Origin: Lewinellaceae bacterium SD302
GTDB lineage: Bacteria > Bacteroidota > Bacteroidia > Chitinophagales > Saprospiraceae
Assembly: GCA_002591745.1 (NCBI GenBank)
Contig: PDLQ01000006.1
Coordinates: 124,001 to 188,000 of the forward strand
Direction of reading: 5' to 3'
Length of the DNA stretch: 64,000 nt
In this document: piece after piece, positions 1-64,000 of the stretch
Position numbering within the stretch: position 1 is the stretch's first letter
Layout of the letters: the number at the start of each line of letters is the position of its first letter
The notes under the pieces: generated by a model
The model's database searches: none
What the model saw: only the letters and a program-made list of their open reading frames with translations
What the model was told of the DNA's origin: nothing
Made by a program: the position numbers and the translations under genes

Positions 1-721
1 CTCCACCCTTGGTTTGCGGACAAACAGTGTCGAACTCTGCCTGGTCCATCCCGGCAAGCAGTTCGTCTTCGTTGACGGGTTGAAGGATAAGCTCGTAATT
101 GAAGCCGGCCGCATAAACCGCACCTTCGCCGTTCTTCCTGGTTTTTGTGGAGCCTTTTGCGATACCGTTATTGATATCGACGTTGTCCGGCACCAGTGCA
201 CGCATCAGGTAAATCTCTTCGGCGCACTCGCAACTGTCCGTCACGAAAAGGCTGTCGAAATAATAACTGGTGGAGTCATCGAAAAAGAACTTGTTCACTT
301 CGGCCAGGATTACATCCATTATGTATGGCGTGCCGATGAGCATGGTATCGATGGAAATATCAGGAGTTGAAGCGCAATCTAGATTAGGAAGCGTATCCCA
401 GGGGGTAATGGCGGAAAAGGCCGAAGACTCTGCTTCGTTTTGATCCGTTGGGTCATTCGGGCGCTCCGGAATATCAGTGTCTCCGCTGTCCTCCACACAG
501 CGGTATAAAGTGTCCGGCGCTCCAAACAGATCGAAACCCGTTAGATCAGGGTTCATCAGTACAATGATTTCTACCAGACTTGAATCACCATTATAGATCG
601 GGGTACTGAAATTACATGCGGTGTCCTCCTTAACGGGCGGCGGTAAAGGACAGCCGAAAGTAAAGAGCAGGGAAGTGATGACCCCCAGGGCCATCATTTT
701 GAAGGTAAGTGTGTGTTTCAT
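1..721 (-). CDS. Putative secreted lipoprotein, C-terminus cut by window edge
   Basis: The frame read from the ATG at 721 stays open to the window edge (240 codons visible). It begins MKHTLTFKMMALGVITSLLF, followed by TFGC, so it has a lipoprotein signal peptide with Cys24 as the likely lipidated residue. The mature part is acidic and contains several cysteines (a Cys-Glu-Cys pair near residue 165). No domain was recognised and the function is unknown. It is divergent from the cold-shock gene at 945, and the shared 220-bp spacer should hold both promoters. The 3' end lies outside the window. Confidence 0.75.
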   Translation of the reverse strand, partial: MKHTLTFKMMALGVITSLLFTFGCPLPPPVKEDTACNFSTPIYNGDSSLVEIIVLMNPDLTGFDLFGAPDTLYRCVEDSGDTDIPERPNDPTDQNEAESSAFSAITPWDTLPNLDCASTPDISIDTMLIGTPYIMDVILAEVNKFFFDDSTSYYFDSLFVTDSCECAEEIYLMRALVPDNVDINNGIAKGSTKTRKNGEGAVYAAGFNYELILQPVNEDELLAGMDQAEFDTVCPQTKGG

Positions 722-885
722 TGTGTTTAAGTGCCTGCAGGTATAGATGGCCGACCGAAGCGAGTTCGACAGCATCACGACCAAATTAAGTAATTTAGAT
801 CAAAGCAGATCACGCTGCCGAATCCAACTACATGATCGCCACGTTCATATCTTTTGTGACAAAATTCTTTATTTTCCTAGTCTGC

Positions 886-915
886 TTGGCTAGAAATATA
901 TTAAGCGTACCTTTG
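886..915 (+). promoter_or_regulatory. Bacteroidota-type promoter of the cold-shock gene
   Basis: A TTG at 886-888 is followed by a 19-bp spacer and TACCTTTG at 908-915. This is an exact fit to the Bacteroidota housekeeping consensus TTG-N19-TAnnTTTG. Transcription would start near 921, giving a leader of roughly 20-25 nt before the ATG at 945. Confidence 0.7.
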
Positions 916-944
916 CGGCTTCACAATTCAATGCAATAAGTATT

Positions 945-1139
945 ATGCAAGAAGGTACAGTTAAGTTTTTCAATGAATCCAAGGGATTCGGATTCATCGC
1001 ACCGGATAACGGTGGCAAGGACGTTTTCGTCCACGCCAACGGCTTGCTGGACGACATCAGAGAAGGAGACAAGGTCGAATTCGAAGTAGAAGAAGGCCGG
1101 AAAGGACCCAATGCAGTCAACGTAAAAATCGTTGACTAG
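945..1139 (+). CDS. Cold-shock domain protein (CspA family)
   Basis: This 64-residue protein is a single cold-shock OB-fold domain that binds single-stranded RNA or DNA in the cytoplasm. Both nucleic-acid-binding motifs are intact: RNP1 (KGFGFI, residues 14-19) and RNP2 (VFVHA, residues 27-31). Length and ending (VKIVD) are normal for bacterial Csp proteins. It has its own promoter at 886-915 and a strong terminator at 1224-1256, so it is probably monocistronic. The short leader leaves little room for the long cold-responsive 5' UTR of E. coli cspA, so cold induction cannot be inferred. Confidence 0.95.
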
Positions 1140-1223
1140 CTGGATAAGATCGGGCAATTGATTTGATCATGCCCGATCAGCGAGGTAAGTAGTTTGTACC
1201 GCAACACTACCTATCGAAAAATT

Positions 1224-1256
1224 GCTCTCAGCCTTCAGGCTGGGGGCATTTTTTTT
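1224..1256 (+). terminator. Intrinsic terminator after the cold-shock gene
   Basis: A 10-bp stem (1224-1233 with 1238-1247, two G-T wobbles, TTCA loop) is followed by eight T residues at 1249-1256. It lies 84 bp after the csp stop codon and before the antiporter gene. Confidence 0.85.
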
Positions 1257-1319
1257 GCCCGGACACCCCAAAGCCCCTAAATTCAAATTTCGTATCATTG
1301 CCAGTACACAACCACTGTC

Positions 1320-2792
1320 ATGACTGAAACCAACGACCCGGACATTGCCCAAAACCCGGAACTCTCGATCTGGGAGGCCCTGATTCCCGTAATCATCCTG
1401 ATCGCCTTACTGGCCTACAACGTTTTTGTGTTCGGCGACGATGCGCTGAGCGGTTCCAACCAGTTCATCCTCCTGATCGGTGGAGCGGTGGCGGCCATCA
1501 TGGGTTTTCGCAATAAAGTTACCTACCGCCGGATGATGGATGAAGTGGGTAGTAACCTGGCCAGCGTGACCGAACCAATACTGATCCTGCTATTCGTCGG
1601 CGCACTGGCCGGCACCTGGCTGGTCAGCGGGGTGATCCCGAGTATGATCTACTACGGGTTGAAAATTTTGAATCCAAGTATCTTTCTGCCCGCGTCGGTT
1701 GTCATATGTGCCATCATTTCAGTGGCTACCGGCAGTTCCTGGACAACTACGGCTACGGTAGGTATCGCTTTGATCGGTATCGGTACAGCCATTGGCGTTG
1801 ACACGGGAATGGTGGCCGGCGCAGTAATCTCCGGCGCGTATTTCGGTGATAAGATGTCGCCACTTTCTGATACGACCAACCTGGCACCGGCCATGGCGGG
1901 CGCCAAACTCTTTGAGCACATCCGCTACATGGCCTATACGACGGTGCCTACGATCACGATCACCTTGATCATTTTCATCATCATCAGTCTTACTCTGGAT
2001 ACCTCCAGTGCAGTAGATACCAACGAGTTGTTGGCCGACATCGAAAAGAGTTTCTACATCAGCCCGGTACTCTTCCTGGTACCGGTGGTGGTCATTCTGC
2101 TGATCATTCGGAAGACCCGGCCGTTGATCGCGCTCCTGGCGGGCGTACTATTCGGGGCTTTATTCGCCGTCATCTTTCAGCCGCAGGTGCTGGCTGAGCT
2201 GGTTGGCAAAGCTGATGGCATGAGTTTCAGTGATACTTACCAGGCTATTTTATACGCGATTACCGTAGACACAGCCGTATCTACCGATAACGAAACGTTA
2301 CAGGATCTCTTCTCTTCCGGCGGCATGTACGGAATGCTCGGTACCATCTGGCTGATTGTCTGCGCCATGGTCTTCGGCGGCATCATGGATGCTATTGGTG
2401 CCCTGGCCCGAATCAGTCAGGCCTTGCTAAAGATGGCCGATTCAACCTTTAGTCTGTTCGCTTCTACCGTAGCCAGTTGTTTGGCCCTAAACGTTACGGC
2501 TTCTGACCAATACCTGGCCTTGGTTGTACCGGGAAAAATGTTTTCAAAGGCCTACGCCGATCGTGGCCTGGCCCCCGAGAACCTCAGCCGTACTTTAGAA
2601 GACTCCGGTACGGTTACTTCGGTATTGGTTCCCTGGAACACCTGTGGAGCCTACCAATCCGGCGTATTGGGCGTTAGTGTAATGGACTATTTCGTTTACG
2701 CTATCTTCAATTATCTGAGTCCGTTCATGACGCTGTTGTTTGCAGCCTTCAGTATCAAGATCAAGCAACTGCGGGAACCACAGACGGACTAA
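1320..2792 (+). CDS. nhaC: Na+/H+ antiporter, NhaC family
   Basis: A 490-residue polytopic inner-membrane protein with about 11-12 hydrophobic segments. The family signature is clear: SGSSWTTTATVGIALIG (around residue 137) and the following GDKMSPLSDTTNLAPAMAG stretch, which carries the conserved Asp/Ser residues of the ion path. NhaC proteins exchange cytoplasmic Na+ for external H+ and support pH and salt homeostasis. The gene stands alone, follows the csp terminator and converges on the oxidoreductase gene with a 34-bp gap. Substrate cannot be fixed from sequence, since some relatives exchange malate/lactate or other ions. Confidence 0.9.
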   Translation: MTETNDPDIAQNPELSIWEALIPVIILIALLAYNVFVFGDDALSGSNQFILLIGGAVAAIMGFRNKVTYRRMMDEVGSNLASVTEPILILLFVGALAGTWLVSGVIPSMIYYGLKILNPSIFLPASVVICAIISVATGSSWTTTATVGIALIGIGTAIGVDTGMVAGAVISGAYFGDKMSPLSDTTNLAPAMAGAKLFEHIRYMAYTTVPTITITLIIFIIISLTLDTSSAVDTNELLADIEKSFYISPVLFLVPVVVILLIIRKTRPLIALLAGVLFGALFAVIFQPQVLAELVGKADGMSFSDTYQAILYAITVDTAVSTDNETLQDLFSSGGMYGMLGTIWLIVCAMVFGGIMDAIGALARISQALLKMADSTFSLFASTVASCLALNVTASDQYLALVVPGKMFSKAYADRGLAPENLSRTLEDSGTVTSVLVPWNTCGAYQSGVLGVSVMDYFVYAIFNYLSPFMTLLFAAFSIKIKQLREPQTD

Positions 2793-2826
2793 AGAGGCCG
2801 AGAGCGAAAGTATTAACTACACACTC

Positions 2827-5127
2827 TTAACTTAAAGCTTGTTTCCTTTGTGAGTTAACCTTTACCCGCACGCTTTTGCTAATCGGTATCCCGCTCGATC
2901 TATTTTGTCGCGTAATGGGAACCAGCGTATTTGCCTCGGGGAAGTAGGTAGCTACGTTGCCCCGGGGAATGGAGTAGGGGACCACCTGAAATAATCGCGC
3001 CTCCCTTATTTCTCCGTCGTACTCGCTGGTCAGATTTACTTTGTAACCAGTTTCTAAGCCCTGTTCTTTCATATCATCGGGATTCATCATGATGATCCGA
3101 CGCTCATTATGGATGCCTCGGTAGCGGTCGTCCATCCCGTAGATAGTGGTATTGTACTGGTCGTGACTGCGGACGGTCATCATCAGGAATTCATCTTCCT
3201 CCAGTTGATGGCAACTCAGGTCAGAGACGGAAAAATGCGCTTTTCCGTCGGAGGTGTTAAAACGACGATTACGTGGACCGTTGGGTAAATAGAAACCAGC
3301 GGGCTCCCTGACTCTTTCGTTATAGCGTTCGAAACCAGAAACACAAGCGGCAATCGCATCACGGATATGGTCATAATGAGCGATCATTCGGTCCCAACGC
3401 ACGGTTGTTTTTGATTTCAAAGTAGCAGTGGCCACTCCCGCCACGATGGCACATTCGCTCTTTAAGTCCGGGCTACAAGGTTCCAACACCCCTTTACTCA
3501 TCTGGACGACGCCCATACTATTCTCACAACTCACAAATTGCTCACCTTCGGCCTGCAGGTCTGTTTCCGTCCGTCCCAGACAGGGGAGAATAAGGGCTTG
3601 TTTACCGTGTACCAGGTGACTGCGATTAAGCTTGGTGGAAACGTGGACGGTCAATTCACACTGCCGTAATCCCTTTGCTGAGTAAACGGTATCTGGTACG
3701 GCGCTGATAAAGTTACCCCCCATGCCGAAAAAGACCTTGGCCTTACCTTCGTGCATAGCCTTGCAAGCATTTATTACGTTATAACCTTCTTCGGTCGGTG
3801 GCTCGAAATTGAAGTAGTTGCGCATGTTCTCGGCCAGTTCCGGTTTCATCTTTTCCCATACGCCGACGGTACGATCACCTTGCACGTTACTGTGACCACG
3901 GACGGGGCAGATACCCGCTCCCGGCTTACCAATTGAGCCTTTTACAAGTAGTAGATTAACCAGTTCTTTGATCGTATCCGTAGAGTTCTCGTGCTGGGTC
4001 AATCCCATGGCGTAACAGATGACAATCCGTTCGGAGCCCATAATGAGGCCGGCAGCTTCGTAAACTTCACTTTCTGCTAGTCCACAACCCTTCAGACATT
4101 CCTCAAAACTGCTTGCCTCCAGCATGTCTACCCATTCGGAGTAACCGGAGGTATGTCGCTTGATGAATTCGTGATCGAAGACGGTGCCAGGATACTTCTT
4201 TTCCTCCTCCAATAATATCTTGGCAATCATTCTCAGCAGCGACTGATCTTCGTTGATCTTGATCTGTAAAAACAGGTCCGTCAGTTCGGTACCTCTACCC
4301 AGTATCTTTAGCGGTCTCTGTGGATTGACAAAGCTCATCAAACCCGTTTCTGGCAGGGGGTTGACACTGATCATGCGCCCCCCGTTTTCCTTGCATTTCT
4401 CCAGGGCGGTCAGCATCCGGGGATGATTGGTACCAGGGTTTTGCCCCATGGAAATAATCAGGTCAGCTTCGTGGATATCTTCGAGGGTTACCGACCCTTT
4501 GCCTAATCCAATGACTTCGGATAATGCCGAACCGGTGCTTTCATGACACATATTAGAGCAGTCGGGCATATTATTAGTCCCAAACTGCCGTACAAATAGC
4601 TGGTAGAGAAAAGCTGCTTCGTTGCTGGTTCGTCCACTGGTGTAGAAGATGGCCTCATTGGGAGACTCCAAGGCATTCAACTGCTCGCCAATCATATTAA
4701 ATGCAGCATCCCAACCGATGGGGCGATAGTGCTTTGAGCCAGGAGCTAAGTACATGGGCTGTACGATACGTCCGGATTTACCCAACTCGAAATCCGTCCA
4801 TTCACCTAACTCATCAATACTGTGCTTGGCGAAGAATTCGGGAGAAGCTTTAAACTTGGTCGCCTCTTCGGCGATAGCTTTTACACCGTTTTCGCAGTAT
4901 TCAGCCATGGGAGTCCGTGAGCCATCCGGATCCGGCCAGGCGCATCCGGGGCAATCGAAGCCGCTCTTCTGGTTTAGCTTGGCCAGGGTTTTAAGCCCTT
5001 CGCCGGCGTGCATGTATTCGTTAACGTGCAGCAGTGAGTAGCGTAGGGCAGGTAAGCCGGCGGCTTTTCGTTGCGGTTCTCTTAACTCTAGGCCATTGAG
5101 GCGTTCCGGCGTTAGTTCGTTGGGCAT
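2827..5127 (-). CDS. FdhF/YdeP-family molybdopterin oxidoreductase
   Basis: A 766-residue protein of the molybdopterin oxidoreductase superfamily, closest in layout to E. coli YdeP (formate dehydrogenase alpha-like). The N-terminus has CPGCAWPDP (around residue 59) and a further Cys in EYCENGVK, consistent with the Fe-S region of this subfamily. The cofactor region includes SGRTSNEAAFLYQ and CSNMCHESTGSAL. The C-terminal cofactor-binding domain ends near residue 760 with RQNRSSGIPISKSVRVKVNS. It lies 6 bp downstream of fdhD, whose product sulfurates this cofactor class, so the two form an operon. The physiological substrate of YdeP-type enzymes is not established; formate is only a possibility. 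A TGCTACTTTG repeat lies inside at 3418-3427 (minus orientation). Confidence 0.9.
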   Translation of the reverse strand: MPNELTPERLNGLELREPQRKAAGLPALRYSLLHVNEYMHAGEGLKTLAKLNQKSGFDCPGCAWPDPDGSRTPMAEYCENGVKAIAEEATKFKASPEFFAKHSIDELGEWTDFELGKSGRIVQPMYLAPGSKHYRPIGWDAAFNMIGEQLNALESPNEAIFYTSGRTSNEAAFLYQLFVRQFGTNNMPDCSNMCHESTGSALSEVIGLGKGSVTLEDIHEADLIISMGQNPGTNHPRMLTALEKCKENGGRMISVNPLPETGLMSFVNPQRPLKILGRGTELTDLFLQIKINEDQSLLRMIAKILLEEEKKYPGTVFDHEFIKRHTSGYSEWVDMLEASSFEECLKGCGLAESEVYEAAGLIMGSERIVICYAMGLTQHENSTDTIKELVNLLLVKGSIGKPGAGICPVRGHSNVQGDRTVGVWEKMKPELAENMRNYFNFEPPTEEGYNVINACKAMHEGKAKVFFGMGGNFISAVPDTVYSAKGLRQCELTVHVSTKLNRSHLVHGKQALILPCLGRTETDLQAEGEQFVSCENSMGVVQMSKGVLEPCSPDLKSECAIVAGVATATLKSKTTVRWDRMIAHYDHIRDAIAACVSGFERYNERVREPAGFYLPNGPRNRRFNTSDGKAHFSVSDLSCHQLEEDEFLMMTVRSHDQYNTTIYGMDDRYRGIHNERRIIMMNPDDMKEQGLETGYKVNLTSEYDGEIREARLFQVVPYSIPRGNVATYFPEANTLVPITRQNRSSGIPISKSVRVKVNSQRKQALS

Positions 5128-5133
5128 GGTTAG

Positions 5134-5952
5134 TTAGCTTATACGGTGGTAACCTGAGTAGCAATTAAAGGTTTGTTTCCTGACGAATCCACAGAGGGTG
5201 ATTCCCAGTTCATCGGCCAATTCAACGGCCAGGGAAGAAGGAGCACCAACCGCCACGATGAATCGAAATCCACTCATTCCCGCTTTTTGAATCAACTCGA
5301 AGGAAGCACGGCCACTTAATACTACAATTAAATTAAAACAAGGTATTATTTTACTCATCCATAACTTCCCCGCAATTTTATCAAATGCATTGTGGCGGCC
5401 AACATCCTCATAGATCTCTAATAGTTCACCATTCAGATCAAAAATACCACAGGCATGAACGCCACCGGTATCAGTAAATATTTTTTGTCCTTTCCGCAAA
5501 CGTTCGGGTAGGGCGGTGACCGTAGACCTTGCTACTTTGAAGCCACCTAATGAATCACCCCAGGGAATAGTCGTAAAAACTTGTTCGATACTCGTTTTAC
5601 CACAAACGCCACAGCTGCTGGAAGTATAGGTCTGACGGGAGAGCCGCTGCCAGTCGATTGCTACTGAAGAAGGTAATTCGAGCAGCAAATGGTTCATTTG
5701 TTCGTCGAGGTGTCGCGCACTCACTGTTTCCGGGTCGAGGTCAGGGGAGAGAATACCTTCGGTAAACAAAAAGCCAAGGGCCAGTTCCACATCATTACCC
5801 GGCGTACGCATAGTTATAGAAACCTGCCGCTGGCGGCCATGCTGAAGGATACTGATCTGGAGGGGGGCTTCGGTGGCCACCATATCTGCGCGCGCTTCGG
5901 CTGGTTGGCCGTCACGGAATTTGTGTACGAAAAGTGAGTGAGATGCTGGCAT
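5134..5952 (-). CDS. fdhD: Formate dehydrogenase accessory sulfurtransferase FdhD
   Basis: FdhD transfers sulfur from IscS to the Mo-bis-MGD cofactor of formate-dehydrogenase-like enzymes in the cytoplasm. The catalytic loop SSCGVCGK is present, as are the family segments DTGGVHACGIFD and YEDVGRHNAFDKI. I chose the ATG at 5952 (272 residues, beginning MPASHSLF); it matches the usual family length. A longer frame reaches a GTG at 6012 but adds 20 unlikely residues. The gene sits between a sugar isomerase-like gene and the YdeP-type oxidoreductase it probably serves (6-bp gap). A TGCTACTTTG repeat copy is embedded at 5530-5539. Confidence 0.95.
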   Translation of the reverse strand: MPASHSLFVHKFRDGQPAEARADMVATEAPLQISILQHGRQRQVSITMRTPGNDVELALGFLFTEGILSPDLDPETVSARHLDEQMNHLLLELPSSVAIDWQRLSRQTYTSSSCGVCGKTSIEQVFTTIPWGDSLGGFKVARSTVTALPERLRKGQKIFTDTGGVHACGIFDLNGELLEIYEDVGRHNAFDKIAGKLWMSKIIPCFNLIVVLSGRASFELIQKAGMSGFRFIVAVGAPSSLAVELADELGITLCGFVRKQTFNCYSGYHRIS

Positions 5953-6013
5953 TGCGGTAAAGATAAACCGCAAGGGCACTAAGTGGTGCGAGTTCTCATA
6001 AAGTAGTAGCACA

Positions 6014-6976
6014 TCAATTCATTCCCCTTAAATTGGCGAAAGAGTTTCTTAAAGTATCCTCTGGCTGCGGCGCCATATCACGCTCCAGAAAGAAATGATC
6101 TACGCCTTTCTCCTGGCCAGTTCTCAAGATGGCGGGGATATCGAACACTCCCTCTCCGGGGTCGGCCATTTTCGGGAAGCCAGCCATCCATTGCTGTGGT
6201 GTACTGCCGTCTCCGGAAAAGCGGAATTTTTCGGAAGAATCCTTAATGTGCAATGCTTTGAAACGGCCGGGGTAGCGGCTAAGGTATTCCAGCGGATCAG
6301 CACCTGCGGCGGACATCCAGAAAATGTCCAGTTCAAATTGGACGTAGTTCTTATCCGTATTTTCTAGTAATACATTAAGCGGGACTTTGCCACTCTTTTC
6401 GGCATGCTCGTAGCCGTGATTGTGGTACAGTAGCTGCATGCCGTACTTGCTCATTTTTAGCCCGATCTCGTTAAATTCATCGGCCAGCCGTTCATAATCA
6501 GCCAGGGTATCTCGACCTTCCATGAGGGCTGGAATAACCGCGTATTTAGGCGAAAATTCGGCGGCACCGTCCAGGAATTCGGTCAGTCCTTCCCGCAGGG
6601 TCAGAATATTGGTGTGTAGCGAAGGTGCCGTCAAACCATTCGTTTTGAGCATTCCCCGTACTTCCTTAACTCCATGACCGTAGAATGCGTGATCTTTTAA
6701 CCCGATCATTTGCTGCATCATCCGAAAACTCTCTTTGGCACCGGCGGAACTGAAAGGGTAGGGGCCAAAAAATTCTACTTCCCGATAGCCAATCTCCCCG
6801 AGCAGGGCCAGGGTACCGCCCAGGTCTTCGTCCACCATTTTTGGAACGGTGAAAAGCTGAACGCCTAATGCGCGGTCAGTATTCGCAGCGGTCATTTTCG
6901 CGGTATTACAGTTGGGTAAAAGGGCCAGTCCACCGAGACCGGCAATGGTAGTTTTGATGGCAGTTCTTCTGTGCAT
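6014..6976 (-). CDS. Exported sugar phosphate isomerase/epimerase-like protein
   Basis: A 320-residue protein of the xylose isomerase-like TIM-barrel fold. It starts MHRRTAIKTTIAGLGGLALL, a twin-arginine type signal, followed by a Cys at residue 23 that could be lipidated. Features of the fold: GVQLFTV near the start, HTNILTL, the metal-site region LLYHNHGYE, FELDIFWM, LHIKDSS and FFLERD near the end. Paralogues of this type are common in Bacteroidota and act in the periplasm on sugars, often in glycoside utilisation; the substrate is unknown here. It is divergent from prmA and lies just upstream of fdhD, although no functional link is evident. Confidence 0.85.
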   Translation of the reverse strand: MHRRTAIKTTIAGLGGLALLPNCNTAKMTAANTDRALGVQLFTVPKMVDEDLGGTLALLGEIGYREVEFFGPYPFSSAGAKESFRMMQQMIGLKDHAFYGHGVKEVRGMLKTNGLTAPSLHTNILTLREGLTEFLDGAAEFSPKYAVIPALMEGRDTLADYERLADEFNEIGLKMSKYGMQLLYHNHGYEHAEKSGKVPLNVLLENTDKNYVQFELDIFWMSAAGADPLEYLSRYPGRFKALHIKDSSEKFRFSGDGSTPQQWMAGFPKMADPGEGVFDIPAILRTGQEKGVDHFFLERDMAPQPEDTLRNSFANLRGMN

Positions 6977-6989
6977 GATCGTTTTTTTG

Positions 6990-7168
6990 ACTTCAAAGTA
7001 GCAAGGTTATTAGAGCACTGGCAAAATAAGATTTTTACAAACATTGGTCAGACTCCTGGGTCGAGGTACATGTTGGCCGCTCGAACGTGTACCTCGGACC
7101 AGAGGTCCTCGACCCAGGAGTTCAGCTAATCATTCACGTTAACAATGCTAACTTTGCTACTTTGAAGT
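6990..7168. repeat. Inverted pair of the TGCTACTTTG repeat between divergent genes
   Basis: TGACTTCAAAGTAGCAAG at 6988-7005 is the reverse complement, with one mismatch, of CTTTGCTACTTTGAAGTCA at 7152-7170. The two arms bracket the whole spacer between the sugar isomerase gene (starts 6976) and prmA (starts 7181). TAACTTTG at 7149-7156 also fits the TAnnTTTG promoter element in the prmA direction, although no good TTG was found 19-21 bp before it. Confidence 0.7.
7053..7120. repeat. Composite REP/BIME-like palindrome
   Basis: CTCCTGGGTCGAGG (7053-7066) pairs exactly with CCTCGACCCAGGAG (7107-7120). Nested inside are CGAGGTACATGTT (7062-7074) with AACGTGTACCTCG (7084-7096; one mismatch, G-T in RNA), and GGACC/GGTCC (7096-7100 with 7104-7108). 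Alternative pairings are possible because CGAGG is shared. It lies between two divergent genes, so it is not a simple terminator; a mobile REP-type element or a regulatory cruciform are both possible. Confidence 0.65.
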
Positions 7169-7180
7169 CAAAATAACGAG

Positions 7181-8020
7181 ATGCCTCAATTTACCCCCAG
7201 CTACAATAAGTACACCATTGAATCAGCTACCGACCACGATATACTGATTGCATTCCTGGCCGAAGAGAACTTCGATTCCTTCTCGGAAGGAGAGACCGAC
7301 AACCAGCTGATTACCTATCGATTGGCTGAGGAGCACGAGGCCGCTTTGGCTTACCTGGGGGAATTGAATGAGCGCTTCCCACTGACTTATCGCTGGGAAC
7401 TGATGCCGGATAAAAACTGGAACGAAGAATGGGAAAAGCAATTTGAACCCATCTACGTCAAAAACCGACTGGGAATTCGAGCGTCTTTTCACCCACCAAT
7501 GGAGGACGTAAGGGAAGAATTGATCATCGACCCTAAAATGGCTTTCGGGACCGGCCACCACGCTACGACCTGGATGGTCAGCGATCTGATGTTCGACCAG
7601 GAATTCGAAAACAGAATCGTACTGGACTTCGGCTGCGGAACCGGTGTATTGGCATTGTTGGCCAAACGACTCGGGGCCGGCTTTACCTGGGCGGTTGATA
7701 TCGAAAAGCCGAGCTACGAGAACACTTTGGAGAACGCAATCACCAACAACGTAAGTCTGGACGTAGTGACCCACGGCACCCTGGATGATGTAGCAATTGA
7801 TAAAAATTTCGATATGATCCTGGCGAACATCAATCGGAACGTAATATTGGCTTCCCTGCCCGCGTTACATGAGCGGCTGAACGACGGAGGTTTGTTATTC
7901 GTCAGTGGCATCTTGGCTCAGGATGCGGAACTGGTGGAACAAAGCGCTCGCCAAGCCGGTTTTTCCCCCGCCGAGCACCGGGAAAGAGAAGGCTGGCAGG
8001 CCTGGGTCTTTCGAAAGTAA
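7181..8020 (+). CDS. prmA: Ribosomal protein L11 methyltransferase
   Basis: PrmA uses S-adenosylmethionine to methylate lysines and the N-terminus of ribosomal protein L11 in the cytoplasm. The 279-residue protein has the expected N-terminal substrate-recognition domain (residues 1-95, including WNEEWEKQFEPI) and a Rossmann methyltransferase domain. Motif I is DFGCGTGVLALLA (about residue 148); motif IV is the LANINRN segment (about residue 212). Upstream FGTGHHATTWM is the family linker. It is the first gene of a probable pair with the 1539-residue protein 57 bp downstream. Confidence 0.95.
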   Translation: MPQFTPSYNKYTIESATDHDILIAFLAEENFDSFSEGETDNQLITYRLAEEHEAALAYLGELNERFPLTYRWELMPDKNWNEEWEKQFEPIYVKNRLGIRASFHPPMEDVREELIIDPKMAFGTGHHATTWMVSDLMFDQEFENRIVLDFGCGTGVLALLAKRLGAGFTWAVDIEKPSYENTLENAITNNVSLDVVTHGTLDDVAIDKNFDMILANINRNVILASLPALHERLNDGGLLFVSGILAQDAELVEQSARQAGFSPAEHREREGWQAWVFRK

Positions 8021-8077
8021 ACCAACTTATCCGGCGCTGGGTATTCTATCTTTTCTACCTCAAAGACGCGCCCGAGT

Positions 8078-11000
8078 ATGCCCGCAACTAGCAAGATTTT
8101 CCTATTCCCATTTCTATTCCTCCTTTCAATCGCCCTAGCCGCCCAGGACTCATTGGTACCAGACGACTACCTCGACAACCTGGAGGATTTCATGGAGGCT
8201 TCCCGCAATAAAAAGGCCCAGGATGCCTTTCAAAATTTCTACGGTCTCTTTCTCAGCGGCACTTTTACGCCCGAAGAGCAACTGGTGATTGTGAAGACCA
8301 CCGACCTGATGCAAGCTATGCGGGTAGCCCCGCAAAGGGGCTTCGTCGATTACTTTCATGCCCTCGAAAAAGTTAAAAGCGCCGAAAACGGGGAAACCCA
8401 GTTTCAGGAGTGGCACGATGTGGCAACTTATTTATTGAACGAAACACCCTTTAAAGTCAATCGCTATAGTGCATTCCTGGCTACTTCCGACGTCTATTTG
8501 CACCAAAATATATTGGACAAACCCGGAGGGACGGACTGGGTGGCTGCCGGTGGTAAGCCCAGTTGGGAATACCGGGGAGGCGAGGCCCATTTGAAGATTG
8601 ATGAACTGGAAAGGTTGGTCGCCATATCGGCCAACGACAGCCTGGCCATTCTGAATACCAGTATCGACATCGACCTCGTAAATGAGAAAGCACTCGGTAA
8701 GGGTGGCAAAGTAAGCTGGGAACGCAATGGCCTCTCACCGGATGTTTACGCCGAGCTGGATGCGTTCAGTTTCGCGACCAATCGTGGTCAGTACACGGCT
8801 AAAAATGCCAGGATGTTCTATCCGGAATACTTCGAAGGAAGGGTGCTGGAAGGTACTTTTACCGATCAGATCATCGCCGGTGGGGTGAAAGCTACTACTG
8901 AATACCCGCGCTTTACGTCTACGGCGGGTTACGTAGAAATTGAAGACGTTGGAGATGGTATTGATCTGCGGGGCAACTTCGAGATGCGCGGCGCTACGGT
9001 TTACGCCATTGGTGACCAGGGCAGACAAGCCGAAGTAGAACTCTTTATTGCCGATAAAGACGGAGAGAAGAAAGTTCATGGTAAGGCCGACCGTTTTAGT
9101 GTTCGACAAGGTGACAAAGTACTGGGTGACGGCGTGGAAACCTCCATTTACTTTGGTGAAGACAGTCTTTATCACCCCAGTGTGACCATGAAAGTTGACG
9201 TGGAGGGCCGGGTGATGCAATTGATTCGTACCCGTTCCGGCACCGATCGCAACCCTTTTTACCACAGCCTGAATCGGGTGAATATTTACGCTGATTACAT
9301 CGACGTATTTCTTGACCAGGACAGTATGGTGGTGGGTAAGCCTACGGTAACTTTTGCCGATAAAAGCCCGGTAGTGGTGGAGAGTGAAGACTTCTTCAGC
9401 CCCCAGGAATACTTCCGGATTCAAAATATTTCCAGCGTCAACCCACTGGCCCTCATGCTGTCTTTACGGGAACAAGTTACCGGTAACGACTTTATTTCCA
9501 CCGACCGGGTGGCCCAGGCTATCAATCCGGATTTCCGGACCGACAACATTCAGTCATTGCTCTTCGATTTGGCTGCCGATGGCTTTATCAACTATGACGT
9601 TGAAAATAAACGCCTGCAGCTTAAACCTAAGGTATCTCATTACGTACGCTCCAATCTGAGCATGAAGGATTTTGACCGTATGAAAATCGAGAGTAATACG
9701 CCAGAAGTTAATGCATTCATTGACCTGACCTCCGGCCGAATCAATCTGGTTGGCGTAAAACCCATCGAATTCAGCCGCGAGAAGCGGACTCGCATTAATC
9801 CCCTGGGAGAAATGGTCGTCGTTTCCGGTGACCGCGATTTCGATTTCGACGGCGAGATCAACGCCGGATTCAGCGTAATGACGGGAAAGGAGTTCGGCTT
9901 TAAATATCATCCCTATCACATTGAACTGGATTCGGTCCGTTATCTGGATTTCTTCATCCCTGAAACTCCGGATAATCCGGAAAACGTCAACGCCAAATCC
10001 ATCGGCTCACGGCTGGAACACCTGGAGGGCTACCTTCTATTGGATGCCCCGAAGAACAAATCCGGACGGGAGAATATTGATATTTTCCCTTCCCTGCAAT
10101 CCAAAGGCGTTTCTTACATCTTTTACGACCAGGGAGACACCGCAGCGAACTACGACCGAGATAGCTTTTTCTTCCAGGTAGATCCGTTTTCTTTCAATCA
10201 CCTGAACTCCCTGACCGATGCAGACATGGAGTTTAAGGGCAATCTCAATAGCGGTGGCATTTTTCCGGAAATTGAGGAAACCGCTTCTTTACAGGATGAT
10301 CGCTCCTTGGGTTTCATTACTGATACGGATACCGACGGGACGGACATGTACGGTGAACGTGGTCACTACTCGGGACAAATCTCGCTCAATAATTCAGGAC
10401 TGAGAGGCATCGGAAAGCTCGACTATCTCGGTGCCGTTGTGGAAGCGGAAGATTTCAAGTTCAGACTGGACAATACCACGGCCAGTGCCCGCCAGTTCAA
10501 CCTGGAAGAAGACCGGGGCGAAAAGGACCATCCACAAATACGCGGACAGGAAGTGACCATCGAATGGCGGCCCTATGCTGACTCCTTGATGATCAATTCC
10601 TCGAAAGAGACACCTTTCGATATGTACCAGTCCGGTGATCATAATTTCGACGGACTGTTAGTACTCACACCCGAGGGGGTAAAGGGAACTGGCAAACTTA
10701 GCTGGTCAGCTGCTACCATGAGCAGCGAGGCCATTGACTTCGGGGCTTTCCGCGCCGATGCCGATACCGCTAACGTACAGATCAACAGCCTGGAAAGTGA
10801 CGACCGCCTGGCCCTTAAAACTGAAAATGTCAACGCCAAGGTCAATTTCGACGCCCAGGTCGGCACCTTTCAGAACAACGGTAACGAGTTGGTCACCGAA
10901 CTGCCTTACAACCAGTTTTCCACTTCCATCAAGAAGTTTGATTGGGACATGGCGGGAAATACCATCAGTTTCCGGGCCGACGAAGGAAAATTAGGCCGCT

Positions 11001-12697
11001 TTACTTCCATTAATGAAGATCAGGAAGAATTGACCTTCCAGGGAACGGAGGCCATCTATGACTTGAGCACCAGTATGCTCGATGTACAGGGTGTTGATTC
11101 CGTCCGCTCCGCAGATGCAACTATCTACCCACCCGAAGGCAAAATTCGCGTTGAGCCAGGAGCAAAAATTACCGAGATCACCGACGCCCGAATTGTAGCC
11201 GATACGGTCAACCGTTATCACGTCATCAACCGGGCAACGGTTAACATTCTCGGTCGCCGTAAATACAAAGCCAGTGGATTTTACGAGTACAACGTGGGTC
11301 CCCACGAACAAGAGCTGGAACTGCAGGAAATCATTGGTACGCCGGTGGGTAAAGGAAAATACAGTGAAAAAGCCACGGAAACCCGTGCATCCGGCGAGAT
11401 CGAAGAGGGTACCGAATTCTACGTTGATGACAAGATCAAGTTTCAGGGCACCATCAATCTGGAAACCACGAATAAAAACCTGTTCTTCGACGGCTTTGCC
11501 AAGATCGAAGCCGACTACCTTTACTCCCCGACCTGGTTCCGCGTCCGTAGCGAAGGAGACAAACGCGACCTGACCCTTCAGATCAAGAGCCCGCAAAACC
11601 AGGAGGGCACCCCGTTGCACACCGGCTTTTACCTGAGCAAGGACCGTCAACTGGTTTACCCCAGCATGGTGGAGATCCTCGATTTTCGTAAAGACCACCC
11701 GATCTTACCCATAACCGGCGTTCTAAACTACGACGAAAAGAATGACCGCTTCCTCTTCGGAGACAGCACCCGCGTAGTGGAAGGCACCACCATGGGCAAC
11801 ATCATGACTTTAGACAACCGTCTTGGGAAATTAAGCGGTGAAGGTATCCTGGGCGTCGGTGGCCGCCTTACCTACGTCGACACCAAAAACTACGGCCGTA
11901 TTTCAATGGATGTGCCCCCCAAGCCGGTAGTTATCGAAGAAAAGATCGAGAGCGATGACGTAGATGACGGTGGGGCTGATGACATCATGATCCTGGATGA
12001 CGAGGAGCCGACGGACACCACCGCTGGTAAAACCCTCACTATTGACGTTGACCTCGCCCCGGAGTACCCGGAAGTGGTTGTAGAAATGATGTCAGCCATC
12101 CAGTTCAATATGCCTAAAAAGCTCCTGAACATTATGACGACGGACATTAAAGCCGCCGCTTTCGCCAGTCCGGCCCTCAACCTGATCAATGACGGTGAGT
12201 TCTATCGTGATGGCGTCCGTAATCTTTTTCCAGAAAGTAAAGAGCGCGAGGCGGCTCTCCAGGGGATGTCGCTCGGCTACATCGACCTGCCGGCCAAGGT
12301 CAACCCCCATACTTTCCTTTTCAGTAAACTGAAACTGAAGTGGCAGAACGACTACCAGAGTTTCATCAGCGACGAAAAGCTCACCGGATTGGTGAGCATT
12401 AACGGAGAAAGCGTCAATAAGATGCTGGAGATATACGTAGAGTACAAAATGCCCAGCGCCGGGGATGACCGCATTGGCATCTACCTCAAATCACCCAGCG
12501 AACTGTTCTATTTCTTCTACTTCAAGGACGGCATCATGAACGTGGTTTCCAACAATCCTACATTCATGACCGAATTGGAAGGCATTAAGACGAAAGACCT
12601 CGTTTTCAAAATGCCCGATGGTGAAGAATATGAGATCATCCCCGTTGAATTGAGCAGTGCCAGCACTTTCTTACGGAGAGCCAAGAACGCTTTCTAG
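8078..12697 (+). CDS. Very large exported protein of unknown function
   Basis: A 1539-residue protein with a signal peptide (hydrophobic segment FLFPFLFLLSIALA, then AQD). After an alpha-helical region (residues 20-140), almost the whole length is strand-rich, with recurring phrases such as 'GKVSWERNG', 'GKLSWSAATMSSEA', 'ARQFNLEEDR' and 'GKLDYLGAVVEAEDFKF'. This suggests repeated beta-strand units like those of LptA/OstA or AsmA-type lipid-handling proteins. That resemblance is an impression, not an identified domain. An acidic low-complexity linker lies near residues 1290-1315. No T9SS tail or beta-barrel signature ends the chain, which finishes with LRRAKNAF. Probable location is the periplasm or inner face of the outer membrane. 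Confidence 0.8.
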   Translation: MPATSKIFLFPFLFLLSIALAAQDSLVPDDYLDNLEDFMEASRNKKAQDAFQNFYGLFLSGTFTPEEQLVIVKTTDLMQAMRVAPQRGFVDYFHALEKVKSAENGETQFQEWHDVATYLLNETPFKVNRYSAFLATSDVYLHQNILDKPGGTDWVAAGGKPSWEYRGGEAHLKIDELERLVAISANDSLAILNTSIDIDLVNEKALGKGGKVSWERNGLSPDVYAELDAFSFATNRGQYTAKNARMFYPEYFEGRVLEGTFTDQIIAGGVKATTEYPRFTSTAGYVEIEDVGDGIDLRGNFEMRGATVYAIGDQGRQAEVELFIADKDGEKKVHGKADRFSVRQGDKVLGDGVETSIYFGEDSLYHPSVTMKVDVEGRVMQLIRTRSGTDRNPFYHSLNRVNIYADYIDVFLDQDSMVVGKPTVTFADKSPVVVESEDFFSPQEYFRIQNISSVNPLALMLSLREQVTGNDFISTDRVAQAINPDFRTDNIQSLLFDLAADGFINYDVENKRLQLKPKVSHYVRSNLSMKDFDRMKIESNTPEVNAFIDLTSGRINLVGVKPIEFSREKRTRINPLGEMVVVSGDRDFDFDGEINAGFSVMTGKEFGFKYHPYHIELDSVRYLDFFIPETPDNPENVNAKSIGSRLEHLEGYLLLDAPKNKSGRENIDIFPSLQSKGVSYIFYDQGDTAANYDRDSFFFQVDPFSFNHLNSLTDADMEFKGNLNSGGIFPEIEETASLQDDRSLGFITDTDTDGTDMYGERGHYSGQISLNNSGLRGIGKLDYLGAVVEAEDFKFRLDNTTASARQFNLEEDRGEKDHPQIRGQEVTIEWRPYADSLMINSSKETPFDMYQSGDHNFDGLLVLTPEGVKGTGKLSWSAATMSSEAIDFGAFRADADTANVQINSLESDDRLALKTENVNAKVNFDAQVGTFQNNGNELVTELPYNQFSTSIKKFDWDMAGNTISFRADEGKLGRFTSINEDQEELTFQGTEAIYDLSTSMLDVQGVDSVRSADATIYPPEGKIRVEPGAKITEITDARIVADTVNRYHVINRATVNILGRRKYKASGFYEYNVGPHEQELELQEIIGTPVGKGKYSEKATETRASGEIEEGTEFYVDDKIKFQGTINLETTNKNLFFDGFAKIEADYLYSPTWFRVRSEGDKRDLTLQIKSPQNQEGTPLHTGFYLSKDRQLVYPSMVEILDFRKDHPILPITGVLNYDEKNDRFLFGDSTRVVEGTTMGNIMTLDNRLGKLSGEGILGVGGRLTYVDTKNYGRISMDVPPKPVVIEEKIESDDVDDGGADDIMILDDEEPTDTTAGKTLTIDVDLAPEYPEVVVEMMSAIQFNMPKKLLNIMTTDIKAAAFASPALNLINDGEFYRDGVRNLFPESKEREAALQGMSLGYIDLPAKVNPHTFLFSKLKLKWQNDYQSFISDEKLTGLVSINGESVNKMLEIYVEYKMPSAGDDRIGIYLKSPSELFYFFYFKDGIMNVVSNNPTFMTELEGIKTKDLVFKMPDGEEYEIIPVELSSASTFLRRAKNAF

Positions 12698-12795
12698 TAG
12701 TCTACTGTTTGGAGTTGCGAATATCCCCATCCGCGTTCTTTGCAACCTGAACATAGATTGTTTTGGCTAACAACGTAGCAATGCTATGTGAGAAA

Positions 12796-12874
12796 TGACA
12801 ATTGACCTGAAATAATGGTATGATCCTCGAATAAGCCTGGGGTCGTACCATCATTTTGCAGTTCCCCATTGTCA
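12796..12874 (+). ncRNA. Structured leader or 3' element upstream of metK
   Basis: A 12-bp inner stem (12815-12826 with 12840-12851, two G-T pairs, 13-nt loop) sits inside an outer stem TGACAAT/ATTGTCA (12796-12802 with 12868-12874). A short CCTGA/TCAGG hairpin follows at 12907-12921. The position before metK invites a SAM-sensing idea, but the layout does not match SAM-I or SAM-II as I know them, and the likely metK promoter lies downstream at 12955. It may instead close the preceding transcript. Just before it, 12771-12780 holds a degenerate (one mismatch) copy of the TGCTACTTTG repeat. Confidence 0.4.
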
Positions 12875-12954
12875 AATGTATGTACGAAACCCTGATAATT
12901 CACCTTCCTGACTTCCTCAGGACCGGCAATATTCATAGGCTATCTTTTTTTTCC

Positions 12955-12962
12955 TAGCTTTG
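12955..12962 (+). promoter_or_regulatory. Probable -7 element of the metK promoter
   Basis: TAGCTTTG matches the Bacteroidota -7 consensus TAnnTTTG exactly and lies 17 bp before the metK ATG. The -33 position 19 bp upstream reads TTC rather than TTG, so the match is partial. A T-rich run at 12944-12952 precedes it. Confidence 0.5.
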
Positions 12963-12979
12963 CGCCAAATAACCTGACT

Positions 12980-14233
12980 ATGCCATATCTATTCACTTCC
13001 GAATCCGTTTCGGAAGGACACCCCGATAAAGTTTCCGACCAAATCTCAGATGCTCTCGTCGATCATTTCCTGGCTTTTGACCCCGATTCAAAAGTAGCCT
13101 GTGAGACGCTAGTGACTACTGGACAAGTCGTACTGGCCGGAGAGGTGAAATCTCAGACTTACCTGGATGTACAGAGTATTGCCCGTGACGTGATTCGTCG
13201 GATTGGCTACACCAAGTCCGAGTACATGTTCGAAGCCAACAGTTGTGGGGTACTTTCAGCTATTCACGAACAGAGTCCCGACATTAACCAAGGCGTCGAG
13301 CGGGCTAACAAAGAAGACCAGGGTGCCGGCGACCAGGGCATGATGTTCGGATACGCCACCAATGAGACGGACAACTATATGCCGCTGGCCCTGGACCTGA
13401 GCCATAAGATCTTGCAGGAACTGGCCGAGATTCGCCGTGAAAACAGTGATATTACCTATCTGCGTCCCGACAGCAAGAGCCAGGTAACCATCGAATACGA
13501 TGACAACCACAAACCGATCCGTATCGATAGCATCGTGGTATCTACTCAGCATGATGATTTCGACGAAGATGAGGCGATGCTGGCCAAGATCAAGGAGGAT
13601 GTGATCAACTTCGTCATTCCCCGCGTCAAGAGCCAGTTGAAGGCTGAGTTACAGGAACTTTTCAACGATGACATCACTTACCACGTGAACCCGACGGGTA
13701 AGTTCGTCATTGGTGGTCCTCACGGCGATGCCGGACTGACCGGTCGCAAGATCATCGTAGACACTTACGGTGGTAAAGGTGCTCACGGTGGTGGTGCTTT
13801 CTCCGGTAAAGACCCTTCCAAAGTTGACCGTAGCGCCGCTTATGCTACCCGCCACATTGCCAAAAACCTGGTGGCTGCCGGTGTAGCCGATGAAATTCTG
13901 GTACAGGTCTCTTACGCCATTGGCGTAGCCAAACCGACCAATATCTACGTCAACACCAATGGTTCCGCCAAGGTCCAACTGACCGACGCTCAGATCGCCG
14001 ACAAAGTCACGGAGGTATTCGACATGCGCCCTTACGCCATTGAAACCCGTCTTAAACTGCGTAACCCGATCTACAGCGAAACAGCCGCTTACGGACACAT
14101 GGGCCGCAAGAGCGAGACCAAAAGCGTAACCCTGACCAATGGTTCAGGTGAAACCAAAACTTTCGAGGTAGAAACCTTTACCTGGGAAAAACTGGACTAC
14201 GTCGATAAAGTGAAAGCTACTTTCGGACTATAA
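12980..14233 (+). CDS. metK: S-adenosylmethionine synthetase
   Basis: MetK makes S-adenosylmethionine from ATP and methionine in the cytoplasm. The 417-residue protein has all family landmarks: the N-terminal [19 protein letters not shown] with its catalytic His and metal-binding residues, the hexapeptide region [12 protein letters not shown], and the P-loop-like [19 protein letters not shown]. Length is near the bacterial norm of 380-420. It is monocistronic: a -7 element lies at 12955 and a strong terminator at 14255. Confidence 0.98.
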
Positions 14234-14254
14234 TTCCGCGTAAATACTTACTAG

Positions 14255-14296
14255 AAAGCCGCCTTAATTCCCTGTGGACTTGAGGCGGCTTTTTAT
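14255..14296 (+). terminator. Intrinsic terminator after metK
   Basis: AAAGCCGCCT (14255-14264) pairs perfectly with AGGCGGCTTT (14283-14292), with an 18-nt loop, and the stem runs into a T-rich tail. It lies between the convergent metK and mqnB genes. Confidence 0.9.
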
Positions 14297-14312
14297 TTTG
14301 GGTCCAATCACC

Positions 14313-15014
14313 TCAGTTCTCCGCTGACTGCGCTGCAAAAGCACTCATGAGGGCAATCAGGTTCTCGTTGAGTCGGTCCAGGGCCAATGGTATATTCCAT
14401 TCATCCCGGTTGCGGGGGGTAACGTAGTTGCTGATTGCCCTGACCGCTAACATTGCTACTTTGTTAGCCCGACAGGCATAAAAGAAAGCGGCACCTTCCA
14501 TGGTTTCTACGCTGGCCTCCGGATAGAGTTTTCGCAGTTGATTGATGGTAGATTGGCTACCGCTGGCTCGGTTCACGCTCAGCGCACTGACTTTCTTCAA
14601 ACCGCTGGAAGCACTTAACGCACCGTCATTTAAAATTTGGCCGGAAGCGTTAAAGATGCCACTCTCTCTTTCCTGAAGGCCCATAGATTGCAAGTCCAGA
14701 AAAGAACCGTCGCGATCTTCTGCCCCCAGGTCCGCGAAACGATCGGCGATGACCTCAATGACCTGACCAATTTCGAGTTCCACGTCCAGGGCACCCGCTA
14801 TGCCGGCCTGAATGGCCAGGTCGTAACTTTGGCGCGCCAGTACGGTACCCAGTGAAAATGCGGTAATGGGCAGGCCTACACCTGAAATCAGGATGTCAAC
14901 GACCAACCCACCTTTTTTGAAGCGGACGGGACCTTCAGAAGTGAAATTTTCATCCAGCCACCCGCGTAAACCTGCGATTTCAAATGGGGTGGCGGAGACG
15001 ATCAGGATTTTCAT
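14313..15014 (-). CDS. mqnB: Futalosine hydrolase
   Basis: A 233-residue member of the purine nucleoside phosphorylase/MTAN fold. MqnB cleaves futalosine to dehypoxanthine futalosine in the futalosine route to menaquinone. Support: the N-terminal MKILIVSATPFEI, the GIAGAL substrate loop, the segment DRFADLGAEDRDG typical of MqnB rather than MTAN, and SVETMEGAAFFYAC plus VRAISNYVTPRNRDEWNI near the end. It overlaps the helicase gene by 4 bp (ATGA), so the two are translationally coupled although functionally unrelated. A TGCTACTTTG repeat copy lies inside at 14454-14463. Confidence 0.85.
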   Translation of the reverse strand: MKILIVSATPFEIAGLRGWLDENFTSEGPVRFKKGGLVVDILISGVGLPITAFSLGTVLARQSYDLAIQAGIAGALDVELEIGQVIEVIADRFADLGAEDRDGSFLDLQSMGLQERESGIFNASGQILNDGALSASSGLKKVSALSVNRASGSQSTINQLRKLYPEASVETMEGAAFFYACRANKVAMLAVRAISNYVTPRNRDEWNIPLALDRLNENLIALMSAFAAQSAEN

Positions 15015-18000
15015 TGTTCCAATTTCAGTATGGTTCCTTGTAATGGCAGATGGATGTAGGCTGCTACCAATGGAACCGGTAAAAGCTGCTTACTCGCCCA
15101 GGCCTGATAATGCAAGGAAGGCAGGTGCTGGTTGAGTTGTGCATCCCATTTTTTACTGGCCAGGACACAGTGATTTATGATCACCGACTGCTGGTTGGTC
15201 CTTAGCAGGATATCGATCTGACTGGCATATAGCTGTGGCCCATCGTAGTAGCGGTAGGGTAGCGCCAGACTACGATCTGCCAAGGGCAGGATATTCTGTA
15301 GCCATAGCTGAAAGGTGTCACTACGTTCCAGAAGCTCATCCGCATCGGCAGTTTCAGGAATGGCGTAGTTTGACAAAAGGGTCTCGGCCATTTCGGTGCG
15401 CTCTGCCTGCGTTAGCAATGGATGATCTGCCTGGCAGAAGGCCGCAATGACCTGTCCGAATTCAGGAGTTGCCAATTCGGGAAGCAGAGATGATTCAGGT
15501 TGAAAATATTGATGCAGCGCTGATTTAGCAAACGACTTTACGGGGAAACGAGTAATCATTTCACGCTCACCCACTTCGTAGGTAATATGTATGGCACGGC
15601 AGGTTTCGTTGGCTTGCATGAAGGGGATCGGATTAAATTTCTGCTCGCTGACCGGCAGGGTCTTAGGCTCGGTCCAGTGACGAGTGCGCTTGTCTACTTC
15701 ATGATTTTTCCAGGTGAACGGAGCCTGGTCGCTAGCGGGGTCCAGTACGGTTTCAGTTCCGTAGACCCGGTCTAGCCAACCCGCTCCATCTTTAGTAGTA
15801 GGCAGTACGAGGTAATCACGGGCACGGGTGATGCCTACGTAGAGCAGTCGAGCTTCCTCCGCCTTGGCTTCGGCAGTTTTCTCTTCCTGCCAGTGACTAT
15901 TATCCATGGCTTCGATCAGTTCAAGGCCCCGACCGGACACACCGTACGGATTTACCCAGTACCGTAGCCAACGACCGGCTAATGGCCGATTGATGTCCAC
16001 ATCACTTACCTCGCTGATGATTGCCCGGCCCCAGAGATCTGCCCGTAGACCCTGATCCAGATCGTTACAGATAACGATGGGCCATTCCAATCCTTTGGAA
16101 CGGTGATAGGTGAGCACATTTACGGCTTCCGGACGCTCTCCGGCACCCTGGCGATCCATTCGTTCCCGCGCCAGTCGATCGAGGGCTAACAAGAAGCCCC
16201 CGACGGAGGCAGCTTGCTGTTGACGATGGCTGTTTTCTTCGTATTCCAGAGCTATTTTACGCAATTCGTCAACGTTACTGAGTCGTTGCTCGCCGTTACC
16301 CCAGGAAACGATGATCCTGCGCAGGTCGAGTTTGTCCAGTAAATGATTCAATAATTCCGAAGGAGCATATTCTTGGGTGTCTTCCCGCATCTCGTCCAGA
16401 GCAGTAATGAAAGAATCATCTTCTCCCCAGGGTGGAAGTGCGAAGCGATTTTCTTCCTTTTCGACTTGCTCAACATAGTCCAGTCGGTCTTCAATGATTT
16501 CAGAGATATCCTGTCGGTTTGCCAACAGTTTGATCTCCGCTACGGAAAGGCTGTCTTCGCTATTGAGCATATATTTCAGACAGGCCAGTATCAGGGTGCT
16601 CTCGGCGGTGGAAAGCAGGCCATCTCTGGCTACGGCGGCGGGCAGACCGGCATCATGGAGTGCAGTGGCGATGTCACGGCAGCCAAAATTGCTGCGGCAA
16701 AGGATGGCAATATCTTCGGCGCGGAGTGGGCGGTAATCAGATGCCCCTTTAGGGCGAATCAGCGGCGGGTCCGCCAAGAGTTCCGCAACTGAGCGGGCCA
16801 GAACACCGTATTTCCAAGCCTTAGGGATGCGGCCTTTCCCATCCAGTTCGTAGTGCCAATGCCAGAGTGCAGTTTCGGCAGCTTGTTCAGGACTTTCATC
16901 AGGACCAAACTCGCTGTTTTTGCGCTTTCGCTTAGGATTCAGCCGTACCTCTGCTTCGGGGAGATCTGAGAAAGCACGGGTAAAGATGTCATTACTTACG
17001 TAGACGAGGTCTTCTCTGCTGCGGTAGCTGTGTTCCTGAATATTTTCAGCTTTGACACCGCCACAGGCTGCAATGACTGCCGCCATCAGTTTTGGCTCAG
17101 CGCCCCGGAATCCATAGATGGATTGTTTGGGATCGCCTACCCAAATACTCTGATTGGCCAGTTTGCTAAGTTCAAGGAAAATGGCCAGCTGGATAGGGGA
17201 GGTATCCTGAAACTCATCAACCATCAACAAATCCAGTTCCTTGCTCAGGGTTTCCTTTACTGTCTGATTTTCCAATAGCCGAAGTACCAAAACTTCCATA
17301 TCGGTGTAGTCGATCTGGCCGCGACGTTGTTTGTAATCGGCGTATTCCCGAATGGTCTTTTCAGCGCAATCGAAGATCAGTTCGATGAAATTCCTGACAT
17401 CGTCCTGAAAGGCTTTAAAGGCCAGGTGGCCGTTTGCGTAGGAAGTAAGGTCTTCAATGATTTCGCGGCTTTTTGCCCCTACTTTAAGTTTACAGAGCCC
17501 GGCCCATTGTTGCCAACTCAAGTATTGTTTCTGTTGAAGTTCCCGGTGAAGATTCCTCAGTTTTTGAGCAACACTTAGTGATGTTTTGGTCTGGTCTGCC
17601 TCATTAGCCTCAAGTTGCATCTGGGTGCTGTCCAGCAGCGTCAGCAAGCCCTGGTTGATGCTGTTGAGGTCACGATCACCAGCAGGTGGTAGAAAGTCCG
17701 CAAAAGTTTGCCAGGACTGTTCCTTACTGCGTTGAATCGCGGTAGTGCCAAAATCGTTGGCCCGGATAACCTCCACCACATCTCTGACCTCTTTTCGCCA
17801 GTTATAAGCATTGCCAAAACCGGCCGTCAAACCCAGGCGATTGATAAGGCTTTCTATCCGTTCGATTGTCGGGACGTCAATGACAGCCGCCATACTCAGG
17901 TTGAAGAGCTGCTGGTGGTCGCTATCGGGAATGATCTCGACCTGTGGCGACACACCTGCCTCAAATGCAAACCGTTGCAGCAACTTTACGCCGAGACCGT

Positions 18001-18241
18001 GTACCGTTCCGATCAGCGCATTGGATAACTCATTGGCCTCCTGGGTCAGCCCTTCGGATAAAAGCTTTACCCGAACCCTTTCTTTCAACTCAGCTGCTGC
18101 CTTTTTAGTAAAGGTCGTGGCGATAATACCGGCTGCTTTGACTTCTTTATTGGTCAGCAGTCGAGTCATTTCCTGGGTGAGTCGGTAGGTTTTACCACTA
18201 CCAGCTCCGGCGGAGATTATCTTGATGTTGTCGAGCGGCAT
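15011..18241 (-). CDS. UvrD/RecB-type helicase with AddA-like layout
   Basis: A roughly 1076-residue SF1A helicase, probably for double-strand break end processing. Motif I is SAGAGSGKTYRLT at the N-terminus, motif II LLMVDEFQDTSPIQL, motif III VGDPKQSIYGFRGA, motif V YHRSKGLEWPIVI, and motif VI LLYVGITRARDYLVL. The C-terminal 150 residues sit where AddA/RecB carry a PD-(D/E)xK nuclease. Here that region reads ASQIDILLRTNQQSVIINHC, with no clear (D/E)xK lysine, so the nuclease may be inactive. I prefer the ATG at 18241 (starting MPLDNIKIISAG) over the ORF start at 18289, which adds 16 residues. mqnB overlaps its end; no partner addB is seen in the window. Confidence 0.85.
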   Translation of the reverse strand: MPLDNIKIISAGAGSGKTYRLTQEMTRLLTNKEVKAAGIIATTFTKKAAAELKERVRVKLLSEGLTQEANELSNALIGTVHGLGVKLLQRFAFEAGVSPQVEIIPDSDHQQLFNLSMAAVIDVPTIERIESLINRLGLTAGFGNAYNWRKEVRDVVEVIRANDFGTTAIQRSKEQSWQTFADFLPPAGDRDLNSINQGLLTLLDSTQMQLEANEADQTKTSLSVAQKLRNLHRELQQKQYLSWQQWAGLCKLKVGAKSREIIEDLTSYANGHLAFKAFQDDVRNFIELIFDCAEKTIREYADYKQRRGQIDYTDMEVLVLRLLENQTVKETLSKELDLLMVDEFQDTSPIQLAIFLELSKLANQSIWVGDPKQSIYGFRGAEPKLMAAVIAACGGVKAENIQEHSYRSREDLVYVSNDIFTRAFSDLPEAEVRLNPKRKRKNSEFGPDESPEQAAETALWHWHYELDGKGRIPKAWKYGVLARSVAELLADPPLIRPKGASDYRPLRAEDIAILCRSNFGCRDIATALHDAGLPAAVARDGLLSTAESTLILACLKYMLNSEDSLSVAEIKLLANRQDISEIIEDRLDYVEQVEKEENRFALPPWGEDDSFITALDEMREDTQEYAPSELLNHLLDKLDLRRIIVSWGNGEQRLSNVDELRKIALEYEENSHRQQQAASVGGFLLALDRLARERMDRQGAGERPEAVNVLTYHRSKGLEWPIVICNDLDQGLRADLWGRAIISEVSDVDINRPLAGRWLRYWVNPYGVSGRGLELIEAMDNSHWQEEKTAEAKAEEARLLYVGITRARDYLVLPTTKDGAGWLDRVYGTETVLDPASDQAPFTWKNHEVDKRTRHWTEPKTLPVSEQKFNPIPFMQANETCRAIHITYEVGEREMITRFPVKSFAKSALHQYFQPESSLLPELATPEFGQVIAAFCQADHPLLTQAERTEMAETLLSNYAIPETADADELLERSDTFQLWLQNILPLADRSLALPYRYYDGPQLYASQIDILLRTNQQSVIINHCVLASKKWDAQLNQHLPSLHYQAWASKQLLPVPLVAAYIHLPLQGTILKLEQ

Positions 18242-18429
18242 TGCTTTGAGTTCAGTTGTGTTTGGAAATAGGAAATAGAAGCGCTGCACTTATGGAGATA
18301 AGAGCCGATCTGCCGCGCCCCGAAACTAGTACACGCTACGCTCTATTCCCTCTCTAGATTAACTGTCAATGCGGCTGACTGTCGCGTGGGTTCCAATATA
18401 CCATTGCATAGTGCTTTTAATTTCTAATA

Positions 18430-19968
18430 CTAAAGCGGGATGTTCCCATGCTTTTTGTAAGGTAGCTCTACTTCCTTGTGCTCCAAGGCGGAAAAAGCCT
18501 TGATCAACTTACGACGAGTATCCTTGGGCAAGATAACCTCATCGATAAAGCCTCGCTGGGCCGCGCGGTATGGATTGGCAAACTTGTCTGCGTATTCCGT
18601 CTCCTTTTCAGCCAGTTTGGCAGCGGGGTCATCTGCGGCTTTGATCTCGCGACGGAAAATGATCTCGCTGGCCCCCTTGGCGCCCATTACGGCAATTTCT
18701 GCGGTAGGCCAGGCAAAGTTCATATCTGCGCCGATGTGCTTGGAGTTCATCACGTCATAGGCTCCACCGTAAGCTTTACGGGTGATAACGGTCACCCGGG
18801 GCACGGTCGCTTCACTTAGGGCATAGAGCAACTTCGCACCGTTGGTGATGATGGCATTCCACTCCTGATCGGTACCGGGTAAAAAGCCGGGGACATCAAC
18901 CAGTACCAGCAGTGGCACGTTGAAGCAATCGCAAGTACGGGTAAAGCGGGCAGCCTTCTTGGAACTTTCCACGTCGAGTACACCCGCAAGACTCATGGGC
19001 TGATTAGCAACGATACCGATACTCTGGCCAGCCAGCCTGGCGAAGCCCACTACAATGTTATCCGCATAATTTTCGTGAATCTCAAAGAAGCTTTCCTCGT
19101 CGATGATGCCATTAATTACGTCGCGCATATCGTAAGGCTGGTTGGCGCTTTCGGGAACGATGCTTTCCAATTGCTCACGAACTTCATCACCTAAGGTATA
19201 GGGTAGGGTGGCGGGCTTTTCCCGGTTACTCTGAGGCAGGTAAGAGAGTAGTTGCTTGAGTTTTACAATGCAATCTAAATCATTGGCTGCCGTCAGGTGA
19301 GTGACGCCAGACTTGGTACTATGGGTGCTGGCGCCCCCGAGTTCTTCACTGGTCACTTCTTCGTTCGTTACCGTTTTTACTACGTTAGGTCCAGTGACAA
19401 ACATATAACTGGTGTTCTCCACCATGATCGTAAAGTCAGTCATTGCCGGGCTATAGACAGCGCCACCGGCACACGGGCCCATGATAGCGGAGAGTTGAGG
19501 AATTACGCCGGAGGCCATCACATTGCGGTGAAAGATATCAGCGTAGCCACCAAGTGAGCGGACACCTTCCTGAATTCTGGCCCCACCGCTGTCATTCAGT
19601 CCAATCAAGGGAGCACCTACCTTTACGGCCATGTCCATCACTTTGCAGATCTTTTCGGCGTGGGTTTCGCTGAGAGAACCGCCGAATACGGTAAAATCCT
19701 GAGCAAACACGTAGATCAGTCGCCCAGAAATACTTCCGTAGCCAGTTACTACACCGTCTCCATAAATGATCTGGTCTTCCATGCCGAAGTCAGTAGTACG
19801 GTGGGTAACCAATGCACCAATTTCTTCGAAGCTGCCGGGATCCAGGAGGAGGTGTACTCTTTCCCGGGCAGTTAATTTACCTTTAGCGTGCTCTTTATCA
19901 ATGCGTGCCTGGCCTCCGCCGAGACGGGCAGATTCGAGCTTTTGGGCGAGTTGTTGTTGTGGGGACAT
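18430..19968 (-). CDS. Acyl-CoA (propionyl/acetyl-CoA) carboxylase, carboxyltransferase subunit
   Basis: A 512-residue carboxyltransferase with the fused N- and C-lobes of PccB-type enzymes. It moves CO2 from carboxybiotin to an acyl-CoA, giving methylmalonyl-CoA or malonyl-CoA. Seen: [17 protein letters not shown] near the start, [32 protein letters not shown] (oxyanion glycines of the N-lobe), and [13 protein letters not shown] plus [18 protein letters not shown] (C-lobe). Start [19 protein letters not shown] is typical. It is downstream of the biotin carrier and carboxylase genes in the same direction, separated by a 206-bp spacer with a large palindrome. Propionyl-CoA is the likeliest substrate; acetyl-CoA cannot be excluded. 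Confidence 0.92.
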
Positions 19969-19990
19969 GGAAATTGGGCTAAAATTTATG

Positions 19991-20018
19991 AATACATGTA
20001 TTTATAAATACGTGTATT
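19991..20018 (-). promoter_or_regulatory. 28-bp palindromic operator candidate upstream of the carboxyltransferase gene
   Basis: AATACATGTATT (19991-20002, a perfect 12-bp palindrome) and AATACGTGTATT (20007-20018, one mismatch from its own reverse complement) flank a perfect 14-bp palindrome centred on TTTATAAA (19998-20011). The whole 28 bp is a palindrome with a single mismatched pair set. It lies 23-50 bp upstream of the ATG at 19968, a promoter-overlapping position. A dimeric repressor such as a TetR/FadR-like regulator would fit, but none is encoded nearby. Confidence 0.55.
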
Positions 20019-20099
20019 TGCATTTATACAAAAAATTACACCTTTACTTCAGTAGACGCATTTTAAATCATTGTTAATCAATAACTTAACCGCAACTGT

Positions 20100-20167
20100 C
20101 AAAGTAGTAGTATTTCGGTCGACCGAGCGCATGGATACTGCTGACTTCACCAGCTTTGCTACTTTGG
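20100..20167 (-). terminator. Repeat-derived inverted pair after accC
   Basis: TGCTACTTTG at 20157-20166 starts 9 bp past the accC stop codon. An inverted copy with one mismatch (CAAAGTAGT, 20100-20108) follows in the direction of transcription. A small CGGTCGACCG palindrome lies between them. The position suggests a transcript end, as for the other intergenic pairs of this repeat, but no T-run was seen. Confidence 0.5.
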
Positions 20168-20174
20168 AAGCCAC

Positions 20175-21614
20175 CTAATCAAACGTTCTCACCTTGGCCA
20201 GTTCTTCTCGGTAGATGATACCGGCAAAGAGGGCGGCAATACTTTCCTCTTCTTCCTGGGCCTGTGCAATGGCTTCGGGTGAATAATGTTGTTTCACAAA
20301 ATGTGTATCGAAATGACCGCTGGTGAAAGCCTCGTGCTCACAGACAAACCTTCCGAAAGGCAAGGTCGTGGCGATGCCTTCGATTCGATATTCGCGGATA
20401 GCTTCGAGCATCCGCTGAATGGCAGCGTCTCGAGTGGGACCGTAGGTGACTAACTTGGCGATCATTGGATCGTAGTAGATCGGAACGTCCATTCCTTCTT
20501 CGTAGCCGTCGTCGACACGGATTCCCTCACCTTCAGGTTTCTGATAAGTGGTTAGCTGGCCAATACTGGGCAGGAAATTGTTTAGCGGGTCCTCTGCGTA
20601 CACCCGTAGCTCAAGAGCGTGACCGGTAATACTAAGATCGTCCTGAGTAAAGGATAGTTTTTCGTTACGAGCTACTTTTATTTGTTCTTCTACGAGGTCC
20701 ACACCCGTGATCAATTCAGTGACCGGATGCTCAACCTGAAGGCGGGTATTCATTTCCAGGAAGTAGAAGTTATGGTCGCCGTCTAACAGGAATTCGACCG
20801 TTCCTGCGCCGGAATAATCGCAGGCGCGGGCCACTTTGACCGCAGCTTCGCCCATCCTGGCACGCAACTCCGGGGTCAGTACGGCGGACGGTGCCTCCTC
20901 TACGACCTTTTGATGACGGCGTTGTACGCTGCATTCTCGTTCAAACAGGTGGACAACATTTCCGTAATTATCTGCCAAGACCTGAATTTCGATGTGGCGG
21001 GGGCTGGTCACATATTTTTCAATGAAGACAGCACCATCTCCAAAGGCAGACACGGCTTCCGAAATGGCGCGTTCCATTTGCTCGGCCAGTTCTTCGCGGT
21101 GGTTTACGACACGCATCCCTTTACCACCTCCACCGGCAGCTGCTTTGATCAGGATCGGATAACCGACTTCGTCTCCGATCTTCTTGGCTAATTCTACATC
21201 GGTGATGGCTTCTTCGATGCCGGGCACCATGGGGATATCGTAATCAGCTACGGCTTCCTTAGCGGCCAGTTTATTGCCCATTACCTCAATTGCGTGCGGA
21301 TTGGGGCCGATGAATATGAGGCCGGCATCGGTAACTTTTTGGGCAAACTCCGCATTTTCGCTTAAAAAGCCGTAGCCGGGATGAATACCCTCACTCCCGG
21401 TGGACTTTGCGGCGTCAATTATCTTATCCATCACCAGATAAGACTCAGAGGACGGTGCAGGACCAAGTAATACGGCCTCATCGGCAAAGCGAACGTGGGG
21501 TGCGTTGCGGTCTACTTCGGAGTAGACCGCGACGGTCTTGATGCCCATTTTGCGGGCAGATCGCATAACACGAAGAGCGATTTCCCCCCGATTGGCGATT
21601 AGTATTTTTTGCAT
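20175..21614 (-). CDS. accC: Biotin carboxylase subunit of acyl-CoA carboxylase
   Basis: A 479-residue ATP-grasp enzyme that carboxylates biotin on the carrier protein using ATP and bicarbonate. Seen: MQKILIANRGEIALRVMRSA at the start, the glycine-rich ATP loop KAAAGGGGKGMRVV, RECSVQRRHQKVVEEAPS, and FLEMNTRLQVEHPVTELITG with the catalytic Arg/Glu residues. The extra C-terminal 30 residues are charged. It follows the biotin-carrier gene by 9 bp and precedes the carboxyltransferase gene, giving a complete three-component carboxylase. Confidence 0.95.
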   Translation of the reverse strand: MQKILIANRGEIALRVMRSARKMGIKTVAVYSEVDRNAPHVRFADEAVLLGPAPSSESYLVMDKIIDAAKSTGSEGIHPGYGFLSENAEFAQKVTDAGLIFIGPNPHAIEVMGNKLAAKEAVADYDIPMVPGIEEAITDVELAKKIGDEVGYPILIKAAAGGGGKGMRVVNHREELAEQMERAISEAVSAFGDGAVFIEKYVTSPRHIEIQVLADNYGNVVHLFERECSVQRRHQKVVEEAPSAVLTPELRARMGEAAVKVARACDYSGAGTVEFLLDGDHNFYFLEMNTRLQVEHPVTELITGVDLVEEQIKVARNEKLSFTQDDLSITGHALELRVYAEDPLNNFLPSIGQLTTYQKPEGEGIRVDDGYEEGMDVPIYYDPMIAKLVTYGPTRDAAIQRMLEAIREYRIEGIATTLPFGRFVCEHEAFTSGHFDTHFVKQHYSPEAIAQAQEEEESIAALFAGIIYREELAKVRTFD

Positions 21615-21623
21615 GGCTGGGGT

Positions 21624-22103
21624 TTATTCTATTTCAATGAGCAATTGCCGCTTCTCTACTGCGTCGCCCTGATTAACAGAAATGGCTTTGACAACACCGT
21701 CGCCCTCAGCTTTCAGCACGTTTTCCATCTTCATGGCTTCCAGAATGAGTAGGGGAGTACCGGCTTCGATTTCCTCTCCGACGGCCACCATAATTTCCAG
21801 TACTAAACCGGGCATGGGGGCAAAGACATCATTACTCTTGGCAGCGGCGGCTACGGTGAGTCCCAGCTGCTCAACGAGTTGGTCTACCTCGTCTTTGATC
21901 TTAACGTCTAGTTCACGACCGTCGACTACCAGTGTCAATTGCTTTTCACTGAGGTTCAGATCGACTATTCGGCAGTGGTGGGTCTTACCATCCCTGATTA
22001 GATGATAGGTGTCGGGGCCGGAGCGGACGAGGTCAACTTCATCCAGCGTTTTGGTGGGGAGCTGATACTCCCTTTCGTTGATGCTTGCTTTTAGCTTTTT
22101 CAT
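21624..22103 (-). CDS. Biotin carboxyl carrier protein
   Basis: A 159-residue protein whose last 75 residues form a biotinyl domain. LEAMKMENVLKAEGDG contains the biotinylated Lys125 within the AMKM motif. The N-terminal half (residues 1-75) is a strand-rich domain typical of carrier subunits of acyl-CoA carboxylases in Bacteroidota. It carries CO2 between the biotin carboxylase encoded 9 bp downstream and the carboxyltransferase at 18430. It is probably the first gene of the operon and is divergent from the CotH gene across a 219-bp spacer. In that spacer an 8-bp hairpin (22250-22257 with 22267-22274) is the only structure noted. Confidence 0.92.
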   Translation of the reverse strand: MKKLKASINEREYQLPTKTLDEVDLVRSGPDTYHLIRDGKTHHCRIVDLNLSEKQLTLVVDGRELDVKIKDEVDQLVEQLGLTVAAAAKSNDVFAPMPGLVLEIMVAVGEEIEAGTPLLILEAMKMENVLKAEGDGVVKAISVNQGDAVEKRQLLIEIE

Positions 22104-22322
22104 GGTTTGGTTGGGCGATTCGGGTAAAGATAAACTTCGGCAAGCGGTTGAGAAATTTTGTGGGGATTTTATATCAAATCAGGGTTTCACTCTAATTGGA
22201 GGTGTATTTTTAAATTTTCTCATTATGAGTAGAGTGATGCGCAGGATTTGATTTCTTTCGTGGTCTAAGAAATCAGAGCTGCCTGATGGCTGGCCCTGAA
22301 ATCAACAATCTACTTTCAAAAT

Positions 22323-24623
22323 ATGAAGCATTTTTTACTAATCATCCTCCTCGTACTAACGGTTAATCTATCCGCTCAGGACCTATACGACTTGACGACA
22401 ATTCAAACGATCGAGATATCATTCGCGGAGAGCAACTGGGATGCACTCTTGGACGCTGCCTACTCCCAAACCGGTGACTACATCCTGGCGCAAAGTGTGA
22501 CAATTAACGGTGTAGTCTTTGATAGCGTAGGGGTCAAGTACAAGGGGAACAGTACTTACCAGTCCAATCAAACCAAGAATCCTTTCCACATAGAGTTAGA
22601 CACTTACCGTGATCAGGAATACGAGGGATATACCGATATCAAGCTGAGTAACGTCGCCAAGGACCCGAGCTTCTTACGCGAAGTACTGTCCTATCAGATT
22701 CTCAGGCAGTACATGGATGCGCCGCTTTCAAACTACGCCAACGTCTACGTTAATGGTACGCTGATCGGACTCTACAGTAATTCTGAATCGATCTCCCGCA
22801 AATTCGTGGACAAGCGTTTCGGATCTAAAAACAACACCTTCGTCAAGTGTAACCCACCGGATGGCGCAGGGCAACAAACCCAGGATATACCGAACCTTGT
22901 CTATTTGGGTAATGATAGTACGGATTATTTCGAGGGGTATGAATTGAAGTCGACCAACGGCTGGCAAGAACTGATTGACCTTTGTGATACATTAGCGAAC
23001 CATACAGATGCTATCGAAGACATTCTTGACGTAGATCGCACGCTCTGGATGCTGGCCTTCAACAATGCCCTGGTCAACCTGGATAGTTACAGCGGTTCTT
23101 TCGCGCAAAACTATTACCTCTACCGGAGCGACGACGGTCGTTTCTTACCAGTAGTTTGGGACCTCAATGAATCCTTCGGTCGCTTTGCGATGACAGGAAG
23201 TTCAAACCTGAACAACACCGCTGCCAAACAAACCATGGATCACCTGCTGCACGAAAATAATACGGCCCGACCGTTGATTCAACGACTTATGGCTGTTCCT
23301 ACGTACAAAAAGATGTACCTCGCCCACCTCAAAACCATGGTGGAAGAAAACTTTGCCAATGGTCAATACGAAGAGACGGGCATGGAGTTGCAAACGGTGA
23401 TCGCCGCAGCGGTACAAGCAGACATCAACAAGTTTTTCTCCTATAACAACTTCCTAAACAACCTCACTTCAGATGTGAATAGCGGCGGCGGACCGGGAGG
23501 TGGCAATACGCCCGGAATAACCAACCTGATGGATGCCCGGGCGAGCTATCTGCTAAACACCAGCGACCTGTCCCAGGCTGAGCCTACAATTGAAGTTGTA
23601 TCGGTCTCGGATGAATCTCCGCAAATTGGGGAAGTCGTTACTATAACGGTGGAGGTAGCTACGGCCAATACGGTCTATTTCGGATACCGGAATAACCTAC
23701 ATGACAAATTCATCCGTCTGGAAATGTTTGATGATGGTGCCCACAACGATGGCGCTGCGAACGATGGCATTTATGGAGCCAGCCTTGAGATCACGGACAA
23801 CACAACGCAGTATTACGTCTACGCAGAAAACGATGACATCGGAAAATTCTCTCCCGTTCGCGCAGAACACGAGTATTACGTTATTGAGGTAGAATTTGGC
23901 GGAAATACGGCCGGCGACCTGGTGATCAATGAATTGCTGGCCGGAAATGATACTACACAGGCCGACCAGGATGGAAAATTTGACGACTGGATAGAACTGT
24001 ACAATAACACGGACGAAGCCATCGACCTATCCGGCTATTTCCTGACGGATGACCCGGAAGAACCACTGCAATGGGAGTTTCCGGCCGGAACGATGATCGA
24101 AGCCGCCGATTACTTAATCATTTGGGCTGATGATGACGAAGATCAAGCAGGGCTCCACGCCAATTTCAAATTATCCGGAGACGGAGAGACCATCATCTTA
24201 TCCGCTCCGAACGGAGATGTGGAGGACCAAGTCACCTACGGCGAACAGACCGACGATATTTCTTTCGGTCGATTCCCGAATGGTACCGGGGATTTCGAGA
24301 TTATGGTTCCAACCTTCAACGGAGAGAATTCCGGGCCGATCAGTTCAACAAATCAAGTGAACCTTGCTGAATTAAATCTGACCGTATTTCCGAATCCGAC
24401 TTCGAACAACCTCTTTATCCGTTTCGAAGATCAATCGCTAAGTGGTAGTGAACTGTTGGTCAGAATGATCGCGGCCGATGGTAGAGAGGTTTTGCGTACG
24501 CTAGCTCAAAACGCTACGAATAGCCTTGAACTGAATGTTAGTGAACTGCCTACGGGAATGTACTTCCTGGCCATTTCAAGTGAGCATCAGCGCTATGGCT
24601 CCAGGGTATTGGTGACACGCTAA
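22323..24623 (+). CDS. CotH-kinase domain protein with lamin-tail domain and T9SS sorting tail
   Basis: A 766-residue secreted protein. Domains in order: signal peptide (residues 1-19, ending SAQ); CotH-like protein kinase domain (about 25-400), with KYKGNSTYQ and PVVWDLNESFGRFAM as the nucleotide/metal region; a Gly-rich linker; a beta-sandwich region (about 420-530); a lamin-tail domain (about 535-650, GDLVINELLAGND to VTYGEQTDD); and a C-terminal T9SS type A sorting domain starting at VFPNPTSNN. CotH kinases phosphorylate spore-coat proteins in Bacillus; the surface role in Bacteroidota is unknown. It would be exported by T9SS and anchored on the cell surface. It stands alone and ends at a repeat-derived hairpin. 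Confidence 0.9.
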   Translation: MKHFLLIILLVLTVNLSAQDLYDLTTIQTIEISFAESNWDALLDAAYSQTGDYILAQSVTINGVVFDSVGVKYKGNSTYQSNQTKNPFHIELDTYRDQEYEGYTDIKLSNVAKDPSFLREVLSYQILRQYMDAPLSNYANVYVNGTLIGLYSNSESISRKFVDKRFGSKNNTFVKCNPPDGAGQQTQDIPNLVYLGNDSTDYFEGYELKSTNGWQELIDLCDTLANHTDAIEDILDVDRTLWMLAFNNALVNLDSYSGSFAQNYYLYRSDDGRFLPVVWDLNESFGRFAMTGSSNLNNTAAKQTMDHLLHENNTARPLIQRLMAVPTYKKMYLAHLKTMVEENFANGQYEETGMELQTVIAAAVQADINKFFSYNNFLNNLTSDVNSGGGPGGGNTPGITNLMDARASYLLNTSDLSQAEPTIEVVSVSDESPQIGEVVTITVEVATANTVYFGYRNNLHDKFIRLEMFDDGAHNDGAANDGIYGASLEITDNTTQYYVYAENDDIGKFSPVRAEHEYYVIEVEFGGNTAGDLVINELLAGNDTTQADQDGKFDDWIELYNNTDEAIDLSGYFLTDDPEEPLQWEFPAGTMIEAADYLIIWADDDEDQAGLHANFKLSGDGETIILSAPNGDVEDQVTYGEQTDDISFGRFPNGTGDFEIMVPTFNGENSGPISSTNQVNLAELNLTVFPNPTSNNLFIRFEDQSLSGSELLVRMIAADGREVLRTLAQNATNSLELNVSELPTGMYFLAISSEHQRYGSRVLVTR

Positions 24624-24645
24624 GTCATCGTTACCTTGTCATTTT

Positions 24646-24707
24646 AAGCACTGCTACTTTGTTAGTCAATACTATGATTTATCTGGACTAGCAAAGTAGC
24701 AATGCTT
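24646..24707. terminator. Bidirectional hairpin made of two TGCTACTTTG repeats
   Basis: A 22-bp left arm (24646-24667) pairs with a right arm (24686-24707) with two mismatches, both wobble-compatible. Each arm contains one TGCTACTTTG core followed by YTAGTC. The 18-nt loop is AT-rich. It lies exactly between two convergent genes (stops at 24623 and 24728), where a bidirectional terminator is expected. Confidence 0.7.
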
Positions 24708-24727
24708 AATGAAGAGTGGATGTTAGA

Positions 24728-27700
24728 TTACTTGAAATCACGCGCTCTGACTTCCAGCGCCTTACTTACTTCCTGTACCGTGGCCGGAGCATCCATTTTG
24801 AACAGGCCGTTAAGCTTTCTTTCCAGCCGGGAGGCCCGTACTGCCGCCTTGATCGCAAAGAATACCGAAGTAGCCAGGACCAAGGGCGGTTCTCCTACTT
24901 CTTTGGCGGAAAGGATACCGTTAGGATTGACCGGCACCTCACTGGAGCGACTGCGGGGATACAGGTAGGTATTTAATTCAAGGGGAATGGTGGTGATAGC
25001 GGGCGGCTTGTAGCGCCAGGTGTTCACAGTATTGAGGCGTCCCTTTTCTTCTCCGTCTGGTTCGAAGACCAGCTTTTCAGTCATCACGTATCCGACACCC
25101 TGCATGAATGCTCCCTCTACCTGACCGATATCAATGGCCGGGTTGAGGCTGTAGCCCATATCGTAAACCAGGTCGGCGGAAAGAATCTTGGTTTCACCGG
25201 TCAACACATCCACTTCGACCATTGCGCAGGCGGCGGAAAAAGTGAACCCGTTGAATGAATCTACCGAGCCGGTCACTACTTTAGGGTCGGTATTTTCGAT
25301 GAAGGGAATTTGGGGCTGTTCATCAGCTTGCTTAAAGGTCATTACCGGAACCGGCGTGCTGCCTCCCGTAATTTTGGCATTGAAAGTTGATACCAATTCA
25401 ATTCGATATTGATAGGCTAGCGTAATCAGGTGTTGCCAGATTAGAGTAGGATGATCTGGTGTCAATTCTACCTCAGCAGCCCAGCCATTCGGGAAATCCC
25501 AGTAGTTAATGCCCTGTTTGACGCACCATTCCTGTCCGTTGTCCCGTAGCAGGCTTTGTCCGAACTCCAGGAGCCTGGCCCTCATGACCTCACAGGCTTG
25601 CTTAACGGCTTCCCCGTGGTAGGCAGTACCGGTAGAACCTCCGGTACTGGTAGGATTAGGTATGCTGCTGGTGCGGGCGGTCAGTACCTGGATCATTTCC
25701 ATCGGCACGTTTAAAACGTAGGCAGCGATCTGTTCGATCTGGGTATGCGCACCCTGCCCCATATCGATGGCCCCCTGATTGATCACCACGGAACCATCAC
25801 CACTGTAGATAGACACCATGGCCGTAGCCTGCTCGATCATTTTCAGGTTATATCCGGAGCCATATTTTACGGGGAGCATATAGACACCACGTTTGGTCCA
25901 CTTGTTTGCCTTGTTGAATTCGGCTACGTCATCTACCTTTTTCGAGTAGTTACTTTTTTCCAGGCAGTAATCCCAGACGTCACGCATGTAGCAGTAAGAA
26001 AGTGCTTGCCCAAAGGGAGTGACGTCTCCCCGGTAGTACATATTTCGCTTACGTAATTCGTAAGGGTCCATGTCTACGGCGTAAGCGGCATCGTCGATAG
26101 CATTCTCCAGGATGAGTTTACCCTGAACGTCTCCGAAGGCACGCATGGCGGTATTGGGTGCGGTATTGGTACGGCATACATCAAGTTGGGTGTTGAAATT
26201 CTTGATGTTGTAGGCATTGTCCAGCCTCAACTGGATACAATTTGACACTACGAAAGAGCAATCATAGAAAGCTCCGCCGTCACCGTAAAGCTGAATGTCG
26301 AGTCCTCTGATCAACCCCCGATCCGTTTCATTGAATTTTCCGGGGTCTACGGCGACCTGGTAGTTGCCGTAATAGGCGTGGCGCTTACCGATCATTTCGG
26401 AATCGTGTTCCCTTTTCATTGCCAAACGAATCGGGATGTTCAATACTTTTGCCGCCACCGCAGTGGGACCGATAACAAAGCGGGTCTGTTCCGTTTTCCC
26501 TCCGTAGCCTCCGCCTAATTGACGGATCGCCACATCGATCTTATTGTGCTCAGATCCGATGGCCATCGCTGCGGTCTGGTGCATGGCATTGGGGCTCTGC
26601 GAGGATGGGTGAACGATCATCCGATCACCGTCTTCGGGATAAGCGACGCAAGACTGGGTTTCCATGTAAAAATGGATCTGCCCACCGGCTACCTGGTTGT
26701 TGGTTACACGGATCACGTTACGCTGGTCGATCTGCTTAGTTTCCTTCTTACTTTTTTTGTCAAGCACGTCTCTGGCCTGGTCAGACCAGCTCAGATCGCT
26801 GCCCGGGCGGGTAATTTTCCAGATGTGGCTTACGAAAGCAGCGCTCTTTGGCGCATCCGGGAAGATACTCTTACGCTCGATTGCTTTGTCGATACTCAGG
26901 ATAGGTTCGGTCCACTCCTTACCCCATGCTTTTTTACCGCCTTTACCTTTCGGTAGCTTAACGGTATCGTAGCCCACGCAATTGTCTGAAGCGTATTCGG
27001 CAATCCGGATGGCTTCCTGCTCGCTATCGGCAATCACCATGGCGATTACTTGCCCGGCGTAATTTACTCGGTCTACAGCAAAAAGCGGCTGGTCTCCGCC
27101 CATTCCCTGGTAATTCACCCCCCCTTTCGGGATATCTTCGCTGGTAATCAACTCGTAAAAGCCAGCGAACTCCTGGGCGAGATGAAGCCTCAGACGATCA
27201 CTGTTGACCTTGGATTTCCTGCCGGGGACGATGAAATGAAAGTTGGCCAGCGCACGCCGACTCTGGATAAAAGCCGCATTCTTTCCTAAGGGCGGCAGTT
27301 CGATCTCGTGGGTATAATGCACCTGCCCCATAGCCTGATGAAAAGCCATCAGTTTAATGATGGGCCGAGCAACGGGTGCCCGCCATTTCTGGTCTTCGAA
27401 GAACTGTTGTCCAGAGGTCACTCCCCAGTTACCCCATTTGACCTGACCGCTGCTTTTGATCTCGGCGGAAATTGCTTTAGGCTGGACCTTTTCCAGCGCA
27501 TTGACGATGGACTTGTAGAGGAAAGACTTGGCGAGAGTCAGACGGTATCCGTTTTCTAAACCCTCCGAGGGGAGGCCGGCAAGCCTTTCTGACCAGCGTT
27601 CCTGTTCTCTGGTCACTTCATTAGAGAGTGTCCTGAGAGCCTGAGCAACCAGATCCATACTCAGTTGCTGACCTTTTAACAGCTTTTCAGTCATCGAAGC

Positions 27701-29302
27701 TCGCCAGGGGAAGGGCGCGATGCCTCCGAATACGATCTCTACTTCTGATATTGAATTGCCCTTGCCCAGGGCATAGCGAGTCGTACAGTTTACGATAGAG
27801 TGAGAATTTACTTGCCGGAGCGCAACTTTCTGTGCCAGTGCGATCTCGTTTTTCGCCGAGGCCGGGAAGTGATAGGTTAGCAATAAGATATCGTGCACCA
27901 GCTCGGGTTGATCCAGAATACCGGCTACCAATTCCTCGACCGTGGCTTCGTAGCGATCGCCGGTAGAAATGATCAGGTACTCGATTTTACACCGGGTAGC
28001 GGTGAGGGCAGTCAAAAGATCCGAAGGGAAGGGTTCTCCGGCGTGAATATGCTTTAAGGTCAGCATGGTGTTTCCGCCAATGGAGCCGGCGTTGCGTACG
28101 ATCATTCCGGCCGTCCGCCGGGCCATGAAATTCAGTGCCGCGTGGTTGGAAGACTCTGCTACTTTGTTAGTCACAAAATAATCGAGCAATTCGGAATAGG
28201 TAGTCAGGCTTCCGGCTCGTATTCCTTCTTTATCCTTATTGATCCCCCTTAATTCCCAGAGTAACTTCAGGTCTACGTGTACGGTAGCTGCCGATACTTC
28301 ATCCGCATAGACGCCAAACGATGTATTGCCAAAAAGTGGACGAATATTTTCGCCGGCGTGATAAGCAAAAATTTCCTGTAACTCTTCTATGGACAGGGGA
28401 GTGTACCAGTTTTTACCGTTTCTTTCTACACGGGTGGGGGTAGGCAAAGATTGAGCTTCCGCGGGGAAGGGGATGTTGACTTTGGTATTGACGAGTACTT
28501 GCTCACACTTGTCTTCCGTCTCACAGATCATTCGATTATCAATATCCTTTTCGGTGAGGTCGGACGCAAAGGTCTTCATTCCCGTCAAAATGCTGCGATA
28601 GCCAGTGCAGCGACAGATATTCCCATCAAAAATGTCCTCGATCTCTTGCTTGGTCGGCGACGGATTGGCGGCCAGAAAGGCACTCATGTTCATCACGAAT
28701 CCCGTGGTACAATAGCCGCATTGAGTACCATTATTGATGGCCAGACGGTGAGCCACCGGATTCATCCCATCGTGTTTATCCGGCTGGGTTTGTCCGGGAA
28801 GCCGGTCATTTTTCACTTCGGTACGGTGGGCCCGATCTTTCGTATGCAACCGCTGAAGCGATTTTAGCTGACTAACTGCTTTTTCCACTTTATTCGCCCG
28901 AAATGCCTGGAGTTCCTTGCGGGTTTTTAACCATTCCGGTGATGGCTCGAGTTCCGTAAGTTTGGCTCCTCCCCGGGAGAAAGTTGGGTTGAACTTGGCG
29001 TACTGCTGGCTCGTGCTACCTACGGCTCCGGTTCCTTCAATGGTTGTAATCGATAGTCCACCCAGGCTGCACACCGGCCGTAGACAAGAATTGATGGACC
29101 GGTGAGTAGCTTCCTCGTTTTCCTCGTCCCAATCGGACAGGATAACCGTACAGGCGCCACAGCCCCCCTGGCCGCATCCTTTCTTAGCTCCGGTAAGCCC
29201 GACTTCGGGATCGCGCAGATAATCTATCAGTAATAACTCAGGATCCGGGTTCTGAATAGTTACTGGCTGGCCATTCAGGAAAAAGCTTATTTGGTTATCC
29301 AT
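24728..29302 (-). CDS. Single-chain xanthine dehydrogenase/aldehyde oxidase-like molybdenum enzyme
   Basis: A 1524-residue protein joining all three modules of the xanthine dehydrogenase family. Two [2Fe-2S] sites: Cys43, 48, 51 and 73, then Cys195, 198, 230 and 232. An FAD domain spans about 290-560. The molybdopterin domain runs from about 690 to the end (QLGGGYGGKTEQTRFV; catalytic Glu in VGEPPLVLATSVFFAI). Such one-chain forms are usual in eukaryotes, while bacteria often split them. Between the Fe-S domains lies an extra stretch of about 85 mostly basic residues (94-179) not usual in the family. It oxidises purines or aldehydes in relatives; the substrate is unknown here. Last gene of an operon with the phosphoesterase (12-bp gap) and the heme lipoprotein. 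Repeat copy at 28157-28166. Confidence 0.9.
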   Translation of the reverse strand: MDNQISFFLNGQPVTIQNPDPELLLIDYLRDPEVGLTGAKKGCGQGGCGACTVILSDWDEENEEATHRSINSCLRPVCSLGGLSITTIEGTGAVGSTSQQYAKFNPTFSRGGAKLTELEPSPEWLKTRKELQAFRANKVEKAVSQLKSLQRLHTKDRAHRTEVKNDRLPGQTQPDKHDGMNPVAHRLAINNGTQCGYCTTGFVMNMSAFLAANPSPTKQEIEDIFDGNICRCTGYRSILTGMKTFASDLTEKDIDNRMICETEDKCEQVLVNTKVNIPFPAEAQSLPTPTRVERNGKNWYTPLSIEELQEIFAYHAGENIRPLFGNTSFGVYADEVSAATVHVDLKLLWELRGINKDKEGIRAGSLTTYSELLDYFVTNKVAESSNHAALNFMARRTAGMIVRNAGSIGGNTMLTLKHIHAGEPFPSDLLTALTATRCKIEYLIISTGDRYEATVEELVAGILDQPELVHDILLLTYHFPASAKNEIALAQKVALRQVNSHSIVNCTTRYALGKGNSISEVEIVFGGIAPFPWRASMTEKLLKGQQLSMDLVAQALRTLSNEVTREQERWSERLAGLPSEGLENGYRLTLAKSFLYKSIVNALEKVQPKAISAEIKSSGQVKWGNWGVTSGQQFFEDQKWRAPVARPIIKLMAFHQAMGQVHYTHEIELPPLGKNAAFIQSRRALANFHFIVPGRKSKVNSDRLRLHLAQEFAGFYELITSEDIPKGGVNYQGMGGDQPLFAVDRVNYAGQVIAMVIADSEQEAIRIAEYASDNCVGYDTVKLPKGKGGKKAWGKEWTEPILSIDKAIERKSIFPDAPKSAAFVSHIWKITRPGSDLSWSDQARDVLDKKSKKETKQIDQRNVIRVTNNQVAGGQIHFYMETQSCVAYPEDGDRMIVHPSSQSPNAMHQTAAMAIGSEHNKIDVAIRQLGGGYGGKTEQTRFVIGPTAVAAKVLNIPIRLAMKREHDSEMIGKRHAYYGNYQVAVDPGKFNETDRGLIRGLDIQLYGDGGAFYDCSFVVSNCIQLRLDNAYNIKNFNTQLDVCRTNTAPNTAMRAFGDVQGKLILENAIDDAAYAVDMDPYELRKRNMYYRGDVTPFGQALSYCYMRDVWDYCLEKSNYSKKVDDVAEFNKANKWTKRGVYMLPVKYGSGYNLKMIEQATAMVSIYSGDGSVVINQGAIDMGQGAHTQIEQIAAYVLNVPMEMIQVLTARTSSIPNPTSTGGSTGTAYHGEAVKQACEVMRARLLEFGQSLLRDNGQEWCVKQGINYWDFPNGWAAEVELTPDHPTLIWQHLITLAYQYRIELVSTFNAKITGGSTPVPVMTFKQADEQPQIPFIENTDPKVVTGSVDSFNGFTFSAACAMVEVDVLTGETKILSADLVYDMGYSLNPAIDIGQVEGAFMQGVGYVMTEKLVFEPDGEEKGRLNTVNTWRYKPPAITTIPLELNTYLYPRSRSSEVPVNPNGILSAKEVGEPPLVLATSVFFAIKAAVRASRLERKLNGLFKMDAPATVQEVSKALEVRARDFK

Positions 29303-29314
29303 GAAAAACGGGCG

Positions 29315-30901
29315 TTAGGCTTTATGAAGAGTAGGGGAGGATTTGCTTTTAGTTTTGGATTTGCCGGAAGACTTCTTTTGTCGGAAAGTAGCGTTATAGC
29401 CCTCCTGGACGAAAGTGAGCAGATTTTCGTCGGCTGGCTTTTTCTTGCCGGTGACTGCTTCAGTCAGTTTAAGCATCAGCCTATGGAGATCGCTTTCGTG
29501 ATCTTCATCAATCTCGGTATCCCAACTTGGGGCCTGAATAGCCGGTAAGTCGGTACGGGGATCATCCAGGGTAAGCAGGCCAGACAGATCGGGAGCTGCT
29601 TTATCCCGCTCGGTCAGGTGTCCTTCCAGAGAGAAGCAAGTTTGTATAGTCTTGATGATGGATGTATGATCATAGGGCACGTATCCACTGGGACGAGCCA
29701 CCATACCCGCCGGAATGTAGGGATTGGTCACTACGCAGGGAACTCTGACGCCGAACCGATTGAAGGTGAAACCATCCTGCCCCACTTGACCGGGAACCGG
29801 TACGGTGGCCTTGGGTGGTGGTACGTGGTCGAAACATCCACCGTGCTCATCGTAAGTGATCACGAAAAGCGTCTCGTTTACCTTTGGGGAATTTCGGATG
29901 GCATTGTATAAGTCAGCCATAAATTGCTCTCCCGGGCGGATGTCTGCCGGCGGATGCTGGTCGTTTTGTCCAGGACCACCGTAAGTAGGCTCGATGAAAG
30001 TGTAGCTGGCCAGATTGCCGGTTTTGCAGCGGTCCTTAAAGTCAGCAATCGTACCGAAGTTATTGTCGAATTTCTGATCGTGCAATTGGGCCATGCACAG
30101 GCGGGTCAGTGAGAAATGATGACCGGGGAAAGCACCCGCGGCATCCGCTTTCCCTTTACGACCACTGGGCATTACATTATCACCGCAGATCATCCAGCTA
30201 AGGTCACTGCGGCCATCTTTATCGATGGCGTCCTGAATCTGATTGAAAACAGTTCGGGCATTGGTGGTAATGTCCGGACGGTTATTTACGTGGCCATCCG
30301 AGGTAGCGGCGTGTACGAAAGAACGATTCGGCAAGGTTTGACTCGGAATACTGGCGTGGTAATGGTCACATACCGCGAAGCCCTGGGCCAAGCCACTCAA
30401 TACCGGCGTTTGCTCCGGCGTGAAGCATTTCATAATCGCCCGTGGATTGGTAGGGTCGTCACCGAACGAATAGGCTCCATAAAGCATCGCCTTCTGGTAA
30501 TTGTTCACGAAACCCATCATCGTTGGCTCGGGTGGATATGCTGCGGCAACTTCGTAATTGGAAAAAAGCTGATCGTTGGTATCCTTGAATCCTTCACCCG
30601 GGTCAGGGTCGGGTAGGCAAAAGTTGACCGGATTCGGAATGATGCGACCGTATTTCTTTTTGGTCATACCGTTCTTTTCAATCCTTACTTTCTCCTGAAA
30701 AGGGATACCGTCTGCATCAATGTTATCCAGCGGGTTCCAGATATTCCAGTTCAGGCCTTCAAATTCCTGGCCATTGGGTACGCCATCTTCGTATAACCAA
30801 CCGAGGAGGTTGTCGAAGGAACGATTCTCCAGCATGACGACCACGATATGATCAATCTTATCCTGAAGTTTTTTGGTTTGTGGTTTTAGATACTGACTCA
30901 T
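29315..30901 (-). CDS. Phosphoesterase family protein (phospholipase C / AcpA-like)
   Basis: A 528-residue alkaline-phosphatase-fold protein of the bacterial phospholipase C/acid phosphatase group. The N-terminal motif IVVVMLENRSFDNLLGW holds the metal-binding Glu-Asn and is diagnostic. Other landmarks are ASIPSQTLPNRSFVHAATSDGH, FVITYDEHGGCFDHVPPP and VPYDHTSIIKTIQ. It starts without a recognisable signal peptide, so location is uncertain. The C-terminus is Lys/Ser-rich. The start codon overlaps the stop of the upstream heme lipoprotein (TAATG), and the xanthine dehydrogenase-like gene follows after 12 bp, indicating coupled expression. Substrate is not predictable. Confidence 0.88.
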   Translation of the reverse strand: MSQYLKPQTKKLQDKIDHIVVVMLENRSFDNLLGWLYEDGVPNGQEFEGLNWNIWNPLDNIDADGIPFQEKVRIEKNGMTKKKYGRIIPNPVNFCLPDPDPGEGFKDTNDQLFSNYEVAAAYPPEPTMMGFVNNYQKAMLYGAYSFGDDPTNPRAIMKCFTPEQTPVLSGLAQGFAVCDHYHASIPSQTLPNRSFVHAATSDGHVNNRPDITTNARTVFNQIQDAIDKDGRSDLSWMICGDNVMPSGRKGKADAAGAFPGHHFSLTRLCMAQLHDQKFDNNFGTIADFKDRCKTGNLASYTFIEPTYGGPGQNDQHPPADIRPGEQFMADLYNAIRNSPKVNETLFVITYDEHGGCFDHVPPPKATVPVPGQVGQDGFTFNRFGVRVPCVVTNPYIPAGMVARPSGYVPYDHTSIIKTIQTCFSLEGHLTERDKAAPDLSGLLTLDDPRTDLPAIQAPSWDTEIDEDHESDLHRLMLKLTEAVTGKKKPADENLLTFVQEGYNATFRQKKSSGKSKTKSKSSPTLHKA

Positions 30902-32385
30902 TACTTCTTCAGGTTATGAGCCTCTAAATGTGCGTCCGCCCCGCGGTGAGCAACCTCCGGGTGATTGTCATCATCCGGAGTAGATCCGGATTTTTGGTAG
31001 TCGGCATAGGTCTTACCGTCCTCGTTTACCTTCCAGTCGTAGTAATAACCCAGGGCCAGTGAAACCTGGAGGGAAAAGTCACAGGAGATTGCATCTACGT
31101 CGTAAGGCGTACCACACTTGATATTCGTGTAATATTTTTTCCATTCGGGAGCATCTACATTGGTGAGTTTAGTAATGCTTCCCTGGGCGTTGCGATCGCC
31201 GATAAAGGCTTCCTTGGGCACCAGTGCTGCGGTACTCTGCGGGAAGCCGGCGGTAGCGTGGCAGGACATACAGGATGCCGTATTCAGGTCTACCGGCCCA
31301 TCTAAACGACCGCCCCAACCAAGATGCTGTGGAGGCAGTTCGTCAGCATTGGCGTTGATCTTGGTTTCCTTTAATTCCGGATTGATCCAGGTTTCCAGTG
31401 GCGGGTAAGCCGTAATCTTGTTAGTGGTGACGTCCGGATCGTTGCCGTATTGAATACCTACGGGAACCAGGTTCTTTACGCGCTCAACACCGGTCTTTCC
31501 GTCATTCAGTTTACCATTGTAGCAGAAGGTGCCGAAGACCCAGCCGGTGCCGAATGCATCCGCACGGGGATCACGAACCATGAAATCCATCTGGATGAGT
31601 TGCATATTCTTTACGACCCGGTTATCGCTGTCCCATACATCGGTCACGTAGCCTTTGATCGTATAGGGGTTGGTCAGGTAATCCACTTCGGTTTCATCGG
31701 CATCGGTATAAAGCAGTTTAAAGATCACCGTACCGACCGGAAACCCGCCGCCGCCGCCCGCGAGTGCGGATGTTGCCTGAGGATTGGGATTGCGCGGGTC
31801 GCCCCACATCTCGTGGAGGGTATAACCGGCAAACTCATTGTAATAGCCCAGTGCATAAGTCTGGTGACTGCCTTTTTGGGCGGGTGTAAGTTGATAGGGG
31901 CTAATCTGAGCTTCTTTCGCTAACCCACTGAAACCTTCCGTACCCTGTGGCCCCCAGTGCATGAAGGGCATGTGATACCAGTTACGTTCCTGGTTTTTAT
32001 TGGCATCAAATCCGGCGGCCATCATACCTTCGAAACAGTAGTCGCGAACGGCATCGATGTACTCACGCCAGTGAGCGTCGTCGGTGAAGTCGATATCAAA
32101 AAAATCTGGAATCTGGTCATCGCCCGGCTTTTGAGCAGGGTAGTCCTGACTCAGTTTGAATACTTCCGCGTCAGGGTAATCTTTGGCAAGATCTTCGGCG
32201 GAAATCATGTAGCCAAAGTCGGGATACTTGTCCGGCTCAGGAAAATAGTTGTGCTGATCATCGGTTTCTGTTTCCGTCAACTCCGTCTCTGTGACGTCAA
32301 CATTCGGGTCTGAAGTTTGATCACAATTACTCATCACTATGATCAACAGAAAGATCATAGTGGCTACAAGCCAGGACTTTTTCAT
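30901..32385 (-). CDS. Lipoprotein with a single heme-c motif
   Basis: A 494-residue exported protein. The lipoprotein signal MKKSWLVATMIFLLIIVMSN is followed by Cys21. An acidic Thr/Glu linker comes next, then a long domain I do not recognise (AlGYYNEFAGYTLHEMWG, GGGGGFPVGTVIFKLLY). One heme-c attachment site, SCMSCHATAGFP (about residue 380), is seen. It resembles single-heme proteins annotated as cytochrome P460-like or unknown in Bacteroidota; I do not assign a family. Being first in the operon with a molybdenum hydroxylase and a phosphoesterase, it could pass electrons, but the other two lack clear export signals. Confidence 0.75.
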   Translation of the reverse strand: MKKSWLVATMIFLLIIVMSNCDQTSDPNVDVTETELTETETDDQHNYFPEPDKYPDFGYMISAEDLAKDYPDAEVFKLSQDYPAQKPGDDQIPDFFDIDFTDDAHWREYIDAVRDYCFEGMMAAGFDANKNQERNWYHMPFMHWGPQGTEGFSGLAKEAQISPYQLTPAQKGSHQTYALGYYNEFAGYTLHEMWGDPRNPNPQATSALAGGGGGFPVGTVIFKLLYTDADETEVDYLTNPYTIKGYVTDVWDSDNRVVKNMQLIQMDFMVRDPRADAFGTGWVFGTFCYNGKLNDGKTGVERVKNLVPVGIQYGNDPDVTTNKITAYPPLETWINPELKETKINANADELPPQHLGWGGRLDGPVDLNTASCMSCHATAGFPQSTAALVPKEAFIGDRNAQGSITKLTNVDAPEWKKYYTNIKCGTPYDVDAISCDFSLQVSLALGYYYDWKVNEDGKTYADYQKSGSTPDDDNHPEVAHRGADAHLEAHNLKK

Positions 32386-32470
32386 CTCTATGGGTAGTTA
32401 AAAAGAGGTGTTATAGAAGTCCCTAAATATATCCAGATTACTGCTTAAATTTTCACATATGTATAAAAAA

Positions 32471-32504
32471 CAGGTAGATATACTTGGTTGGCAGGTAGTT
32501 ATAC
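32471..32504 (-). promoter_or_regulatory. Tandem direct repeats upstream of the three-gene operon
   Basis: CAGGTAGATATAC (32471-32483) recurs as CAGGTAGTTATAC (32492-32504), centre-to-centre 21 bp or two helical turns. They lie 86-119 bp upstream of the heme-lipoprotein start, where an activator would bind. The second copy also begins an imperfect AGGTA/TACCT hairpin. No TAnnTTTG element was found in this spacer, so a specialised sigma factor or activator is possible. Confidence 0.4.
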
Positions 32505-32605
32505 CTACTCGAGTAAATCACGTCATTATTCGGCTGGAGCAGGCTTAGCCTGATTGCTTTAGTAGTACGATACAGCAATTAATAATAATAGAGCTTAGTC
32601 CGACC

Positions 32606-33871
32606 TTAGCGGACTACCTCAAAAGTGATTGTCTTACCGTACTCCGAACGCAGTGAATAAACACCTATGGGTAAATTTGCAGGTAATTCAATTCGTTGAG
32701 CTTCGGTTCCCAATATCATTCCGCTACTTACTTTCCGGCCAGCCGCATCGGTGATTGAATAATTACCCGCAGAAAACCCACTGATAAAAACATGGTTAGT
32801 AGCGGGATTCGGAAATAGGGTAGGGGGTTCTGACAACCCATTTCGTTCCAGCGCAACGATGGGTGAATAGGAGATCGCCCCATCCAGATCTACCTGGCGT
32901 AAGCGATATAGTAGTGGGTCGGCAGGACCAGGCTGGTTATCCAGAAAGTCGTAATCGCTGATATTCATGCTATTGCCGGCTGCGGCCACGGTACCAATCT
33001 GGTCCCAATTTCCCCGCTGATTCTGGCGTTCGACCCCGAAATAATCACTGCCGCTTTCGGTGGCCGTACGCCAGTCGAGTTGCACCGCGTCCGTTCCACG
33101 CCAGCGACCGGTGAACACAAGCCATTCAACGGGGAGAATATTCGGGTCGAAGATCAGATCCGCGTAATTCTGCTCTACGTCAAAAGACCAACCCGGGCCG
33201 GGCACGACCTCGGCAAAGCCAGACTGGTCAAAACTAAGGTCCAAATCAATTAGTCGATAAGTCTGTTCCGTCACCGGCTCGTAGCCGTTATAGAGCTGTC
33301 CTTCAATGGAGCCATTGACATTAATGGGGGAATTTTCGGAATACATCTGCCCGTAGTCGCCGGTGGCGGCATTGCCGGCGAGGAGAAAGATGACTTCGCC
33401 ATTCCAGTTTACTTCTGTGGCTTCGACGTATCCTCGGGTGGTGAATTTTCCCCCATCCTGAATGATGAAATCATCAAAGGAGTATAACTGATTATTCAGC
33501 CCGCTCATCGTTAGCATACCTCCGTTTTGAATGATCGTGAGGTCGCTGGCAATAAAAGCGTTGCTACCCGTTACATTTAGTACACCGTCATTATTGATTC
33601 CCAACCCATCTTCTACCTGAACATCGCCGTTGTTTCCGCTTATGATCAACTGCCCGTTGGTACCCATGGACAGATTCACTGCGTCCAATCTTGTGTTGTC
33701 ACCAGTCATTTGTACGGTAGCACCGTTAAAGATTATTACCGCCGCAGCATCTAACCGTGCACCTTCGGCCAGAGTTACCGACTGACCATTGCCAGTGACC
33801 GTGAGTTGAGCGAATAGGGGAGAGGCAACACAAAAGGAGCAAGTGAATAAAAGTAAAGTCAGGGCTTTCAT
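32606..33871 (-). CDS. T9SS-sorted surface protein of unknown function
   Basis: A 421-residue secreted protein with a signal peptide (ending FAQ, about residue 22). Residues 25-200 consist of short strand repeats rich in Asn/Gly ('GNGQSVTLAEG', 'NGGMLTMSG'), suggesting a right-handed beta-helix or similar. A middle region carries VEWLVFTGRWRGTDAVQLDWRTATESGSDYFGVERQ, a phrase common in Bacteroidota secreted proteins. The C-terminal T9SS type A sorting domain begins at TLFPNPATN and ends FEVVR. No enzyme motif is seen; adhesion or matrix function is possible. The palindrome CAGGCTTAGCCTG at 32540-32552 lies beyond its 3' end. Confidence 0.85.
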   Translation of the reverse strand: MKALTLLLFTCSFCVASPLFAQLTVTGNGQSVTLAEGARLDAAAVIIFNGATVQMTGDNTRLDAVNLSMGTNGQLIISGNNGDVQVEDGLGINNDGVLNVTGSNAFIASDLTIIQNGGMLTMSGLNNQLYSFDDFIIQDGGKFTTRGYVEATEVNWNGEVIFLLAGNAATGDYGQMYSENSPINVNGSIEGQLYNGYEPVTEQTYRLIDLDLSFDQSGFAEVVPGPGWSFDVEQNYADLIFDPNILPVEWLVFTGRWRGTDAVQLDWRTATESGSDYFGVERQNQRGNWDQIGTVAAAGNSMNISDYDFLDNQPGPADPLLYRLRQVDLDGAISYSPIVALERNGLSEPPTLFPNPATNHVFISGFSAGNYSITDAAGRKVSSGMILGTEAQRIELPANLPIGVYSLRSEYGKTITFEVVR

Positions 33872-33922
33872 AAGTAGTTTGTTTGTGAAGTGATCAAAAC
33901 GATATGGAACTTGGATATTAAA

Positions 33923-34639
33923 TTAGTACCCATAAAATTCTTCTAAACTTCCCTGGTTGATGTAAAAGCCATGGAGCACAATTCTAACGTTTGTCTGAGA
34001 ATTATTCGAATTATAAAATACTACCTGATCTTCGGCCCGGACGATCAGCAAAGGGGCACGGCCGGCTACTAATTCCTGGCTGCCGGTACTGGTGTTCCCT
34101 GAGATGTAAATCCGTGGATTTCTGATCGTTAATACATCAAATCCATTAGTATTTCCTCCAGCGATACCGACGTAAAAGAATTCATCAGGCTGGGCGTCAC
34201 GTCCGGTTACTGTGATGTGGTCGACCACGAAGATCTTGCCCTCAGGAACCGGCACATTGGTAAAAGTGCCAGTTTCGGGATTAATCACTTCCACATCGGC
34301 CGTCCAGTTAGCGGTTACATCAGATCCGGCAGCGGGCGGTAAGTTGAAAGCGTATACTACGATTTCCTCTACGTCCTCCGGGATCGAGTTCTCATTGAAT
34401 GCCTGCCATTGCCCGCCGGCGTAGCCTTCAAAAGCCTCGCTGGAAGCATCGTAGCGGATAGTGCCGTCGGTAGGAGGGGTAGCGTCATCGCTCAGTTTGA
34501 CTTTTCCATTCACGTCCAGGGACTGTTCCGGGTCGGGATTGTTTATGCCGACCTGGGCATTGAGGACGGCCAGAGAAAAAAGGGCTATGAATAGAGGTAG
34601 TACTCGTTGCATAAATGGACTGTTTATCCATTTATGCAA
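33923..34639 (-). CDS. Secreted protein with phage tail-fibre-like N-terminal region
   Basis: A 238-residue exported protein. After the signal peptide (ending NAQ) it has VGINNPDPEQSLDVNGKVKL and GTIRYDASSEAFEGYAGGQW, a pattern common to Bacteroidota structural or tail-fibre-like surface proteins. The rest is strand-rich without known motifs and no T9SS tail is evident. Two in-frame ATGs are possible: 34639 (MHKWINSPF...) and 34612 (MQRVLPLF...), the second giving a cleaner signal peptide. Both sit in the arms of a perfect hairpin at 34605-34641, which could control translation. Confidence 0.75.
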   Translation of the reverse strand: MHKWINSPFMQRVLPLFIALFSLAVLNAQVGINNPDPEQSLDVNGKVKLSDDATPPTDGTIRYDASSEAFEGYAGGQWQAFNENSIPEDVEEIVVYAFNLPPAAGSDVTANWTADVEVINPETGTFTNVPVPEGKIFVVDHITVTGRDAQPDEFFYVGIAGGNTNGFDVLTIRNPRIYISGNTSTGSQELVAGRAPLLIVRAEDQVVFYNSNNSQTNVRIVLHGFYINQGSLEEFYGY

Positions 34640-34641
34640 CG
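34605..34641 (-). promoter_or_regulatory. Perfect 15-bp hairpin covering both candidate start codons
   Basis: CGTTGCATAAATGGA (34605-34619) and TCCATTTATGCAACG (34627-34641) are exact reverse complements with a 7-nt loop. In the mRNA the two ATG codons at 34639 and 34612 fall in opposite arms, so folding would hide both. Control of translation is inference. Confidence 0.6.
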
Positions 34642-34700
34642 ACAGAAGAGGATGTTACACTGATACATCGTTATTCTGTAATATTTATTTGCCTCTACTA

Positions 34701-34762
34701 TACACCTTGCTACTTTGCTAGCAATAATGAAATAATTTGGACTAACAAAGTAGCAAGGTGTA
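34701..34762. terminator. Hairpin made of two TGCTACTTTG repeats
   Basis: A 21-bp left arm (34701-34721) pairs with the right arm (34742-34762) with a single mismatch; each contains a TGCTACTTTG core. It lies 28 bp beyond the stop of the lipoprotein gene at 34791 and upstream of the gene starting at 34639, so it probably ends the lipoprotein transcript. Confidence 0.65.
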
Positions 34763-34790
34763 GTAAAAGCTTTTGCCTACGGGCGGAAGG

Positions 34791-35384
34791 TCATTCAGGT
34801 CTTGAATATTCGATCAACTCCTCTACGTATAGAAACTCACCTTGAGATTGAGTGAGTTTTATAAAATTTTTCACGGCAGGAGCATAAAGCCAAACTTCCT
34901 CTTCGTTTGCATTGTACCCTCTGGAATTAGTTGCTTTACCAGTGTACTTAATCGTATAGGCCATAAACGTACCTGCTGCTACTTTTTCTTTTTGATAGGA
35001 TACTATCTCGGCATTTTGACTTTGACTTCCGGTGGTACCATCCTGACTTGTCCAGTTGTTTTCGTATTTCCATTTTTTGCCTACTTGCAAGGGCCAGGCG
35101 TATTTAGGTGTTTTGCTTACGTCTTTCTTTACAATATCAGTAACGGGGACGGTGTCTTTCCCGATAGTCATACCTAAAACTCCATCAGTAATGACTATTT
35201 CCCTTTTGTCCACTCCATCAGAGCGGACTTCCCCTTCCGTCGTTACCCCTTTGTATTTCCAGATCCACTTTTCACCAGCCTGGTAATCAGCTAAAGTGGG
35301 TTGATGGGCAACATGAGGTTTTTCCGGACTACTACAAGCAGTCAATAATGCAAACATTGAAAATACCACTAGTCGAAATTTCAT
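34791..35384 (-). CDS. Lipoprotein of unknown function
   Basis: A 197-residue protein with the lipoprotein signal MKFRLVVFSMFALLTAC and Cys17. The mature part contains a Trp/Tyr-rich beta structure (EKWIWKYKGVT, WPLQVGKKWKYENNWTSQDG, EEVWLYAPAVKNFIKL). This pattern of a quantified 'linear' lipid-binding or YbgF-like sandwich is not assignable to a named family. It begins 1 bp after the oxidoreductase gene ends, so the two share an operon, and ends before a repeat-derived hairpin. Confidence 0.75.
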   Translation of the reverse strand: MKFRLVVFSMFALLTACSSPEKPHVAHQPTLADYQAGEKWIWKYKGVTTEGEVRSDGVDKREIVITDGVLGMTIGKDTVPVTDIVKKDVSKTPKYAWPLQVGKKWKYENNWTSQDGTTGSQSQNAEIVSYQKEKVAAGTFMAYTIKYTGKATNSRGYNANEEEVWLYAPAVKNFIKLTQSQGEFLYVEELIEYSRPE

Positions 35385-35385
35385 T

Positions 35386-36450
35386 TTAAACTGTTTTGGA
35401 TTGAACTGATTCTTTCTTTCCGCTCACCTTTTTATTTTCACGCCTGGAGTGCCCCTGAGCAGCGCGAGGCACCAACACTACGTTGCCTCGCTTTCTCCCG
35501 CTATCCACGTATCTATGTGCCGCAACCACATCTTCCAGAGGGTATTGCTGGTCGATGACCATACGCAAGGATCCCTGGGTGATCAGTTGGGTGATCTCGT
35601 CGAGGTATGCCCGTAACTTCTCCGGCGGCAATAATCCTGCCGGGGCAAACTTTACGCGCTGTGAAGAGAAAAGGCGGGTACGAAGCATATCCAGCAATAC
35701 CGAAAATTTCAGTACCGGCGTGGTGTAAATTCCTGTTTCGGTAAGCAAATGCCTGCACTTTCCGTAAGAAGTATTGCCAATTGTATCGAAAATCAGGTCG
35801 TAGGTTTCCTGCTCTTGGGTGAAGTCGGTCTTGGTGTAGTCGATTACGTTGGACGCGCCTAAAGATTTCACCAACTCCACGTTGCGGCTACTACACACTC
35901 CCGTTACCCGGGCACCGAAGGCATGTGCCAGCTGCACGGCTGCCGTCCCCAGGCTACCGGAAGCACCAATAACCAGCACCGATTGACCGGCTTGGACATT
36001 GGCCAGCGTCTTTAAGAAATGATAGGACGTAAGTGGCCCGTCACACAGTGTAGCTGCATCTACGTACGAGAGGGCTATCGGAACCCAATCAATTACTCCA
36101 TCTGCTGCCACGCAGACGTACTCCGCGTTGGCCGCAAAGCCAAGGCCACTCTCGCCAAAGACCCGGTCACCAACGGCAAAGTCCTCTACTTCCGCCCCAA
36201 TACCGACCACCTTGCCGGCAAAGCCTGTACCCATTACGTTATTACGCGGCCTGGTAAAGCCCAGGAAAAGCCGTGAAATGGCCGGATCAGCGCGCCGCAT
36301 CATTGTATCAGCGGCCGTCACCGGGGTAGCATAGACCTTAACCAGTACCTCGTTAGCCTTCGGCTTAGGGCGCTCGATAGTGGCAATCTCAATTTTTCCG
36401 GGTCCGCCGTAGCGGGTGAGGACGGCGGCTTGCATCATACTCTTAGTCAT
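35386..36450 (-). CDS. Zinc-independent MDR oxidoreductase (quinone oxidoreductase-like)
   Basis: A 354-residue medium-chain dehydrogenase/reductase, using NAD(P)H in the cytoplasm. The N-terminal GroES-like domain has GPGKIEIATIERPKPKANEVLVKV (positions 15-38) and MGTGFAGKVVGIG. The Rossmann domain has VIGASGSLGTAAVQLAHAFGARVTGV (about 155-180). The catalytic zinc Cys/His pattern of alcohol dehydrogenases is absent, placing it with the quinone oxidoreductase/alkenal reductase subgroup. The C-terminal 30 residues are Lys/Ser-rich and unlike the family. The substrate is unknown. It is first in a two-gene operon with the lipoprotein at 34791. Confidence 0.88.
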   Translation of the reverse strand: MTKSMMQAAVLTRYGGPGKIEIATIERPKPKANEVLVKVYATPVTAADTMMRRADPAISRLFLGFTRPRNNVMGTGFAGKVVGIGAEVEDFAVGDRVFGESGLGFAANAEYVCVAADGVIDWVPIALSYVDAATLCDGPLTSYHFLKTLANVQAGQSVLVIGASGSLGTAAVQLAHAFGARVTGVCSSRNVELVKSLGASNVIDYTKTDFTQEQETYDLIFDTIGNTSYGKCRHLLTETGIYTTPVLKFSVLLDMLRTRLFSSQRVKFAPAGLLPPEKLRAYLDEITQLITQGSLRMVIDQQYPLEDVVAAHRYVDSGRKRGNVVLVPRAAQGHSRRENKKVSGKKESVQSKTV

Positions 36451-36529
36451 GTCTTAGTGCTTTGGATTTGTACTACAAAGCACGGCCCCATTCTTAAGCG
36501 CGTCGTTCGTATTTATAAACCCGAACCAA

Positions 36530-38860
36530 TTACTTCAACCGTTGCTTACGGTATGCCGCCGGGGTGATCCCCGTCATTTTTTTAAAGAATGTATTAAAAG
36601 AGGTTTTAGAGTTAAATCCACTCTCCAGCGCGAGCCCCAGTAAGGTCAGGCGCTGAAAATCCGGGTCGACCACTTTGTCCTGAAAGAACCGAACCCGGTA
36701 AGTATTGACGTACTCCGAAAAGTTCTGCCCGAAGCCCTCATTGATTAATTGGGACAGGTAGTTGGGCAGTAACTCCAATTGCTCAGCCAGACCCCGCAAA
36801 CTCAAATCAGGGTTCAAAAAGAGTTCTTCCTGCTCCATTATCCGGGTCAGCTTACTCTTATACTGGTCAATTTCTTCGGGAGACAGGAGGGCCTTTTTGT
36901 ACTTCCTTTTAGGGAGTTCCGTAAAGGGTGATTTACTAAATATCCGACTGGAGAGTTCCTGAAACGCCGGGAGCTTTCGCAGAGGCTTCAGAATCGGGCC
37001 GATTTGTGTATACACAACCAACGGTAACCGTAATTCAATTCCTCGCGCTAGCAACTGAAGTGCTTTTTCATGATTACCGAGTAAGGTATGACAGAGAATA
37101 AGCAGATCAAGCGCACGATCCATTTGCGGGCCTTCCAATCCTTGCTCCAGTAGTTTCATTCCTGCACCGGCCTGGTCAGGATCGGTCACCGCGTACACCA
37201 TGGCCGTCCCGCCTATCTTCAGCAGATCATCGTCAGATACCGGCAGTTTCCGGAAGAAATCCAGCGCTCGTTGGTGCTGACCGGACAGAATCAAAGACTG
37301 GCCGAGTTCCGGTAGCGAGACGTGACTATCCGGCTTCAGTTCCATGCTTTTCTTAAAGTACCGGATGGCGGGAACATATTGTTCCTGAATAAAGAAAAGA
37401 TAGCCTTTGAGATGGTAGTTGATGGATGAGAACGGATCGAGTTGTAGCGCAGTATCGATGTAGTTATGCGCGGCTTGTAACTTACCTTCCACGACCAGCG
37501 TGGAAGCCATCGATTGATAGTATTCTACCGAAGGCCGCTGCTCAAATGACTTGCGCAAGTGCTCGTAGGTAGCGGGTAGATCCCAGTCTATTAGCAGACT
37601 ATGGTAGGATAAATGCAATTGTACTTCCGGCAGGCTATCGTCTAGTTCGATCGCTTTTGCGAGATAAGGCTGCCCGGCAACGAAAGCCTCGGCAGCGGGC
37701 ATCATTCCCAGGGTTGCCAGCAATGTGTAGCTGAGGTGAAGCCCGAGGTGCGCCAACGGAAATTCCGGTTGGTCGGCAACGATTTCCGTAAAAATGGACA
37801 TCCCCCGCTCGATCTCCGGAGCACTCATTTTTAAGACATGGTAACGTCCTTTGAGATAGCGCCTGTAATTATCTACGCTGACTGGTTGCGGGGGCACCAA
37901 CTGATCATTGATATCAAAATGCCCGATGTGCTCCCGCAGGCGATCGGCCACCAGTAAACTCACCTCATCCTGTACGGCAAAGATATTTTCGAGGGAGCGA
38001 TCCAGCGTTTGCGACCAGAGCGGAACGTCCTCCCGCACGTCTACTAAGGTCATCGTAATTCGCATTTTATCGGCCGCTAACCGGATACTCCCTTCTACAA
38101 TGTGGGCCACCTTTAGTTCCTGACCGATTTGTGGCAAGGGGATTTGCTTATGCTTATAGAAAAAGGATGAGGTACGCGAGGTGACCTTGAGCGGCTCAAT
38201 GGTAGACAAGGCGTTGATGACCTCCTCGGTCATACCGTCACTCAGGTATTCTGCGTCCTGGTTGGCGCTACGATTTACGAAGGGCAGCACTGCTACCGTA
38301 TGCTCGGCAACTGCCTGCTTGCCGCGCAATTCGTGGCGCTGCGGCACCACCAGCCCGGTATTGGTAACCGCATAAACAGCCAGCGGTTGTGCGACGTTTT
38401 TGAGGTAAAAAAGGCCCAGCGAAGTAGTTGTTAAGTGCTGCTGATTGAGTAGTTCATCGTTCAGTTTCTCAGAGATTAACACGCCGCCGGCCACCCCCAT
38501 ACTTTCAACTCTGGCGGCAACGTTTACCCCGTCACCATAAATGTCCGTACCGTCAAAAACGATGTCGCCAATATGCAGACCAATTCGCAAAGGAATACCA
38601 TCGGCAACATTTAAGGCCCGTTGGATGGCAATGGCGCAGGAGACAGCTTTCACCCCGCTGGCAAAGATACTGAGGGTGCCATCGCCAAAATACTGAAGAA
38701 TCTCCCCGTTATGTTGTCCATGGGTGGCTTCAAAGACCTGACGATGTTGCTCCCGCTGGGCTGCGGCCTTTTGTTCGTCAGCTTGCATCAGAGCGGTATA
38801 GCCCACAATGTCGGTAAACATCACGGCTGCAAGACGACGTACTTTTTGTTTGGAAGGCAT
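36530..38860 (-). CDS. Fusion regulator: class III cyclase, TolB-like, TPR and AraC-type DNA-binding domains
   Basis: A 776-residue protein with an unusual order of modules. Residues 8-160: adenylate/guanylate cyclase catalytic domain with the two metal aspartates (Asp17 in FTDIVGY; Asp60 in FGDGTLSIF) and YGDGVNVAARVES. Residues 187-330: TolB/FlgO-like N-terminal domain (TVAVLPFVNRSANQDAEYLSDG). Residues 340-630: TPR-like repeats. Residues 665-776: AraC/XylS helix-turn-helix pair (LSLRGLAEQLELLPNYLSQLIN; KTSFNTFFKKMTGITPAAYRKQ). No membrane segment or signal is seen, so it is cytoplasmic. It may make a cyclic nucleotide and bind DNA in one chain. Target genes are unknown; it stands alone. 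Confidence 0.9.
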   Translation of the reverse strand: MPSKQKVRRLAAVMFTDIVGYTALMQADEQKAAAQREQHRQVFEATHGQHNGEILQYFGDGTLSIFASGVKAVSCAIAIQRALNVADGIPLRIGLHIGDIVFDGTDIYGDGVNVAARVESMGVAGGVLISEKLNDELLNQQHLTTTSLGLFYLKNVAQPLAVYAVTNTGLVVPQRHELRGKQAVAEHTVAVLPFVNRSANQDAEYLSDGMTEEVINALSTIEPLKVTSRTSSFFYKHKQIPLPQIGQELKVAHIVEGSIRLAADKMRITMTLVDVREDVPLWSQTLDRSLENIFAVQDEVSLLVADRLREHIGHFDINDQLVPPQPVSVDNYRRYLKGRYHVLKMSAPEIERGMSIFTEIVADQPEFPLAHLGLHLSYTLLATLGMMPAAEAFVAGQPYLAKAIELDDSLPEVQLHLSYHSLLIDWDLPATYEHLRKSFEQRPSVEYYQSMASTLVVEGKLQAAHNYIDTALQLDPFSSINYHLKGYLFFIQEQYVPAIRYFKKSMELKPDSHVSLPELGQSLILSGQHQRALDFFRKLPVSDDDLLKIGGTAMVYAVTDPDQAGAGMKLLEQGLEGPQMDRALDLLILCHTLLGNHEKALQLLARGIELRLPLVVYTQIGPILKPLRKLPAFQELSSRIFSKSPFTELPKRKYKKALLSPEEIDQYKSKLTRIMEQEELFLNPDLSLRGLAEQLELLPNYLSQLINEGFGQNFSEYVNTYRVRFFQDKVVDPDFQRLTLLGLALESGFNSKTSFNTFFKKMTGITPAAYRKQRLK

Positions 38861-39253
38861 GGATTTTGGTGGTTTCTGAATTACTTGTTGTCGTCGCTTA
38901 TATCTGCCCTGCTACATAAGTTATGCGCGAAGCAAGTGCAAGTAAAGAATATGAAAGGCAAATAAGAACAGACTCCGTTCAGGGATCAATAATAATGTAC
39001 AAAATTACATTTTTGAACGACTAGTATTCACCTCCACCAAAATTGTTATGCTATACTGCCCTCGGGCACACCAGGTGATTTTTGATGGCCGCTTTTTCCG
39101 CCTGACTTCACCGCCGAGTCTTGCCGTAGCTATGGCTATGCCTTCATCTCGCCAGTTTGCCAGCCGAAAAAATCAGCTCGTCAAATTTTCACCTCTTGTG
39201 CCCGAAGGGAGTATATCATCTTGTGTGAAATCGATTACACTTTGTAATGAATT
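38861..39253. other. Gene-free spacer of 393 bp
   Basis: The spacer holds the promoter side of the cyclase fusion gene and the 3' side of the RiPP-like operon. Its main content is the inverted-repeat element at 39058-39213. A 69-codon open frame on the plus strand (39048-39257) runs through that element and is probably not a gene. Confidence 0.6.
39058..39213. repeat. 156-bp imperfect inverted-repeat element (MITE-like or structured RNA)
   Basis: The left arm starts CCCTCGGGCACACCAGGTGA (39059 on) and the reverse complement of the right end starts CCCTTCGGGCACAAGAGGTG. Similarity continues for about 50 bp on each side (for example GCTTTTTCCGCCTGAC against GATTTTTTCGGCTGGC). The centre (about 39112-39160) includes GCCGTAGCTATGGC. 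GC content is higher than the neighbouring sequence. The arms are too long for an ordinary terminator, although it lies just beyond the stop of the RiPP-like operon. Confidence 0.55.
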
Positions 39254-40183
39254 CTAACGTATTACCTTAAGATAAACCTCTTCACGATTAAAATCGAAGA
39301 CTATTCGACGGTCTTTTAACAGGGAATTTCCAATCGCCCCGATGTATTGCTGTGATGAGTTTTCGGATCCCATATCCATGACAACTATGAATTGATCCTC
39401 TACATCAATACTACCGAGCTTAAATTTTTCAGGCATAATGATGGCCATTCTCTGCGCTGGTAAAGCCGTGAATCTTGAAGAATCAAGATGCATTCTTTTG
39501 GTTTTCTTTAAGAAAAATTCAACTTCCCGTTTTTCTCGATTGAGATAAACAGCATTGGAGGCCCCCAGGTCAAAAAGAAAATTCCCGCTGATAGTATCCG
39601 CTACGTTTAGGCTGTCATATACGACAAGGGACAATACGGCGAACAGTCCATTGACCTCTTTATCGAAATCAGCCTCATACTTTTCGTAGGAAATTAAGTT
39701 GTCTATAACACCATCACCGATTTCAATTAAAGAATCCGCAAAATTGATCGCGGTTGGCACATTGAATGACCTAATTGGAAAAATGATGTCGTAACCAGCC
39801 CAAACTTCATGCTCACTCAGGTCAACTACCAAAGCGTTTATTTGCCGTAAGTTGCCATACAGATTCATCTCGCCGGAAATCTTATAAACTACCGGAAGGT
39901 TTTCAGTTGTCCCCCAAGTATTTACCGAAGCCTCTGACGCTGTTCTTACAAGTTTGCTATTGCTTGATAACAAAGCATCTGCTAAATCATTATCGAAGAT
40001 AATTTCAGGAAATCCGCTCTCTAGGAATACGTTTGCTTTTAAATGACTGTCGACTTGCCATGTAGTGTTTAACCTCCCTTCGTTGATGAAGAGAGGAAAT
40101 TTTTCCATTTTCGCTTTAGACCTTAGTATACAGGCATTAAATGCGAACAGTATTAAAGTAGCGGACAATATCTTGAAAGTCAT
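39254..40183 (-). CDS. Retropepsin-like lipoprotein with altered active sites, last gene of the RiPP-like operon
   Basis: A 309-residue exported protein with a lipoprotein-type signal (LFAFNAC, Cys18). Two aspartyl-protease-like halves are visible. The first has ESG (residues 55-57) where DTG is expected; the second has DLGAS (205-209). The closing GAIGNSLLKDRRIVFDFNREEVYL is the classic end of bacterial retropepsin-like domains. In related clusters such proteins could trim or bind the exported peptide in the periplasm. The loss of one catalytic Asp makes protease activity doubtful. It follows the HlyD gene by 37 bp in the same direction. Confidence 0.7.
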   Translation of the reverse strand: MTFKILSATLILFAFNACILRSKAKMEKFPLFINEGRLNTTWQVDSHLKANVFLESGFPEIIFDNDLADALLSSNSKLVRTASEASVNTWGTTENLPVVYKISGEMNLYGNLRQINALVVDLSEHEVWAGYDIIFPIRSFNVPTAINFADSLIEIGDGVIDNLISYEKYEADFDKEVNGLFAVLSLVVYDSLNVADTISGNFLFDLGASNAVYLNREKREVEFFLKKTKRMHLDSSRFTALPAQRMAIIMPEKFKLGSIDVEDQFIVVMDMGSENSSQQYIGAIGNSLLKDRRIVFDFNREEVYLKVIR

Positions 40184-40220
40184 CTTGCTCTTAATTAATT
40201 AAAGAATAATCGATAGGCTA

Positions 40221-41516
40221 TCACCCCGAAAATATGCTGCGTATCTCGTAGAAAATTCTTTCCATCAAACTGGCATCCTCCAACACAACTTCAAGGCTGG
40301 CTGGCATTTCGGGCCGGAATTCGAGTTTTTTGCCATATTCCGTTGTGTTTCCATTTTCCAACTGTGCCGTAAACAGGTACCCCTGGTCAGAAGGAGTATA
40401 GGAGATATCATCTATCCTGGCATTCATGACCCCGTACTCTCGGTATGGAAACTGTTGAAGTTTTACAATCACCTTTTGTCCAATTTCTACCAAGCCCGAT
40501 TTATTGAATGGAAGAATTCCTTTGATAACGTATTGGCTGTTCTCGGGACTTAGCGTAAAGAGCTCATCAATTTCATTTACGTGCTGGTTTTTTTCTAGTC
40601 TGATTTTTCTGGTTAAAATGCCTGAGAAAGGCGCGATGATCATATGCGCCGCATTCCAAACTTTAATTTCAGCCAGCAGTTGATTGACAACCTCACTGAT
40701 CGCCAGTTCGATATCCTTGAAGCTCCTGCTTTCGCCCGAACTTAGTTGAGCTATTTGATTCTCTACGCTTCTGATTCCCACGTATATGTTTTGAACATCA
40801 CTATTAATGTTTGAAAATTGCGATTTCTCTATAGAAAGCTCGTACTCAGCCCTTTCCGCCTCTCTAGCTGAAATCACCTTATCTTTCAATAGAGATTTAG
40901 ACCTTTGGTTTTCAACTTCCAGTAAATCTATTCTCTCGATCGCCAGTTTTCTTTCAAGTTCACGCGTTTTCAAAGCCTTTCTATACTCTTCAATTTGCTG
41001 GTTTAATAAGTTAATTTGGGCATCAACGGTATATTCTAGCCCATGTGCTATCCTGCGTTGAATCAGTGTTTGAAGACGAGCAGAATTCATGGCCATCGGC
41101 CCCACTTTACTTCCGGGAATAAACTGTAAGAGAGAGTCTGCGGCTTCCTGCTCATTCCTTACCAATTTCGATAACAATCTTTTCAATACCTGAATATCCC
41201 GGTAATCCTCGTCAGAAGAAATAACACAAATAATCGAATTGCTGTCAATGAGAGAATTATCCAATTCAGTGACGTACTGAATCCTGCCAGATGATTGTGC
41301 GACCAACGTCAGTGGGGAATTTGCAGTTGTCACTATTCCACTTGCGGGTACGACGTCGGGAAATCTGATCAGTAGCCCAAGGGCAACGAAAATGATTAAG
41401 ACAGCCAATATCAAATAATTGCCAGAACTCAGTAGGAGAGGTGGAGGAGTGGATAGTACTTCATTTACAGTATCCGAATAAATATTTACTTCTTCTATTT
41501 TTGATTTCTTATCCAT
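40221..41516 (-). CDS. HlyD-family periplasmic adaptor of the peptide exporter
   Basis: A 431-residue membrane-fusion protein linking the inner-membrane ABC transporter to the outer membrane. One membrane segment (about residues 31-47, YLILAVLIIFVALGLLI) follows a short cytoplasmic tail. A barrel-sandwich half (PASGIVTTANSPLTLVAQSSGRIQYV) comes next, then a long coiled coil (about 130-270), the second half (HMIIAPFSGILTRKIRLEKNQHVNEIDEL) and a beta-barrel domain. It is 9 bp downstream of the C39-peptidase ABC transporter, its expected partner. No outer-membrane TolC-like gene is in the cluster; a shared TolC would be needed. Confidence 0.9.
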   Translation of the reverse strand: MDKKSKIEEVNIYSDTVNEVLSTPPPLLLSSGNYLILAVLIIFVALGLLIRFPDVVPASGIVTTANSPLTLVAQSSGRIQYVTELDNSLIDSNSIICVISSDEDYRDIQVLKRLLSKLVRNEQEAADSLLQFIPGSKVGPMAMNSARLQTLIQRRIAHGLEYTVDAQINLLNQQIEEYRKALKTRELERKLAIERIDLLEVENQRSKSLLKDKVISAREAERAEYELSIEKSQFSNINSDVQNIYVGIRSVENQIAQLSSGESRSFKDIELAISEVVNQLLAEIKVWNAAHMIIAPFSGILTRKIRLEKNQHVNEIDELFTLSPENSQYVIKGILPFNKSGLVEIGQKVIVKLQQFPYREYGVMNARIDDISYTPSDQGYLFTAQLENGNTTEYGKKLEFRPEMPASLEVVLEDASLMERIFYEIRSIFSG

Positions 41517-41525
41517 ACGAATCGA

Positions 41526-43730
41526 TTAACTTCCCAATTCCAACTGGTTTTTCACCAGTTCATAGTAAAAGCTCTGATTTTCGGTCAACTGATCGTGATT
41601 TCCGACCTCCACTATCTCTCCTTCGTGTAAGACAACGATTTGATCAGCGTGCTTTACTGTACTCAAGCGATGTGCAATCACTACAACTGTTTTGTCAGTC
41701 AGGTAATCATTCATCCGCTCTACAATCACGCGCTCATTGTTTGCGTCCAGAGCGGAAGTCGCCTCATCAAAGAAAAAGTACGAGGGATCCTTGTATATTG
41801 CTCTGGAAATGTAAATTCTTTGTTCCTGCCCTCCGCTGAGCCTGACACCAGAATGCCCAACCAAGGTATTATAACCGCTAGGTGATTTCTCGATATAATC
41901 CTCAATATTAGCAACATAAGCTGCAGTTTTCAACTTGTCCAAATCGATAATACCCGATTGTTCGGATTCAGCAATGTTATCACCAATAGTATCATTGAAC
42001 AAGTATCCTTTCTGGAGCACCGCACCACATTGTTTGCGCCACTCTTCTGTATTCATGGATTCAAATGGCTGGCTTCCCAATTTTAATTCCCCCTCGGTGG
42101 GATGAACGAACTGTAATAGTAACTTTAACAGGGTCGTTTTCCCACTTCCACTCGCACCGACAATTGCCGTCGTTTTTCCAAAGGGGATAGTTAAATTGAT
42201 GTTTTTTAGAACCATTGGCGAAGACTTCCCTCCGTACTGAAAGGATAGCTCATTCAGATAGATGTTACGATCTTTTCGGTCTAGGAAATCGTTACTGAAG
42301 GCTTTTCCTTCGTCCTCCAATTTTTGCTCATGTACCTGAGATAAGCGCTCCAAACTTATTAAAGCATCTTGACCAGCCTGCAGAAAAACGATGAAATTAC
42401 TTAAAGGGATGTTTAGCTGGCCAATGATGTACTGAATTGAGATCATCATGCCCAAAGTGATATTTCCCTTGACTACCGAAGTAGCAGCGACGAATGTAAT
42501 CACGATGTTTTTCAGCTCGTTTATGACCGATGCGCCAATCGTCTGAGATTGTGACAGCCCCAGGCTCTTAAGAGACAGTTTAAAAAGTTCTACCTGGATA
42601 CTTTCCCATTTCCAGCGCTGTTTGAACTTAGAATTATTAATCTTTATCTCGTATACGCCATTAATGATCTCGACCAGGGAAGAATCATTTTCGGCCAACT
42701 TATCAAAACGCTTGAAGTCCAGTATTTCCCTTTGGCGTAAAAAATAGAGAGACCACAAAACGAATAGAACAGAACCGGAAGCGAAAATGAGGAATATCGG
42801 AAGACTGTAATACAGGAGGATTAAAGAGAATACTATTAAAGTGATAAATGAAAAAGCAGTAGTCAGAGTTGTCGCGGACAGAAACGCCTGAACCCGGGAG
42901 TGGTCCCTGATCCTTTGCATGTGTTCTCCCATATTTCTGGTCTCAAAGTAACTGAGGGGTAGATTGAGAATTTTCATTAAAAAATCCGAAACCATTTTAA
43001 TGTTGATTCTGCTCGACATATGGAGGATCAACCAGTCCCGGATTATTCTTACGGAAGTAGCGGAGAGAAATAAGACTACCTGAGCAATCAAAATCACGTA
43101 GATGAACCCAATGTCCTGAAAATTGACCCCGTAATCCACAATCGATTGCATCAAAAAAGGAAGGGAGAATTGAAGAATCAACCCAAGCGTCAGTCCCAGT
43201 AAAATCTGAAAAATAATTTTACCGTGTGGTCGAAAATACGGTAATAAAAACCTGAACCCTACTTTCCTGTTGGCGTTTTTGTCTTCTTCATTTACATAAA
43301 AATCAGGGGTAGGATCCAACACCAATACGTAGTTAGACTGCATCTGCTGATCGTTAAGCCATCCATTCAAAAATTCCTCTTTACTATATTTGATGATCCC
43401 AAAGGCAGGGTCTGCTACGCTAATCACCCCTTTCTTAACACCCAGAAAGGTTACAAAATGTCTTTGACGCCATGGTAATATAAAAGGAGTAGGAATTTGT
43501 TCTAAAAGTATCTCCGGCTTAACCTTAATCCCTAGAGTACGAAAGCCAATTTTCTCAGCTGCTTCTGCGATACCCGCTAGCGTAACCCCTACTTTTGATA
43601 TCGAGGTTAAACTCCTCAAGTATTCACGAGAGTATCTTTTGCCGTGGTACATGGCAACCATCCTCAAGCAAGTTGGCCCACAATCTTTTTGGTCGATCTG
43701 GCGAAAGAATTTAAATTTATTCTTACCCAC
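41526..43730 (-). CDS. Peptidase-containing (C39) ABC transporter for the double-glycine peptide
   Basis: A 734-residue ABC exporter that removes double-glycine leaders while exporting the peptide. Residues 1-150: C39 peptidase domain with the full triad Cys17 (QKDCGPTC), His91 (RQRHFVTF) and Asp107 (VADPAFG). Residues 160-460: six-helix membrane domain. Residues 490-734: ATPase with Walker A GASGSGKTTLL, signature LSGGQEQR, Walker B YFFFDEATSALD and the switch His. Its start overlaps the amidohydrolase gene by 8 bp. Its natural substrate is very probably the GG-leader peptide encoded at 46253-46408 in the same operon. Confidence 0.93.
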   Translation of the reverse strand: MGKNKFKFFRQIDQKDCGPTCLRMVAMYHGKRYSREYLRSLTSISKVGVTLAGIAEAAEKIGFRTLGIKVKPEILLEQIPTPFILPWRQRHFVTFLGVKKGVISVADPAFGIIKYSKEEFLNGWLNDQQMQSNYVLVLDPTPDFYVNEEDKNANRKVGFRFLLPYFRPHGKIIFQILLGLTLGLILQFSLPFLMQSIVDYGVNFQDIGFIYVILIAQVVLFLSATSVRIIRDWLILHMSSRINIKMVSDFLMKILNLPLSYFETRNMGEHMQRIRDHSRVQAFLSATTLTTAFSFITLIVFSLILLYYSLPIFLIFASGSVLFVLWSLYFLRQREILDFKRFDKLAENDSSLVEIINGVYEIKINNSKFKQRWKWESIQVELFKLSLKSLGLSQSQTIGASVINELKNIVITFVAATSVVKGNITLGMMISIQYIIGQLNIPLSNFIVFLQAGQDALISLERLSQVHEQKLEDEGKAFSNDFLDRKDRNIYLNELSFQYGGKSSPMVLKNINLTIPFGKTTAIVGASGSGKTTLLKLLLQFVHPTEGELKLGSQPFESMNTEEWRKQCGAVLQKGYLFNDTIGDNIAESEQSGIIDLDKLKTAAYVANIEDYIEKSPSGYNTLVGHSGVRLSGGQEQRIYISRAIYKDPSYFFFDEATSALDANNERVIVERMNDYLTDKTVVVIAHRLSTVKHADQIVVLHEGEIVEVGNHDQLTENQSFYYELVKNQLELGS

Positions 43731-45012
43731 CCTTGAGAGATTGATTTAGACGGTCCATTTTCTCTAGAATGGATGTACGACTCAACACTTCGCCACTAAT
43801 AATAATCGTCTCTATATAGTCGACCGCATTGATGTTTTCAAGCGGATTGGCTGTTAGAATAAGCAGATTGGCCCTGGAGCCTACCTTTATAGTACCCCAG
43901 GATGGAAACTGTTTCCGTTCCGTCATCTTCGCATAGTTGAGTGATGCGGCTGTCAAAATATCACGAGGAGGAATTCCAGCTGTACTGAAGTGTTGAAGCT
44001 CTCTTTGATAATCGAAACCAGGAACACCGTATATCCCCGAAGCGTCAGGACTTACAACAGTTAAACCACCATTCTCATAAATCAACTTCAAGTAACCTAA
44101 CCGGACATCAAAATTCGCTTTTTCTTTTGCTCGGCTGGTTTCACGTGATTCGGAGGTGCTTTCTTTATAGTATTCGTCAACTTTTTCTTCCCAGGTATTA
44201 AGCTTTTCGGTAGCGATATACTGAAGTCCTGGTTTATTTGCCAGAGTGTCCTCAATCACCTGCCCCGTAAAATACCAATCCATGGTAGGACAGTGAAAAA
44301 CACTCCTATCTTTAGTCATTTCAATCACCCGATACAGTTCATCGAGGGAGCTAACTTGTAATACTCCCGATAAATGTTCTATCGAAGCAAACATCATGGT
44401 TTCTGCAGCACGAAATGGTCCAATATTCCTTGGGCAATGACCGGCTAGAAACAGGTTATGATCCAGACAGCTTTTGACCCATGAATAAAAAGTGGAACTA
44501 TCAGCAACACTGAGTACTTTGACAAAATCAAATCCAGCCTCGCCGTAGATCTTACCCAGACTGTCGATTTTTTCAGCACTATATGATTGTCTTCTCGATA
44601 CAGGTGGAGAACCTAAATAGTAGGTTGGGGTAGGGGAGTAGCGATTTCGATGTTTAATATGCCATTCTTTCCCTCTCATGCTTCTCACGGAGGTAACTCC
44701 GTGAGCCAATTGCATTAATCCATATAATTCTAATCGATTGCTATCCGGTAAATGGCCGTGAGCGTCTCCGAAAGAAGGGATTAAGAATTTCCCAGTACCA
44801 TCTATCGTCAGGTACGTATCAGGTATTTCTTCAAAACCTTTGTGATCTGAGATCCGACTAACAAACCCTTCTATTATTTCAACGTCAACATTTTTGTAGA
44901 CTTTGTTAATGTGCAGTGGGATCGCGGTTATGTTTGCAATAACGATACTGTCCTGGGTATGGACGCCCGAAATACAGCACAAAATTAAAATAAGAACCTT
45001 AAATATCTTCAT
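43723..45012 (-). CDS. Secreted metal-dependent amidohydrolase of the RiPP-like operon
   Basis: A 429-residue amidohydrolase-superfamily protein with a signal peptide (MKIFKVLILILCCISGVHTQ). Metal-site residues are visible: His85-x-His87 (DAHGHLP), Lys165 (FVKVLS), His192 (AGHCPRN), His213 (IEHLSG) and Asp323 (SPDASG). This is the imidazolonepropionase/dipeptidase-like subgroup, many members of which cleave peptides or cyclic imides. Because of the signal it acts in the periplasm, after export. It may trim or open the modified peptide, or give self-protection; both are inference. It overlaps its neighbours by 14 bp upstream and 8 bp downstream, so it is tightly coupled to the modification enzyme and exporter. 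Confidence 0.85.
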   Translation of the reverse strand: MKIFKVLILILCCISGVHTQDSIVIANITAIPLHINKVYKNVDVEIIEGFVSRISDHKGFEEIPDTYLTIDGTGKFLIPSFGDAHGHLPDSNRLELYGLMQLAHGVTSVRSMRGKEWHIKHRNRYSPTPTYYLGSPPVSRRQSYSAEKIDSLGKIYGEAGFDFVKVLSVADSSTFYSWVKSCLDHNLFLAGHCPRNIGPFRAAETMMFASIEHLSGVLQVSSLDELYRVIEMTKDRSVFHCPTMDWYFTGQVIEDTLANKPGLQYIATEKLNTWEEKVDEYYKESTSESRETSRAKEKANFDVRLGYLKLIYENGGLTVVSPDASGIYGVPGFDYQRELQHFSTAGIPPRDILTAASLNYAKMTERKQFPSWGTIKVGSRANLLILTANPLENINAVDYIETIIISGEVLSRTSILEKMDRLNQSLKGG

Positions 45013-46090
45013 TCAGCCACATTTTATAAAAGTCAGAGTTAAGGTACTTTTGGATGTCATTATGTTTAGAGAATTCGGAATAGTAGAAATCAATATCTCG
45101 GAATGACAAGTCAAATAAAGACAAGAAATCTTTGTACTCTTTCGATTTCAACCTTCCGAAGTCTACCATTTCATTGTACAAATCCGCCCCTCTGGGAGTT
45201 AGGAAATTGTAGATGTTTTTGGAAAACACGTTTAGCTTTTCAAATCGTAAGAACTGATCTGCAAAACGCCCGGCTAGTTCGTGACTTTCTTGCTCACTCA
45301 AATGGGCACTACGGATTATTTTTTCAAATACTCTGATTCTTTCAATTACGGTGAAGAGTCCATGATAAGCGGACATCAGAGAACGGTAATCCACGTTTCC
45401 GCCGTTCACTTCATTCATTTGCACTTCATCAGGGTTACAGGTAAAAAAGTCGGCTTTGTTATGTAAGTGAAGATTTAATAGATTATGTCCACCTTGATGT
45501 ATCAATTCTTCAACAAAGTAAATCCGGTTGATTTCGTCAACCACCCAGAAGGATAAAAAACCTTGAAATGATTTAGTGACGAAGTTGATTATCTTGGGAT
45601 TGTCGTGAATAAAAATAAGCTTATTGCTTAAATTTATGTGTTCAAAAGTAGCCGGAACGGTTTCCTTTATCAATTCCAGTGCAGAGTTGAATGCATCGAA
45701 TTTATACTCAGCGAGTGAGAAATCAGGATGCTCATTACTAATATGGCCACGGTATATTTCGTAAAAAAATGGCCTTACGTAGTCTGGGATTTCCAACAGC
45801 AGTTTTATGCCTCCAAACTCAGTGGACTGTGTGGCAATATCACCGTCTAGAATGCATGCGAGATCTTTTTTTAAATCATTCGACTTATCAGTATTGTTGA
45901 AAAGGGCAAAAAGGAGGGGGTGCATAAAAAAAGCATCATCCTTGTCACTATATTTCTGATACAGCTCAGGCGCACTTTTTACTATTAAGACCCTGATCAC
46001 ATTACTTATACTGTGGATATTATTAGGAATATCACTCTTGTCTAATGAAAAATCTGATGATATTCGGATTGAAGTGTCATTTGATGTCAT
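44999..46090 (-). CDS. HExxH-family peptide-modification enzyme, HQGGH variant
   Basis: A 363-residue cytoplasmic protein. I recognise the general pattern of the HExxH putative peptide-modification family, some members of which are 2-oxoglutarate-dependent beta-hydroxylases of RiPP precursors. Here the motif is EELIHQGGHNLL (His198 and His202, with Gln in place of Glu). A downstream SAYHGLFTVIERI (His243) matches the third conserved His region. I start it at the ATG at 46090 because a longer frame, reaching a GTG at 46243, would translate through three strong hairpins. It directly follows the precursor gene and overlaps the amidohydrolase gene by 14 bp. The family assignment is from memory of the motif pattern, so chemistry is tentative. 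Confidence 0.7.
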   Translation of the reverse strand: MTSNDTSIRISSDFSLDKSDIPNNIHSISNVIRVLIVKSAPELYQKYSDKDDAFFMHPLLFALFNNTDKSNDLKKDLACILDGDIATQSTEFGGIKLLLEIPDYVRPFFYEIYRGHISNEHPDFSLAEYKFDAFNSALELIKETVPATFEHINLSNKLIFIHDNPKIINFVTKSFQGFLSFWVVDEINRIYFVEELIHQGGHNLLNLHLHNKADFFTCNPDEVQMNEVNGGNVDYRSLMSAYHGLFTVIERIRVFEKIIRSAHLSEQESHELAGRFADQFLRFEKLNVFSKNIYNFLTPRGADLYNEMVDFGRLKSKEYKDFLSLFDLSFRDIDFYYSEFSKHNDIQKYLNSDFYKMWLNEDI

Positions 46091-46110
46091 AGATATAATA
46101 TTCAATCCGA

Positions 46111-46234
46111 CTAAAGTTGTTAACTTTAGCCTTCGTCTATAGCTTATTCGTAAGTTGTAGTAATAGCAGGATGGCTGCTGTAACAGCCATCCTGCATCTT
46201 TAGGTGAATCACACGCTTCAACGTGTATTTCACC
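46111..46234 (-). promoter_or_regulatory. Three tandem hairpins between precursor gene and modification enzyme
   Basis: In transcript order: GGTGAA..ACACG with CGTGT..TTCACC (46203-46234); a perfect 12-bp stem GCAGGATGGCTG/CAGCCATCCTGC with a 6-nt loop (46166-46195); and a perfect 8-bp stem CTAAAGTT/AACTTTAG (46111-46129). None has a T-run. They could stabilise the precursor mRNA, attenuate downstream transcription, or mark an RNase site, so that more precursor than enzyme is made. Confidence 0.65.
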
Positions 46235-46252
46235 CATCTTCACTAGTAGTTA

Positions 46253-46408
46253 TTAGGGAGTAACAATTACTGTTGGAAGGGTGCCACCGTCGTAAATAAC
46301 ATCGTCGTGGCAGTCGTTGGAAGTACCTCCGGAAACTTGCTCGAGGAGAGCGTCAGTAGCTACCTCTTCGGCGAGGTTTTGGAGAGCTTCAAAAGAAAGC
46401 TTATTCAT
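46253..46408 (-). CDS. RiPP precursor peptide with double-glycine leader
   Basis: A 51-codon gene that a simple ORF search by length would miss. The peptide begins MNKLSFEALQNLAEEVATDA; the leader ends LLEQVSGG (Gly27-Gly28), the classic C39 cleavage site. The predicted 23-residue core starts TSNDCHDDVIYD and ends GGTLPTVIVTP. It has one Cys, four Asp, one His, one Asn and two Pro: suitable targets for beta-hydroxylation. A second Gly-Gly at 41-42 is a possible further cleavage site. Initial residues (MNKLSFEALQNL) resemble GG-leader natural-product precursors of Bacteroidota. It is first in a same-strand operon with modification enzyme, amidohydrolase, C39 transporter and adaptor. Confidence 0.85.
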   Translation of the reverse strand: MNKLSFEALQNLAEEVATDALLEQVSGGTSNDCHDDVIYDGGTLPTVIVTP

Positions 46409-46773
46409 AATTAAATAATTTAGAATATGGGTTAATAAAATCCCTAATCCGTCACGCGTCTAGGGCTCGTGCGGCATTAATAAATCAATGCGGTTCCTGA
46501 CGTTAGTCAATAAAGACTAACGCAAAGTCTGAGTATTTTCACCCCGATAAGATCAGAGCAAAAATGCTTTGTTCGTTAATTTAAGTGTTTGTAAAATCTG
46601 AAGTTAGTAACTTATTGCACCGAAGAACTCGGCGCTGTCGGAGTAAAGACTCTACGACGATATCTTATCGTATTAATTAGATAAGCGTAATTTGTAAATC
46701 TCATGTGAAGGTGTTGAATATTGGGATGTAGAGTATTACAGCCAAAAAAAAGAAGTCGCTGTAATGATTAAGA

Positions 46774-46804
46774 CAAATATAATACACTCGTTTGATACAG
46801 TCAA
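46774..46804 (-). promoter_or_regulatory. Candidate promoter of the RiPP-like operon
   Basis: On the minus strand TTG (46804-46802) is followed by a 20-bp spacer and TATATTTG (46781-46774), an exact -33/-7 match to the Bacteroidota consensus. Transcription would begin near 46767, leaving a leader of about 360 nt before the precursor ATG, unusually long and containing stem-loops. Confidence 0.5.
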
Positions 46805-46868
46805 CTATAAATCAAAAATTTTAACAGTATATATTTCCAATTACAGCATAGTCTAAAATAACAACATT

Positions 46869-47043
46869 AGAGTTGTTCGGACATAACTCATTGATAATCA
46901 GTGGGCCTTTTCTGAGCCGAATTACATTTCAAAAATCACAAAAATTCAAGTTGCTGATAATGAGAACGTTATAATTTTATAAAACTTCAATGCCACTCAT
47001 TGTAGATTCGCATAACTTACTGATAATCAATCCGAACAACTCT
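46869..47043. repeat. MITE-like element with 13-bp perfect terminal inverted repeats
   Basis: AGAGTTGTTCGGA (46869-46881) and TCCGAACAACTCT (47031-47043) are exact reverse complements; similarity extends outward (AACAT..AGAG on both). Inside, CATAACTCATTGATAATCA (46882-46900) is repeated directly as CATAACTTACTGATAATCA (47011-47029). The element is about 175 bp with no coding capacity. Non-autonomous transposon or binding-site array are both possible. Confidence 0.5.
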
Positions 47044-47261
47044 ATTATGTTAAGTAAGCTTTAGTTAGAGATTGTCTAGTGGTGGGGAAGAGGAGCGCTT
47101 GTAAGACCTACTTACTAATTTGGAATACAGTACTGGGGAATATACAGTACCAGGAAGAATTGCAAATTAGAGTTTGCCTTATCGTATGGTTATTTGAATT
47201 TTCTTCAAAGAGATGCATGGGCGCCTTACAATAAAGATTAATACACCAAAAGCCTATAATT

Positions 47262-47503
47262 TATATTATGTTAAGTAAAGTGCTCGAAATGCTCAGATCG
47301 CTTATTTTGACTTCAAAGTAGCAATGCTCGGTAATTTACCCATATCGTTCAATTGTCCTTGAGAGCATCGGCATCCTCTGGCCTTCGAATTAGACTTCAT
47401 GGCTACTAACGCCAGTATTAGTGAATCATCTTGAATGCATGCCTTCATATTTCTCCCCTACTCTTGTTGCAACTGCCAAATAAACACTACTTAACATAAT
47501 ATA
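47262..47503. repeat. Second inverted-repeat pair, 16-bp perfect arms
   Basis: TATATTATGTTAAGTA (47262-47277) and TACTTAACATAATATA (47488-47503) are exact reverse complements enclosing about 210 bp. A third copy of TATTATGTTAAGTA lies at 47043-47056, directly abutting the other element. The enclosed segment contains one TGCTACTTTG repeat copy (47314-47323). Confidence 0.5.
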
Positions 47504-47527
47504 TTTATTTGGGTCAGCCTTTTATAG

Positions 47528-48433
47528 CTATCCTTTCAGAAGGTTATACGTCCACTCTCCTTCATTTACCTCTCCAGTTATTGGATTGACGATCTTATAA
47601 TCTATCTCCACTATCGGTTGATGTGCGTTGTAAAATCCATTATATTCGATGACACCATTCATATCCGGCACAAACGGTTTTCCGTTGATTTTAAATCTGA
47701 TGTTATCTCGCTCTGGAACATAGCCAGGAACGACAAGCAGAAAGTGGACGGGGTCCCCCACCCTGGTCGTCTGCTCGACTGCATAGACACTGAAGGGTAA
47801 TCCAAAATTACAGTAGAGATCTTTACCACCTGCCAATTGAGCATAAAAGATGGTCATCTCATAAGTCAGTTGCACAAATTGCTGGTTCAATATCGCTAAT
47901 CTTACGCTCGTGCTCACGGAATCCAGCCCTGATGCCCGATCTTGCAAAATGGACCGGAAAGACTGAATACTCTTGGCGCAATCACTAATGTCTAACATTG
48001 ACTTGATCTGATGTTCCGAAATTCCGAATTCTCTGGACATAGCCTTCAAGCTCAAAGCAAAATTACTTTCGATCCCGAAAAGCTGGCGCTCCGCAAGGAT
48101 CTCTAAAGTCTGCAGCTCATCATCCGTTAGTTTCCTTTTTCCGTGCTGTTTCAAATAAATATCCGATTGCTTAAGGAACTTGCCCGCGATCTCATTCGTC
48201 TCTGTGATCATTGGTAAGACCGGCTGATACCTGGTCTTATGATCCACATCCAGTTCCCAGAGTAGTTGACTTAATGTGTACTCATTTTCTGTTTCAATCA
48301 ATTGCCGGTCACTTGCCAATACCTCCTGCAAAGTATTCAGTTCTGCCAATCGCTGCTCCTGCAGGCATTCTGTTCTGGAATACCAATAGCTGACCAGGGC
48401 GAGCATGCTCGCCAGGATAATATTACTTCTCAC
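47528..48433 (-). CDS. Membrane-anchored protein with possible GldM-like domain
   Basis: A 301-residue protein with one N-terminal hydrophobic segment (residues 4-17) then a soluble, mostly helical domain (20-195) and a strand-rich end. The C-terminal part (VGDPVHFLLVVPGYVPERDNIRFKINGKPF to EWTYNLLKG) recalls the second domain of gliding/T9SS protein GldM: an 'adopts-an-NGK' strand pattern ending in an EGEY-like strand. The likeness is weak and the length is much below that of GldM (about 500). Function is unknown. It lies between the RiPP-like region and a LytS/LytTR pair, in the same direction as both. Confidence 0.6.
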   Translation of the reverse strand: MRSNIILASMLALVSYWYSRTECLQEQRLAELNTLQEVLASDRQLIETENEYTLSQLLWELDVDHKTRYQPVLPMITETNEIAGKFLKQSDIYLKQHGKRKLTDDELQTLEILAERQLFGIESNFALSLKAMSREFGISEHQIKSMLDISDCAKSIQSFRSILQDRASGLDSVSTSVRLAILNQQFVQLTYEMTIFYAQLAGGKDLYCNFGLPFSVYAVEQTTRVGDPVHFLLVVPGYVPERDNIRFKINGKPFVPDMNGVIEYNGFYNAHQPIVEIDYKIVNPITGEVNEGEWTYNLLKG

Positions 48434-48527
48434 TTGTTTTCGTTTGCAGGAGGAATGCAGTGAAGAGGAAAAGTAACGGCTTACGCTATTTCAGGGCAAG
48501 CGGATTACTCAGTTATATCCATCAAAT

Positions 48528-49223
48528 CTAACCAAACAACCGCCCCACAACCACCTCTTTCCGCTGCCGGCTAACGGGCAATAACTTCCCGTTCACCTCC
48601 AATTGATTTCCTTCCAGGGCCGTCACCTTATCTACTGCTACTAAATAGGACTTATGAATTCTGATGAAACGGCTCTCAGGCAACTGCTCTTCCAGTAAAT
48701 GCATACGGGTGAGGACCAAATGGCGACCCTCGGCGGTATGTATACCCACGTATTCCCGGTAGCCTTCCAGATAGAGGATATCTTCAATGGGAATACGCAA
48801 TAGCCGACCATCCGTTTTCACCGTTATCGTTGTGGCAACTTCGGCAGGGTTCGTTGCTGCAGAAACTTTATTGCCTTTTGCCTTGCCGATCGCTCTTAAG
48901 AATCGCTCGTAGGAAAAGGGCTTAAGCAGATAATCGGCTACATCGAGCTCAAAAGCCTGGAGGGCGTAATCGGGGTAAGCGGTAGTAAGAATGGTTACGG
49001 GAGGGCGATTCAGGCTACGCAAGAGATTAAGGCCGCTTAGCCCGGGCATCTGTACGTCGAGTAGCAGAATATTCGGTGGTTTGCGCTGAAGAAGCTCAAT
49101 GGCCTCCACCGCCGTCTGAAAACGGGCCGACAATTCCAAATAAGGCGTCTGTCGGATGTAGTGCTCCAGTAGATCGAGAGCAAGTACTTCATCATCGATG
49201 GCTACGATACTCAGCTCATTCAT
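48528..49223 (-). CDS. LytTR-family response regulator
   Basis: A 231-residue regulator. The receiver domain (residues 4-118) has the acidic pair DDE near residue 11, phosphoacceptor Asp in LLLDVQMPG (Asp57), Thr in ILTTAYPDYA and Lys in YLLKPFSYERFL. The LytTR DNA-binding domain (about 130-230) has ILYLEGYREYVGIHT and RIHKSYLVAVDKVTALEGNQLEVNGKLLPVSR. It overlaps its kinase gene by 8 bp and acts as its partner. LytTR proteins bind direct repeats upstream of target genes; none was identified. Confidence 0.93.
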   Translation of the reverse strand: MNELSIVAIDDEVLALDLLEHYIRQTPYLELSARFQTAVEAIELLQRKPPNILLLDVQMPGLSGLNLLRSLNRPPVTILTTAYPDYALQAFELDVADYLLKPFSYERFLRAIGKAKGNKVSAATNPAEVATTITVKTDGRLLRIPIEDILYLEGYREYVGIHTAEGRHLVLTRMHLLEEQLPESRFIRIHKSYLVAVDKVTALEGNQLEVNGKLLPVSRQRKEVVVGRLFG

Positions 49224-50265
49224 GGTCGGCTATTTGAGTGGATTGGAGCGGCAAGCTTAATTCAAATTTATAAATTCCCCGCTTATCATTTTTTAATGTC
49301 TTCAAAGTAGCAGTGGGATGGCTCAAAGCCAGGCGTTGCCGGATATTTTCCAGTCCTACCCCACCCTGTTGGTCTTTTGAATTCTCGGCAGGATCGTAGG
49401 AATTCTCCCCCATAAAAATCAGTTGCCTTCCGTCAATGATCAATTCGAAATGGGCGTAAGCTGACTGATTGATAATGAAATCACCGTGTTTGAAAGCGTT
49501 CTCTACGAGTGGCAGCAGCAACAATGGCTCGATCGTGGTGTTTTGTGCGCTAACTGATGTCCGTAAATTAATATCGAGGGGAACTTCGCTTCTCAGTCGG
49601 AAGAGAGAAATATAACGTTCCAATTGCTCTACCTCCGCGCCAATACTCACCCCGTCCAGTTGCCCGTCGTAGGTAACGTAGCGCAAAAGGTCACTCAGCT
49701 GCAGAACAGTAGTTGCCGTGCGTGGGGAATTCATGCTGGCCAGACTGTAGACATTGTTCAATACATTAAACAGGAAGTGAGGGTTGATCTGACTCCGTAG
49801 CTGCTGTAATTCCGCTATCCGTCTTTCCTCCCGCAATTTCAACTGGGTCAACGCCGACTTGCGTCGCTGATCACTTAGCAAGAAGAGATAACTCAGGGAA
49901 AGGACCCCGAAATTGCTGGCCAGACTGGCCCAAAACAGATTAACCCGGCGATTGCCTTCGGCCAGGGGATTCAGTTCGCCCGGCAACCAGACGTTGTTCA
50001 ACCGAGTCCGTAATAGGGTCATCAGGCAAATGGTCAGAAATATCACCAGCCAGCATTTCCAATTGGACTCTGGCTTTTCGAAACGGCGTAACCACCACTG
50101 GTAGAAATAGAAAAGCGCGCCCAGTAAACCAGTGTTTAACAGTCCACGCAAGAGCGACAGGCGAAGGCCGGAATAAGGGACGTTTACCCCCAGATAGATG
50201 GCCAGTATACTTAACCACACGAAGATGTGCCAAGGCGGAATAGCATCAGATTGCTGGAGTTTCAA
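49216..50265 (-). CDS. LytS-type sensor histidine kinase
   Basis: A 349-residue inner-membrane kinase. Four hydrophobic segments (residues 13-135) are followed by a short coiled coil and the His_kinase domain with phosphoacceptor His in LRSQINPHFLFNVLNNV (about residue 163). The ATPase domain has LLLLPLVENAFKHGDF (N box) and GGVGLENIRQRL (G box). It has no large extracellular domain, so the signal may be sensed in the membrane. It overlaps the LytTR regulator gene at 48528 by 8 bp. A TGCTACTTTG repeat copy is embedded at 49303-49312. Confidence 0.93.
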   Translation of the reverse strand: MKLQQSDAIPPWHIFVWLSILAIYLGVNVPYSGLRLSLLRGLLNTGLLGALFYFYQWWLRRFEKPESNWKCWLVIFLTICLMTLLRTRLNNVWLPGELNPLAEGNRRVNLFWASLASNFGVLSLSYLFLLSDQRRKSALTQLKLREERRIAELQQLRSQINPHFLFNVLNNVYSLASMNSPRTATTVLQLSDLLRYVTYDGQLDGVSIGAEVEQLERYISLFRLRSEVPLDINLRTSVSAQNTTIEPLLLLPLVENAFKHGDFIINQSAYAHFELIIDGRQLIFMGENSYDPAENSKDQQGGVGLENIRQRLALSHPTATLKTLKNDKRGIYKFELSLPLQSTQIADHE

Positions 50266-50476
50266 CTACGAACTTTTTATGAAAGCTACGCAATTTACCC
50301 CCCTTAGGTAGAAAATCATCAACGAATGGCGGATTTGCTTCAACCAATGGTCGAGCTGCCTCCGATATACCACACATTGATCTTTTCCCACTATTGGTTG
50401 ATCGAAGTTTGGACCACTCATGACAAAGCAGATGTTTGCCAGCGTTAATCGCATCGATCACTTAAAAACCATACCG

Positions 50477-51235
50477 ATGAATACGCGATCTTTTTTCCAC
50501 TTCCTCACTTTTGCCCTGCTGATTAGTTTCAGTAGTAGCCTGCTACTGGCCTGCGAATCCCAGGAGACGGCCATTGACCCACCCGCTGAACTGACGCTCT
50601 CCGAAGAACAGGCCGTCACCATCCTTACCGCTTCCCTCGAAGCCGACGCCCAGGGGCTGGATGCCGCTACCGCCGAATCAGTTGACCTGGCCGAGTCGGC
50701 TAAATCCGCCGAAGCCGAAGCGGCAATCGAGTGCGGAATGCCATTCGACAGCAGCTATAACTTCACCCGCAACAATAGCCTGGTCGAGGCAGCCTACGAT
50801 GTTACCATCGGCTGGACGCCAGAATGTAATGGGCTGGGGTTGGTCCAGAGCATAAGCTATGAACGGAGCCTGGATGGTAGCTATACAACCCAGCGCATGA
50901 GCAGCAATGAAACCGGCAGCGCCAATTGGACCATCGACAATCTGACTGGTGGTGGCACCACTTACCTGATCAACGGTAATTACCAACGCCAGGGCAATCA
51001 GATCATCACGACCAACCGCACTACCCGGACCTTCGACTCAGTCATCGAGTTTACCGTTGAAAACCTGAACATCGATAAGGGCGACCGCCGCATCACCAGC
51101 GGACAGGCAGATTTCACCCTGGAAGGGACAAGCGGCGGCGGCAATGATTTCCTGCTCGAAGGTTCAATCGTATTCCTGGGGAGCGGCCAAGCCGTCATCA
51201 CCATTAACGGCAACCAATACACGGTTTCTTTTTAA
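50477..51235 (+). CDS. Lipoprotein of unknown function
   Basis: A 252-residue exported protein. I use the ATG at 50477 (MNTRSFFHFLTFALLISFSS, then LLLACESQ) because it gives a lipoprotein signal with Cys26; the longer frame from 50420 adds 19 unlikely residues. The segment after the signal is acidic and Ala-rich (EADAQGLDAATAESVDLAES). The rest is strand-rich with repeated 'TTQRMSSNETGSANW' and 'ITTNRTTRTFDSVIEF' type strands. No known domain or T9SS tail was recognised. It begins 212 bp after the divergent kinase gene. Confidence 0.75.
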   Translation: MNTRSFFHFLTFALLISFSSSLLLACESQETAIDPPAELTLSEEQAVTILTASLEADAQGLDAATAESVDLAESAKSAEAEAAIECGMPFDSSYNFTRNNSLVEAAYDVTIGWTPECNGLGLVQSISYERSLDGSYTTQRMSSNETGSANWTIDNLTGGGTTYLINGNYQRQGNQIITTNRTTRTFDSVIEFTVENLNIDKGDRRITSGQADFTLEGTSGGGNDFLLEGSIVFLGSGQAVITINGNQYTVSF

Positions 51236-51246
51236 TTATCAGCCCC

Positions 51247-52005
51247 ATGAACCTCGACATTCTTCTAACCAGCCCCGCCACCACCTGGGTGGCGGGGGCT
51301 GCTTTTGTTTACGGACGTTATGCCTTGCTGGCCGGGCTGGCTTTTTGGTGGTGCTATCGAAGAGGTGGCCGAATCACACTAACCAAGATTCAATCGGCGC
51401 CCCCTCGCAAGGCCAGGATCTGGGAAGAACTGCGCGAAAGTGCCGTTACAGCCCTGGTATTCGCTACTTTCGGTTTAGGACTGAAATGGCTTACCGACGC
51501 AGGGCATACTGCTATCTATAGTGACGTCTTTCAACACCCCTGGTGGTATTTAATCTGCTCATTCCTATTACTTGTAATTATTCACGATACCTATTTTTAT
51601 TTTCTACACCGTTGGTTTCATGCTTCTAGCTGGTGGCGTAAAATTCACGCTGTTCACCACCGCAGTCATAATCCAACGCCATTTGCCGCACTGGCCTTTC
51701 ATCCCCTGGAAGCAGTGCTGGAAGTAGCGATCATTCCCCTCGTCGTATTATGGTTGCCCGTACATCCAATAGTTCTGTTGGCCTTTGCCTCCTTTAGTTT
51801 GTTTTGGAACATCTACGGACACCTGGGATATGAGCTGATTCCATTTTGGGTTTTCAGAAGCAGAATCGGTCGCTACCTCAATTCAAGTACTCACCACAAT
51901 CTACATCATGCGGACGGTCGTCATAATTTTGGTCTGTATTTCAACTATTGGGATCGCTGGCTGGGCACGAATAGTGAATCGTATTTAAAGAAAGTTTCTT
52001 CTTAG
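51247..52005 (+). CDS. Sterol desaturase/fatty acid hydroxylase family protein
   Basis: A 252-residue integral membrane di-iron oxygenase-like protein. All three histidine clusters are present: HDTYFYFLHRWFH (about 117-129), HAVHHRSHNP (about 136-145) and HHNLHHADGRHNFG (about 218-231). Hydrophobic segments lie at 13-35, 60-80, 90-112 and 155-195. Such enzymes hydroxylate or desaturate lipids, such as carotenoids, fatty acids or sterols; the substrate cannot be decided. A strong GC-rich hairpin lies within codons 8-18. Confidence 0.88.
   Translation: MNLDILLTSPATTWVAGAAFVYGRYALLAGLAFWWCYRRGGRITLTKIQSAPPRKARIWEELRESAVTALVFATFGLGLKWLTDAGHTAIYSDVFQHPWWYLICSFLLLVIIHDTYFYFLHRWFHASSWWRKIHAVHHRSHNPTPFAALAFHPLEAVLEVAIIPLVVLWLPVHPIVLLAFASFSLFWNIYGHLGYELIPFWVFRSRIGRYLNSSTHHNLHHADGRHNFGLYFNYWDRWLGTNSESYLKKVSS
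51270..51301 (+). terminator. GC-rich hairpin inside the start of the desaturase-like gene
   Basis: CAGCCCCGCCACC (51270-51282) pairs with GGTGGCGGGGGCTG (51288-51301), one bulged G, ACCTG loop, followed by CTTTTGTTT. It begins 35 bp after the lipoprotein stop codon. It looks like an intrinsic terminator yet lies inside the next reading frame. Confidence 0.45.
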
Positions 52006-52116
52006 GGCAAAGCCACCCAAATGTCTGAGAGCCTTTTCATAACTTTCCTTGGTATTAAATTCCCCATGAGCGCAGGATTTCTTATCAAACCCAGTCAAAG
52101 AAGTATAAATTGATGT

Positions 52117-52671
52117 ATGCCCGAGATCAATGACCAGGATCTGATATCGAGCATGGCCCGTGGAGACACCCAGGCCATGAAAGCATTGTACGCCCGTCAC
52201 GCCGACAGAGTGTACAATACAGCTTTGGTCTACTTGCAAGTGCCTAATGATGCGGAAGAAGTTGCTCAGGACGTATTCACCAAGGCCTGGCGCTCGGCCG
52301 CAAAGTTTAAAGGCAATAGCCAGGTAAGTACTTGGTTATACCGAATCACGGTGAATACTGCGCTGTCCAAATTGAAGAAACGCAAACGCAAATCTTTCCT
52401 GGGCCTGGGAGAATTGACGAAAGAGCCGACCAATTTTTCTCATCCGGAAACCAAGCTTGAATTTGCGGAAGAACAGCAAACACTTTACGCCGCCATCTAT
52501 GGACTACCCGCCCGACAAAAAACTGCTTTCGTACTGAGCTACATTGAAAATTTACCCCGCCAGCAGGTAGCCGACGTAATGGCCATCAGCCTGAAAGCCG
52601 TGGAAAGTTTGCTGATCAGAAGCAAGAAGAGCCTGCGCGTTTCGTTGGCTGATTATAAACAAACGACTTAA
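52117..52671 (+). CDS. ECF-type RNA polymerase sigma factor
   Basis: A 184-residue sigma-70 family protein with only regions 2 and 4. Region 2 (about 25-95): ALYARHADRVYNTALVYL and DAEEVAQDVFTKAWRS (core-binding and -10 recognition). Region 4 (about 125-178): LPARQKTAFVLSYIENLPRQQVADVMAISLKAVESLLIRSKKSL. The following small membrane protein is a likely anti-sigma factor, so this unit probably senses an envelope signal and controls the operon that follows (ZraP-like, YHYH, SCO1). Spacing to the next gene is 9 bp. Confidence 0.93.
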   Translation: MPEINDQDLISSMARGDTQAMKALYARHADRVYNTALVYLQVPNDAEEVAQDVFTKAWRSAAKFKGNSQVSTWLYRITVNTALSKLKKRKRKSFLGLGELTKEPTNFSHPETKLEFAEEQQTLYAAIYGLPARQKTAFVLSYIENLPRQQVADVMAISLKAVESLLIRSKKSLRVSLADYKQTT

Positions 52672-52680
52672 GTACAAACA

Positions 52681-52965
52681 ATGATGAATAAACTACAATT
52701 TGAAAATGCCTTGAATCGCCTGAGTGAGACCGGAAGAGCAAAAGCTCCTGATGGTCTTCTGGCTAGCATAGAAGCAAAGCTGGTTGAAGCCAAAGTGATT
52801 ACTTTCAGCCGCAAGGAATGGTATGCTTTAGCGGCTGCGATAGCCCTGGTATTAAGTTTGAATATTGCTGCCCTGCTTCACAAAACTCAGACGTCAGCAA
52901 TGGTAAATGATCTCGCTTACGTAGAATCGGAGCCGGTATTTAACAACTACGAACTCTACGAATAA
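52681..52965 (+). CDS. Small membrane protein, putative anti-sigma factor
   Basis: A 94-residue protein with a short cytoplasmic part (1-38), one membrane segment (EWYALAAAIALVLSLNIAALL, about 41-61) and a short acidic periplasmic tail. It lies between the sigma gene (9-bp gap) and the ZraP-like gene (1-bp overlap, TAATG). The layout fits a minimal anti-sigma factor, although no ZAS zinc motif is present. The assignment rests on position. Confidence 0.7.
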   Translation: MMNKLQFENALNRLSETGRAKAPDGLLASIEAKLVEAKVITFSRKEWYALAAAIALVLSLNIAALLHKTQTSAMVNDLAYVESEPVFNNYELYE

Positions 52966-53450
52966 TGAAAAAGCTTAAATTCTATCAATTGGCAGCAGCA
53001 GGCTTATTGTTGCTTAATCTGGTATTGTTAACATTGCTACTTTGGCAGCCAAGATTCCCCCCTCCCCCCGGAGGGCATGCAGCTATCGAATTATTCAACC
53101 TGTCCGAAGAACAGAACGACACTTTTCTGGCGCTGGCTGAGCAACATAAAGAAAAAATAGGCTCGCTCAACGCCCGACACGAAGAACTGATAAAAGAGTA
53201 TTTAGACGGTTTGAAGACAAGCGCCGGGCAAACAACACCATTACCACCAGCTGTTTTAGTGGAACTGGAGACAAAGAAAGTAGTCAGCCTCTACGATCAC
53301 TTATCAGAGGTTAAGGCCATCCTTACGCCAGACCAAATGGAGGCATTTCCTGAATTCGTTGACGCGTTGACCCACCAAATTTTTTCAAGAGAAAGACGAA
53401 AGTTGCCGGGCAAGCGCAGGAACCCGGCAATTGATCAGTCCAATGAGTAA
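52965..53450 (+). CDS. Periplasmic metal-sensor-like (Spy/ZraP-type) protein
   Basis: A 161-residue protein with an N-terminal membrane anchor (AAAGLLLLNLVLLTLLLW) and a helical periplasmic domain. Its content, NLSEEQNDTFLALAEQHKEKI and ILTPDQMEAFPEFVDAL, follows the pattern of the LTxxQ-containing Spy/CpxP/ZraP family, which are chaperone or metal-responsive proteins. A His/Pro-rich entry segment (PPPPGGHAA) could bind metal. In Bacteroidota it often accompanies an ECF sigma. A TGCTACTTTG copy lies at 53035-53044, in the part encoding the membrane anchor. Confidence 0.75.
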   Translation: MKKLKFYQLAAAGLLLLNLVLLTLLLWQPRFPPPPGGHAAIELFNLSEEQNDTFLALAEQHKEKIGSLNARHEELIKEYLDGLKTSAGQTTPLPPAVLVELETKKVVSLYDHLSEVKAILTPDQMEAFPEFVDALTHQIFSRERRKLPGKRRNPAIDQSNE

Positions 53451-53459
53451 AAAATCCTG

Positions 53460-54284
53460 ATGCGTATATCTTTCATTGCCTTACTGTCTATCGTTATTTA
53501 TCTGATCAGCTTCTCTGCTTGTAATGACGATGATAGCGGAAATAGCAACGGCAACAATTCTGGCGGGGAACTCCACGCCGCCTTCGCTGATTTCGACGAA
53601 GAAAACGTAACCGTTACCCTTAATGATGGAGAGGTGACCATCGAATCCAACGGTTACCCAAACCACACTTCTCCCTACTGGTCCAATACCACCGAGCGGT
53701 CCATCGCCGACCCGATGGGGGGTACCATGACGACACCGGCCGCTGCCGAAGATCACCCGCTGTTTGTAGCCCCTACCGCTACGACTTATGATCAAATGGC
53801 GCCGGGCAATATCGACGACTTCAATGGTTCTTACGAACTAACCGTACCGGCCAGCCCGGAGCTCGCCAACTCTTCCAGCGCCACCGGATTGGGCCCCATT
53901 GGAATAGCTGTCAGCGGCGCCATGATCTACAATGACGAAGAAGGTCCTAACGTGCCCTTGGACAACGCCGTCGGCTCCCTGGATTATAGCGCGGCCCACA
54001 CCGGACCGCAAAGCTACCACTACCACCTGGAGCCAAAAGCATTTTCTGAAGATGATGATGTATTGATCGGCATCATGTCCGACGGTTTTTTCATCTACGG
54101 CCGCCGCTGCAATGCCACCAACGACTACCCTACTGACCTCGATGAATCCGGCGGGCACACCACTACCACCCAACATACTACTGAAGCGGAATACCATTAT
54201 CATATCCAGAACGAAGTATTTCTCAATGAATATTACATCATTTTCCCAGGGGACTTACGGGGCACGCCAAATTCTATTAATTAG
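53460..54284 (+). CDS. YHYH-domain lipoprotein
   Basis: A 274-residue exported protein with lipoprotein signal (LIVIYLISFSAC pattern, Cys near residue 21) and a Ser/Asn/Gly spacer. The C-terminal YHYH domain is clear: QSYHYHLEP, then IGIMSDGFFIYGRR, then HHTTEAEYHYHIQNE-like repeats of His. The domain's role is not established; the conserved His pattern suggests metal (possibly copper) binding. It is in an operon with a ZraP-like and an SCO1 protein, which supports a metal-related role. Its end overlaps the next gene by 59 bp. Confidence 0.85.
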   Translation: MRISFIALLSIVIYLISFSACNDDDSGNSNGNNSGGELHAAFADFDEENVTVTLNDGEVTIESNGYPNHTSPYWSNTTERSIADPMGGTMTTPAAAEDHPLFVAPTATTYDQMAPGNIDDFNGSYELTVPASPELANSSSATGLGPIGIAVSGAMIYNDEEGPNVPLDNAVGSLDYSAAHTGPQSYHYHLEPKAFSEDDDVLIGIMSDGFFIYGRRCNATNDYPTDLDESGGHTTTTQHTTEAEYHYHIQNEVFLNEYYIIFPGDLRGTPNSIN

Positions 54285-54855
54285 TATAATTCCTTTGCTG
54301 GCCGGCCTTATGCTGGTCAGTTACGGATCGTCAGTCTCCGTCACTACGGATGACCCCATTGCAACGGAAGTGCTGACTTCCCAACTGGAGATCGAGCAAG
54401 GGTTAAGAACACTCGAGGGCCTACCGTTTACGGGCGTGTCCGCTGAATATTATCCCGACGGATCTCCGGCCAGCCAGACAACTTTTGTAGCCGGGAAGAA
54501 AGAAGGCCTTAGTCAGCGTTGGTTCGAAAATGGACAACTGGGTTTTAGTTGTAATTATCAGCAAGGCAAACGACACGGTACGGTGCGTAGTTGGTGGCGA
54601 AACGGGCAGTTACGGTCGATAGCCCGTCTCAAGCACGGAGTAGCAAATGGAAAACAGGAAAGCTGGTACTACAGCGGAAGTAAATTCCGGGTCATCAACC
54701 TGGCCGATGGCCGAGAGTCAGGCCTGCAGCAGTCCTGGCGAGAAAACGGTAAGCTTTACAACAACTATGAAGCCCGCGATGGCCGTATCTATGGACTTAA
54801 ACGCGCAAACCTCTGTTATGCCCTGGAAAACGAAGAAGTACAGTACCGCGATTAA
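54226..54855 (+). CDS. MORN/YwqK-type repeat protein with N-terminal membrane segment
   Basis: A 209-residue protein from the ATG at 54226 (a longer frame from 54112 lies inside the previous gene). One hydrophobic segment (ILLISIIPLLAGLMLVS, about 16-32) acts as anchor or signal. The rest has repeats of the type GxxxxWxxNGQL (QRWFENGQLGFS, RSWWRNGQLRSI, ESWYYSGSKFRV, QSWRENGKLYNN), as in MORN/YwqK proteins. These are adaptors or of unknown function. The start overlaps the YHYH gene by 59 bp and its end overlaps the SCO1 gene by 38 bp, indicating coupling. Confidence 0.75.
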   Translation: MNITSFSQGTYGARQILLISIIPLLAGLMLVSYGSSVSVTTDDPIATEVLTSQLEIEQGLRTLEGLPFTGVSAEYYPDGSPASQTTFVAGKKEGLSQRWFENGQLGFSCNYQQGKRHGTVRSWWRNGQLRSIARLKHGVANGKQESWYYSGSKFRVINLADGRESGLQQSWRENGKLYNNYEARDGRIYGLKRANLCYALENEEVQYRD

Positions 54856-55504
54856 GCTATTGATTTTTTGTATACTCCTATGTGGTTGCAATCAAGAAAG
54901 TAATACGACCCTGCTACCCTATTACCAGGACGCCGGTTTTACTCCGATCTGGTTGGACGATGAAGCTGTTGAGCTTAATAATTTTCACCACATTCGTCCG
55001 TTTACCCTGGTCAATCAATTGGGTGACACCATCACCGAACTAGATTTGGACGAGCAGATCATCATTGCCGATTTCTTTTTCACCAGTTGCCCCGGAATCT
55101 GTCCGAAGATGACCGAGAATATGGCAATTCTACAGGAGAAATTCCGGGATGAGCCGTCCGTAAGGCTACTTTCTCATTCAGTTACCCCGAAATACGACTC
55201 TGTGCCTATCCTGGCAGAATACGCATCCGCCAAGGGCGTAGACGCGGATAACTGGTGGTTGCTGACCGGAGAACGATCAGAAATATACGAGTTGGGTCGA
55301 AAATTCTATTTCGTGGAAGAAGACCTCGGTTCGACCAGGGATATAGATGAGTTTCTCCATACCGAAAATTTCGTGTTGCTGGATGGCCAGCGCCGTATCC
55401 GGGGAATCTATAATGGATTGAATTTGGCCTCGATTACTCAGTTAGCAGAAGATGTGAAGGTGCTTTTGCACGAAATGCGAATGGATAAACCCCCAACTAT
55501 TTAA
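54818..55504 (+). CDS. SCO1/SenC-family copper chaperone lipoprotein
   Basis: A 228-residue thioredoxin-fold protein. I start at the ATG at 54818 (MPWKTKKYSTAIKLLIFC, lipobox ending LLCGC). The copper site is present: Cys-x3-Cys in TSCPGICPKM and the conserved His in LLSHSVTPKYDS. SCO1 proteins deliver copper to the CuA centre of cytochrome c oxidase or act as thiol redox proteins in the periplasm. It closes the operon led by the ECF sigma factor and supports a copper or metal function for the YHYH and ZraP-like proteins. Confidence 0.88.
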   Translation: MPWKTKKYSTAIKLLIFCILLCGCNQESNTTLLPYYQDAGFTPIWLDDEAVELNNFHHIRPFTLVNQLGDTITELDLDEQIIIADFFFTSCPGICPKMTENMAILQEKFRDEPSVRLLSHSVTPKYDSVPILAEYASAKGVDADNWWLLTGERSEIYELGRKFYFVEEDLGSTRDIDEFLHTENFVLLDGQRRIRGIYNGLNLASITQLAEDVKVLLHEMRMDKPPTI

Positions 55505-55527
55505 TTATCTTACGATTAAAACCGACC

Positions 55528-56424
55528 ATGCCACTGCCACAAAAACCCGAACTCCCCGCCGAAGTATTCGATCTCTACGACCGTTACGCGCATAATTTAT
55601 TGGATCGACGTGAGTTCGTCGGCAAACTCTCGGCTTTTGCCGTTGGAGGACTGACGGTAAGTGGTTTGCTATCTCAATTACTCCCCGATTACGAAAATAC
55701 ATTGCAAGTGACCGCTGACGACCCACGATTGGACGCGGATACCATTGAGTACACCACCCCCGGCAGCGGCATTACCATGCGTGGCCTGCTGACCCGGCCG
55801 GTAGAGGCTGAAGAAAAGTTGCCGGGCATCATCGTAGTCCACGAAAACAGGGGGCTCAATCCTTACATTGAAGACGTAGCGCGCCGTGCCGGCTTGGCAA
55901 ACTTTATCGCCCTGGCCCCCGACGCCCTGACACCCCTGGGGGGTTACCCCGGTAACGACGATGACGGGCGGGCCATGCAGCGTGAACGCGACCGTGACGA
56001 AATGTTGGAAGATTTTATCGCGGCCTATGAATACCTGCGGCACCACCCGGAATGTAGCGGACGAGTAGGTGTTGTCGGCTTTTGTTTTGGTGGATCAATT
56101 TCCAATAAAATGGCGGTACGTCTGCCTGAACTTGGAGCGGCAGTACCCTTCTACGGCGGACAGCCGGTGGCCGAAGACGTACCCTCGATCCAGGCTCCCC
56201 TGTTGCTTCACTTCGGCGAGTTGGACGAGCGCGTTAACGCTGGCTGGCCCGAATACGAAAAGGCCCTGAAAGCGAACGATAAAGCGTACACCGCTCACTT
56301 CTACTCCGGGGCCCAGCACGGTTTCCATAACGATACTACTCCTAGGTACGACGAAGCAGCGGCAAAACTAGCCTGGGAAAGGACGATTGCATTTTTCAAT
56401 GAACATTTGCGGAAGGAGGAGTAA
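55528..56424 (+). CDS. Dienelactone hydrolase family protein, exported
   Basis: A 298-residue alpha/beta-hydrolase. An N-terminal part with DRREFVGKLSAFAVGGLTVSGLL suggests a twin-arginine-type signal. The catalytic triad is visible: Cys nucleophile in GFCFGG (about residue 189), Asp in LLHFGELDERV and His in HGFHND. It is the carboxymethylenebutenolidase subgroup that hydrolyses lactones or esters; the natural substrate is unknown. It follows the SCO1 gene by 23 bp, so it may belong to the same operon, though functionally separate. Confidence 0.88.
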   Translation: MPLPQKPELPAEVFDLYDRYAHNLLDRREFVGKLSAFAVGGLTVSGLLSQLLPDYENTLQVTADDPRLDADTIEYTTPGSGITMRGLLTRPVEAEEKLPGIIVVHENRGLNPYIEDVARRAGLANFIALAPDALTPLGGYPGNDDDGRAMQRERDRDEMLEDFIAAYEYLRHHPECSGRVGVVGFCFGGSISNKMAVRLPELGAAVPFYGGQPVAEDVPSIQAPLLLHFGELDERVNAGWPEYEKALKANDKAYTAHFYSGAQHGFHNDTTPRYDEAAAKLAWERTIAFFNEHLRKEE

Positions 56425-56461
56425 GTAATATTTACTCCTATGTATTTAATAACAATCAGGA

Positions 56462-56779
56462 TTAACGCTGCTTGCGTACCCACTCCACGTGCCGCTGGAT
56501 CCGTTCATCGGCCAGTAACAATTCCTTAGTATTGAAATCCCGTGCCAACTCCTTTTCATCCGGAATGATGCGGTGAATCCCCTTATGACAGCTACGGCAG
56601 ATACTGATGCGGCGGTGGGTCATCTCTTCTTTGGAAAACCGCTTCTTGAAGTAAGTCTTTCCGTGTACCGCTCGCGGGATCAGGTGGTGTTCGGTCAGCG
56701 GCTTTTCACGTCCACAGAGTTCACATTCCCCTTTTGGGCCGCGAAGACGATCGACGTAGTTCTTCCCTTTACGAGGCAT
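56462..56779 (-). CDS. HNH endonuclease-like protein
   Basis: A 105-residue basic protein. It has a Cys pair CELCGRE, the HNH core EHHLIPRAVHGKT and a second Cys pair ICRSCHKGIHRI, so zinc and catalytic sites look complete. Small stand-alone HNH proteins of this type occur widely in bacterial chromosomes; some are nucleases of unknown use. It lies alone, converging with the hydrolase gene 38 bp away. No phage or toxin neighbour was seen. Confidence 0.85.
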   Translation of the reverse strand: MPRKGKNYVDRLRGPKGECELCGREKPLTEHHLIPRAVHGKTYFKKRFSKEEMTHRRISICRSCHKGIHRIIPDEKELARDFNTKELLLADERIQRHVEWVRKQR

Positions 56780-57128
56780 AGTATCTCATTGTAGTATTCA
56801 AAACCCGTACGAAACAAGTCTGGTTCCGCTTTGGGCTAATTCATGGAAATCGAAGCTCATAATGCGAGGTTGACTTCAATGTAGCAGGGCTATTTTCTAG
56901 ATCAGTAGACCATTTCCTGACTATGCTTACTGCCCGGAATAATAAAAACGACGTTACCCTTATAATATCTGCTACTTTGATAGCCACAAAACGACCAATC
57001 CTGCAGCTGCTCCTCGGAGTTGAAGTCCAAATACTCACTTAAACGGTCCACTTACGCATTGCGATTTTAAAAAGGCAGTGCCTGACGCAGATTTGCAGTC
57101 ATCGAATTCACCAAACCCATTCGAGACT
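56780..57128. other. 349-bp spacer with inverted TGCTACTTTG repeats
   Basis: The spacer lies between the HNH gene and the anchored exported protein gene, which diverge. An exact TGCTACTTTG copy is at 56970-56979, followed by ATAGCC. An inverted copy with one mismatch (CAATGTAGC, 56877-56885, preceded by TGACTT) lies 90 bp upstream. No small gene or -7/-33 promoter was recognised. Confidence 0.6.
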
Positions 57129-58130
57129 ATGCATAGAATTTCATTCATCTGCGGATTATTCTGCCTAAGCCTACTCAACGTGTACGCACAAGACCAGGGG
57201 GTAACTTCCCCCACCCACGGCGATTATAACGGTCAAATCGTTTTTGCCAAAAGCCTGGACGCCATCGCCTTTAAAAAGGAACGCCCCGGGAGCTTTGCCA
57301 ATAGCTTCAAAGCTTCCGAATCCATTTATGCCCGTCTTTATCTGCCCAAAAGCGTGGGCAATACGGATCATGGCGGCAATCGCGCCTACGCTATCATCCA
57401 GATGTACGACCTATACATCGACGGACAGCAAGTGCCCTTCAAAAAGGGCTTCGGCTTTTACAAGCAAGTACCAGAGAACGAGCGTACTTACTACATGGTC
57501 AGTGTAGACGAACAGGACAAGATCAATGTCTGGACCACCTGGCGCCCTACCCTGCTGCCAGATGAGTCTGATGATGAACTGAAGTACGGTGGTGTCAACG
57601 TCATGGCCCGTGCCTTTGCCCTGGCCCTGTTGGACCAGTCGCCCGGTACCCACGAAGTAGAACTGCGGTTCCACAGTCGCGATCTGGCCGGAGAAGGCGC
57701 AACAAAAGTACTGGCCAGCGGAAAATTCACCCTTGAACTTACCGCATCAGACAAGCGAGAACTGGCCTTCAAATACGCCCCACCTTTACCGAAAGACGAG
57801 TGGACGGGTGGCAACAAAGCCCAGTTGATTGCCGAAGCCACCGCTGCTTTTGCCAATCAGTTGAATAAGGACCCAATTGCCGTCGGACTAGTAGGTCGTG
57901 ACTGGCAAGAAGGAAGTTACACCCTCACCGGACAGAAATACCGCAAACTCGCCGCCTGGGCAGTATTTGACGATACCGACGGCGACGGCCAGGTACCCAT
58001 CACCACCTTCAATTGGATAAGTGACTACAGCAATGGCGGCTGGACCAAAATGCGCTTCGATAGCCACTGTCTGGGCTGCCCGGACTGGGATGTGGAAGTA
58101 GCCGCCGTAAAAGCACTGGATGGCAACTGA
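57129..58130 (+). CDS. Exported protein of unknown function; normal membrane anchor probably cut off by a TGA
   Basis: A 333-residue exported protein from the ATG at 57129 (MHRISFICGLFCLSLLNVYA, then QDQG); the longer frame from 57078 lacks a signal. The chain has a strand-rich domain (AYAIIQMYDLYIDGQQV, DKINVWTTWRPTLLPD) and a C-terminal ending CLGCPDWDVEVAAVKALDGN. No family was recognised. Immediately after its TGA the same frame continues for 48 codons with a Gly/Ser linker and a perfect membrane helix (see next entry), so the gene product may be incomplete. It precedes the TPR/LytS locus. Confidence 0.75.
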   Translation: MHRISFICGLFCLSLLNVYAQDQGVTSPTHGDYNGQIVFAKSLDAIAFKKERPGSFANSFKASESIYARLYLPKSVGNTDHGGNRAYAIIQMYDLYIDGQQVPFKKGFGFYKQVPENERTYYMVSVDEQDKINVWTTWRPTLLPDESDDELKYGGVNVMARAFALALLDQSPGTHEVELRFHSRDLAGEGATKVLASGKFTLELTASDKRELAFKYAPPLPKDEWTGGNKAQLIAEATAAFANQLNKDPIAVGLVGRDWQEGSYTLTGQKYRKLAAWAVFDDTDGDGQVPITTFNWISDYSNGGWTKMRFDSHCLGCPDWDVEVAAVKALDGN

Positions 58131-58274
58131 AGGGCACTTGACCCCGAATCCGGAGGCTCCGGCAGCGGAGTTTCCAAACTTTTGCTGATCTTACTGCTGG
58201 TTGGTGGCGGGTTGGGCTATCTCATGCTCCGCAAACCCGACTGGCTACAAAATCTGCTCGCGCAATCTACTTGA
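58131..58274 (+). pseudogene. In-frame C-terminal membrane anchor beyond the TGA
   Basis: Reading through the TGA at 58128-58130, the frame gives RALDPESGGSGSGVSKLLLI, then LLLVGGGLGYLMLRKP, then DWLQNLLAQST and a TGA at 58272. This is a textbook Gly/Ser linker, one membrane helix and a short basic tail. No start codon or promoter of its own was found. It is either the lost tail of the preceding gene or reached by stop-codon readthrough. Confidence 0.65.
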
Positions 58275-58277
58275 GCG

Positions 58278-59225
58278 ATGTTGAAAAAAATCATCATATT
58301 ATTTAGCTGGCTGGTACTGGGACCCATTCCCGGTGCCGGCCAGTTGGGTTCGATTATCTCCGCAGTGGAAAGGGCAGAAATAGCCATGGAAACTGATCCG
58401 GGACGGGCCAAAGCGATCTGTGATTCCCTGAATGCGTTACCGTTGACTGATCTGGAGAGCGCTTACGTCAATTTTACGCTGTCCGACGCTTACTACTACC
58501 TCGAAGACATTCGTGGCAGTTCCCGGGCCGCGGCGGAAGCTTTGCGGGTAATGCCAGATAGTTTCCCACTTGCCAAACAGATCACCCTGTATAATTCCCA
58601 GGGGCAGAACCTGGATATTCTCGGTAAAATGGACTCGGCCATATGGCATTATCAGCGCGGCATAGCAATAGCCAGCAGGATCAACGATAGCCTGGAATTA
58701 TCCGATCTATACTTCAACCTCGGTACGGCTTACAATAAGCAACTGGCCTACAATCAGGCGCTGACTTATTTAGACAGTTCTTACCAGATCGACCTGATGC
58801 TGGAGGATTCCAGCAAACTCAGTAACCTGTTGCGCTACATCGGCTTCTTGCAGATGCGTTATTACGACTATGGTGCCGCCAAAAGTCAACTGATCAAAGC
58901 CCTGAATTTTGCCAATAGCGATGACCCCTCGCAGTCTTGCGTAGTACTTACAACCCTGGGCACTTTGCACGAGCAATTGGGAGAAATCGATTCACTGAGG
59001 CATTACCTGGAACTGGCCAGGGATTGCTACACCGGAATTGAGGACCACACCACCATCCACTACCTTTATAAGCTGGAAGGTGAATATTATTTGTTAGCCG
59101 GTGACACCCTAAATGCTATAAACAGTTTTGATATAAGCAGTCGAATAGCCGGGCAGATCGGAGATGAGACCGGTCGAATCATGACTAATTTACAAAGTCT
59201 GGAACTGCGAAATGACACCAATTAG
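58278..59225 (+). CDS. TPR sensor half of a LytS-type kinase, ended by an in-frame TAG
   Basis: A 315-residue exported-type protein: signal peptide (MLKKIIILFSWLVLGPIPGA), then TPR-like helical repeats (about 30-310; AAEALRVMPDSFPLAKQITLYNSQG and similar). It ends at TAG 59223-59225. The same frame then continues straight into the membrane segment and kinase domain encoded at 59232-60275. Related Bacteroidota proteins have signal-TPR-TM-kinase in one chain, so this is the 5' half of one gene. A CAG-to-TAG change (Gln) would explain the split. Confidence 0.8.
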   Translation: MLKKIIILFSWLVLGPIPGAGQLGSIISAVERAEIAMETDPGRAKAICDSLNALPLTDLESAYVNFTLSDAYYYLEDIRGSSRAAAEALRVMPDSFPLAKQITLYNSQGQNLDILGKMDSAIWHYQRGIAIASRINDSLELSDLYFNLGTAYNKQLAYNQALTYLDSSYQIDLMLEDSSKLSNLLRYIGFLQMRYYDYGAAKSQLIKALNFANSDDPSQSCVVLTTLGTLHEQLGEIDSLRHYLELARDCYTGIEDHTTIHYLYKLEGEYYLLAGDTLNAINSFDISSRIAGQIGDETGRIMTNLQSLELRNDTN

Positions 59226-59231
59226 AAAACA

Positions 59232-60275
59232 TTGGATGAGATTGAGAAACTATTGGTAAAGGCCGCTGGCTACGGGGCTACAAACGTCCTCTATCGGGGT
59301 TATGAATTGCTGGCCGATCGTTTAGCTGGAATTGGTCGGTTCGAAGCCGCGCTTTCGGCGCGTAACCAGGCTGCCGCTTACCTTAAAGAATATAATCTGA
59401 GTAAGAATCAGCGAATGGTGCAGGGCCAGGCCGTTCGCTTCGATGTCTTTCAAAAGGAGCAACAAATTAGCCTGGCCGAAGAGCGGATCAAGAGTCAGCG
59501 CAGCCAGTGGGTCGCTACATTGGCTCTTATTATCGTCGTATCCGGTGGATTATGGGCCTGGACCTATTATCGTCGCAAGCGTAAAGACCTCAATCAGCAG
59601 CGGCTACTATTGGAAAAGGAAACTGAACTGCAGCGAAAGATCACCGAAATCGAAGGCCAGGCTTTTCGCGCTCAGATGAACCCCCACTTTATCTTCAACG
59701 CCCTAAACAGCGTTAAGGGTTTGATCGTGACTGGCCGGGATAAGGAAGCCGCCGTTTACATATCCCGCTTTTCAAAACTGGTCCGCAGCGTGCTGGATCA
59801 AAGCAGAAACAAGACCATCAGTTTACGGGAAGAGCTGGAAACCCTGGAATTATATCTTCAACTGGAGCAACTCAGGTTCCGGGATGGGTTTGCTTTTACT
59901 AACAAAGTAGCAGCGGATGTAAATACCGAAGAGATTATACTGCCGGCCGTAGTAATTCAGCCTTTTGCAGAAAACAGTATCTGGCATGGTTTTCGGGGAA
60001 ATAGCCGTAAAAACGAGCTTGTGATCACTGTTTCGGTTGAAGCAGAATTCCTGATCATCAGCATCGAAGACAATGGCATTGGACGGGAAGCCGCAGCTGC
60101 AAATGCTCAAAAAGAACACCATTCCCACGGTATTGAGATCACTCGCCAGCGATTGCTGAATTTCTCCGGGGCGCATAACACATCTGTTATCCATTACGAG
60201 GACCTGAAAACAGAAGACGATAAATTCGCTCTCGGCACCCGAGTTACCTTGAAAATTCCCCTCCGTTATGAATGA
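59232..60275 (+). CDS. LytS-type histidine kinase, 3' half of the split TPR-kinase
   Basis: In the same frame as the TPR gene, beginning after its TAG; the first possible start here is TTG at 59232. Residues 1-95 finish the TPR region; a membrane segment (VATLALIIVVSGGLWAW, about 94-110) and coiled coil follow. The kinase domain has AQMNPHFIFNALNSV with phosphoacceptor His, the N box IQPFAENSIWHG and G boxes IEDNGIGRE and HGIEITRQRL. Without readthrough, this part lacks a signal peptide and its full sensor. It overlaps the regulator gene by 8 bp. A TGCTACTTTG copy is at 59903-59912. Confidence 0.8.
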   Translation: MDEIEKLLVKAAGYGATNVLYRGYELLADRLAGIGRFEAALSARNQAAAYLKEYNLSKNQRMVQGQAVRFDVFQKEQQISLAEERIKSQRSQWVATLALIIVVSGGLWAWTYYRRKRKDLNQQRLLLEKETELQRKITEIEGQAFRAQMNPHFIFNALNSVKGLIVTGRDKEAAVYISRFSKLVRSVLDQSRNKTISLREELETLELYLQLEQLRFRDGFAFTNKVAADVNTEEIILPAVVIQPFAENSIWHGFRGNSRKNELVITVSVEAEFLIISIEDNGIGREAAAANAQKEHHSHGIEITRQRLLNFSGAHNTSVIHYEDLKTEDDKFALGTRVTLKIPLRYE

Positions 60276-61023
60276 GCTAACGGCCGTATTGATCGATGAC
60301 GAACCCCTGGCCATCGATACTTTGCGCTGGCAGTTGGAGCAATTTTGTCCTTTTGTGAGTGTAGCTGCCAGTTTCAATAATCCCTGTCTGGCTATGGAAT
60401 ACCTGAAGAACCATCAGGTTGACCTCTGCTTCCTGGATATCGATATGCCGGAAATGAGTGGTTTTGAATTTCTCCAACAGTGGAATAACGTGCCGCCGTT
60501 CGCAGTAATTTTCGCTACTGCTTATAGTGAATTCGCGGTCAAGGCCTTTCGGGTAAGTGCCTTCGACTACCTGCTTAAACCGGTTGATGAGGAAGAATTG
60601 GTAAAGACATTGAATACCTTCAACCGACAAATAAACCAGCAGCGAATTGCGGAAAGGCTCAGTCTGTTGGAGTCCCAGATAGTTAAACCGGCCGCCTATC
60701 CCGGAAGAATCGCTCTGTCAACTCAGGAAGGTATTCATCTTGTAGATACTTCCAGCATTGTACGATTGGAAGCAGCCAGTAATTATACCACGGTATTCCT
60801 GGCAGATGGTGCTACCCTCTTGCTCAGTAAGAACTTACGGCAAATCGAAGACTTACTGAATCCCGCAATTTTTCTGAGAGTCCATCAGTCCCATACGGTC
60901 AGTTTGGATCAGATCAAACTGTACCAGCGAGGTCGGGGTGGCAGTGTGATTTTACACGATGGAACGCTTATACCAGTCAGCAAACAGCGAAAGGATAAAT
61001 TGATGCAGCGTTTGGGGATGTAG
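60268..61023 (+). CDS. LytTR-family response regulator
   Basis: A 251-residue regulator with a receiver domain (residues 4-120): IDDEPLA, phosphoacceptor Asp in LCFLDIDMPEMSG, FATAYSEFAVKAF and YLLKPVDEEEL. The LytTR domain (about 150-250) has IVRLEAASNYTTVFLADG and RVHQSHTVSLDQI...PVSKQRKDKLM. It overlaps the kinase gene by 8 bp and is its partner. A 7-bp hairpin CGGCGCA/TGCGCCG (61032-61065) just after the stop may help end the transcript. Confidence 0.92.
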   Translation: MNELTAVLIDDEPLAIDTLRWQLEQFCPFVSVAASFNNPCLAMEYLKNHQVDLCFLDIDMPEMSGFEFLQQWNNVPPFAVIFATAYSEFAVKAFRVSAFDYLLKPVDEEELVKTLNTFNRQINQQRIAERLSLLESQIVKPAAYPGRIALSTQEGIHLVDTSSIVRLEAASNYTTVFLADGATLLLSKNLRQIEDLLNPAIFLRVHQSHTVSLDQIKLYQRGRGGSVILHDGTLIPVSKQRKDKLMQRLGM

Positions 61024-61151
61024 AATGTTGTCGGCGCAGCGTAATTCCGGTAATAATTTGCGCCGTATAGGGGGCACAGGCCTAATGTGCATCTATCCAG
61101 TATGCAACCCTTCCGAGCCTCGCTCGTCATTAAGAAAAATCAATACCCATT

Positions 61152-61904
61152 ATGCAACGCATCTTCCTATTATCCTCCCTGCTACTTTGCTTCGTTTTTA
61201 GTCTGAGTGCACAGCAAAAGATTGACGCTGAAAGCATCATTGCCGATCTCGATGCCGGCAAGGACATCTCCATCTCCAACGCTGTAATCATGGGTGATTT
61301 GCGGCTGATCGATCTCCAGGACCGCCAAACCAAGGGCGGCGACTGGGGCAAACAAGAAAAAGTACTCTGCCACGTTCGCAATCGCCTCTCCTTCGATAAG
61401 TGCGAGTTCCGCGGTCAGGTACTCGGTTACTTCAGCGAAGGCAGTTGGAACAAGAAAAACCAGATTCACATCGACGTAGACTTCCATGAAGCCGTAAGTT
61501 TCACCAACTGCGATTTCAAAGAAGGCTTCAAAGTAAAGTACAGTCGCTTCGACGAAGACGCCGATTTCTCCGGCAGCATCTTTCGTCGTGAAGGATTGTT
61601 CAAGTACACCAAATTCGAGCAGCTGGCTAATTTCAGTAATACCCGCCACGACGAAGCGAACTTCAAGTACACTGAGTTTGAAGAATTGGCCGATTTCTCC
61701 GGAGCCCGTTTCGAAGGCGAAGCCAATTTCAAGTACACCGACTTCGAAGGCGACCTTGACCTGACCAATACTGCCTTTACCGGCAGCAATGATTTCAAGT
61801 ACGTCAAGTTTCCCCGCGACACCAAAATGGATGGCGTAGAATTTAGTAAGCGATCTGACTTTAAGTACGCCAAGCTGGGCAGGGAAGACTTTCGGGGAAA
61901 GTAA
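61152..61904 (+). CDS. Secreted pentapeptide-like repeat protein
   Basis: A 250-residue exported protein with signal peptide ending SAQ (about residue 20). Residues 60-245 form about eight loose repeats of roughly 20 residues with F-K-Y-T/V-x-F followed by a linker and A/DFS, as in 'NFKYTEFEELADFSGARFE'. This is the pattern of pentapeptide-repeat beta-helices (A(D/N)LxF), each repeat supplying stacked coils. Function is unknown. A TGCTACTTTG copy (61190-61199) lies in the signal-peptide region. It is convergent on the molybdenum hydroxylase gene with a 7-bp gap. Confidence 0.8.
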   Translation: MQRIFLLSSLLLCFVFSLSAQQKIDAESIIADLDAGKDISISNAVIMGDLRLIDLQDRQTKGGDWGKQEKVLCHVRNRLSFDKCEFRGQVLGYFSEGSWNKKNQIHIDVDFHEAVSFTNCDFKEGFKVKYSRFDEDADFSGSIFRREGLFKYTKFEQLANFSNTRHDEANFKYTEFEELADFSGARFEGEANFKYTDFEGDLDLTNTAFTGSNDFKYVKFPRDTKMDGVEFSKRSDFKYAKLGREDFRGK

Positions 61905-61911
61905 ACCTGCC

Positions 61912-64000
61912 TCACAGGAGGTCCCCTAATTTGATCGGAAAGACTTTTACCAGTTTTCCAGTAGCGTTATACACCGCGTTTACAATTGCCGGAGCCATGG
62001 AAATCACCCCGATCTCACCGATGCCTTTTGCGCCCAGTTCGTTGATGATCCGGTCTTCTTCGGGTACGAATATGACATCGAGTTGGTGAACGTCCGCGTG
62101 AACTGGTATGTGATATTCTCCGAGATCGGTATTGACGTATTTGCCCAAGTTGTTGTCCAGTAGGGTTTCTTCCCGTAATGCCATGCTTATTCCCCAAACC
62201 ATACCTCCCAGAATCTGACTACGGGCGGTTTTGGGGTTCATGATTTTTCCTGCCGCTACTGCGGTCACCGCCCTGGTCACGTTGATAACGCCCAGCTGTT
62301 CGTCTACTTCTACTTCTACGAAAGTTGCGGCGTGGGCGGCGCGGGTGTATTGCTTGATTTTCAGTAAATTGGGCACGTTCGATTTGGAAACAGAAACTGC
62401 TTCACCCCGGTTAAACGCAATGATATCTGTAAGAGGAATACGGACCGAGGGGTCTTTCTTAAGGATAATCGCTCCGTCCGTAAAAATGGTGTCTTCCGGT
62501 AGCGCATCACCCAAGGGGTAGCCGTCCATGATCTGTGCCAGGTGAAAGAGCTTGTCCTTTAGCTTCAGGCAGGCTGCCTTGACCGCCGACCCAATCACTC
62601 CGGTTGTGTAAGAACCACCCTGGATGGGAGAAAGCGGATGCTTGCTGTCGCCATATTTAAAGGAAACTGATTCCAGTGGTAGCCCTAACTGATCTGCGGC
62701 AATTTGCGTCATTACCGTATAGGTACCCTGTCCGTTGTCGGTAACGGCGCTTTCCACAATCAGTTTTCCTTCGGCGGTAAAGGTGGCGGTAGCTTTACCG
62801 GGCAGAGCAATCACGTCCCAGATACCCGAACTCATACCATGGCCTACCAGGCGGTTACCACGTCTTACTTTTTTTGCGGTGGGCTGTCGCTCATTCCAGC
62901 CGAAGCGTTCGGCTCCCTGCCGGTAACACTCTTTTAATTCTTTACTGGAAAAAGGTTTGTCGGAACTGACGTCGCGCTCGGCGTAGTTGCGCAGGCGAAA
63001 TTCCAGGGGGTCCAGATCGAGCTGATCAGCCAGTTGATCCATGGTTGTTTCAATAGCCAACATGCCGGTACTGCCACCCGGAGCCCGCATGTCCATGGGA
63101 GTGAAACGGTCTAAAGGAATCAGTTTATAATCCAACGTCACATTGTCCGCCGGATAAAGCATGTTCGCGTGATTCACCACCACTTCGTTATAATCCTCAA
63201 AGTTGGAAGTCTCGGCGAAGGCCTCGTGGTTGATTGCAGTCAGTGTACCGTCTTTCGTTGCCCCGAAACGGGTGTGCTGAAAAGTCTCCGGCCGGTGACC
63301 GAAGGTGAACATCTGACGACGGTCCATACTCACCCGTACATTTCTTTTCAGTTCCAGAGCCGCCATCACACTGAATACCAGTTGATACTGCGGCCGCAGA
63401 CCAGAACCAAATCCGCCGCCTACGAACGGGGCAATCACGCGTACGTCACTCATACTGAGTCCGAAAAGATTGCTGACGTAAATCTGGGAATTACTCGTTC
63501 CCTGGGTTTTATCGTAGATGGTCAGTTTTCCATCACCTTCGTAGACCGTAGTGGTCGCGAACATTTCCATGGGGTTGTGGTGCTGTGAACCATGATGGAA
63601 TTTACCCTCAAAACGTTCATCCGCTGCAGCATAAGCCTTCTCGAAATCACCCCTTGGGCCCGGTGGCAAGGGTTTAATGAAGGTAGCCAGTCCCTTGGAA
63701 GGATCCCGTGCTTTATCCATATTTGCTTTCAGATCCACGTCAAATTCCTCCTCCGCATAATGTACCGTCAATAGCGATGCCGCGTAGCGGGCCGCTTCAA
63801 AAGTCTCGGCGACTACAAAGGCAACCGGTTGACCGGCAAACTGAATTTTATTGTCATATAATGGCCGGAACGGTGAGCCCGGGGGAGCATCCATATCCGA
63901 ATAAAGTAAATCGAAGCGTGGTAGAGAAGAACGGTTGTCGTGATGAAAAACTTCGACGACGCCATCCACGGCACGAGTGGCAGATTCGTCGATCGATTCG
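61912..64000 (-). CDS. Xanthine dehydrogenase family molybdopterin-binding subunit (N-terminus beyond window)
   Basis: The frame is open to the window's right edge (about 696 codons seen); the beginning lies outside. Content fits the large Mo-binding subunit of molybdenum hydroxylases: DESATRAVDGVVEVF at the visible start, FAGQPVAFVVAETFEAARYA, APFVGGGFGSGLRPQYQLVFS, DMRAPGGSTGMLAIE, and near the end AKGIGEIGVISMAPAIVNAVYNATG with the catalytic Glu. It oxidises an aldehyde or N-heterocycle with water as oxygen source. Unlike the enzyme at 24728 it is a separate subunit, so 2Fe-2S and FAD genes are expected upstream outside the window. Confidence 0.9.
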   Translation of the reverse strand, partial: ESIDESATRAVDGVVEVFHHDNRSSLPRFDLLYSDMDAPPGSPFRPLYDNKIQFAGQPVAFVVAETFEAARYAASLLTVHYAEEEFDVDLKANMDKARDPSKGLATFIKPLPPGPRGDFEKAYAAADERFEGKFHHGSQHHNPMEMFATTTVYEGDGKLTIYDKTQGTSNSQIYVSNLFGLSMSDVRVIAPFVGGGFGSGLRPQYQLVFSVMAALELKRNVRVSMDRRQMFTFGHRPETFQHTRFGATKDGTLTAINHEAFAETSNFEDYNEVVVNHANMLYPADNVTLDYKLIPLDRFTPMDMRAPGGSTGMLAIETTMDQLADQLDLDPLEFRLRNYAERDVSSDKPFSSKELKECYRQGAERFGWNERQPTAKKVRRGNRLVGHGMSSGIWDVIALPGKATATFTAEGKLIVESAVTDNGQGTYTVMTQIAADQLGLPLESVSFKYGDSKHPLSPIQGGSYTTGVIGSAVKAACLKLKDKLFHLAQIMDGYPLGDALPEDTIFTDGAIILKKDPSVRIPLTDIIAFNRGEAVSVSKSNVPNLLKIKQYTRAAHAATFVEVEVDEQLGVINVTRAVTAVAAGKIMNPKTARSQILGGMVWGISMALREETLLDNNLGKYVNTDLGEYHIPVHADVHQLDVIFVPEEDRIINELGAKGIGEIGVISMAPAIVNAVYNATGKLVKVFPIKLGDLL

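Follow-up and report, generated by a model that had tools for sequence, protein, structure and literature searches.

We describe here an operon, found in a window of 64,000 nucleotides (the whole stretch of DNA that was analysed), that is in our judgement likely to represent an uncurated RiPP family, with oxidation of a Cys-His(-Asp) segment of the precursor peptide by an HQxxH oxygenase ahead of C39 cleavage and export of the modified 23-mer. The gene order and its conservation, the fold of the enzyme, its conserved site and the coupling between enzyme and peptide were computed directly.

The six ORFs of the operon all lie on the minus strand at the positions given by the sequence-only reading, and the GG-leader peptide and the HQGGH motif (codons at 45485-45499) that it had named are both present (Table 1). 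Its assignments of the C39 and ABC domains and of the HlyD adaptor agree with Pfam. The amidohydrolase gene overlaps the HQGGH gene by 14 bp and shares 8 bp with the C39-ABC gene, while gaps of 9 and 37 bp separate HlyD from C39-ABC and the lipoprotein gene from HlyD, respectively. The exporter combines C39, membrane and ATPase domains and has a GG leader gene close by; its C39 triad, read by eye only, is intact, and by family it would cut after GG and export the product. A leader-bearing precursor gene lies beside a tailoring-enzyme gene in a conserved pairing, as in RiPP clusters. The earlier proposal of one maturation and export path for a modified peptide is supported, enzyme, exporter and peptide recurring together across loci.

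Table 1. Coordinates of the operon features in the window and of the small proteins at three planctomycete loci
Feature	Position	Strand	Remarks
Precursor peptide, GG leader	46253-46408	-	ORF, 51 aa
HQGGH oxygenase	44999-46090	-	363 aa from likely ATG; open frame to GTG 46243
Amidohydrolase	43723-45012	-	weak Pfam match; N-terminal hydrophobic signal-like stretch by eye
C39-peptidase ABC exporter	41526-43730	-	PF03412 1.3e-29, PF00005 5.6e-27, PF00664 7.8e-22
HlyD-type periplasmic adaptor	40221-41516	-	PF13437 (HlyD_3) 7.4e-9; TIGR01843 1.5e-18, under its cut-off
Lipoprotein-like protein	39254-40183	-	one relative, L035 8836-9996; no Pfam match of its own
Stem-loop, perfect 12-bp stem	46166-46195	-	between precursor and enzyme genes
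Planctomycete small proteins	L043:9145-9471, L046:9417-9716, L049:9495-9905		directly upstream of HQxxH enzyme

The enzyme gene had been placed 9 bp from the peptide gene. This spacing holds from GTG 46243; the relatives begin near the Met of ATG 46090, so the latter is probably the true start, from which the gap is 162 bp. The stem-loop lies inside this spacer and its RNA fold has a z of -4.7, i.e. 4.7 standard deviations better than shuffled sequences. Nine other loci were tested for inverted repeats of 9 nt or more downstream of the peptide gene, which occur in 7 of them but not in L051 and L060; the repeat sequence is common to L030 and L034 and differs in the remaining loci. The probable role of the stem-loop would be that of a stabiliser or partial terminator keeping the precursor mRNA in excess.

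The window HQGGH protein has no match in Pfam or NCBIfam, TIGR04267 included at E<=1. Among its relatives, the best TIGR04267 score seen was that of a Glu-type enzyme (L010, 37.2 bits), followed by 25.8 bits for L011, the best of the HQ type, and 20.9 bits for L007; none reaches the cut-off of 40 bits, and L008 and L009 are not matched. No sequence relative was found in the PDB (best of 4 matches E 0.085, unrelated). The enzyme adopts the aKG-HExxH oxygenase fold, which it has in common with the HExxH domain of ChlB (PDB 8s5f; TIGR04267, IPR026337), an aKG-dependent peptide beta-hydroxylase. It differs from ChlB, to which it is 14% identical, by its HQxxH motif, by standing alone rather than being fused to a radical SAM domain, by escaping TIGR04267 and by its predicted substrate, a GG-x4-Cys-His peptide. 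Gln replaces the Glu of HExxH in the window and in 33 of the 34 rows of the enzyme alignment (Glu only in L050), as well as in 10 of 11 genomes found by profile. H198, H202, H243, R236, E271 and R275 are invariant in all 34 rows, planctomycetes included. Fe(II) would be bound at H198/H202/H243, and aKG held by R236 or R275.

Zincin proteases use the Glu of HExxH as their catalytic base. Its replacement by Gln could also indicate that the HQxxH protein is a dead zincin relative acting as a chaperone that binds the leader, or as a partner in delivery, the CH pair being needed by the exporter or by the target of the product rather than for modification, and other zincin-like proteins of these loci do have decayed motifs (HDLWH, cluster 7, by eye). 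We consider this quite unlikely, because the six invariant residues are not what is expected of a dead protein and because an oxygenase is the top fold match, with proteases well behind it. If the enzyme is an oxygenase, the swap from Glu to Gln should remove a peptide-hydrolysis side activity.

The window leader ends in ...LLEQVSGG and the predicted mature 23-mer is TSNDCHDDVIYDGGTLPTVIVTP, with Cys-His at positions 5-6. This peptide has no match in Pfam or NCBIfam, and no NCBIfam family covers the precursors of the other loci. It is 59% identical to the peptide of L028 (Flavobacterium sp. SM15), with CHDDVIYDGGTLP exactly common to both, and it matches the L071 peptide at 68% identity across 38 residues. 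Thirty-four precursors from the loci, which had been picked with the CH pattern, align with an invariant Cys and an invariant His, the pair of the window peptide among them. Between the GG-type site (GG, GR or GQ) and Cys-His, 33 peptides have four residues and one has five. The smallest predicted product, the 11-mer VAADCHVGNNG of L061 (Chitinophaga polysaccharea), would offer the enzyme little besides Cys-His to act on.

Since the peptides had been picked with the CH pattern, four checks were run on the coupling. A lack of GG peptides beside homologues of the HQGGH protein had been named in advance as evidence against the pathway, and the opposite was found: a small ORF with the pattern G[GRQ]-x(3-5)-CH is present on the enzyme strand in 29 of 38 loci (GG in 27, GR in 1 and GQ in 1), and none on the opposite strand of these 38 loci. 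The pattern was defined after the peptides had been seen; by chance, its plus-strand matches numbered 0, 1, 1, 0 and 0 in five Markov versions of the complete 661,415-base set. With the peptides of L048 (GG...SACH), L043, L046 and L049, added by eye, 33 of 37 HQxxH loci have a Cys-His peptide. In three of the others (L032, L045 and L053), the contig ends at the enzyme or very close to it. L041, an intact HQxxH locus without a GG-x4-CH peptide, is a real gap; its downstream peptide contains GGMAAEECTG and has CH as its C-terminus. A leader-only profile, blind to CH, recovered 35 peptides in the loci, all with CH, 33 of which served as training rows or duplicate one.

Searching 296 genomes of the phylum, the enzyme profile matches 3 genomes, and the peptide profile the same three together with one weak match without CH; two of the three gave training rows and the third, G170, did not. 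At G170:C1:1255404-1256880 (L026, L027, L065), an intact peptide with GGTENACHDG is found with a fragmented enzyme, then a HlyD-like piece. Finally, six loci found by profile (L070-L075) were held back and examined only at the end. HQxxH enzyme, C39-ABC and HlyD are present in all six, and CH peptides in five, L070 beginning at a contig end with the enzyme. The motifs are GGTENDCH in L071, GGAEADCH in L073, GGVLAECH in L075 and GQVLGDCH in four peptides of L074; L072, also with a CH peptide, is a copy of L054. Leader-profile matches at E<=0.5 in the held-back loci contain CH in 8 cases out of 8. The contrast set consists of only one locus, L010, the sole Glu-type one (HESSH, 8586-9563), and its GG peptide (9719-9859) has no Cys-His.

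This co-occurrence, seen in the 296-genome sample and in five of six held-back loci, argues against an ordinary unmodified or lanthipeptide-type bacteriocin of which the HQxxH gene would be an occasional neighbour. The leaders do look like common GG leaders, one peptide of the 34 weakly matches leader_pinensin (E 0.73), and lanthipeptide enzymes occur at some loci (LanB/LanC in L007, a LanB relative in L041, cluster members also in L033 and L034). A Cys-His pair at fixed spacing (33/34) is however not a lanthionine pattern, and neither LanB nor LanC was found among the six operon genes in the ORF list and with Pfam, which sets the operon apart from class I lanthipeptide clusters. We regard such a bacteriocin as very improbable.

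In the pathway that we favour, the 51-aa precursor would be made in excess over the enzyme, aided by the stem-loop. The HQGGH enzyme, of the non-haem-iron aKG type by its fold, would bind the leader and oxidise Cys-His(-Asp) four residues past GG, the simplest product being a beta-hydroxylated His or Asp, as with known aKG-HExxH enzymes. The C39 domain of the exporter would then cut after GG and the ABC-HlyD complex export the modified 23-mer, presumably via a channel of the outer membrane whose gene lies elsewhere. The amidohydrolase and the lipoprotein might work after export, in trimming or perhaps in self-protection. For this pathway, the chemistry with iron and aKG, the atom modified, the biological function and the bioactivity are our inferences. 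Alternatively, HQxxH enzymes might go beyond hydroxylation and couple Cys and His to each other, for instance through a thioether or another oxidative change, and form a new RiPP class, an idea that we hold tentatively and rate as rather unlikely. If true, the Gln switch would abolish hydrolysis and commit a zincin scaffold to oxidation, and very short peptides sharing one warhead would span two phyla and two export routes.

The Cys and His could also be the metal-binding or recognition site of the product and not the modified residues. The product might be a secreted metal-binding peptide in which Cys-His chelates and the oxygenase tunes. Consistent with this, the core contains a single Cys and a single His in 15 of the 34 peptides, the residue after CH is acidic in 18 (17 Asp, 1 Glu), the sequences downstream of CH differ widely, and a TonB-receptor-like outer-membrane protein is encoded nearby in 3 of 39 loci. 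This neighbour is rare and absent from the window operon, and a lone Cys-His pair binds metals weakly. The annotation covered part of the neighbouring genes, and a metal regulator or transporter may be encoded elsewhere. We judge the metal-binding product unlikely; it would be compatible with the oxidation pathway and not exclusive of it.

Other aKG-HExxH enzymes of RiPP clusters resemble the window enzyme in part. According to passages of PMC12636437, PflC and PosC of Pseudomonas are of the same type and act on RiPP precursors, the pfl cluster containing transporters; unlike the proposed reaction in the window, they perform a Gln hydroxylation and an oxidative cut at ARMD. The same paper reports that PflC also hydrolyses peptides with various metals and that aKG-HExxH relatives hydroxylate Asp and His. 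The HQ form probably could not carry out this hydrolysis. PesO (nitrilobacillin, PMC13060819) and BipH (biphenomycin, PMC12707348) are aKG-HExxH hydroxylases which, in passages of these papers, work with MNIO enzymes, PesO acting on Pro; the passages mention no C39 exporter, CH peptide or amidohydrolase in their clusters. The Bacteroidales PCAT clusters of PMC10352776 are described in part of that paper as having GG precursors adjoining C39 ABC exporters, as in the window operon, and HExxH occurs 0 times in its main text. A passage of PMC7726476 places a TIGR04267 protein beside a small protein in Pseudomonas Os17. In the literature searched (titles and abstract starts, few subscription journals), no HQxxH branch or GG-x4-Cys-His precursors were treated, and we regard the precursors as a new family, served by a Gln variant of an oxygenase fold that was discovered recently. 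Few members of the young aKG-HExxH oxygenase class have been characterised, and the transformations of the class are at present unpredictable according to a passage of PMC13060819. Comparative genomics names here a Gln-variant branch, its substrate family and a likely two-residue target, and the chemistry is therefore directly testable with very short peptides.

Relatives of the enzyme adjoin C39 exporters in Bacteroidota and form a further branch in Planctomycetota. For three planctomycete loci, the sequence retrieved yielded no C39 relative. The small proteins of these loci (Table 1) have a signal-like N-terminus in place of the GG leader, and their Cys-His precedes a conserved GIWIPELVPVF segment. 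Since they keep CH where no C39 was found, Cys-His appears tied to the enzyme and separate from the exporter, which again speaks against a dead zincin relative. To judge by their sequences, these loci appear to be a second lineage of the system with a different export route.

In the enzyme tree, calculated without L071, which was found later, the window sits on a long branch (2.12) in a 100/100 group, the remaining members of which are nine Flavobacteriaceae rows. L071 (genome G482) belongs to the window's own family, Saprospiraceae, and is the closest locus seen, with identities of 43%, 71% and 44% for the enzyme, the exporter and the amidohydrolase, respectively. The G+C content is 36-42% across 39000-47999 as compared with 46-51% outside (between 34000 and 52000), which suggests that the operon stretch was gained by transfer. 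Upstream of the peptide gene, and partly inside the same low-G+C stretch, lies a 301-aa protein without Pfam match (47528-48433, minus strand). Just downstream of the operon, 36530-38860 (minus strand) encodes a protein in which adenylate/guanylate cyclase, TPR and AraC-type HTH domains are fused in an unusual combination.

Accessory genes were counted in 39 loci besides the window, which include one Glu-type locus and near copies, and were named from single cluster representatives and our own reading. C39-ABC relatives occur in 30 loci, HlyD in 29, TPR proteins in 16, metallo-beta-lactamase folds in 10, a weakly Rce1-like membrane protein in 9 (representative under the Pfam cut-off), amidohydrolases and secreted zincin-like proteins in 8 each, carnosine N-methyltransferase-like proteins in 5 and TonB-receptor-like proteins in 3 (L011, L048 and L054, two of which are near copies). 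The view of the secreted amidohydrolase as a cluster part stands in that it recurs at these 8 loci and in L071, but the gene is interchangeable with other secreted hydrolases. Its Pfam E of 0.0015 is under the cut-off, which the L028 relative passes. D83, H85, H87, K165, H192, H213 and D323 are invariant in 8 of 8 rows; H85/H87, K165, H192, H213 and D323 are presumably the metal-site residues, and the amidohydrolase is therefore probably active. When mapped on the enzyme tree, the labels for amidohydrolase and for metallo-beta-lactamase are clustered, with three changes each that may be one gain and two losses, and the clustering of the zincin-like label does not exceed that of shuffled labels. 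From this pattern, the accessory slot has been swapped among hydrolases.

The lipoprotein had been called retropepsin-like. The basis for this is one relative, from L035 (Flavobacterium soli; phmmer E 8.8e-7), an aspartyl-protease-like PDZ protein with Asp_protease_2 (PF13650, 2.6e-10) whose locus also holds a CHD peptide, an HQ enzyme, an amidohydrolase, C39-ABC and HlyD; the window protein itself has no Pfam match. By eye, ESG and DLG replace D[TS]G, a degenerate state, and the predicted structure has a pLDDT of 28.8. No other relative was found among the loci searched, the six held-back ones included. An ancestry among two-lobed aspartyl proteases is possible, and the protein is a rare accessory of these loci. 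The recurrence of hydrolases (amidohydrolase, metallo-beta-lactamase fold, zincin-like, aspartyl-protease-like) raises the question of the fate of the product after export.

Several further genes were observed at these loci. The secreted zincin-like family (L032:895-2082, L033:11120-12295, L047:741-1862 and others) gave no Pfam match over the cut-off in three members tested; by eye, some members keep HELVH and a downstream Glu and others are decayed (HDLWH). LanB and LanC at L007:3266-7596 lie beside an HQxxH enzyme and a LanB relative is found at L041:4923, so that both are possible hybrid lanthipeptide and oxygenase loci. An MvdD/RimK-type ATP-grasp protein (L044:18729-19670) is encoded about 9 kb from an HQxxH enzyme, with relatives in L054 and L057 by clustering, a hint that a ligase of the graspetide type lies close to some HQxxH loci. 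Lastly, CARME-like proteins (E 3.4e-15 for L008, the others by clustering) are found at L008:1487-2782, L009:2461-3759, L011:10233-11513, L041:10798 and L054:8110, all HQxxH loci, and such a histidine methyltransferase would fit a second modification of the invariant His.
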